The notes: generated by a model from the letters alone, not told the origin. Counted from the stretch's first letter, positions 1 through 51,063 are shown. The stretch is DNA of 51,063 nt from Candidatus Methanoplasma glyptotermitis (GCA_031267895.1 JAIRYF010000043.1:1-51063), one strand, 5' to 3'. Numbers and translations: made by a program.

Positions 1-513
1 GTTTTCGTTTACGTAAACTCCTCCTCCGGTAACTCCCGGACTGAGACAGTTCTGTATTACGGAACCGTCGTTCATAGTAAGACTGCCGCCTGATTTTATC
101 TCTATTCCGCCGGCTGTGCTGTTTCCGTCAAGAATTATGTTTTCAAGTATGAGATTACCGTTCACAGAACCGTGCCGTACCGATGACGGGACGGTAAGTT
201 TGAATGTATTGCCGTCTGCAGAAGTAAGTGTTACGTTCTTGTCTGCATCCAAACTGAATGCATATGTGATAGCATCATCGCCCTTGACAGTAATGGTATA
301 ATTCGGACCGCCCATATAATCATTGATACTCTTGAAAGCATCCGCGAGACTGCCGTATGCGGCAGGTGTGCCGACATCGCCGGTGACTTCATAGTTCTCC
401 GCAGAATCTGCCGATACATCATCGGTTAACGTCGGAGGAAAAAGACATACTACTGTGGCAGCCATAGCCAAAACGAGGCATAATACTCCGTATCTCGCCC
501 GGACGGCTCTCAT
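1..513 (-). CDS. Secreted adhesin-like / parallel beta-helix protein, N-terminal part (runs off window start)
   Basis: Reverse-strand frame open from ATG at 513 to base 1: MRAVRARYGVLCLVLAMAATVVCLFPPTLTDDVSADSAENYEVTGDVG...GGIEIKSGGSLTMNDGSVIQNC; clear signal peptide and beta-helix-like repeats. Confidence 0.75.
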   Translation of the reverse strand, partial: MRAVRARYGVLCLVLAMAATVVCLFPPTLTDDVSADSAENYEVTGDVGTPAAYGSLADAFKSINDYMGGPNYTITVKGDDAITYAFSLDADKNVTLTSADGNTFKLTVPSSVRHGSVNGNLILENIILDGNSTAGGIEIKSGGSLTMNDGSVIQNCLSPGVTGGGVYVNEN

Positions 514-909
514 TGGGATACACTTCCCCCGCCCCCTCCTGCTTTACGCAGTTTCGCGGAAGTGGTTATTTCTCTCACTTGTTTGATTTCCACAAAGATT
601 TTACTCCTTATTGTAGCACCGCCGTATTCCACGGGCACAGCAGGTATCCGCATATATGTATAGCGGCATGTGTGCATACGTGAACGGTACCGATATGTTC
701 TTCTCATGATATATATTGTTACCTATTCCTGTCAGATCATGCATTTCGGACTCACGAGTCCCCGTCTGACAGCCCGTATCGGCGGAAGAGTGCTTTATGC
801 ACAGTGCCGTTCTTTGAAATCTGTCTGCACGCTCGGATATTCGGCGCGATCTCCGGCCATGTTTACTGCAAACAGCTGACCGAAGATATTTTTCGCGGTC
901 TGGGAGACA

Positions 910-1302
910 TCAGATCTTCTTCTTTTTATTGGATCTGGATTTAATCACATAGATGATCGCGCTTACTGCCAGAAGCATGGCTATCGCGTAGACCGCACCC
1001 ATCAGATCGCCGAGAAGCCAGTATGCCACAACTAATCCGATTATTCCAAAGACACCGTATTTCTTCAATATGCGCCCGCCGCCGAGGGCGAAAGTGAAAC
1101 CCACTATGATAAGCCACATAATAAGATTCACTATCACTGCAGAGGAAGCATTCATAATAGCCGTGTCACCGACAAAGTCGGTCACATACCGAGATATGAA
1201 GTGACCGCACAAAGCGGGCACAATTACCAGGAGAACGATCGTGAAAAGTATGCCGCTCAGAAGACTCACAGCTATGCCGGGTCTGTCATCAGACTTTGTC
1301 AT
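910..1302 (-). CDS. Small multi-pass membrane protein of unknown function
   Basis: Internal start MTKSDDRPGIAVSLLSG...; about 4 hydrophobic helices, C-terminal KSRSNKKKKI; the longer 302 aa ORF runs antisense into xseA and is unlikely. Confidence 0.65.
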   Translation of the reverse strand: MTKSDDRPGIAVSLLSGILFTIVLLVIVPALCGHFISRYVTDFVGDTAIMNASSAVIVNLIMWLIIVGFTFALGGGRILKKYGVFGIIGLVVAYWLLGDLMGAVYAIAMLLAVSAIIYVIKSRSNKKKKI

Positions 1303-1416
1303 GACCCGCAGGAGGGGCGGTGACGTACAAATACCTATCTTGCAGAAACTGCAATTTAGCCGGATGCTCGGGTGGTGAACGGCAAGTAGATTAAAGTTGA
1401 TGCATATGCACGCTGC

Positions 1417-2682
1417 ATGGCAGATACGGTAACCGTTACACAGCTGAATACCAGAGTGAAATCTGTTCTTTCGGAATGTTCTGCCGTCAATGACATTTGG
1501 GTTATAGGGGAGCTGTCCAACCTTAAAAAATATCCATCGGGGCATTACTATTTCACGCTCAAGGACAGTACAAGCGAAATAAGAGGCGTAATGTTCAGAC
1601 AGTCCAGAGGAAGAATCGATTTTGAACCGCAGGACAATATGAAGGTCACTGTATTCGGAAAAGCAGATCTGTACGTCGAAAGAGGATCGTATCAATTCAT
1701 TGCGGAGACAATGCAGAGGTCCGGGGTCGGCGACCTCTATCTGGCATATGAGGCACTGAAAAAGAAACTCGAATCCGAAGGACTCTTTGAAAGATCCAGA
1801 AAGAGAAAACTGCCTCAATATCCCCGGGTGATCGGAGTGGTGACATCCTCATCAGGTGCTGTCATACATGATATAATCACAACATCCGGACGGCTGTTTC
1901 CCGCAGATATTCTGTTATATCCGGCCAAAGTACAGGGCGAAGGGGCGGCTGAATCTATCGTCAGGGGAATACATGCCCTCAACAGAGAGGGCGTGGATGT
2001 GCTGATAGTCGGAAGAGGGGGCGGATCGATAGAAGATCTGTGGGCGTTCAACGAGGAAATGGTTGCAAGGGCGATAGCCGCGTCGGAAGCACCGGTCATA
2101 TCCGCCGTAGGACACGAAACAGATTTTACGATAGCCGATCTAGTGGCGGATGTAAGGGCTCCGACGCCGACCGGGGCTGCGGAACTGGCTCTGAGGGACC
2201 GCAGAGAATTGGCCAGACACATAGATACACATGTCCTGAGGGTTAACAGATCTCTGTCGGGAATACTGAAAACAATGCACTATAGGTTTGGGATGCTGGA
2301 ATCCAAACTTGATCCCAAATATGCGGATCAGAAGATATCGAGGTACTCGATGAGACTGGATGAACTCGGTTTCCGTATGAATTCGGCTCTGCGGAGCACA
2401 GCCGAGACTGTTCGCAGAAGATTCATAAAAATGGATTCCAACTTGGATGCGTATGTGCCGAGGATGATCGATAACGGCAGAAAAGATCTTCTGAGATACT
2501 CAGAGAGACTCGAAAACATCAATCCCGTAAGGGTCCTGGACAGAGGATACACTCTGATAACAGACATGAACGGGAAAGCCCTGACCTCCGCCGGACAGAT
2601 ATCTGCGGGATCGGAAATAAACATCATTCTCAAAGACGGAAATGCAGAGGCACAGATAACGAGAGCGGAGATGAGAAAATGA
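1417..2682 (+). CDS. xseA: Exodeoxyribonuclease VII large subunit
   Basis: N-terminal OB fold (VWVIGELSNLKKYPSGHYYFTLKD), GVVTSSSGAVIHDI, VGRGGGSIEDLWAFNEE, SAVGHETDFTIADLVADVRAPTPTGAAE. Confidence 0.97.
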   Translation: MADTVTVTQLNTRVKSVLSECSAVNDIWVIGELSNLKKYPSGHYYFTLKDSTSEIRGVMFRQSRGRIDFEPQDNMKVTVFGKADLYVERGSYQFIAETMQRSGVGDLYLAYEALKKKLESEGLFERSRKRKLPQYPRVIGVVTSSSGAVIHDIITTSGRLFPADILLYPAKVQGEGAAESIVRGIHALNREGVDVLIVGRGGGSIEDLWAFNEEMVARAIAASEAPVISAVGHETDFTIADLVADVRAPTPTGAAELALRDRRELARHIDTHVLRVNRSLSGILKTMHYRFGMLESKLDPKYADQKISRYSMRLDELGFRMNSALRSTAETVRRRFIKMDSNLDAYVPRMIDNGRKDLLRYSERLENINPVRVLDRGYTLITDMNGKALTSAGQISAGSEINIILKDGNAEAQITRAEMRK

Positions 2683-2912
2683 TAGAAAACACAGAAAATA
2701 TGACATTCGAAGAGAGTCTCAAGGCCCTTGAACAGCTTGTCAATGAGCTTGAGAGCGGAAATTCTGACCTGGACAAGGCTCTGGAGATATACGAGCAGGC
2801 GATGCTGCTCAGGGACCGCTGCAAGAAAATACTCGACGACTGCGACCGCAGGGTCCAGAAGATGATAGAGACATCGGAAGGTATCAAAAAAGAAGATTTT
2901 ACCGCTGAGTGA
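2679..2912 (+). CDS. xseB: Exodeoxyribonuclease VII small subunit
   Basis: MTFEESLKALEQLVNELESGNSDLDKALEIYEQAM; ATGA overlap with xseA. Confidence 0.93.
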   Translation: MIENTENMTFEESLKALEQLVNELESGNSDLDKALEIYEQAMLLRDRCKKILDDCDRRVQKMIETSEGIKKEDFTAE

Positions 2913-3756
2913 TCCAGAGGACGAAGTTGTTCCTCCGTGACCACTCGGTTGTCTTTCTGTACACTTCGGTCTCCCTGAAATAATCGATACTGAATGCCAG
3001 CCTCAGTGCTCCGCTCAGCTGGCCGGTTTTTGTCCCCCTGCCATTGTAAGAACCGAAGACCTCATTCAAGCCGATTGTCAGCACAGATTCCGCATCATGA
3101 CCCCTCACAACAGTCCAAGGGTCGTCCGGAATTCCCTCTTCAGAAATCATATCTGCAAGTTCTTTTCTGCCGACTTTTCTGCTTACAGACTGAGTGAATA
3201 TTTCATCAATCATTTTTTTCATGTCAATGGCAAGCGTTTTTCTGTTTATAAATACAGAATGATCTATGTTTTTGAAATTCAGGCCGAGTCCTTCCCGCAT
3301 TGATATGAACATCAGCAGACCGATAGGATATGCAGATCTTGCGATAACGTCTTTCACCTTTCCGTGATTTTTTTCAAAATTCTCCAAAAGTTCCGGATCA
3401 GAATACTCGGTCAGAACATCGTCCAGTGCCCCGGTGCTCATCATCATTGATTCCAGGTCTCTCTTGTCTGATATGAAAATAGGCGGATTGTACTTCCTGC
3501 CGCGAAGTACGTCGGTGTCGGCATCGACTATTCCGATGGTTTTTTTATCGTTTCTCGTCCCCCAGACCTCCGCAACCGCTCTCTTCACGTTATCTTTGGA
3601 ATGTGCCGGTACGATTTTGGTCTCGGCTCTGTCGACAAATTTACCGTACAGCCTGCTGTCGGTTATGCCTTCTACTACCACAATGGGACCCTTATGAGAG
3701 GATCTGAGCATGGATATGTTGTTTGCAATGTCTGCAGAGGTAAGCTTATCTATCAT
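2899..3756 (-). CDS. DUF4435-type TOPRIM protein (AriB-like)
   Basis: TOPRIM-like motifs VVVEGITD...GIVDADTD; downstream of and overlapping an AAA ATPase by 11 nt. Confidence 0.7.
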   Translation of the reverse strand: MIDKLTSADIANNISMLRSSHKGPIVVVEGITDSRLYGKFVDRAETKIVPAHSKDNVKRAVAEVWGTRNDKKTIGIVDADTDVLRGRKYNPPIFISDKRDLESMMMSTGALDDVLTEYSDPELLENFEKNHGKVKDVIARSAYPIGLLMFISMREGLGLNFKNIDHSVFINRKTLAIDMKKMIDEIFTQSVSRKVGRKELADMISEEGIPDDPWTVVRGHDAESVLTIGLNEVFGSYNGRGTKTGQLSGALRLAFSIDYFRETEVYRKTTEWSRRNNFVLWITQR

Positions 3757-4789
3757 CTTCCGCCCTCAGTTCAACTGACAGATCCCAGTCGTCATGTATG
3801 ATCTGAGGTGAATGAGTGGCGACGATCATGCGGAAATCGCGCAGTCTGGCGATATCCGCAAATATCTTGCCGAGACTCTGCTGCCATGTCACATGCAGAG
3901 AGATCTCTGGTTCGTCTATTATCACTAGAGATCCATGTTTGGCCTCAAACAGCAGAAGATAGAACATTATCAATATCTGCTTCTCTCCGGAGGAAAGTTT
4001 GCCTATAGGGACGGCGGTACCCTTGTTTGTCCTGACACTCAGGATGCCGCTGTCGTTGATGCAGATGTTCTTGTTGACCAGAAGATCGTTCATTATGTCA
4101 ACCAGAACGATCACGGATTCGGAGAGTTCGTAGTATCTGCTGACATACTCCTCAATGGAAAACGCAAGATCTTCATATTCCTGGTGGTACTCCATTATTT
4201 CGAACCTTGACGGGGGGAACCTGCGGCCGGCGGGCATATCCGGTTCGATCCCGGCACGTTTTATGAAATCCAGTTTTGCCTTCAGGTCCTTGCTCCGGAA
4301 TTCCAGCTCGGCATCGGTCTGTTTCTTTCTGCCTTTTTTGGGTATGTCTGCGAGATGCCTGTCGTCGACTGCATCTCTGAGTCTGCACGCGAGAGTGTCT
4401 GCATAGATATCTATTGCAGGTTTGAGGCCGCATCCGGAAGACAGGACGGATCTGTCAGGGGATATGTAAAGCACGCTGAGCACACTCTTAAGCTCATCCG
4501 CGGATATTTCTTCTTCGAGCTCGTTTTTCTGCATCTGTATAAGCGGATACTCCCCGGTATTCTCCAGAATAAGCGCAGTGCCGTCGCTGAACCTGAGATC
4601 CATTCTCCGAAAACACACACCCTTCACATCATCGATATTCCCGCCGAGTACGTCTGAGATGAGTTTCATGATCGTGGATTTGCCGTATCCGTTGAGAGAA
4701 TATATGAATGTAAGACTGCTTCCGCTTAGGCTGATGTCATAATCATATTCGCCGAAAAGGCCGTATATGGCAAATCCGTTTAATTCCAT
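3746..4789 (-). CDS. ABC/SMC-like AAA ATPase (AriA-like)
   Basis: Walker A (SLNGYGKST), signature LSSGEKQILI, Walker B LVIIDEPEISLH, ATHSPQII. Confidence 0.85.
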   Translation of the reverse strand: MELNGFAIYGLFGEYDYDISLSGSSLTFIYSLNGYGKSTIMKLISDVLGGNIDDVKGVCFRRMDLRFSDGTALILENTGEYPLIQMQKNELEEEISADELKSVLSVLYISPDRSVLSSGCGLKPAIDIYADTLACRLRDAVDDRHLADIPKKGRKKQTDAELEFRSKDLKAKLDFIKRAGIEPDMPAGRRFPPSRFEIMEYHQEYEDLAFSIEEYVSRYYELSESVIVLVDIMNDLLVNKNICINDSGILSVRTNKGTAVPIGKLSSGEKQILIMFYLLLFEAKHGSLVIIDEPEISLHVTWQQSLGKIFADIARLRDFRMIVATHSPQIIHDDWDLSVELRAEDDR

Positions 4790-4807
4790 AGACCCGCGGT
4801 AATCGGC

Positions 4808-5725
4808 ATGAAGGTATATGAAGCCATCAACGGCAACTGCCGAATCTTAATGTTTATCTCTGTGAACCAGATACAGAAGCGGATGGATAAGGAGAAAGCA
4901 CTGAAAGAAATACAGTCCAACATAAGAGCGGGGAAAACGGAACTCGCATCCAAACAGACAGCGGAGCTTTCGAATTGCTTCTCGGACGACCCGTTAATGC
5001 TGCTCACGTGCGCGTCGCTCCTCAAGGTGACAGAGGACGAAAAAGGCGCGGAAACCATTGCCGAAAGGATCCCGGGCAGTGTCAGGGATACAGGTATATC
5101 CGGTCTTGAGGTAGCCAAAGGTCTGAGAGGAATAGGTTTCCCGGCCGAGGCCGAAGAGATTCTATCGGGTCTGGACGAAAGCGAAGAGGTGATCCGGGAG
5201 AGAATGCGTGCTCTGTTTGACATGAGGATGTACGAAGAATCATCCCTGCTGTACAAACTTTTGAATTCTCCGACGACCGACGATTCAGCGGTGATGATCG
5301 AGGCGGTTTCGGCCGGAGGAGAGCACGATTCAGCGGTGAATATGGCAGAGAATTTGCTCGGAGAAGCACCTGACGATCCGACGGTCATGCGCTGTTACTG
5401 CACCGTACTGTCTGTGAGCGGAAAACGCAAAGAGGCAGGAAAATTTGTCAAAGATAACCTTAAAAAAGACAAATCGTCACCGAACGCCAATGCTTTGGCT
5501 GCCTATTATCTGTGGACAGACGGGAAGTCTGCAAGTGCCGGCGCGTACGCATCGAAGGCGATCAGGCAAGATCCCGGCAATATTATGGCTATGGAGATAC
5601 TGGCGTACTGTCTGGCGGAGAAAGGGAAATCGAAAGAGGCAAAGATAATCGCCGGAGCGATAAATGAAAATGAACCGGGCAACTCGGCCGTGGTAAGGAT
5701 ACTGGACATGTGCAGGATTACATAA
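4808..5725 (+). CDS. Tetratricopeptide-repeat-like protein (start may be 4883)
   Basis: Repeated helical pairs, e.g. AAYYLWTDGKSASAGAYASKAIRQDPGNIMAMEILAYCLAEKGKSKEAK. Confidence 0.75.
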   Translation: MKVYEAINGNCRILMFISVNQIQKRMDKEKALKEIQSNIRAGKTELASKQTAELSNCFSDDPLMLLTCASLLKVTEDEKGAETIAERIPGSVRDTGISGLEVAKGLRGIGFPAEAEEILSGLDESEEVIRERMRALFDMRMYEESSLLYKLLNSPTTDDSAVMIEAVSAGGEHDSAVNMAENLLGEAPDDPTVMRCYCTVLSVSGKRKEAGKFVKDNLKKDKSSPNANALAAYYLWTDGKSASAGAYASKAIRQDPGNIMAMEILAYCLAEKGKSKEAKIIAGAINENEPGNSAVVRILDMCRIT

Positions 5726-7258
5726 TCAGATTTTCCTGCTGCCGGCTGCGCGCCAGTCTCCTTTTATGTCCAAGATCAGTTCGGTCCAGAATGTCCTTGT
5801 GAAAAGAAGCAGCGTCATCACAACCTCCAACCGTCCGAACCACATCATAAACGACAGAAATATCTTTGATACGCTGCCTAATTCATCGAGTGCTATACTG
5901 CCTGTGTTGATCCCGGTGTTGCTGATTGTTGAAATCGACAGCCCCATCGCCTCAGACACCCCGATCTCCGGTTCCAGCACGAGCATGACTGCCACAGAGA
6001 CTGTAAGAAATGCGATGAATGCGATGATAACCACTATTGCAGAAACTACGGAATCATCACTCACAGAGTGGCCGTCCAGTCTTACGTCCCTCACGGAGCG
6101 CGGATGAAACATCTTGTACACGCCGTTTGTAAGATATGATTTGAGTATGACTATCCTATAGATTTTGATTCCCCCGGAGGTGGACCCGGACATGGAACCG
6201 AACAGCATAACTATCCACATTATCACATACGCAGCGAGAGGCCAAAATGTCTGATCAGCTATCACGTATCCTGTGGTTGTACCCATGGAGACTACTGTAA
6301 ACACGGTATTCCATACAGTGCCGCCGATATCCGCTGCTGTATTTCCTGTGCCGATGAGAATAACGGATGCGATAGCAGCCGAGGCAGCGAGGAACCATAT
6401 TACGGTCCAGACGAACTCCTGGCTTTCCCGGTATGCCGAGAACTCTCTCTTGCGTACGGCACGGTAATGGAGATAGAAATTTGTACCTCCCAGAAACATG
6501 AATGCAAGAACAATGAACTGGACTGCGAATGGGTAGCTGACGATGCTGTTTCCTCCGGCCATAAAGCCCCCTGTAGATATCGTAGAGAGTGTCATTGTCG
6601 CGGCTTCGAAAGATTCTACGCCGCTTATTATCAGCAACACTGCTTCGATTGCGGACAGAAGCACGTATATCGAAAGAAAATTCTTGGCTGCGTTCTTTAT
6701 TCCCATTGAGAAATTATAGGTACCAGAACCCGCGAATTCATTATTGACAAAAGTTTTCCCGCCGATTCCCATTGCCGGTATAAGGAACAAAAATATCAGG
6801 ACAACAGCTATTCCTCCGGCCCATTGTGTGAAGGATCTCCAGAAGATCAGGCTGTTCGGCAGAACGGCATCTCCGAGAGCCGAGACTCCCGTCGTGGTGA
6901 GTCCGCTGACCCCCTCGAAAAGAGAATCAATGAAAGAGAAACCGCAGAGACGGAAAGGTATCGCACCCACCAAGAAGGCAATCCACCAGACAACAAACAT
7001 GGTCATCATGACCTTGCTTACGGAACTTATCCTGCCGCTGCTTCTGAAAAGCAGGTATTGCAGCGCACCGAGGAACAGAAGCACCGGAACAGGACAGACG
7101 AACGGCATCGGATCCTCTCCGTAGTATACGGCGATCATCGCCGGAACCAGAAGGACGGCACCCATGGCCATATCGATTGCGCCGAGCAGCCTGATAAGAC
7201 CGCTTTCCCATCTGGCCATACTCTTCGCGCGTATGTGCAGCGTGCGGAGCATCCTCAC
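5726..7258 (-). CDS. trkH: Trk-type potassium uptake membrane subunit
   Basis: GVSGLTTTGVSAL, STISTGGFM, GTTTGY, GSMSGSTSGGIKIYR pore-loop repeats. Confidence 0.95.
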   Translation of the reverse strand: MRMLRTLHIRAKSMARWESGLIRLLGAIDMAMGAVLLVPAMIAVYYGEDPMPFVCPVPVLLFLGALQYLLFRSSGRISSVSKVMMTMFVVWWIAFLVGAIPFRLCGFSFIDSLFEGVSGLTTTGVSALGDAVLPNSLIFWRSFTQWAGGIAVVLIFLFLIPAMGIGGKTFVNNEFAGSGTYNFSMGIKNAAKNFLSIYVLLSAIEAVLLIISGVESFEAATMTLSTISTGGFMAGGNSIVSYPFAVQFIVLAFMFLGGTNFYLHYRAVRKREFSAYRESQEFVWTVIWFLAASAAIASVILIGTGNTAADIGGTVWNTVFTVVSMGTTTGYVIADQTFWPLAAYVIMWIVMLFGSMSGSTSGGIKIYRIVILKSYLTNGVYKMFHPRSVRDVRLDGHSVSDDSVVSAIVVIIAFIAFLTVSVAVMLVLEPEIGVSEAMGLSISTISNTGINTGSIALDELGSVSKIFLSFMMWFGRLEVVMTLLLFTRTFWTELILDIKGDWRAAGSRKI

Positions 7259-8607
7259 AGCTCCAGCGGTGTTTTGTGCCCGAACAGTCTCGAGAGCTTA
7301 ACGGGGTTGACCATGTGGGTGAACAAGAGTACTTTGTCTCTGTCTCTGAATACGGTGTTCAGGCGGGGGTATTCAATGATGCCTTCTCTGACTATAGCGG
7401 CAACCCTGATCCCCTCGGGCATGTTAATGTCTCCGAGGTGCGTGTTACGCAGAACAGATCCGTCGTCGATAGTCACGCTGAAGAAGAACTCGTTGTCTCT
7501 GTCAATCGCCAATATGGCATTCTCGTCGAATATGAGGTTCTTAGTGATCTCGTTGTATATTACACGGTGATACCCGATTATTGACTCGATCCCCGTGTAT
7601 CTGAATATCTTTTCGTACTCCCGGTTGGAATATTTCGATATTATTTTCCTCGTTCCGGACCTCAGTCCGGCTATGCATGCCAGAAGGTTGCGTTCGTCAA
7701 TGGAAGATACCGTTATAATGACATCTGCTCTCTGAACATTCTCCGACCTGAGGACTGCGGGATCGATAAAATCCCCGTTCACCACAGCCACATTGTCCAG
7801 TTCTCTGGCCGCGTTCCGGCTTACATCCGGATCGTCCTCGATTATCTTGACTATTCTTTTCCTGTTGCTCTGCACGAGTCTCTTTGCCACTTCGATTCCC
7901 ACGGCACTCGCACCGAGTATCACAAACTCCTTAGCTTCCTTCTCTACCCCTATGAGTCTGTTGAATGCAACCATGGATTCCGGAGACCCGAGCACCCTTA
8001 TCATGTCTCCCGCATGTATCTCTGCGGTCTCGTTGTTAAGTATAACATCCTCTCCGCGGTATATGGCGACGATACTGCAGTCAGGCGGCGTGTCGAGGTC
8101 CAGAATGACTTTCCCGACCAGGTCGCAGTTTTCCTCTATTTTGAATGTGGCCAGAGCTATGTCCATCCTGGAAATGTGATCGTATGTAACCGCATTTTCC
8201 AAAATTGCCAGTTTTTCTATTTTTTCGGAGGTTATGAGTTCAGGGGAGATGAGAAGGTCTACTCCGTCGTACCCCTCTTTCAATGTCTTCGTTATGAAAT
8301 CCGGGTCTCTCAGGCATGCCACGGTTTTGATCCCGGGTTTTATGCGTTTGGCCATGAAACAAATGAAAAGATTGTGGCCGTCGTCCGGTATTGCCGATAT
8401 GATTATATCGGCATCAATTCTTTTTATCGTGGCTTCTATAACCTTCGGATTGCTGCCGTCTTCATGGAGAACGGACACGCTCAGCATTGCTTTCGCATTC
8501 TCCGCCTTTGCGGCATCCTTTTCCACAATGAGTACATCGTGCACCTTGGAAAGTGCCTCGGCAGAAGTGAAACCTACATTGCCCGCCCCAACAATCACTA
8601 TCTTCAT
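7255..8607 (-). CDS. trkA: Trk potassium uptake NAD-binding regulatory protein
   Basis: MKIVIVGAGNVGFTSAEALS plus second RCK half FVILGASAVGIEVAKRL; 4 nt overlap with trkH. Confidence 0.95.
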   Translation of the reverse strand: MKIVIVGAGNVGFTSAEALSKVHDVLIVEKDAAKAENAKAMLSVSVLHEDGSNPKVIEATIKRIDADIIISAIPDDGHNLFICFMAKRIKPGIKTVACLRDPDFITKTLKEGYDGVDLLISPELITSEKIEKLAILENAVTYDHISRMDIALATFKIEENCDLVGKVILDLDTPPDCSIVAIYRGEDVILNNETAEIHAGDMIRVLGSPESMVAFNRLIGVEKEAKEFVILGASAVGIEVAKRLVQSNRKRIVKIIEDDPDVSRNAARELDNVAVVNGDFIDPAVLRSENVQRADVIITVSSIDERNLLACIAGLRSGTRKIISKYSNREYEKIFRYTGIESIIGYHRVIYNEITKNLIFDENAILAIDRDNEFFFSVTIDDGSVLRNTHLGDINMPEGIRVAAIVREGIIEYPRLNTVFRDRDKVLLFTHMVNPVKLSRLFGHKTPLEL

Positions 8608-8682
8608 AGCAATGCCTGTGTCCCGACCCTAGACAGATCGGAGATTATAGCTTTAACGTTCCGAGCAGTCGGAAAATGCCGG

Positions 8683-8706
8683 GATGGGCTGCGTGGGCAG
8701 CCCATC
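8683..8706 (-). terminator. Hairpin terminator 3' of peroxiredoxin gene
   Basis: GATGGGCTGC-GTGG-GCAGCCCATC perfect 10 bp stem starting 4 nt past the stop codon. Confidence 0.6.
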
Positions 8707-8709
8707 TGT

Positions 8710-9387
8710 TCAGGACCCTTTGTTGAAACAGAGGAACCAATCGATGCAACACACCTTGCCGTCTTTGATCACGGCCCTTTCCTTCGCCTGACTCATGGTC
8801 TTGGGTGCGGGAACGACAGTGTCATCACCCGGTTTCCAGTCCATGGGTGTTGCGCACTTGTCCTTGTCGGCTTTTTGGAGAGCTATCAGCACCCTCTTTA
8901 TTTCATCAAAATTCCTCCCCGTTGTGAGTGGGTAATACAGAATCAGTCTGATAACCCCGTGCGGATCTATTATGAAGACTGCCCTCACGGCCTGCGTGTT
9001 CGACTGTCCGGGCATGATCATGCCGAATTTATTGGCGATGTTCATAGACACGTCCTCAATGAGAGGAAACTCGACATCCACATTTTTCATGTCCTTCCAC
9101 TTCAGTTCCCCGATCCTCCTGAGCCACGCAATGTGCGAGGACAGGGAATCCACCGACAGTCCCACCAACACTGCGTTGATATCTGTCAGCTCCTTGGCCC
9201 TATGCGCAAAGGTCATGAATTCAGTTGTGCAGACAGGCGTAAAGTCTGCAGGGTGAGAGAAGAACACGATCCACTTACCCTTGAAATCATTGGGGAATTT
9301 TATGGTTCCCTGAGTCGTCACAGCTTCGAATTCCGGTGCTTTGTCCCCTATAAGGGGCATCCTCATTACGGTTTCAATTTCACTCAA
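8710..9387 (-). CDS. Peroxiredoxin (Prx6/archaeal type)
   Basis: FFSHPADFTPVCTTEFMTF catalytic motif; C-terminal KVCCIDWFLCF cysteines. Confidence 0.93.
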   Translation of the reverse strand: MSEIETVMRMPLIGDKAPEFEAVTTQGTIKFPNDFKGKWIVFFSHPADFTPVCTTEFMTFAHRAKELTDINAVLVGLSVDSLSSHIAWLRRIGELKWKDMKNVDVEFPLIEDVSMNIANKFGMIMPGQSNTQAVRAVFIIDPHGVIRLILYYPLTTGRNFDEIKRVLIALQKADKDKCATPMDWKPGDDTVVPAPKTMSQAKERAVIKDGKVCCIDWFLCFNKGS

Positions 9388-9469
9388 TTACTTGCCTCCC
9401 TGTCCATACACGCATTGCCATGGGGCGGTGAGTTTATATACGTAACTGTTCACAGGCTTGAAAACGGCC

Positions 9470-10369
9470 TCACGAAAGGTCAATCATCTTCAAAACAGGA
9501 CCTCTTGCACCGGCGATGACATTCTCCGGAAGGACTATTTCTCCGGTACCGTTCGCGAGTGAATCGAGTATGGAATCAAGCATGATCATCTTCATAGTTG
9601 TGCACACGGCGTGCTCCAGGAAAAGGAACGTTTTGCCGGGATTTTCCTTCTCCAGCCTGTGTTTCATCCCGATCTCCGTCAGGACGATGAACTCCTTCCT
9701 GTCGGATGTCCGTGCGGCGGATATCATCGACTCGGTCGATCCGATATGATCCGCAAGTTCCAGTACTTCGATCCTGCACTCAGGATGTGCCATAATAAAA
9801 GCACCGGGGTGTTTCTCTTTGAGCTGCCGTACCCTGGCCGGTGTTATGAAATGGTGTATAGAGCAGAAACCTCTCCAGAGCCTGACATTAATGCCTGTTT
9901 CGGACGCAGCGTAGGCACCCAGATTCATGTCCGGTACAAAGAGCACGTTTCTCCCTCTGAGAGACTCCAGCACTCTGACGGCATTGGACGATGTGCAGCA
10001 GATATCCATTTCCATTTTGGACTCCGCGGTGCTGTTTACGTACCCCACTATTGCATAATCGGGATTGGATTCCCTGAATTCTTTCAGTTCCTTTCCGGTG
10101 CACATCGCGGCCATGGCGCAGTGGGCATCCGGTTCCGGCATCAGAACAGTCTTTTCTGGACTCAGTATCTTTGCGGTCTCTCCCATGAACGACACTCCGC
10201 AGAAAATTATGATATCCGCATCTGTATTCGATGCCGCTATCGAGAGTCCGAGCGAGTCCCCGACATAATCGGCTACATCCTGCACCTCAGGAGATGTGTA
10301 GTTGTGGGCAAGAATAACCGCGTTCTTTTCCTTTTTCAGTTCGAGTATTCTCTCCGCGACAGAGACCAT
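9470..10369 (-). CDS. nadA: Quinolinate synthase A
   Basis: VILAHNYTSPEVQDVADYVGDSLGLS, IIFCGVSFMGETAKIL, HPECRIEVLELADHIGST. Confidence 0.95.
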   Translation of the reverse strand: MVSVAERILELKKEKNAVILAHNYTSPEVQDVADYVGDSLGLSIAASNTDADIIIFCGVSFMGETAKILSPEKTVLMPEPDAHCAMAAMCTGKELKEFRESNPDYAIVGYVNSTAESKMEMDICCTSSNAVRVLESLRGRNVLFVPDMNLGAYAASETGINVRLWRGFCSIHHFITPARVRQLKEKHPGAFIMAHPECRIEVLELADHIGSTESMISAARTSDRKEFIVLTEIGMKHRLEKENPGKTFLFLEHAVCTTMKMIMLDSILDSLANGTGEIVLPENVIAGARGPVLKMIDLS

Positions 10370-10423
10370 ACAACGGAGTAATCCGCACAGCCTTTAAATC
10401 TTGTTCCCGTTACGTCGGGACAG

Positions 10424-20784: not shown

Positions 20785-21336
20785 TCAGAGTTTCTTTCCT
20801 ATTGATTCCGCTTCCTTCAAAACGGAACCATTTTTGGAAGCCGTGTCGGGAGGATTGGCATCCGTGAATACGATCTTCCCTACGGGTTCAAATTTCAGCA
20901 TTCCGGCCATAATGCCTTCGATTTTGTCTGCCATCGCTTTTGCGCTCTCCGCGCCCGCACCGCAGCTTACCACAGTCGCGAGTTTCTTCCCGGAGCCTAT
21001 ATTGGGCACGAAGTTCTGGCCCACAAAACTGTAAAATCGATCCTGCAGAAGTTTGAACTGTCCGTCCGATTCTCCGAAATAACAGGGTGTAGAAAGAATA
21101 ACGCCTTCTGCGTCCCTCATAGCTCCGAGGATCTCCGCATGGTCATCTTTTACGGCGCAGCCGACAGATGATTTGCATGCCATGCATGCCTGGCAGCCTT
21201 TTGCGTTGGAAAGCTGATTTAGGTAGTATTCTTTGACTTCCTTGCCGTTCTCTTTCGCTCCTTCTATCATTGCCTGCACTATTGTGCTCGTGTTGCCTTT
21301 CTTCCTGGGACTGGATATGATTGCCACTATCGACAT
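20785..21336 (-). CDS. Flavodoxin-fold NADPH-dependent FMN reductase / iron-sulfur flavoprotein family
   Basis: IISSPRKKGNTSTIVQAMIEGAKENG; CQACMACKSSVGCAVKDD; STPCYFGESDGQFKLLQDRFYSF. Confidence 0.92.
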   Translation of the reverse strand: MSIVAIISSPRKKGNTSTIVQAMIEGAKENGKEVKEYYLNQLSNAKGCQACMACKSSVGCAVKDDHAEILGAMRDAEGVILSTPCYFGESDGQFKLLQDRFYSFVGQNFVPNIGSGKKLATVVSCGAGAESAKAMADKIEGIMAGMLKFEPVGKIVFTDANPPDTASKNGSVLKEAESIGKKL

Positions 21337-21345
21337 TGAATCACC

Positions 21346-21362
21346 ACTATCAAAATGATAGT
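21346..21362. promoter_or_regulatory. 17-bp palindrome, candidate HxlR operator
   Basis: ACTATCA-AAA-TGATAGT between divergent genes, adjacent to TATATAATG. Confidence 0.6.
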
Positions 21363-21411
21363 AACAGTATATAATGATTGTTAATCAGCAATTTATGTAT
21401 ATCTGTACCGC

Positions 21412-21834
21412 ATGATTGCCGTCATGGAGAGCAGGACCCGCGTGCCAAGGATAGACTGTGCCCTGGATGCCTCGATGATGGTCATCGGCGGCAGATGGAA
21501 GGCGACCATTCTGTGTAAGCTCTGCATGAAAGGCGGACTGAGATTCAACCAGCTTATGAGGGAACTGGAGATGGTCTCCCCCAGAATACTCACCAAACAG
21601 CTCAGGGAAATGGAGAACGACGGTCTGATAATAAGGACAGCGAGAGCCGAGGTCCCGGTCTGTGTCGAATATTCCCTCTCCGACAGAGGAAAGAGTCTGA
21701 TACCTGCGCTGAAGCTTCTGGCCGAGTGGGGGTCCGACAATATTATCCAAAAGGCGGTGGTATTCGACAAATCTGTCGTGCTGCCGGATAAAGCTGCGAA
21801 CCGAAATCACTGCGCAAGTAAGAAATGCGGCTGA
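21412..21834 (+). CDS. HxlR-family winged-helix regulator
   Basis: GGRWKATILCKLCMKGGLRFNQLMRELEMVSPRILTKQLREMENDGLIIR. Confidence 0.93.
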   Translation: MIAVMESRTRVPRIDCALDASMMVIGGRWKATILCKLCMKGGLRFNQLMRELEMVSPRILTKQLREMENDGLIIRTARAEVPVCVEYSLSDRGKSLIPALKLLAEWGSDNIIQKAVVFDKSVVLPDKAANRNHCASKKCG

Positions 21835-22242
21835 ACACGCCGGACCGAGGCGCACATTTTCAATGGTGTGCGCCGTAGGTCTGTCGGCAACTGCCACGGG
21901 TATGTTTCTGAGCAGCACCCGACAGGAATGAAATAACGGCGGGACTGCAGCATGCACGGATATGTTCGGAACGGCGGTCCGGGAAATCTGTGCTGACCCG
22001 GCGTCCGTGCTTTTTTCGGAGGCCGGTACATGATGCAAACTTTGAATTTTTTATACTCTGTCCCCAATTTACAATATGGAAGGTGTGTCCGGATACCGCC
22101 GATGTCTGAATTTGATTTCGAATAAGTGTTTAGCAGAGCAGAATACAGGCGGCAGAAGCAATCTAATTGGATTTATCATCCATCATATATTTATAGACGG
22201 TAACCTGTACATTGGATGGTTAATCCAAGCGGAGGAAATATA

Positions 22243-23388
22243 ATGGTAAATAACAAATTAATGGCAATTGCTGCCGCAGTTATTCTTGCGGCAGCAGCCG
22301 TCGGAGTTTATGCATTCCTTAACTCAGGGGAAACAGAGAAAAAAGCATTGTATAAACTGGGTGCCGTTGTCAGCGAGGTTGACATGGGAAAATGTTCCGC
22401 AACACCCGCAGTGATAGTCACAATAGAAGATATGTACAGAGACTACTACGGAGATCTGGTCAGCAGCAGTCTTACGCTTGCCGATGCAAAAGCGGATACA
22501 GAGTTCTGGAACGAGTATTGCAGTTGGGAACCTATGCTGAAAGCGAATCCCGACGGAACATACGATGTCAAGATAACAACGGGTACCAAGGGAACAGACA
22601 CAAAGAAGATTCCCGTGTCAGACACCGCTTTGGCCATGGGCACAATGTATTCGGAGACTCTGTACTATCTCATATGCACCGAATACGGTGAGGAGATGTA
22701 CTCAGATGAGAGTTACGCGAACCAAAATATATTGGACTACATGAACGGTACGATTGCCGGAGGAATGCAGTATTCATACTATGAGGACAACGATGTGGAC
22801 TATATGCTGAAGACTGTAAGCAAAGACTCTTACTATGACCTGGGAGTGAACTCCGTTCAGAGCCTGGACAGTGAGAAACTTACATCCGCCCTCAGGCAGG
22901 CTAATGAAAAGACAGACGGAAATGTCATATATTTCGCATCCGGGACCCGTATTTTGACAAGCGAACATTACAATAACAACACCGGACCATGCGATGCAAC
23001 AGAATCATACTATGCGTTCTTCTCTCCCTCGGAGATTAAAGAGGTCTTTCCGTCGATCCAGTGCATCGGACTCCTGATGGGATTCAGCGAAGAGACAGTC
23101 GACAAACTCATAGAAGACATACAGCTCAGACTGTACAGGGTCTACCACTCTGTCCAGGAGAAGACAGATGGGGGAGAGACAGTCAAAGCATATTGGGAAG
23201 GATCTTCCGGCAAGGCCATAAACTCGGCAATGGGAAAGGTCATACTGAACTTCCTGGGATTCGATACGTCGCTGCTGGACGGTGCCGAACATGATCTGGA
23301 ATCGTTACTGACCGACAAGCCCGTATACCTGGTATGGTACACGAACGACGGCCGCAACCTTGACGAGAGAATGAGAATAAACAATTAA
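22243..23388 (+). CDS. Secreted / membrane-anchored extracytoplasmic protein, putative ABC importer binding component
   Basis: SD ggaggaaatata then MVNNKLMAIAAAVILAAAAVGVYAF signal anchor; upstream of FecCD-type permease and ATPase; lacks a recognisable TroA-like motif. Confidence 0.6.
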   Translation: MVNNKLMAIAAAVILAAAAVGVYAFLNSGETEKKALYKLGAVVSEVDMGKCSATPAVIVTIEDMYRDYYGDLVSSSLTLADAKADTEFWNEYCSWEPMLKANPDGTYDVKITTGTKGTDTKKIPVSDTALAMGTMYSETLYYLICTEYGEEMYSDESYANQNILDYMNGTIAGGMQYSYYEDNDVDYMLKTVSKDSYYDLGVNSVQSLDSEKLTSALRQANEKTDGNVIYFASGTRILTSEHYNNNTGPCDATESYYAFFSPSEIKEVFPSIQCIGLLMGFSEETVDKLIEDIQLRLYRVYHSVQEKTDGGETVKAYWEGSSGKAINSAMGKVILNFLGFDTSLLDGAEHDLESLLTDKPVYLVWYTNDGRNLDERMRINN

Positions 23389-23411
23389 GGGCGACCCGCC
23401 CTGTTTTTTTT
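23389..23411 (+). terminator. Intrinsic-type terminator between binding-protein gene and permease
   Basis: GGGCG-ACC-CGCCC then TGTTTTTTTT. Confidence 0.65.
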
Positions 23412-23429
23412 ATTTCTGTGAGGATCGGA

Positions 23430-24482
23430 ATGATCGAACTCAAAACCGTTGAAGATCTGGAGAACTATCAACGGGCCGTATCGAGAAGGTCGAAATCGAT
23501 AGTTGCGGCGGCCGGTTTAGGTCTGATTCTGACGTTCCTGGTCACTTTGATGATCGGAAATTACAGTCTTTCAATAACTGACATACTCAGCATACTTTCC
23601 GGAATGTCAGGTGATTCCGTAGGAAGTTACATAATAATCGATGTAAGAGTTCCGAGACTCTTATGCTGTATCGCTGTCGGGGCGGCACTGTCAGCATCCG
23701 GATTGGTGATGCAGAGTCTTTTCAAAAACCCGATGGCATCGCCGTCCGTACTCGGGATATCTTCCGGTGCGGCATTCGGGGCGGCATTGGCCTTGGCATT
23801 CGGAATCGGAGGTTTTATGGGAAGGTATATGGTCCCGGGCATGGCGTTCATATTTTGCTTTCTTACGATGGGGGCAGTGTATATGCTCGCCAGAACGAAA
23901 TACGGTGTTGTGTCGACTACACTTTTGCTTGCGGGTGTGGCCATAGGTGCGTTCTTCAGCGGGATGCTGTCGCTGCTGCAGTATGTGGTAAACGAAAATG
24001 TCCTGTCAGGCATAGTGTATTGGACAATGGGGAGTTTCAACAACTGCGGATGGCAGTCATTCCAGCTTGCTATAATTCCTATCTCAGCGGGACTCTTGAT
24101 TATGCTGTTCAGCATAAAAGAACTGAATCTGATAGCCGCAGGAGAGGAACAGGCGGCCAACATCGGAGTCAATATCAAAAAGCTCAGGATACTGATGATA
24201 CTGGCGACATCCCTGGCAGTCGGAGGGTCCGTCGCGATAAGCGGAGTTATAGGATTCGTCGGGCTGATCGTACCGCACATCTTCAGGATGCTGGTCGGAC
24301 CCAACCACGCCCTTCTGATACCGCTCTGTGTTTTCGGAGGAGGAATATTCATGATAGCCATGGACACGATTGCAAAATCTGCATTCGCCATGGCCCTTCC
24401 GGTGGGAGTTCTGACATCTCTGATAGGCGCACCGTTTTTCATATACGTGATGAGAACAAGAAAAAATGAGATATGGGATTGA
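23430..24482 (+). CDS. FecCD-family ABC transporter permease (start 23418 or 23430)
   Basis: DVRVPRLLCCIAVGAALSASGLVMQSLFKNPMASPSVLGISSGAAFGA; GFVGLIVPHIFRMLVGPNH. Confidence 0.93.
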   Translation: MIELKTVEDLENYQRAVSRRSKSIVAAAGLGLILTFLVTLMIGNYSLSITDILSILSGMSGDSVGSYIIIDVRVPRLLCCIAVGAALSASGLVMQSLFKNPMASPSVLGISSGAAFGAALALAFGIGGFMGRYMVPGMAFIFCFLTMGAVYMLARTKYGVVSTTLLLAGVAIGAFFSGMLSLLQYVVNENVLSGIVYWTMGSFNNCGWQSFQLAIIPISAGLLIMLFSIKELNLIAAGEEQAANIGVNIKKLRILMILATSLAVGGSVAISGVIGFVGLIVPHIFRMLVGPNHALLIPLCVFGGGIFMIAMDTIAKSAFAMALPVGVLTSLIGAPFFIYVMRTRKNEIWD

Positions 24483-24483
24483 T

Positions 24484-25278
24484 ATGAGCCTGGAGATCAA
24501 AGAATTATGTTTTTCATACGACAGACGGGATGTTCTGTGCAAGATAGACCTAACCGCGGAGAGGGGAGAGATTGTGGGCATCATAGGTCAGAACGGGTGC
24601 GGCAAGACGACGCTTCTGAAATGTGTGAATTCATCTTTGGTCCCCGGTATGGGATCTGTGACGGTGGACGGCTGTCAGGTCTCGGAAATGTCACGGAGAG
24701 AGATCGCAAAAAAGATTGCGTTCGTTACGCAGACAACGAACGTAACATTTCCGTTTTCGGTTTATGACACGGTGACGATGGGCAGATACTCCAGAATGGA
24801 TGACGAAGGAAGAAAAGAAGGAGATGACGTGAGGGCAGTGTTCCAGGCGATGAAGGACACAGGAATCCTGAAATTCGCCGACAGACCGATAAATGAATTA
24901 AGCGGAGGAGAGAGGAGAAGAGTCATGATAGCGCGTGCGCTTGCTCAGGAACCGGAGATTCTGCTTCTCGACGAGCCGACGCTGCATTTGGACATAAACC
25001 ATCAGTTCGATCTTCTGGAAATGATACACAGGCTGTCAAAAGAGAAGAACATTCTGGTCCTGATAGTTACGCACGACATAGTGCTGGCCTCCAGATACTG
25101 CGACAGAATTGTAATAATGCAGAATAAGAAGATACACAAGATCGGCGATACGATAAAAGTCATGATCCCCGAGAACATGAAGGATGTCTTTTACATAGAG
25201 ACTGAAGTATCCGAAGACAGCAGATTTGGACTCAACGTATTGCTGATCGGAAAAGACAAAGACAGTCCCGAAGATTGA
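24484..25278 (+). CDS. FecE/BtuD-type ABC transporter ATP-binding protein
   Basis: IIGQNGCGKTTLLKCVN, LSGGERRRVMIARALAQEPEILLLDEPTLHLDI. Confidence 0.95.
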   Translation: MSLEIKELCFSYDRRDVLCKIDLTAERGEIVGIIGQNGCGKTTLLKCVNSSLVPGMGSVTVDGCQVSEMSRREIAKKIAFVTQTTNVTFPFSVYDTVTMGRYSRMDDEGRKEGDDVRAVFQAMKDTGILKFADRPINELSGGERRRVMIARALAQEPEILLLDEPTLHLDINHQFDLLEMIHRLSKEKNILVLIVTHDIVLASRYCDRIVIMQNKKIHKIGDTIKVMIPENMKDVFYIETEVSEDSRFGLNVLLIGKDKDSPED

Positions 25279-25393
25279 ACGTAAATCCTGTCTACAGTTG
25301 ATTTGAATATCGAGAAAATTTGACAGCAGACCTTCCGCTGCCGAGGTCAGGACCGAGATGCAAATACTGATAAGATCGATCCGGAAAGGACTT

Positions 25394-26782
25394 TCATTGC
25401 ACCTTGTCTGCCTGAATGCCGTACATGTCGTCCAGCCCTATGAGCTTCACGCCGCGTTCCTCTGCAGCCTCCTCCAGGGACGGTGCGAATCCCGACCGGG
25501 AGAAGAGACAGTAATCTGCGTTCATGAGACCCTTTACGTACGAGGATCGTTCGATGAGGCTCATCATATCTCCGATCTGCATCTTCTTCGATGTGTACTT
25601 GCACTCGGCGAACAAGGACCTGTCATTCCTGCCTTCTGTGATCACTGCGACCGCATCGATATCCGTGTCAGTATCTCTTATGCGTCCCCACCATTTTCCG
25701 GATCTGATGCAGGGATATGTATCACATATGTAAGATCTGCATACATTCTCGAACATATGTCCCATATGCGAGCTTATATCTGCGGATATCCTCCTGAAAG
25801 ACACTTCGGGACCTGCGGTCTCGATCAGATTTCCGTTCCTGATGATGACCGCATTGTGAAAAGCCAAAAGATGGTCGCAGATACGATATATCGGATGTTT
25901 TGGTGCATTTCCCATAGGAGTCACTATCTCCGCACAGTCCAATGATATCAGATTTCGGAGATACTTCTGGCAGAGCTGCGGAGAGATCCCGCACTTTTCC
26001 GCTATTTTTTTCAGTTGGGTCGACCCTCCGGCTATCGCCGACAGTATCGCCCTGTGATGTACTGAAGGAGACATTTCCCTGTCCACCATGCTGTCCGCTT
26101 CACCCAAAAGAAATGCCTGATCTTCGAGGAACCCCCGTTTTATGCAGGCTTCGAAGGTCCTTTCCTTCAGCGATACATGGTAGAACGGCACCCCTCCTAT
26201 GATCAGAAACAGGGACATGTTATCCTCTGCATTCATATTCTGATGAAACATCCGGCATTCTCTGTAACTCATCTGTCTGAGTTTTATGCGATTCGGGAAT
26301 CTGCCGAAAAGCGGTCTGTCTCCCCCGCTGATCTCCTCAGACATCGCCGATATTGAAGAACCGCATATTATCAGCAGGATGTGTGCGCTGTCCATATCGT
26401 GATCTATGAATCTCTGAACATCCGAAGATATGCCGTCCGATACGGCCAGAAAAGGATATTCATCTATCACCAGAACGGTCTTTTCTTCGATGCACCCGTG
26501 TTTTATGAAATCCAGTATCTTGAAGAAACGATCGGTCTCCGGAGGTCTCTTTCCAGTCTGTTCTTCTATTGCTCTGCTGAACCTCTCGCAGTTGCCGGCC
26601 TCATCCGTCTCGGCCGCTGAGAGAAAGATCGATCTCTTGTTCCTGCAGAATTCTTTCAGCAGCGCGGTCTTGCCCATGCGCCTCCGTCCGTATACGGCAC
26701 ACGTTCCTGAGCCGGGACGAGAGAATAGATCCTCGAGAATGCTCAGTTCTTTGGATCTGCCTACAAAGGAATCCATGTACAT
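25394..26782 (-). CDS. Archaeal AAA ATPase with DUF234-like C-terminal nuclease-like domain
   Basis: VYGRRRMGKTALLKEF; VLVIDEYPFLA; C-term DTDIDAVAVITEGRNDRSLFAECKYTSKKM. Confidence 0.88.
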   Translation of the reverse strand: MYMDSFVGRSKELSILEDLFSRPGSGTCAVYGRRRMGKTALLKEFCRNKRSIFLSAAETDEAGNCERFSRAIEEQTGKRPPETDRFFKILDFIKHGCIEEKTVLVIDEYPFLAVSDGISSDVQRFIDHDMDSAHILLIICGSSISAMSEEISGGDRPLFGRFPNRIKLRQMSYRECRMFHQNMNAEDNMSLFLIIGGVPFYHVSLKERTFEACIKRGFLEDQAFLLGEADSMVDREMSPSVHHRAILSAIAGGSTQLKKIAEKCGISPQLCQKYLRNLISLDCAEIVTPMGNAPKHPIYRICDHLLAFHNAVIIRNGNLIETAGPEVSFRRISADISSHMGHMFENVCRSYICDTYPCIRSGKWWGRIRDTDTDIDAVAVITEGRNDRSLFAECKYTSKKMQIGDMMSLIERSSYVKGLMNADYCLFSRSGFAPSLEEAAEERGVKLIGLDDMYGIQADKVQ

Positions 26783-26825
26783 CCTATCGCACGGAAAATA
26801 TTAAAACCTATCTTTATACAAAATT

Positions 26826-26865
26826 AATTTTAAATAAATATTAATTAAAAAATTTATTTAAAATT
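26826..26865. repeat. AT-only 14-bp inverted repeat
   Basis: AATTTTAAATAAAT-(12 nt)-ATTTATTTAAAATT upstream of AAA ATPase gene. Confidence 0.85.
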
Positions 26866-27258
26866 TTGAATCTTCGTTTCAAGTACTGTATTTCTCTGTT
26901 ATCATCTGCACACGATTTGGATCTGGCTATTCGTTCAGCTGTTTAGGATGAAGACCGAATCTTCATTCCCCGCGGATGCAAATATCTTCCGAATTCTTTT
27001 GATCCTGTGTTTGACACTTATCTTATTTGCTGTCAGATCCATGGAGACCGCAGCTTTAAAGGATTTGATTCCGACGAAGAATATGGTCTTTCGTCTGTTT
27101 GTGTTTGGCAACTTAGAACATCAGACCGGAGATGTTGCACTATACCTGCTAACGTCAAACCCGGGGTCAAATCATGTAAGCGTCAAACTTGAGATGCAAA
27201 CCGCAGTACGGTCAACGAAAGCAAGGCCGACACAGGTATAGGTGTCAAACTCGGATTT

Positions 27259-27291
27259 ATTGTGTCATCATTGTGTCATCATTGTGTCATT
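27259..27291. repeat. Three tandem 11-bp repeats
   Basis: ATTGTGTCATC ATTGTGTCATC ATTGTGTCATT. Confidence 0.9.
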
Positions 27292-27503
27292 CATTAGTTC
27301 GGGACGTCTGAACGTAAAACATGACACCATATCCTCGCTCCGACAGGAGAGGAGAAGGAGTCGGACATCAGCGGCAACACATACGTGAGCACAAGACTGA
27401 ATGGATAGTGCGCGGGTCCGCATGCTCTGACAGCTTATCATGTCACGTTCCGCTTTTTTACCTCAGCCGACGGTGCGGTGATATTGGAATCGGATGAGAA
27501 TCT

Positions 27504-28913
27504 TCAATCAGATGCGGTCCATGTTCCGTTCTTACGTGTGCCGATTCGGGTTATTGCTCCTTTGTCTCTCAGAGAACGAATCGCACGGGAGACACTGCTT
27601 TCCGAGATATCCAACGCTTCTGCGGCATCGGATCTGTTTACAAACTCACCTCTACTGATGAGTTCGTACACCCTTGCCTCATTCTTGGTCAGTGTTACGG
27701 TGTTTGTCCGCGCATTGCCCTTGAGATGAGAGATATAATCCTGAGGTTTCGGTCTGTGAAGGATAACTCTGAAATATGTGCCTTCTTCTCTGAACTCCGG
27801 AACCGCCAGGCCGCTTTCCCTGCACAGCCTTATGATTTTGTTTATTCCGGTCCCCCATTGCTCTATAAACCCGGTTGATTTGAATACCGATGCCAAGACC
27901 CGATTGCGTATCTCGGAACGGCCTGACGTAAGATCATTGATATCAAAACCGAGTGGAAGTCCGGGAGACAGAATATCTATTCTGTTATCGAAAACTGAGA
28001 TGTGTATCGTACCGCTTTCCGCTCTGTAATCGCGGTGAACAACAGCGTTTACTATCGCTTCGCGGATAGCATCCTTCGGAACCTCATAGATGTCCTTCAT
28101 AACTATCCCGTCCAATTTTCCGCCGATATTGATGTGTTTTGCTACAAAACCCACTGCATCGTTCACCTGATCAATTATGCTGCCTGTAAGTTCTCTGCGG
28201 TCTCGGAATGTGCTGTCGTCGTTTCCGGCAAAACATGCGCATTGGATGATAGAATGCGGGAAAGGATTGGATGTCAGCAATGCAAATGCGAACGTGGCAA
28301 CGTACTCCGAGACATTTTCTTTCAGAACTCCCAAATTGACCAGATTTTGAACCGTGAACTTCTCTTTTCCGAATGAACTCAGGTGTGTGCACAGAGCATC
28401 GATACTGTCATCATCGGCCGGAATCGCAGGATAATCAAGACCGTCGAACGACAGACCTCTGCCGCGTATCTCTAATCCTTTTATGGTTTCAGAATCTGCC
28501 TGGATGCTGATTCCGCCGACCCGAATGTATGTTCCGTGGGATTTTGAGAGGGATTTTACATAATACGGACAAAGCAGTCCGGGGGGAATTCTGATGACAA
28601 TTATGCTTTTGCCGTCCGCAGTAACAACAAAAACCTCAGGAGTGATCTGCGGACGGGCCGAGTTCGAAATGGCGTCTGCCACCATGTCTTTGATTTTGAA
28701 CAGATCATCATCCGGCACCCCTATAACTTTGCCTTTGTCATCCACGCCGACCAGGATCTTTCCGCCCGAAGAATTTGAAAAAGCGACTGCGGTCTTGACA
28801 ATACTCTTACTGTCCGGAGGAAGCTGAGATTTGAATTCAAGACGGTTGGTCTCTCCGCCGCATATCTCCCGGCTTATGATCTCGGAAAAATCTTCCGCTT
28901 TGGCGTTCCTCAT
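27504..28913 (-). CDS. AlbA_2 (Schlafen-AlbA-like) ATP-binding / HTH transcriptional regulator-like protein
   Basis: ETNRLEFKSQLPPDSKSIVKTAVAFSNSSGGKILVGVDDKGKVIGV; REAIVNAVVHRDYRAESGTIHISVFDNRIDILSPG; C-terminal wHTH. Confidence 0.9.
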   Translation of the reverse strand: MRNAKAEDFSEIISREICGGETNRLEFKSQLPPDSKSIVKTAVAFSNSSGGKILVGVDDKGKVIGVPDDDLFKIKDMVADAISNSARPQITPEVFVVTADGKSIIVIRIPPGLLCPYYVKSLSKSHGTYIRVGGISIQADSETIKGLEIRGRGLSFDGLDYPAIPADDDSIDALCTHLSSFGKEKFTVQNLVNLGVLKENVSEYVATFAFALLTSNPFPHSIIQCACFAGNDDSTFRDRRELTGSIIDQVNDAVGFVAKHINIGGKLDGIVMKDIYEVPKDAIREAIVNAVVHRDYRAESGTIHISVFDNRIDILSPGLPLGFDINDLTSGRSEIRNRVLASVFKSTGFIEQWGTGINKIIRLCRESGLAVPEFREEGTYFRVILHRPKPQDYISHLKGNARTNTVTLTKNEARVYELISRGEFVNRSDAAEALDISESSVSRAIRSLRDKGAITRIGTRKNGTWTASD

Positions 28914-29270
28914 CAGACGGAGGAAGAAATACGGCAATAAAACAGCATCGGAAAACGGCCCCTTTGTCTGATTTTGAAGAAACGGATTCAGACAGTGTCC
29001 CGCCAAAGGCATTCGTACGGCAGTCTGCACACGGCAGTTTTATGCCGCAGTTTCTTACTGGAGTTCATTTGTGACAGCATTGAGGCAACGGCTGTCCTTT
29101 GGAACATTACGGTTGCATACGCATGGCCAGGCTCTCCTTCCGCAAGTAAATGTAAAATCGGATATCCTGTCAAGTATTACTGTCGGTCAAATAAACCAAC
29201 TGTCGCCATGCCGTTTCGATGTGCCTGAACCCGCTCTGCGGCATTTTTCAGATGCTACTAAATAGGTTGA

Positions 29271-29834
29271 ATGATATTGGAATATACATCCAAATATAGA
29301 AGTGGATCGTACATGCATGATTCCGTGACGAATGGGGTGTTTTCCGAGAATATGAGAGAGAAGACGGTATCGGCGGGCCGCTGTCCGCATTGCGGGAGAC
29401 TGATCAAAGACTACCGTCCCACAGCGGACTCGGATATGGAACGCTCATGCCGCAAATGTGGGTATAAGTGGAGTCCGCGCAGAGGTGAGCCGCTGAGATG
29501 TCCGAGCTGCGGTTCGTACAGGTGGGCTGAGGATTCTGTTCGATGCACATGCATCAAGTGTGGCCACGAATGGTTTTCCCGTTCGGACAGGCCTCCCGAA
29601 AGATGCCCCAAATGCAAAACCCGTGCATGGCGGCAGGCCAAGTTTCCGGAAAAGAAACCGGAAAGGAGGACAGTGTCCGAAAGAAAAACGGGTCCCGCCG
29701 CACTGGATGAGGTCTGCCGCATGTACCAGAAAGAGATGGGATGTATGAAAATATCGGAAATCACAGGGCATCCGCTCCTGTCGATACTCGTATCGATAAG
29801 AGAGAACCTGGGAGTCCGGAAACCGAGGCTTTGA
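29271..29834 (+). CDS. Multi zinc-ribbon (rubredoxin-like) protein
   Basis: CPHC, CRKCGYKWSPRRGEPLRCPSC, CIKCGHEWFSRSDRPPERCPKC. Confidence 0.75.
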   Translation: MILEYTSKYRSGSYMHDSVTNGVFSENMREKTVSAGRCPHCGRLIKDYRPTADSDMERSCRKCGYKWSPRRGEPLRCPSCGSYRWAEDSVRCTCIKCGHEWFSRSDRPPERCPKCKTRAWRQAKFPEKKPERRTVSERKTGPAALDEVCRMYQKEMGCMKISEITGHPLLSILVSIRENLGVRKPRL

Positions 29835-29835
29835 T

Positions 29836-31320
29836 ATGAGATTACTATGTGCAGCCGCTGTTCTTCTGACTGTTATAGCAGGACTGTCTGCGATCGCACC
29901 GTTCGGTTCCGAAGCATCCTTTTCCGAATCGGACGGGGCTGTCTTTGAATACAAAACGGCAGGCAGCGGGACTGCGGGATCTCCGTACGAGAGTACGCTG
30001 CTCTCCGTATCATCTTCCGAGGAGGTCCTGACAATACCTTCCGCCCTGGAAGGATACCCCCTCAGGTACATAACGGGCGGAGGAGGATGCCTCGGAGTAA
30101 AGGCACTGGTCATACCGAAGACAGTCTTGCGCATATCTTCCGAAGCATTTTCCGGATTCGCGGATCTGGAAAGAGTGTATTTTACGGGAGACAGACCCGA
30201 TATGGAGCCGGCAGTCTTCCCTCCGGGCACGGAACTGCTGCATTCGCAGCCGTCCGCAGGATGGGGAGAGAGCTCTGCTGTGTATTACACGGGGACAGCA
30301 GCAGCCGGAGATTCCGTGATATCATATGCAATAATCGAGGGATATGCAACAGTGACCGGATTGGTACACGGAACCGATGTCAGAATCCCGAAAACGGTAT
30401 CCGGTCCCGGCGGGAGCGTTGCGGTTACAGAGTTGGATCAGGAGTCTTTCAGATACTCCGGAGTGGTTTCTGTCGTCCTTCCGGAAGGGATAAAGAGGAT
30501 AGGTACGAGAGCATTCTACGGATGCGAAACACTCGAGTCCGCAGTGATTCCCGATTCGCTTGAGACCGTATGCGACGAGGCGTTCAGAGAGTGCCCGTCT
30601 CTCGGGAACGTGAATCTCGGAAACATCCGTTTCATAGGATTCGAAGCGTTCAGGATGTGCGGTTCGTTCACGAGCCTGATCATTCCGGATACCGTTACGG
30701 TCATGAGAGAAGGAGCGTTCAGAGTATGTCCGGGCGTCAGAGTTCTGGTTATCGGGAGCGGGATATCCGAAATACCCGCATCGTGCTTCGATTATTACGC
30801 CGCACTCGAATCCCTTGAAATAAAAGGAAAAATTACGGTCGTCGGCAGTAATGCATTTTATGTTAGCCACGGATCGGATAACAGGCTGGTATCCGCAGAC
30901 CTGTCCGATGCAGTATCGATAGGAGGAAGCGCCTTCGTCAACCGCATTGCATTGGAGGAAGTGATACTGGGGAATTCTCTTGAAAGCATAGGAAGCGAAG
31001 CGTTTTCCGGATGCAGAGGAATAGTAAGCATAACTTTCCCGGAGACGCTGAAGAGCATCGGAGACAATGCGTTCTACGATTGCAGATCTCTTCGCGATGC
31101 GTATTTCCTGGGAAATATGCCGACGATCGGAGAAGGAGCGTTTTCCGGAGACACGGCCATCCACACGGATTCCGCGCACGCGGGTTCCTGGGCGGACTAC
31201 GGAGGAAATGTGGTAATCGACGGCAAATCGGGCACGGCCGTGCCGATCGCGGTTGCGATCGCATTCTCGGCCGCTGTCCTCTTCACTTTGCTGTTCATGC
31301 TCCGCAGGCACCGCAACTGA
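29836..31320 (+). CDS. BspA-like LRR surface protein with signal peptide and C-terminal TM anchor
   Basis: RIGTRAFYGCETLESAVIPDSLETVCDEAFRECPSL... repeats; VPIAVAIAFSAAVLFTLLFMLRRHRN anchor. Confidence 0.88.
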   Translation: MRLLCAAAVLLTVIAGLSAIAPFGSEASFSESDGAVFEYKTAGSGTAGSPYESTLLSVSSSEEVLTIPSALEGYPLRYITGGGGCLGVKALVIPKTVLRISSEAFSGFADLERVYFTGDRPDMEPAVFPPGTELLHSQPSAGWGESSAVYYTGTAAAGDSVISYAIIEGYATVTGLVHGTDVRIPKTVSGPGGSVAVTELDQESFRYSGVVSVVLPEGIKRIGTRAFYGCETLESAVIPDSLETVCDEAFRECPSLGNVNLGNIRFIGFEAFRMCGSFTSLIIPDTVTVMREGAFRVCPGVRVLVIGSGISEIPASCFDYYAALESLEIKGKITVVGSNAFYVSHGSDNRLVSADLSDAVSIGGSAFVNRIALEEVILGNSLESIGSEAFSGCRGIVSITFPETLKSIGDNAFYDCRSLRDAYFLGNMPTIGEGAFSGDTAIHTDSAHAGSWADYGGNVVIDGKSGTAVPIAVAIAFSAAVLFTLLFMLRRHRN

Positions 31321-31495
31321 CCCAAGTCTTACTTATTTTCCCGTTTGTCTGAATAAGCCGTCAGAATTTACCATTTTCAACAGTGCCAACCTGGGCACAT
31401 TCATAACCCCAGGCGGCGGTTTACGCAACAGTCCCGGATATCTCGGTATCTCTGGGGATAAAGATGGGCCGGAAGCCGGTCCGGGATGTGACAGA

Positions 31496-31794
31496 ATGAG
31501 ATCAGGTAACAAAAAGACGATCGGGGCGGCGGTGATCTTCGCAGTTGTGCTGATGGCATTGCCGCCGGCAGCGATGGTCTTGTCAGGCTCCTGTTCCCGG
31601 GCGAGGCGATCATGTCCGCCTCGGACGGGAAAGGGAATGAAGATCAGAGGAAAGCCGTAGTGATCGCAAACGGCAGTGTTGCCGATCGGCCGCAGGACGG
31701 GCGTCCGATGGCAAACGGTTCTGATCATAGGGGTCGCGCGGTCATCGCATGCGCCGTAGCAGCGGCGTTCCTGTTCATTCGCGGCAGGGTCTGA
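31496..31794 (+). pseudogene. Possible frameshifted small secreted/anchored protein
   Basis: MRSGNKKTIGAAVIFAVVLMALPPAAMVLSG in one frame; LFPGEAIMSASDGKGNEDQ...GRAVIACAVAAAFLFIRGRV in an overlapping frame. Confidence 0.3.
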
Positions 31795-31974
31795 TAACGA
31801 CCACGCGGGGCCGCATAAGCTGTTCTCCGGATGTGCGCGGTCCTTCTGGGCAGGCGGCTGCAGCGGCCGGGAACGGCTGTCTGCAAGGTAATGTGATACA
31901 GGAAGGCAGGTAAGTAAATATTTGACAGTGCCAGCATGAGATGGTTTATCCATCCGTAACATATTTCGCCCCCG

Positions 31975-32559
31975 ATGGAACTCATCGGAAAAATGGAACA
32001 TGGACCTGCCAGACGCTTCGGTGACGCCGAGGTATATCTGTTCCTCTCGCTGCTGAAAGAGGGCGGGAAGATAAGCAGACGGGGTGCCGCCGAGTATCTC
32101 GGTCTCGGGGAAGGGAGCGTAAGGAAGATCGCCGATATCGCGAAGAAGGCGGGGCTGATTCACGTGTTCCAAACGGGCATACGGATGTCCGATTATGGAG
32201 ATGAGTTTCTTTCTGGACTCCCGCTCCGAATGGTGAATATGGAACCGATCGATTCTGTAGTGGGGAGCAGCCAGCAGGCTGTGCTTGTGAAAGGCATGTC
32301 GTATAAGATAACCAACGGAATGATGCAGAGAGATGCGGGGATCCGCGCGGGGTCCTCCGGATGCACTACGTTCGTGATCCGGAACGGCCGCATGACCGTG
32401 CCCCCGGACTGGGATGCGGACAGGGAATCGCCGGAGCTGTCAGAACTTATAAGGAATGTGTCGGGTATGGCCGAGGACGATGTGCTTATAATAGGCGGGG
32501 ACGATGACCCCCCGAAAGCCAGGACAGCTGCTCTGACAGCCGCTTTGGAATTGCTGTGA
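31975..32559 (+). CDS. DUF4443-like archaeal wHTH protein
   Basis: ARRFGDAEVYLFLSLLKEGGKISRRGAAEYLGLGEGSVRKIADIAKKAGLI. Confidence 0.7.
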   Translation: MELIGKMEHGPARRFGDAEVYLFLSLLKEGGKISRRGAAEYLGLGEGSVRKIADIAKKAGLIHVFQTGIRMSDYGDEFLSGLPLRMVNMEPIDSVVGSSQQAVLVKGMSYKITNGMMQRDAGIRAGSSGCTTFVIRNGRMTVPPDWDADRESPELSELIRNVSGMAEDDVLIIGGDDDPPKARTAALTAALELL

Positions 32560-32728
32560 CCTCTGCGGAAAAGCGCACGCGGAACACAGCCGTTCGTTGG
32601 TTTTTTGGCTGCAGAAGATGTAATTTTCAGGCTGGCAGTATTGGCTGCATATAAACGGTATTATTTGCCGATAACTCCGACAGACCGCGATTTGTACTAA
32701 AAAATGAGCAATCGAACCAATGAGGGGA

Positions 32729-32748
32729 GAGGGAGTAATCCCTCTTTT
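32729..32748 (+). terminator. Short hairpin plus T-tract
   Basis: GAGGGA-GTAA-TCCCTC-TTTT. Confidence 0.45.
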
Positions 32749-33159
32749 CTATTCGACTTTATCCTTGCTTGCTTCATAAAGGGGGTAAATGCAACTTGAT
32801 CAGGGGGAGAAATGCAAAACCAACCTATATGCAAGAACGAACCACAGCGGTCCCGGCATGTCCGAACCGTTAACGTATGGACAGAAAAACTGCTGCTGTT
32901 TCCCGAAGCATACGTGGTAGGCCGGCGGCCGCAGAATGCACGGTAGTGGCGATTGAGAACATATCGGTCTGTCACGCTGTAAAAACATAATTTCAGAATG
33001 ATCCGGCTGAATTACCGGTACTCGATTGGCTGTATCTTTATCCGCAAATCTTACTTAAATCGCGTCATCTTTCTGTGTAACCGTCTTTGTCTATCCATCC
33101 AACTGCGCACATTAAATAACGCATCCAAACGCAATACGGCTGAGTACGGCCGGATTTTT

Positions 33160-34533
33160 ATGAACGCACTGAGACTGAAACTTGCCATTTGTCTTGCGGT
33201 TGCGATGCTGGTCGCAGTCATCACTCCTGCGGCCGGGTTCACCGTAAGCGAAACTGATGAAAGACAGGGCGTGGTTATAGACTTCGGTTACTGGGAAACC
33301 TCCTGGATTCCGCTCTCGTTCTATGAGGGCGAGGATGCAGTATCCGCCCTCGAAGAAGCATGTTCCGTTATGGGGTGGGATGTCATTTTCAACAACGGAG
33401 AAGTCTTTTCGATTGACGGAGAGGTAAGCCTGGTTGGAGTAAAATGGGGATTTTACGTTCTTGACAAAGGATCATGGGCTTATGTCGAAGATCCAGGATC
33501 GCGTGACATATCCGGCGAATCTGCGATCTGCTGGGCCAGGGCATCCGGTGCAGACAGCGTAATTCCCGGTACCGACGCTACCGGTTTCATGTATTACAGT
33601 TACGGCACGGGCGGCAGATCTTTATCATCAGGTGCTGACCTGAGGGTAATATCGCTTGCCCCGTCGGTTACGGAGACAGTAGCATACGTGGGCGGTGCCG
33701 ATCTCATTGTCGGGACGGACATCTACAGCAATTATCCGGAAGAGGTGGCCGCCGGCCGCAGCGAAGGGAAAATATCGGTTGTCGGCGGATATACGGATCC
33801 GAACTACGAGTGGATTGTCCGTCTTGCGCCGGATATTGTTTTCTGCGACGGGGGAACCGGAGAACATGTTACCATCGCAGACCGTCTGAGAAAGTCGGGG
33901 ATAGACTGCGTGGTACTGTACAACGCAACGGATGTCGAATCGCTGTACGACAACATGTGGATAACAGCTGCCGCTCTCGGGCTTTCGGAGAACGCAAACT
34001 CTGTCATAACGGCGGCAAGGAGTACTTTTGATGTTCTCAGGGGAGTGATAGGGCTGCAACCGGTGAAGCGGGTATTCGTTTCGTTATCCGCAGATCCTTC
34101 GCCGTGGACATCCGGTTCGGATACTTTCATGTCAGACATGGTTTCCGGACTTTCTGGATCGAACATATTCGACACGGCATCATCGTGGTTTATGGTTTCC
34201 AAAGAACAAATACACACAAAACAGCCGGAAGTGATTATCATCATCGGCGATTCCAAACCGTACAGCGAAGATTCATACATGAGATTGCTGGACAGCCTGG
34301 ATCCTCTATGGAAGGAGACTCCGGCCTACCGTAACGGAGAAGTTTACGTCTTTTCAGGAAAATCAGCCGATATTCTGTCCCGTCCCGGTCCGAGGCTGGC
34401 TGAGGCCGCAGAGCTTATAGCGAAAATCCTGCACCCCGGCCCGTTCACTGTGAGAGACCCAATGGACGTGGTCCCGAAGTACTTCGGTGACGATTACAGC
34501 TATTATCTTAAGTATCAGAGGGAGAGACTGTGA
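33160..34533 (+). CDS. BtuF/FecB-type substrate-binding protein with extra N-terminal DUF4430-like domain
   Basis: Signal peptide; VKWGFYVLDKGSWAYVED; then LRVISLAPSVTETVAYVGGADLIVGTDIYSNYPEE (TroA-like fold). Confidence 0.88.
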   Translation: MNALRLKLAICLAVAMLVAVITPAAGFTVSETDERQGVVIDFGYWETSWIPLSFYEGEDAVSALEEACSVMGWDVIFNNGEVFSIDGEVSLVGVKWGFYVLDKGSWAYVEDPGSRDISGESAICWARASGADSVIPGTDATGFMYYSYGTGGRSLSSGADLRVISLAPSVTETVAYVGGADLIVGTDIYSNYPEEVAAGRSEGKISVVGGYTDPNYEWIVRLAPDIVFCDGGTGEHVTIADRLRKSGIDCVVLYNATDVESLYDNMWITAAALGLSENANSVITAARSTFDVLRGVIGLQPVKRVFVSLSADPSPWTSGSDTFMSDMVSGLSGSNIFDTASSWFMVSKEQIHTKQPEVIIIIGDSKPYSEDSYMRLLDSLDPLWKETPAYRNGEVYVFSGKSADILSRPGPRLAEAAELIAKILHPGPFTVRDPMDVVPKYFGDDYSYYLKYQRERL

Positions 34534-36365
34534 AACGCATTGTACTGATTTTTGTGATTGCCGTGCTGGTGTTTCCGCCGGTATCCGGTACGTCATCCGC
34601 TGTCGACGGCGGAAAGGTCCTTCTTGATCTCGGTAACGGAAGGACATTCTGGTACCCGGCAGAAGGGAACACATACGGTTCCGCGGCGGAGATGTGCGCC
34701 TTGCAGTACGGGATTGATGCGGATGTGTCCGGTTCTGTTGTTATTGACGGCATCACATCCTCCGCAGCGGGAGCGCATTGGTCGTTCTACATCTGGGACG
34801 GAAAATGGGTGTACCGCCCCGATCTGTCTTCATCGTCGCCGTACTCGGGAGGGACCTTCGCTCTCGCATTCTACCCCGACGGAATCTTCCCGGCAGTCAC
34901 TCCGGACGAACCGTTTGCATGGACGCAGTTCGGAGGTTCGTCATCTGCTATGGGCGAATCGTACTCTGGAGGTCCGGAAGAACCGGCTCTTCCGGTAGAA
35001 TGGTATAAGACATACACCACAGGATACATCGATTCGGGGATAGTCGCCGCAGGAGATCTGTTATACCACACGACCGGAGGGGCCTTCGGAGTAGGCGGTA
35101 TCGATAAGGATCCATGGGTATACTGCATAAACAGATACGACGGATCGGAGGTCTGGAAGTTTCACGGAGTCTACGGAACGGGATACGAAGTCACAACTCC
35201 CCTGATAGTCGACAGCATGCTCATTGTGACATCCACAAGCGGAAACGTTTATCTGTTTGACCGTTTCACAGGGGAAGTCCTCGATACCGTCAGCATTCCG
35301 TTCGAACCGCCGATGGACCCTTCCGGCGATATCCTCTGGGACGGAAGGGTTTTCGTGACAGGCGGAACAACTCCGGTGTATGATTCGGGCGCAGTGTTTT
35401 TCGGCTCTGCTGACGGAAAGGTATATTCATATGCTGTCTCCGAAGAGTCGGGCTTCAGGCAGATCTGGACTTATGATCCTTCTGTCGGAAAAGGCTGTTT
35501 CTATTATCATGCGCCGACCGTCGCCGGCATAGATGGCAAAAGGATTCTGTTCATAGGCAACTATGACGGTTTCGTCCATGCTTTGGATGTATCCACAGGC
35601 AAAGCTGTATGGGTCAGACAGGTCGTGGATCTGAGCGCAGACAATATCCCTCAGCCCGGAACCCCAGGTTCGGCCGCATCGATATCGGTGAGTCCCAAGG
35701 GAGACATCCTGCTGGTCGGGTGTACGGACGGGGGCATGGGATCCATTACGGGATTCCTCCTCGGTTTGGATCCGAAAACAGGAACATCTCTGACAGCGGA
35801 CGGAAAAGAGTGGAGGATCGATGTGCTTGCGACATCCCCTGCCGTGTCCTATGACGGGTTCTATACATACGTTTCGCAGTCGGCCGCAGGAGCATCTTCT
35901 CTTGAAAATGCCGACGGCACCTCGGAAGCAGTGTCAGCAGCAATATACAAGTTCGATTGGAGCGGGAAGGTAATTTGGCACACCCGGACGTACCAGCTTA
36001 TGAAGGCTCCGCTGACACTCGCTTCCGGTGTCATATACAGCATGGACTATTCCGCCGGAGGCTTCTGGCCCACGGGAGGCGGCCTGACAGCTGTAAGTGC
36101 GGATGACGGGCACGAGATATGGAGGGTGCTGCTTGCCCCGTACTCCGCAGATTCATATTGTATGGTGCAGCCGACCGTTATTGACGGCAGAGTATACGTC
36201 GGCAATGATTACGGTGCGATGTACTGTCTCTCCGGCAATGCCGGACCGAGTTCCGAGGGGACGGATATAGTAGCTTTGCAGACCGTCGGTTTTGCGCATT
36301 GGTCGTGGGTGATGATCGCACTCATTTCGGTTATTGCTGCGGCACTGCTGATAAGATACTACTGA
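34530..36365 (+). CDS. PQQ-like beta-propeller surface protein with N-terminal DUF4430-like domain and C-terminal TM helix
   Basis: GTG start overlapping upstream TGA; AHWSFYIWDGKWVYRPD; repeats such as VYCINRYDGSEVWKFHG, VHALDVSTGKAVWVRQ, LTAVSADDGHEIWRV. Confidence 0.85.
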   Translation: MKRIVLIFVIAVLVFPPVSGTSSAVDGGKVLLDLGNGRTFWYPAEGNTYGSAAEMCALQYGIDADVSGSVVIDGITSSAAGAHWSFYIWDGKWVYRPDLSSSSPYSGGTFALAFYPDGIFPAVTPDEPFAWTQFGGSSSAMGESYSGGPEEPALPVEWYKTYTTGYIDSGIVAAGDLLYHTTGGAFGVGGIDKDPWVYCINRYDGSEVWKFHGVYGTGYEVTTPLIVDSMLIVTSTSGNVYLFDRFTGEVLDTVSIPFEPPMDPSGDILWDGRVFVTGGTTPVYDSGAVFFGSADGKVYSYAVSEESGFRQIWTYDPSVGKGCFYYHAPTVAGIDGKRILFIGNYDGFVHALDVSTGKAVWVRQVVDLSADNIPQPGTPGSAASISVSPKGDILLVGCTDGGMGSITGFLLGLDPKTGTSLTADGKEWRIDVLATSPAVSYDGFYTYVSQSAAGASSLENADGTSEAVSAAIYKFDWSGKVIWHTRTYQLMKAPLTLASGVIYSMDYSAGGFWPTGGGLTAVSADDGHEIWRVLLAPYSADSYCMVQPTVIDGRVYVGNDYGAMYCLSGNAGPSSEGTDIVALQTVGFAHWSWVMIALISVIAAALLIRYY

Positions 36366-36374
36366 GGTTTTTGC

Positions 36375-37517
36375 ATGGAAAATGAGGAAGAAACAAGAAT
36401 GAAACGTCTGATGAGTAAGGCCAAAAAGGGATTGGACGGCCTGAAAAAGGACATGGAAGATGCAGATGAAAGTGAAATCTCCCGTAAGAAGAGACGTTTC
36501 GCAGTGATCTGTGTTTTCGGGATTATCATGTCGGTCATCGCGTTTCTGATATCAATTTCGATATCGTCGGGAGGAGTCATACCCGTAAGCGAAGCACTTT
36601 CCGCAATGTTCTCGGCGATCGGCAAAGGCGGGGAGAATCTGGACGTGGTGGAACTTTACATCTACCAGGCAAGGCTGCCCAGGGCAATGGCCGCCATAGG
36701 CGTGGGGGCCGGACTGTCGGTGGCAGGATGCATGTATCAGGCGATAATCAGAAATCCGCTGGTGGATCCGTATATCACGGGAGTGTCGTCGGGCGCGGGG
36801 TGCTTTGCCGTATCGATCGTTGCGGTCGGTCTGTCGTTTCCGTTCATAGGATCAGGTTCCCTGTATCTTATCCCGGCCGCCGCCGTGATCGGAGGGCTTA
36901 TAGCTTTCGGAGCCACGATGACCGTTGCGGAAGGTGCCGGAGGTTCCGCCACCAATTACATACTGTCCGGAGTAATTGTGGGATTTGCTTTTGCCTCAGT
37001 GCAGACGATCTTCCTGTCTCTCGCCAAAGATAATCTCACCAACATTATGTGGTGGCTGTACGGTTCTTTTGCCAATATCACATGGGAGAACGCATGGATC
37101 GTATTCGTACCGTCTTTGGGAATATCCGTGGCAGCCATGGTCTGGGCGAGAGAGTTCAACCTGTTCATGATGGGAGAAGAACAGGCAAAACAGTTGGGAA
37201 TGAATGTGAAACTGTTCAAAAGGACGATGATGATAGTCGCATCCGTTCTCACTGCCGTATGTGTGGCGTTCGTAGGAATAATCGGATTTGTGGGTTTGGT
37301 TGTGCCTCACGCATGCAGAATGGCCCTCGGAGGAGACCACAGACTTGTTATGCCTGCCAGCATAGTGATCGGTGCGATGCTGATGCTCTTTGCAGATCTA
37401 GTTGCGAGAACTGCTATGATACCCTACGAGCTGCCCGTCGGGGCGATCACCGCGATGGTCGGTACTCCGGTGTTCGCATGGATGCTCATAAAGAAGGGGA
37501 GGGAGTATGATGGGTAA
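36375..37517 (+). CDS. FecCD/BtuC-family ABC permease
   Basis: QARLPRAMAAIGVGAGLSVAGCMYQAIIRNPLVDPYITGVSSGAG; GFVGLVVPHACRMALGGDHR. Confidence 0.94.
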   Translation: MENEEETRMKRLMSKAKKGLDGLKKDMEDADESEISRKKRRFAVICVFGIIMSVIAFLISISISSGGVIPVSEALSAMFSAIGKGGENLDVVELYIYQARLPRAMAAIGVGAGLSVAGCMYQAIIRNPLVDPYITGVSSGAGCFAVSIVAVGLSFPFIGSGSLYLIPAAAVIGGLIAFGATMTVAEGAGGSATNYILSGVIVGFAFASVQTIFLSLAKDNLTNIMWWLYGSFANITWENAWIVFVPSLGISVAAMVWAREFNLFMMGEEQAKQLGMNVKLFKRTMMIVASVLTAVCVAFVGIIGFVGLVVPHACRMALGGDHRLVMPASIVIGAMLMLFADLVARTAMIPYELPVGAITAMVGTPVFAWMLIKKGREYDG

Positions 37518-38298
37518 TCTGCTGGAAATCAGGGGATTAAACAAAACATTCGGAGACTTTGATGCTCTCAGCGACATAGAATTTGCTGTCGGCAGAGGGA
37601 AGATGATCGGACTCATAGGCCCCAACGGATGCGGAAAATCCACGATGATGAAATGTATATGCAAAGTCCACGAACCATCCTCGGGGACGATAACCATCGA
37701 CGGGAACGACGTAGGCACAATGAGGCCTTCGGAGGTTGCCAGGCTCGTAGCCAGCGTCCCTGCGGAGGCAGGACCGACATTCGGGATGTCCGTGATGGAT
37801 ATGGTGATGCTCGGAAGGTATCCGTACATCAACAAGATATGGTGGGAAGATCCGGAGGATGAGAGGATCGCCGCCGAGGCACTCAGAACCTTCGGCATAT
37901 ACGATCTGAGGAGAAAGCAGGTATCTCTGCTTTCGTCGGGGGAGAGGTCCCGGGCACTGATAGCCAAGGCGTATGTTCAGGAGCCCAAGCTTATGCTGGT
38001 GGACGAACCGACCGCACATCTCGATATGAAATACAAACTGCAGGTCATGGAATACCTGAGATCTATGTCCAAAACGGACATGACCGTCATGGTGGCAGAG
38101 CACGACATTTCCCTGATGGCAAGGTACTGCGATCTGTGCGTTATTATGAGAAAGGGGCGTATCGTCACGGTCGGCGATCCGAAGAAGGTTATCGATGCCG
38201 ATCTCATAAAAAATGTTTATGAGGTGGATTCCCGCGTAGGCCTCGATGAGGATGGCGAAATATACGTTCTGCCGAAAAGGTACGTCAGCGGAACATGA
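37507..38298 (+). CDS. BtuD/FecE-family ABC ATP-binding protein
   Basis: LIGPNGCGKSTMMKCICKVH; LSSGERSRALIAKAYVQEPKLMLVDEPTAHLDM. Confidence 0.95.
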   Translation: MMGNLLEIRGLNKTFGDFDALSDIEFAVGRGKMIGLIGPNGCGKSTMMKCICKVHEPSSGTITIDGNDVGTMRPSEVARLVASVPAEAGPTFGMSVMDMVMLGRYPYINKIWWEDPEDERIAAEALRTFGIYDLRRKQVSLLSSGERSRALIAKAYVQEPKLMLVDEPTAHLDMKYKLQVMEYLRSMSKTDMTVMVAEHDISLMARYCDLCVIMRKGRIVTVGDPKKVIDADLIKNVYEVDSRVGLDEDGEIYVLPKRYVSGT

Positions 38299-38461
38299 TC
38301 CCCTAACATCAGATCACGCCGGAGACAGTAGAGAGAAAAGACAGCTTACTGAAACGGTTTCTGACAGATGGTACGAGCCGCAACCGCATCTTTGGCCAAA
38401 CGCAGACAGCAATGAGATTGTACGGGACGGCCAGTACCTCCCTTATCCTTTTGATTCTGAG

Positions 38462-38767
38462 TCACACGAGTACCAGCAATCTGCTGAATCTGTAGTGCGT
38501 CCTCATTCGCACGATGTTTACTATGCCGGCGTATTCTCTGTCCGGTGATTCTCTCACTTCGTATACCAGACGGTTTTTGGAATTCAGACGTCTCGAATAC
38601 ATGTTTGAGGCCTGTCCGTGAAGCTTTTTGAACGGAGAAGGTGTCCGGAATGGGTTATTCTCCAGTATCTTGATTAATTCCCGGGCCTTCCTGTTTAGAT
38701 TGTCATCTTTAAGCATCATGAGGTCCCGCTCGGCCGCTTTGGTGACAGTCACAAGATATTTTTCCAA
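38462..38767 (-). CDS. YoeB/RelE-family toxin (Txe-like)
   Basis: ERDLMMLKDDNLNRKARELIKILENNPFRTPSPFKKLHGQASNMYSRRLNSKNRLVYEV. Confidence 0.85.
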   Translation of the reverse strand: MEKYLVTVTKAAERDLMMLKDDNLNRKARELIKILENNPFRTPSPFKKLHGQASNMYSRRLNSKNRLVYEVRESPDREYAGIVNIVRMRTHYRFSRLLVLV

Positions 38768-38997
38768 TCGAACACCTTCAGTTCGGATGTAGGGGTTTCT
38801 CTTGCTTCCTTGATTGCATCCAGCATGTCCGGGTCAGACAGGATGTATAATGTTTCTGTGATCTCATCCCAGTATTCTTCGCTTATCAGGACCATGTTTC
38901 CCTTTTTGGAAGTGACGACTACTCGTTCATTCTCCAAAACAGAATCCATAACGCTGAACAGCTCGTTGCGAGCCTGTGTCACATTCATGGTGGGCAT
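38749..38997 (-). CDS. Phd/YefM-family antitoxin
   Basis: MPTMNVTQARNELFSVMDSVLENERVVVTSKKGNMVLISEEYWDEITETLYIL; overlaps toxin by 19 nt. Confidence 0.85.
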   Translation of the reverse strand: MPTMNVTQARNELFSVMDSVLENERVVVTSKKGNMVLISEEYWDEITETLYILSDPDMLDAIKEARETPTSELKVFDWKNIL

Positions 38998-39419
38998 GCT
39001 TCGGTATTTACAGAACGACATATAAATGTACGCTTTTACGGCATAAACGGTTTGTCTAGATTCCGATAACAATTCATGACAGCATCCGATTGCACCTTCC
39101 TCCTTTCCGTCTGGTACGAACCGACTGCGGCTTTGTTTCACCTATGCCTCCGATAATCATGATGCCGTATACGGGACCGTCTCCTTTGCCGAATCAGAGA
39201 AATACAATGTACCGCGGCTCGCGCATGCGTTATTCCTGGACAGTCTTGTGCCGCCGGAATAGGAGCAGAATTGTCCGTTCCCAGCGGTATGCATATGCGG
39301 AATGAGGCAAAATACCGAGTAACGTACGCATGAAACTTCTTTAACAGGAAACCGTTACTCCCTGTGTTCCGATAAAGCAGAGAAACGGCGGCTGCAAACA
39401 TGGTATCGGGTGTGTCTAA

Positions 39420-40286
39420 ATGGGTACGATTATAAAGGCGGAGGGTCTGAAGAAATCCTTCGATGGATTCGAAGCGGTCAAAGGTATCGACATGGAAGTC
39501 GAGGCGGGAGAAATCTTCGGATTCCTGGGGCCAAACGGTGCGGGTAAGACCACAAGCATAAGAATGCTTACGACCATGGTGAGGCCCACATCGGGAAAGA
39601 TTATCATCAACGGATTCAGTTTAGACAAAGACCTCACAGAAGCCAAAGCCTCCATAGGCGTGTGTCAGCAGCACATAAGTCTGGATAAAGACATAACGGT
39701 AAGACAGAACATCAAACATCATGCGATTTTACACAAGATGCCCGCAAAAGAGATCGGACCCCGGATGGGCGAGCTATCGGAACTCATGGGTCTCGGTCCT
39801 CATATGGATAAAAAGGTCACGGAACTTTCCGGAGGATGGAAAAGGAAGACGTCGATTGTATGTTCAATCATGCACAGACCGAAAATACTCTTTCTGGACG
39901 AACCCACGGCCGGACTGGACACAAAATCAAGGCACATGCTGTGGGACATGATAAGGGAACTGAACCGCTCGGGCACCACGATATTCCTGACTACCCACTA
40001 CATTGAAGAAGCAGAGGATCTGTGCGGCAGAGTTGCCATTCTGAACCAGGGCACGATCGTAGCTCTCGGTTCGCCGAAAGAACTGTGCGATTCGATAGGT
40101 TACATAACCGTGGAATACTCCGGCGATGACGGGAAGAAATCGATGAGGCAATTCCCTGACAGACAGTCAGGAAAAGAGTTCATGGCGAAATTGAAGGAAG
40201 ATACTGCGATGTCTCTGAGAAAGACTACGCTGGAAGATGTGTTCCTGATCGCAACAGGCGAGGAGTACTCAGAAGGGGGAGTCTGA
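39420..40286 (+). CDS. DrrA-type ABC exporter ATP-binding protein
   Basis: FLGPNGAGKTTSIRMLTTMVRPTSG; LSGGWKRKTSIVCSIMHRPKILFLDEPTAGLD. Confidence 0.95.
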   Translation: MGTIIKAEGLKKSFDGFEAVKGIDMEVEAGEIFGFLGPNGAGKTTSIRMLTTMVRPTSGKIIINGFSLDKDLTEAKASIGVCQQHISLDKDITVRQNIKHHAILHKMPAKEIGPRMGELSELMGLGPHMDKKVTELSGGWKRKTSIVCSIMHRPKILFLDEPTAGLDTKSRHMLWDMIRELNRSGTTIFLTTHYIEEAEDLCGRVAILNQGTIVALGSPKELCDSIGYITVEYSGDDGKKSMRQFPDRQSGKEFMAKLKEDTAMSLRKTTLEDVFLIATGEEYSEGGV

Positions 40287-40293
40287 CATAAGG

Positions 40294-41043
40294 TTGCCGA
40301 GAATACTTGACGAATCATACAGAGTAGCGTGGGGCGATCTCTGTTACTTCAAAGAGAATGCGCCTACGATACTGATATCGTGTCTGATCGGCCCTCTGCT
40401 CTATCTCGTTGCGTTCGGATACGGAATAGGAAGCGGCATGGAGAGCGGTATCGACGGTTACATTCGATTCATTATTCCCGGCGTGATTTCTATGGCAACT
40501 CTTTCGGCGACATTCAGTTTCATATCGTCCAAGATATTGATACAGAAACTGTTCTATGCAAGCTTCGACGAGTTGATGCTGTGTCCGATAAGACCGTCGT
40601 CGGTTGTGTTAGGCAAGACTTTGGTTGGGATTCTGAGAGGAATATGCAGCTGTGCGATAATTCTTGCAATAGGGGTTCTGATATCTCCTGGAATAAAAGT
40701 AACGGCTTTTCTTTTCCTGCTGGTATTCATATCGTCGCTGACATTCTCGCTGCTGGGGATACTCGCAGGTCTTCTTGCGAAGAAACACAACTCTCTGACG
40801 GTCTTTTCCAGTCTTGTGATAGTCCCGATGACTTTTTTCTGCGGAACCATATTTGATGTATCTAATGTGCCGGCGATCCTTGGGTACGCGATATACGCAC
40901 TGCCACTGACTCATCCGACGGAGGCAATAAGGGCAGTGATGCTGGATCTTCCGATACCGTGGCTGTCGGTCGCTGCAATCTGTGTCTATTGCATTCTGTT
41001 CTTTGTTTTGGACTATTGTATAATAAAGCGCAGGAGTTTCTGA
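40294..41043 (+). CDS. DrrB-type ABC-2 permease (TTG start)
   Basis: Six hydrophobic segments; FIIPGVISMATLSATFSF, SSLVIVPMTFFCGTIFDVSNVP. Confidence 0.92.
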   Translation: MPRILDESYRVAWGDLCYFKENAPTILISCLIGPLLYLVAFGYGIGSGMESGIDGYIRFIIPGVISMATLSATFSFISSKILIQKLFYASFDELMLCPIRPSSVVLGKTLVGILRGICSCAIILAIGVLISPGIKVTAFLFLLVFISSLTFSLLGILAGLLAKKHNSLTVFSSLVIVPMTFFCGTIFDVSNVPAILGYAIYALPLTHPTEAIRAVMLDLPIPWLSVAAICVYCILFFVLDYCIIKRRSF

Positions 41044-41160
41044 CTCATCAGCCGGTCATCGTTTCCTTTCTCTCTTCGGCACAGGTGTCTCCGGATCGCC
41101 GCATGCCGTCACAAAATTGAACTTGGGTTCGGATTGATCGTGTTTATCTGCCTCTGGTAT

Positions 41161-41784
41161 TTACTCTTTGTAATATATCATCGCATTGCAGATGGCGGCG
41201 GCTATGCCGCTGCCGCCTTTCCTCCCCGCGGCGACTATGTACGGGACATTGGATTTCATAATCATTTCCTTAGATTCCGTCACGTTGACGAACCCTACCG
41301 GCACGCCGATCACCAGGCCCGGATTGATTTTGCCTTCTTCGATCATGCCGTGCAGGGTTATCAGTGCCGTAGGAGCGTTCCCCACGGCTATGATCAGAGG
41401 CCCTTTTATGCCAGCCGCCTGTTCCATGGAAACGGCGGCTCTTGTGCAGTTCCTGGATTTCGCCTCGGCGATGACATCATCATCGCTTATGAAGCACTTG
41501 ACATTTCCTCCGTAACTTCCCAATCTTTTCTTGTTTATGCCTGATGCGGCCATCTTTGTGTCCGTTACGACAGTGGCACCCTTTCTGATCAGATCCACCC
41601 CGATATTCTCGGCGTTATTCGAAAATACAAGGCTGTCCGCATAATCAAAGTCGGCGGATGTGTGTATACATCTCTTAACAATCGAAAACTTGGGTTCCGG
41701 CCAAGTTCTTCCGTTCAGTTCGGATGTTATTATCTCCATGCTTTTTTTCTCTATGTCTTCGGGTTTCAATATTTCGCAAACCAT
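41161..41784 (-). CDS. cbiC: Cobalt-precorrin-8 methylmutase
   Basis: RCIHTSADFDYADSLVFSNNA; VVTDTKMAASGI; VGNAPTAL; GVPVGFVNVTESKEMIM. Confidence 0.95.
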   Translation of the reverse strand: MVCEILKPEDIEKKSMEIITSELNGRTWPEPKFSIVKRCIHTSADFDYADSLVFSNNAENIGVDLIRKGATVVTDTKMAASGINKKRLGSYGGNVKCFISDDDVIAEAKSRNCTRAAVSMEQAAGIKGPLIIAVGNAPTALITLHGMIEEGKINPGLVIGVPVGFVNVTESKEMIMKSNVPYIVAAGRKGGSGIAAAICNAMIYYKE

Positions 41785-41786
41785 CT

Positions 41787-42530
41787 TTACGGTCCCCCTA
41801 TATCATATCCTCTGGGGGTGATCATCCTGCCGCCGGATACATAGGTCTGGCTGTTGCCCACTATTACTGTGCAGAACATGTCCACCGTATCCGGGTTTAT
41901 GCGGCCCAAGGCCGTGACCGTTACTTCTTGGTCCTTTCTGCCTATATTTCTTGCAATACCGACGGGCGTGTCCGGGGATCGGTATTTTAGAAGGATCAGG
42001 ACTGCCTGTTCCAGATGCTCTGTTCTTTTCTTGCTTTTAGGATTATACAGTACTGTGACCATATCTCCCGCACCGGCACAGTCCACTCTTTTCATTATCA
42101 GATCTATCGGTGTCAGAAGGTCCGACAGACTTATAAGTGCGGCATCATGCATAAGCGGGGCACCGAGCAGCGAAGCGGCGGCGGATGCTGCAGTTATTCC
42201 CGGAACGATCTCTATGTCTATTTCGGCCTTCATTTCGTCTGCTGTCTGATAGATAATGCCGGCCATCCCGTATATCCCGGAATCGCCGCTGCTGACCATG
42301 GCAACGGTTTTTCCGGACATGGCATCCTCCACAGCCATCCTGCATCTGTCGATTTCTTTCATCATGCCCGTGCTTTTGTATGTTTTACCGGGAAAGAATT
42401 CCTTTAAAATGTCCGTGTAGACGGTGTAGCCAGTGATGATATCCGCGCCTTCTATTGCATCGGCGGCTCTGATGGTCATATCTTCTTTGCTTCCGGGACC
42501 GAACCCGACAACCGAAAGTTTACCTCTCAT
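41787..42530 (-). CDS. cbiH: Cobalt-factor III / precorrin-3B C17-methyltransferase
   Basis: VVGFGPGSKEDMTIRAADAIEGADIITGYTVYTDIL; VSSGDSGIYGMAG; ALISLSDLLTPID. Confidence 0.93.
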   Translation of the reverse strand: MRGKLSVVGFGPGSKEDMTIRAADAIEGADIITGYTVYTDILKEFFPGKTYKSTGMMKEIDRCRMAVEDAMSGKTVAMVSSGDSGIYGMAGIIYQTADEMKAEIDIEIVPGITAASAAASLLGAPLMHDAALISLSDLLTPIDLIMKRVDCAGAGDMVTVLYNPKSKKRTEHLEQAVLILLKYRSPDTPVGIARNIGRKDQEVTVTALGRINPDTVDMFCTVIVGNSQTYVSGGRMITPRGYDIGGP

Positions 42531-43285
42531 TTCTCTTCCCCTTCCCTGTATCCTGTGGTGAATTGTCTGTCATAGAGTTTTGACAGACTGTATTCGTCGC
42601 CGAGGAATCTGCCCACGACTGTGAGGGCTGTTTTTTCTATATTCTCGTTTTTGACCTTATCGGCGATGTCGGTAAGATCGCCCTTCAGTATCTTCTGTTC
42701 GGGCCAGGTCGCTTTGTATACCACTGCGACAGGAGTCTTGGGATCGTAACCTCCGGCTATCAGGGTCGAGCAGAGTTCGTCTATGAACCCTATGCTGAGA
42801 AATACAGCCATTGTGGAATTATGTCTGGCAAGATCTATGAGTTTCTCCTTGGGAGGCATAGGCGTACGTCCTTCCATTCTTGTTATTATCACAGTCTGAC
42901 TGATATCCGGGAGCGTGTACTCCTTTTTCAGGACTGCCGCAACGGCGAATAAGGAACTAACTCCGGGTACGACTTCAAACTCAATGCCGAGTTTTTCGAG
43001 TCTGTCCATCTGTTCTCTCACGGCTCCGTATATGGACGGATCTCCGGTGTGCACACGTACCACTCTGAGTCCCCTGCCCGCTGATTCTCTGATGACATTT
43101 ATGACCTCATCCAAATTCATATACGCGCTGTTGTGTATTACGGCGGAGGGTTTCGCACCCTTTAATATATCAGGGTTAACGAGCGATCCGGCGTATATTA
43201 TCACATCGGCACGGTCTATCAGTTTTCTTCCTTTGATTGTTATCAGTTCGGGGTCGCCGGGTCCGGCTCCTATGAAATGAATTAT
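42527..43285 (-). CDS. cbiF: Cobalt-precorrin-4 C11-methyltransferase (non-canonical ATA/ATT start)
   Basis: Full N-term IIHFIGAGPGDPELITIKGRKLIDRADVIIYAGSLVNPDIL recovered 27 codons upstream of the first ATG (43204). Confidence 0.85.
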   Translation of the reverse strand: MIHFIGAGPGDPELITIKGRKLIDRADVIIYAGSLVNPDILKGAKPSAVIHNSAYMNLDEVINVIRESAGRGLRVVRVHTGDPSIYGAVREQMDRLEKLGIEFEVVPGVSSLFAVAAVLKKEYTLPDISQTVIITRMEGRTPMPPKEKLIDLARHNSTMAVFLSIGFIDELCSTLIAGGYDPKTPVAVVYKATWPEQKILKGDLTDIADKVKNENIEKTALTVVGRFLGDEYSLSKLYDRQFTTGYREGEEK

Positions 43286-43989
43286 GGTCTCATTCCTCCG
43301 TTCTTTTTGATTATGACTGTTGTAAAATAACCGTATTTTCTGTCAGGATCGAACCTGCCTACGTATTGATCCTCCGTACTGACATTGCTTACGACAATGG
43401 CTCTGTCATGCGGAATGTCCAATTCGTCCATCATTGAGGCCAGTATCTTCATGGAGTTGAATGCTTTCATTACTACTATATTATCGAAATCTCTCAGTGC
43501 TTTGAACACTCGGTCGTTCCTCGCGGCCATGGAGACAACGGACAATCCCTCGTTATCTGTCAGCAGAGGGATGCCTGCCTCCGAAGCACCGCTGCAGAAA
43601 GATGTCACCCCCGGTATCGTTTCTGTCTCGTACCCGAGTTCCGATATATCCTGACTTACATGCATGTATGTGCTGAATACGGTGGCATCTCCTAGATTTA
43701 TCATAGAAACATCGCTTCTATCCAATAGTGAGGCCATTTTTCCGATCGCATCTTTGTAGTTGCTTTCTCTCACAGATGGGTCGGGGTTCATCTCGAACAG
43801 CATCTCCTCCGTTCTCTTTCCGGATATGTCGATACATTTCTTTACTATGCCGAGGGCCGTGCTGTCCTCTCCGTATGATCTTACGGGATATGCGATAACA
43901 TCCGAAGACTCTATCCGTTTTTTTGCTTTTATTGTCATCAGTTCCGGATCTCCGGGTCCGACACTCACTCCGTAAAGTTTTCCGACCAT
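43282..43989 (-). CDS. cbiL: Cobalt-factor II / precorrin-2 C20-methyltransferase
   Basis: KLYGVSVGPGDPELMTIKAKKRIESSDVIAYPV; INLGDATVFSTYMHV. Confidence 0.94.
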   Translation of the reverse strand: MVGKLYGVSVGPGDPELMTIKAKKRIESSDVIAYPVRSYGEDSTALGIVKKCIDISGKRTEEMLFEMNPDPSVRESNYKDAIGKMASLLDRSDVSMINLGDATVFSTYMHVSQDISELGYETETIPGVTSFCSGASEAGIPLLTDNEGLSVVSMAARNDRVFKALRDFDNIVVMKAFNSMKILASMMDELDIPHDRAIVVSNVSTEDQYVGRFDPDRKYGYFTTVIIKKNGGMRP

Positions 43990-44115
43990 ACAGTACTCCC
44001 AGACATGGATAGATTACCAAGTATTATAATTTGGCACATACATCCAATGGTTGTTATGCTCTGGAAAGATATTGATAATGCCGAGCAAGAGAACGACACT
44101 GCGGGTACCGGCGGC

Positions 44116-45246
44116 ATGTACGTTGCAGTCAACGGCAGGAGACTGAGGTGCGGATACACCACAGGTTCGTGTGCCGCTGCAGCCTCCAAATAGGCTGCTG
44201 TTATTCTGCTCGGGGGCGCGAAGAGCGACAGAACAGAAATAATAACTCCTAACGGAACTCTTCTTTCGCTGAAGGTCGAGGATATCAAAATATCCGAGAA
44301 TACAGTATCGTGTGCGGTCAGGAAGGATGGCGGTGACGATGCGGATGCTACCATCGGAGCACTCGTGTATTCATCCGTATCCGGGAGAACAGACGGCAAA
44401 ATCACTATAGACGGAGGGGAGGGAGTCGGACGCATAACGAGAAAAGGTCTGGATCAGCCTGTGGGAAGTGCGGCCATAAACAGCGTTCCCCGAAGTATGA
44501 TCAAAGAAGTACTGGACGATGTCTGCGTAAGCATGAATCACTCCGGCGGACTAAGCGCAGTGATCTCCGTTCCCGAGGGGATCAGAATAGCAAAGAAAAC
44601 ATTCAACCCAAGACTTGGTATTGAAAACGGCATCTCGATACTGGGAACGACAGGTATAGTCGAACCTATGAGCGAGAGGGCACTGATAGATACCATAAGA
44701 ACAGAACTGAACATGAGGAAAGCATCAGGGGACGATAACATTCTCGCGGTTCCCGGCAACTATGGCAAGAACTTCTCGGAAGAAACGGAGGGTATGGACA
44801 GCGACCTCGGGGTTAAATGCAGCAATTTCATAGGAGAGACGATAGACCATGCGGCAAAACTTGGTTTCAGGGGATTCCTTCTGGTCGGAAATCTCGGCAA
44901 AATGGTGAAGCTGGCCGGAGGCATAATGAATACTCATTCCCGCTGGGCTGACTGCCGGATGGAGATCCTCTCGGCGAACTCGGTATCAGCCGGATCCGAT
45001 GCCGGGACGGCCAAGAAGATAATGTCCTGTATATCGACAGACGATGCCTTGGATGTATTGAATGAAGCGGGTGCGATGGACAAAACGATGCAAGAAATAA
45101 TGGGTAAGATAGCTTTCCATCTGAATCACAGGGCCGGGGAGAAAATGCAGGCCGAATGTATAGTGTTCTCGTCGAAATACGGAAAACTCGGAGAGACTCC
45201 CGGAGCAAGGGAGCTTTTAGAAAGGATAAAAGGTCAGGTGCGGTGA
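44116..45246 (+). CDS. cbiD: Cobalt-precorrin-5B C1-methyltransferase with in-frame TAG at 44191-44193
   Basis: MYVAVNGRRLRCGYTTGSCAAAASK-TAG-AAVILLGGAKSDRTEI...GITRKGLDQPVG-type continuation in one frame; start could be as early as 44005. Confidence 0.88.
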
Positions 45247-46286
45247 TGAAGATACGGATCATAGCTTTTTCGGGAAGGGGCTGCGAACTCGGAGCGAAAG
45301 TGTGCGGAGTATTGGGCGGGCACGAATGCAGGCTGTACTCGAAGACCTCTGCGGACATCATCGGCATCGAGAAAGCCGAGGGATCGGTGTCAGACTGGAC
45401 AAGGGAGGCATTTTCGGCTGCAGATGCGATATTATTCATCGGTGCGGCAGGCATAGCCGTCAGATGTATCTCGCTGTTTGTAAAAAACAAGACAGAAGAC
45501 CCTGCAGTGATATCGATTGACGAAAAGGGGCAGTTTGTAATACCTCTTCTTTCCGGCCACATAGGCGGAGCAAACGACCTTGCGAGATATATCTCCGGGA
45601 AGATCGGCGCAGTCCCAGTCATAACGACCGCCACAGACATCCACGGAAAATTCTCTGTGGATTCGTACGCCGGGAGGCATAATATGCACATCGGGAGTAT
45701 GCTGCTGGCAAAAGAAATATCATCCGTTATAGTCAGCGGCGGGAAGATCGGACTGATATCAGATGTTCCTATATCGGGCAGTATACCGCCGGAATTGGAC
45801 CTCAACGGAAAGGAGGACCTGGGGGTTTTCATATCATACGGCAGGTGCGAGGGTCCTTTCGCGAAAACACTGAAACTCACGCCCAGATGCCATGTGCTTG
45901 GGATCGGATGCAGAAGGGGAATCTCTGCAGACAGTATCGGGACGCTCGTTAACGAGGTACTCGAGAGGGAAAACATATCTCCGAGAAGCGTGAAGGCCGT
46001 AGCAAGCATAGATATAAAAAGCAATGAAGCAGGGCTTCTGGAATTCTCCGAGAGGATGGGAATCAAACCGATATTCTTCTCGCCTGACGAACTGGGGTCC
46101 ATCCCGGATATGGAATTCACGCCGTCGGATACGGTGAAGTCGGTCACCGGCGTGGACAACGTATGCGAGAGGGCAGCCTATGCAGCATCCCGGAGCGGAG
46201 AAATAATAACAAGGAAGACGGCAAAGGACGGAGTGACACTTGCCATTGTGAGAGAACCGTTCTCCGCAGACCTGACGGAAGGATGA
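45246..46286 (+). CDS. cbiG: Cobalt-precorrin-5A hydrolase
   Basis: FIGAAGIAVRCISLFVKNKTEDPAVISIDEKGQFVIPLLSGHIGGANDLARYIS; LGIGCRRGISADSI. Confidence 0.95.
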   Translation: MKIRIIAFSGRGCELGAKVCGVLGGHECRLYSKTSADIIGIEKAEGSVSDWTREAFSAADAILFIGAAGIAVRCISLFVKNKTEDPAVISIDEKGQFVIPLLSGHIGGANDLARYISGKIGAVPVITTATDIHGKFSVDSYAGRHNMHIGSMLLAKEISSVIVSGGKIGLISDVPISGSIPPELDLNGKEDLGVFISYGRCEGPFAKTLKLTPRCHVLGIGCRRGISADSIGTLVNEVLERENISPRSVKAVASIDIKSNEAGLLEFSERMGIKPIFFSPDELGSIPDMEFTPSDTVKSVTGVDNVCERAAYAASRSGEIITRKTAKDGVTLAIVREPFSADLTEG

Positions 46287-46287
46287 C

Positions 46288-48282
46288 ATGCAAAACGTAG
46301 ACAGAGTAATAGTGTTCGCGGGCACAACGGAAGGCAGAAAAATCACGGAATATCTGGGAAATGCCGGAATTGATGTGCTTGCATGCGTGGCAACCGAGTT
46401 CGGAATGCAGTTCATAAAGGAGAATAATCATGTAAGAGTATCATCGGAGAGGCTCGGCGGAGAGGGTATGAGACGCATAATGAAGGAAGGCTGCTCCTGT
46501 GTTATAGATGCAACGCATCCGTACGCGGCTGTCGTTACCGGAAAGATCGCGGCAGCATGCGAAGATACCGGATCTGAGTACATCCGCCTGGTACGCGCGG
46601 AGAGCCGCAGACACAGCAGCATAATCTCCGTCCCGGATGTATCATCCGCTGTCGAGTACCTCAAAGGCACCGAAGGCAATATACTCGTCACGACCGGAAG
46701 CAAGGAACTCGTCAAGTACACAGCGATCGAGGACTACCGCAACAGAGTATTCGCGAGAGTGCTGTCTGTGCCGACAGCATCACAGACGTGTGCAGAAATG
46801 GGATTCGAAGGGAAGAATTTATTCTGTATGCAGGGTCCTTTTGGCGAAGAACTCAACTACGGTCTCCTGAAACAGACCGATGCAAAATACATGGTGACGA
46901 AGGATTCCGGAGAGCCGGGAGGATTCGAGGAGAAAATGAGAGCCGCCGCCAGAGCAGGGACAAAAGTAATACTGATTTCCAGGCCGAAAGAACCGAAAGG
47001 CTATGGGTTCTGGGACCTAAGGGAGATGCTTGGCAGGAGATTCGGTATAAAACCGGAGACAGAAATTCCTTTCCGACGAAAGATCACAATAGCTGGCATT
47101 GGAATGGGGAACGATGATACAGTCACCGTCGGTGTCCGCAGAGTCATAGACGAAGCCGATCTCCTGGTGGGTGCGGAAAGGATGGTCACGTCCGTATCAA
47201 AAGGACAAGACTCTCTGACTGAATACAGGCCGGGTCCGGTGATCAAATACCTGAGGGAGAATCCAGAATATAAAAGAATAGTGATATTAGTGTCAGGAGA
47301 TACAGGATTCTGCAGTGCGGCCAAGAAGCTGATGGACGAGATAGACGATTCTATTTTTGATGTCGATGTGAAATGCGGGGTCTCGTCTATCGCTTACTTC
47401 TGTTCGCTGACAGGGTCATCGTGGGATGATGCATTTTTAATGAGTGCGCACGGCCGGGATGCGAACATAGTCGGTACCGTATGCACGAACAGAAAAGTCA
47501 TCGTTCTGCTTGACGGCAGAGAAGGAGCAAAGATAATGTTCAAGGAGTTCGCGGAATACGGCCTCAATGACGTGATTGTCACGATCGGTCAGGATCTCGG
47601 CTCTGCCGACGAAAGAATATCTGTGGGAAATCCATCCGATCTCGAGGGGACAGAATTCGGCAGCCTGTGCATCGCGATGATAGAAAATCCGAATCCAGAA
47701 AAAAGAAATCCCATTGGGATACCGGATGGATTGTTCATCCGGGGCGATGCACCCATGACGAAAGAGGAGGTCAGATCTCTGTCTGTAGTGAAACTGAAAC
47801 TTGAAAGAGATTCAGTGCTTTTCGATATCGGTGCCGGAACGGGGTCCGTTGCTGTCGAGTCGGCATTGTCCGTGCCACACGGCAAGGTTTATGCGATCGA
47901 AAGGGAGAAGAATGCAGCCGACATCATCCGGCAGAACAAGATAAAGTTCAGAACGCATAACCTGGAGGTTGTGGAGGGACATGCGCCGGAGGCATTGGAG
48001 AATCTTCCGTCACCGTCGCATGTGTTCATCGGAGGATCATCCGGAAATCTGAAAGAGATAATGGAGGTGTGCCTTCGCCTTAATCCGAAAGTCAGATTCG
48101 TGATTAATGCAATAACTTTGGAAACAGTCTCTGAAATGGTCCGCTGTTTCGGCGAACTAGATATCGACGAAGAGGGGCTGATATCGGTGAACATCTCAAG
48201 ATCGAAAAGGACCGGCGGATACCATCTCATGAATGCCTGCAATCCGGTATATATCGCTGTTTGCACCGGCAGGGGTCAATAA
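46288..48282 (+). CDS. Fusion protein CbiJ-CbiE-CbiT (cobalt-precorrin-6A reductase / precorrin-7 C5- and C15-methyltransferase)
   Basis: N-term VIVFAGTTEGRKITEYL, IDATHPYAAVVT (CbiJ); ITIAGIGMGNDDTVTVGVRRVIDEADLLVGAERM (CbiE); MTKEEVRSLSVVKLKLERDSVLFDIGAGTGSVAVESAL (CbiT). Confidence 0.93.
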   Translation: MQNVDRVIVFAGTTEGRKITEYLGNAGIDVLACVATEFGMQFIKENNHVRVSSERLGGEGMRRIMKEGCSCVIDATHPYAAVVTGKIAAACEDTGSEYIRLVRAESRRHSSIISVPDVSSAVEYLKGTEGNILVTTGSKELVKYTAIEDYRNRVFARVLSVPTASQTCAEMGFEGKNLFCMQGPFGEELNYGLLKQTDAKYMVTKDSGEPGGFEEKMRAAARAGTKVILISRPKEPKGYGFWDLREMLGRRFGIKPETEIPFRRKITIAGIGMGNDDTVTVGVRRVIDEADLLVGAERMVTSVSKGQDSLTEYRPGPVIKYLRENPEYKRIVILVSGDTGFCSAAKKLMDEIDDSIFDVDVKCGVSSIAYFCSLTGSSWDDAFLMSAHGRDANIVGTVCTNRKVIVLLDGREGAKIMFKEFAEYGLNDVIVTIGQDLGSADERISVGNPSDLEGTEFGSLCIAMIENPNPEKRNPIGIPDGLFIRGDAPMTKEEVRSLSVVKLKLERDSVLFDIGAGTGSVAVESALSVPHGKVYAIEREKNAADIIRQNKIKFRTHNLEVVEGHAPEALENLPSPSHVFIGGSSGNLKEIMEVCLRLNPKVRFVINAITLETVSEMVRCFGELDIDEEGLISVNISRSKRTGGYHLMNACNPVYIAVCTGRGQ

Positions 48283-49073
48283 AGGTCTTCGCGTCTGTAC
48301 ATGAAGTAGTCTATGTTCCCCATGTTCTCATCAGATCCGATTATGTCTTTAACTTCAGACAGCAGTCTGACAGTCAGGACATTCTCGTCCGCACCGAAAT
48401 ATTCGCCTACGAGATCGCCTTTTGGATCCAAAACAGCGGATCCTCCTCCGAAAACGGTTCCTCCGCGACCTTGGCCTACCGCATTCACAGCTCCCATGAA
48501 TACGCAGTTGTCGGCAGCCCGCGCCGGCATGTGCTTCATCCAAATATTCTTTCTTCTGGGGCCGCCTATAGGAGAACCATAAGGTATAAGTATCAGCTCT
48601 GCACCGCTTTTCCTGAGTTTTGAAGACATTTCCGGGAAATGAGATTCCCAGCACAGCTGGATGCCAATCTTGGCTTTGGGGGTGTCGAATACCCTTATCT
48701 CATTGCCTGGTGTGAAAGATACTCTTTCGTCTCTTCCAAGATGGGTCTTCCTGTAAAGGCCCAAACGGCCGAGACTGTCGGCAACTGCCTGCGTTATGTG
48801 GTATTCATTGCCGCAGTGTTCAATGAAACCGAATACCACCGTCACATTGTTATCTCTGGCAGCATGCACTATTTTTCCGATTCTCTCGTCTGATGCGTGT
48901 ATCGAGAACCTATCCGGTGTCTCAGAGGTGTAGCCTGTCAGGCAGGCCTCGGGAAAGCATATTATGTCGGTATGCGGCAGAAGCTCTATCTTTTCAGCGA
49001 TGCTTCTGAAGTTGATGTCAGGATGCCCTACGGCCGAGTCCATCTGAACCAGAGATAATGTAATGTCCTGCAT
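48276..49073 (-). CDS. Carbon-nitrogen hydrolase (nitrilase superfamily)
   Basis: DIICFPEACLTGY; YRKTHLGRDERVSFTPG; IGIQLCWESHFPEMSSKLRKSGAELILIPYG. Confidence 0.93.
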   Translation of the reverse strand: MQDITLSLVQMDSAVGHPDINFRSIAEKIELLPHTDIICFPEACLTGYTSETPDRFSIHASDERIGKIVHAARDNNVTVVFGFIEHCGNEYHITQAVADSLGRLGLYRKTHLGRDERVSFTPGNEIRVFDTPKAKIGIQLCWESHFPEMSSKLRKSGAELILIPYGSPIGGPRRKNIWMKHMPARAADNCVFMGAVNAVGQGRGGTVFGGGSAVLDPKGDLVGEYFGADENVLTVRLLSEVKDIIGSDENMGNIDYFMYRREDLY

Positions 49074-49095
49074 TGCAAGGAGATTGTGTTTAGAT

Positions 49096-49407
49096 TCATT
49101 CGTTTTCGCGGCGGTTCTGACGTTCTGTTCTTGCTTTATCAGTCTTATTCTTCTTCTGTTCCTCAAGGTCTTTTATTTCATCCTCGAGTCCTTTGATTTT
49201 TTCGCAGAGTTTGATAACATCATCGCCGAGGGATTTCTCACCTCTGGAGTATGCAGAATATGTCAGCGCACCGACATCTTTCCAGACCTTTTCGATCTCA
49301 CCTTTCTTATCGCTGATCTTGAGATTGAAGTTTGTTTCGTCGATCTTCTCCGCACTGAAACTCGTTGCGTCCTGTATCGTGTTTTTTATCTTGTCTGTGA
49401 ATCCCAT
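49096..49407 (-). CDS. Small coiled-coil protein of unknown function
   Basis: MGFTDKIKNTIQDATSFSAEKIDETNFNLKISDKKGEIEKVWKDVGALTYSAY...EKIKGLEDEIKDLEEQ. Confidence 0.7.
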   Translation of the reverse strand: MGFTDKIKNTIQDATSFSAEKIDETNFNLKISDKKGEIEKVWKDVGALTYSAYSRGEKSLGDDVIKLCEKIKGLEDEIKDLEEQKKNKTDKARTERQNRRENE

Positions 49408-49531
49408 TGTATCTCCCAGCCCATAGTATTTCCCACATTGTTCCTGTATCTTTTAATGCTGCGGTCTCCGCAACCCGGTCCGTCGACACCGCCGACATTT
49501 TTATTCATACCTCGAAATTCATGCTGCATTC

Positions 49532-51063: not shown

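Follow-up and report, generated by a model that had tools for sequence, protein, structure and literature searches.

Transcobalamin-like SLBB domains of prokaryotes were described in 2007 by Burroughs et al. (PMC1796856): one of these is joined to a beta-propeller, the operons also encode CbiO, CbiQ and a further SLBB protein, and B12 scavenging was put forward as the function of these systems. In Bacteroides, the seven-bladed surface propeller BtuG lids BtuB and hands B12 over (PMC10404256). The archaeal order Methanomassiliicoccales produces methane from methylated compounds via corrinoid proteins. A 2024 genome survey of this order reported expanded BtuC clades and btuCDF genes located beside adhesin-like proteins, a possible capture mechanism, and associated the BtuC expansion both with competition for B12 and with low-methane sheep (PMC10804542).

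The window, a stretch of 51,063 nts of Candidatus Methanoplasma glyptotermitis from a genome of 1.72 Mb in 72 contigs, contains an operon that probably encodes a type II ABC importer taking up corrinoids, either cobamides or cobamide precursors. Capture outside the cell would fall to two proteins that each carry a transcobalamin-beta-like SLBB domain, and one of the two, the propeller protein, would be a surface receptor tethered to the permease (Table 1). The initial annotation had listed genes for a BtuF-type binding protein, a propeller protein, BtuC and BtuD, in this order, and all four were confirmed by family profiles. The combination of a FecCD permease, an ABC ATPase and a PF01497 binding protein in a single operon is the make-up of a type II ABC importer. 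The description of the genes as an overlapping operon holds for the binding protein and propeller genes (4 bp) and for the BtuC and BtuD genes (11 bp) but not for the propeller and BtuC genes, which are separated by a gap of 9 bp. Hydropathy places a hydrophobic segment at residues 3-21 of the binding protein. The propeller protein, as proposed, has the features of a secreted protein with a membrane anchor, namely a signal peptide (residues 4-22) and a C-terminal transmembrane (TM) helix. Because the binding protein (81 of 234 bits) and the permease (213 of 334 bits) both score below the NCBIfam equivalog cut-offs for BtuF and BtuC, the importer is referred to as BtuFCD-like and not as a BtuFCD orthologue.

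Table 1. Features of the importer operon and of its surroundings (positions in the window)
Feature	Position	Strand	Details
DUF4443 winged-helix protein, possible regulator	31975-32559	+	PF14544 E 2.1e-30
BtuF-type substrate-binding protein	33160-34533	+	457 aa; N-terminal signal/anchor; PF01497 E 2.2e-28
Transcobalamin-beta/DUF4430-like (SLBB) domain, binding protein	33256-33567	+	profile A1 E 2.5e-29; AlphaFold pLDDT 87.3; Foldseek top matches transcobalamin
Surface propeller protein	34530-36365	+	611 aa; GTG start; PF13360 PQQ_2 E 1.4e-17; AlphaFold pLDDT 91.4, pTM 0.89
SLBB/DUF4430-like domain, propeller protein	34605-34898	+	profile A1 E 3.7e-25; hhalign E 3.9e-14 against the domain of the binding protein
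PQQ/BamB-like beta-propeller	35001-36230	+	strands at residues 158-567 in AlphaFold model; Foldseek
Propeller C-terminal TM helix	36297-36353	+	hydropathy (590-608); helix 591-610 in AlphaFold model
BtuC/FecCD-type permease	36375-37517	+	380 aa; PF01032 E 3.4e-84
BtuD-type ATPase	37507-38298	+	263 aa; PF00005 E 1.5e-29
Corrin-ring biosynthesis cluster (context)	41161-48282	cbiC, H, F, L on -; cbiD, G, J-E-T on +	NCBIfam matches

Several neighbouring genes were recorded in passing. A second FecCD-type importer (22216-25278) comprises a permease (23418-24482) and an ATPase (24466-25278), and is preceded by a gene for a 390-aa exported protein that matches no NCBIfam family and gives no Pfam hit over the cut-off; this protein may represent a novel type of binding protein. 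A BspA-type leucine-rich-repeat surface protein is encoded near the importer operon (29836-31320), and a homologue sharing 43% identity adjoins BtuD in a related locus (L034:3402-4880); BspA-type proteins being frequent here, this association may be due to chance. On the minus strand, two small overlapping genes (38462-39141) resemble, when the sequence is inspected by eye, a YoeB/RelE-type toxin and a Phd/YefM-type antitoxin.

The first two proteins of the operon were initially described as sharing an N-terminal domain. In agreement with this, the N-domains of the binding protein and of the propeller protein matched each other both in a pairwise BLASTP comparison (E 6e-6) and in the profile-profile alignment (Table 1; probability 98.4). 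An alignment of 34 N-domains contains three invariant residues, D16, G18 and W71. The proposed likeness to DUF4430 was likewise recovered in a profile-profile comparison with archaeal proteins scoring above the DUF4430 cut-off (hhalign E 1.6e-9, probability 96.3), in which four unrelated profiles taken from the operon as negative controls gave E values of at least 0.1. A direct comparison with PF14478 gave a divided answer: DUF4430 was not called by Pfam in the proteins of the window, although homology to it was detected between profiles. One propeller N-domain from another genome was matched directly by PF14478, at a score under the Pfam cut-off (E 6.9e-4, 20.7 of 23.8 bits), and the Pfam scan of the 34 N-domains returned scattered weak matches, one of them to DUF4430 (E 0.047). 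Searching the PDB sequences with the domain profiles retrieved designed propeller repeats and unrelated chains, and no transcobalamin. At the level of sequence, the BLASTP and profile-profile comparisons support the homology of the two N-terminal domains to each other and to DUF4430.

Structural modelling extended this relationship to animal B12 carriers. When the AlphaFold model of the binding-protein N-domain was searched against 350,542 PDB chains using Foldseek, the best 14 matches were all transcobalamin or haptocorrin, including the isolated human transcobalamin beta domain (5no0 and 5np4, the latter with cyanocobalamin), and intrinsic factor appeared at rank 16. The values themselves are modest (best E 1.7e-3, TM-score about 0.5), hence the weight of this result rests on the consistency of the ranking. 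The model further contains a beta-hairpin after the helix, seen in the domain of the binding protein, which is the element order of the transcobalamin clade. According to Burroughs et al. (2007, PMC1796856), this hairpin is typical of the clade and touches B12 in transcobalamin. In the model of the propeller protein, the N-domain has the same element order as that of the binding protein.

The operon is conserved. The N-domain is present in 59 of the 75 good-quality genomes of the Methanomassiliicoccales; for the phylum as a whole, the count is 50 out of 298. These are the unbiased figures for its distribution. The gene order (binding protein, propeller, BtuC, BtuD) is kept across the order. 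For a closer view of the operon, 80 loci were picked from the GTDB genome collection by similarity to fused propeller-BtuC proteins; these relatives come from the guts of termites and mammals and comprise 'Candidatus Methanoplasma' along with other members of the Methanomassiliicoccales. Among the 76 loci with a visible propeller, 61 encode an in-frame propeller-BtuC fusion and 15 a separate propeller followed by BtuC, a ratio biased towards the fused form because fused proteins were used as the query. Of the remaining 4 loci, 2 are truncated by a contig end. In each of the 62 propeller loci whose upstream sequence is long enough, a gene for an SLBB-bearing binding protein precedes the propeller. 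The fused proteins are about 930-1,060 aa long, and their predicted topology consists of a signal peptide, the ectodomain, a TM helix, a basic cytoplasmic linker and the first BtuC helix, so that the TM helix of the propeller protein sits between propeller and permease. As claimed, the propeller and transporter genes are thus conserved together and, in this query-biased set, the propeller is mostly fused to the permease. Neither a lack of resemblance between the two N-domains or to DUF4430, nor a propeller gene unlinked to the transporter, was encountered.

The genome of the window itself carries a second copy of the system, in fused form, on contig 64. In a tree of BtuC sequences, the window operon falls in a mostly unfused clade of which the fused L103 is the sister, while the fused L139 is nested inside, implying that the fusion state changed more than once. 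In 9-10 loci, which form a single clade of the BtuC tree, a second, bare BtuC directly follows the fused one (e.g., L099, L101, L116, L130 and L133), and this arrangement suggests a heteromeric permease.

Individual loci deviate from the common pattern. The fused proteins of L110 (6001-9606) and L112 (98-3715) reach about 1,200 aa, the domain profile matching again between propeller and BtuC. In L127 (4729-7918) and L140 (4391-7870), the SLBB-bearing binding protein directly precedes BtuC and BtuD, and no propeller is found. In L095 (5977-9187; Candidatus Methanomethylophilus sp. 1R26), two overlapping frames take the place of a single propeller-BtuC frame, owing either to a frameshift or to an assembly error. 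Many relatives also encode a third small SLBB-like protein of about 170-320 aa just upstream of the binding protein (e.g., L066:3729-4571, L107:3656-4603, L109:4010-4522 and L074:1314-2099), which is absent from the window operon.

The fold of the propeller raises the question of its role. Its Foldseek matches include BamB and tetrathionate hydrolase (E ~1e-17), and this fold, together with the PQQ_2/BamB-like profile, would be expected of a PQQ-type enzyme or of a BamB-like assembly factor merely encoded in the same operon. Such a role is highly improbable and was rejected on the basis of the fusion, since in most relatives the propeller is covalently joined to BtuC. In addition, the PQQ dehydrogenase domain PF01011 stays under its cut-off (18.8 of 26.7 bits), pqqE is reported to be absent in the order, and a BamB role needs an outer membrane. 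To our knowledge, these archaea lack an outer membrane.

A role in transport could be structural rather than ligand-binding. The SLBB domains and the propeller might serve as docking modules, the paired domains holding the binding protein on a permease-anchored propeller raised towards the S-layer. The same domain indeed occurs on both partners and often on the third small upstream protein, beta-propellers are common docking scaffolds, and extracellular SLBB proteins forming surface complexes were suggested by Burroughs et al. (PMC1796856). However, the domain of the binding protein possesses the transcobalamin-type hairpin insert that contacts B12, and the binding proteins of L127 and L140 retain their SLBB domain without any propeller; docking is a possible but rather unlikely function compared with capture of the ligand.

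Support for a corrinoid ligand comes mainly from the gene neighbourhood of the relatives. Genes for a CobC/CobD-like aminotransferase, CbiB and CbiZ adjoin 19, 18 and 16 of the 80 loci, respectively, where 0.6 loci would be expected for a single-copy gene, although the genomes are related and the loci consequently non-independent. CbiZ and CbiB form an archaeal corrinoid-salvage route (PMC3541065), and such neighbours of the fused loci indicate corrinoid salvage. The designation of the importer as corrinoid-type is thereby upheld for the fused clade, but CbiB and CbiZ neighbours are absent from the unfused clade that includes the window operon. For the latter, support consists of the N-domain itself and of the cbi cluster, which was correctly placed near the operon and starts 3 kb downstream. 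A cobalamin riboswitch was sought and none was found.

These features leave room for an importer of the same design whose ligand is heme, another tetrapyrrole or a metal chelate, to which the SLBB domains would have adapted. FecCD permeases and PF01497 proteins transport many metal chelates, and the NCBIfam scores for the BtuC, F420-0 and FecC types lie close together. Moreover, a cbi cluster is present in the genome itself, and for archaea with such a cluster Burroughs et al. (PMC1796856) suggested that the ligand could be another metabolite; the lack of CbiB and CbiZ neighbours in the paralogue clade of the window points the same way. A non-corrinoid ligand is nevertheless unlikely, given that transcobalamin is the top structural match of the binding-protein N-domain, that the sister clade has CbiB, CbiZ and CobC neighbours, and that both a need for B12 and the BtuC expansion have been published for the order (PMC10804542).

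The analysis demonstrates the homology of the domains and their modelled fold, the gene order, the fusion, a predicted topology and a neighbourhood of corrinoid genes; corrinoid binding by the SLBB domains and the propeller, the stoichiometry and the handover order are inferred. The propeller would be a type I membrane protein held at the BtuC permease and, being covalently joined to it in most relatives, could act as a permanently docked receptor or lid. The binding protein, combining an SLBB domain with a BtuF cleft, would be a second, mobile carrier. Corrinoids would be taken up at the surface by the SLBB domains, then set above the BtuC pathway by the propeller and/or the binding protein, and ATP hydrolysis by BtuD would drive import. 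Where the propeller and BtuC are one protein, the ligand could equally well pass straight to the permease as move from propeller to BtuF to BtuCD.

The propeller is also found with another class of transporter. In further families of the order, and in other parts of the Thermoplasmatota, an SLBB-propeller gene is followed by genes for a DUF4430 protein, EcfT, a double EcfA and EcfS. The full propeller/DUF4430/ECF set occurs in ten loci; EcfT, EcfA and EcfS adjoin the propeller in relatives such as L047, L048, L183 and L188, and none of them lies next to the propeller in the window. Several of these ECF-type operons are preceded by a DUF4443 winged-helix gene, as is the window operon. Since the SLBB-propeller occurs with both ECF and type II ABC transporters, a single surface module is paired with two unrelated importer types. 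A broader proposal, which we judge evenly poised between right and wrong, is that of a portable SLBB-propeller corrinoid receptor coupled to ECF and type II ABC importers, forming a covalent ectodomain of the permease in the ABC class and giving rise, in some lineages, to a heteromeric permease of a propeller-bearing and a bare BtuC, in convergence with BtuG-BtuB of Bacteroides.

The systems of Burroughs et al. (2007, PMC1796856) share with the present one the domain clade, export, a beta-propeller partner, a transporter operon, a second paralogous SLBB protein and a predicted role in B12 scavenging. They differ in that the transporter is of the CbiO/CbiQ (ECF-like) type, whereas here it is BtuFCD-like, with the domain on BtuF and, in relatives, the propeller on BtuC. 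No mention of SLBB-BtuF or propeller-BtuC fusions was found in the part of that study consulted, and a literature search covering few subscription journals found no report of either fusion or of the heteromeric permease, nor any work on DUF4430 in archaeal transport. The initial view that this importer type had not been described must therefore be narrowed, as the association of SLBB, beta-propeller and CbiO-CbiQ has been known since 2007. The 2024 survey concerns the same organisms and transporter family, and the terms 'propeller' and 'fusion' are absent from its main text (PMC10804542). If correct, corrinoid import by this system would explain how Methanomassiliicoccales capture scarce corrinoids.

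The E. coli BtuCD-F system shares its permease, ATPase and binding-protein families with the window operon but lacks an SLBB domain, a propeller and any receptor tethered to the permease. BtuG/BtuB (PMC10404256) offers the closest working model, likewise a surface beta-propeller at a B12 transporter, of which the present propeller would be the archaeal counterpart, although BtuG sits on an outer-membrane TonB-dependent barrel. As BtuG is missing from the best 50 of 1,926 Foldseek matches to the propeller, it is treated here as a functional analogue. The fused proteins would, for their part, offer a fixed 1:1 receptor-permease unit useful for structural work. Lastly, the modelled N-domain shares its fold with the C-terminal beta domain of three animal proteins, transcobalamin, haptocorrin and intrinsic factor, in which that domain is combined with an alpha/alpha toroid, whereas here it is joined to a BtuF fold or a propeller; hence, if the proposed reading holds, a domain that animals use for holding B12 would be found on an archaeal ABC importer.
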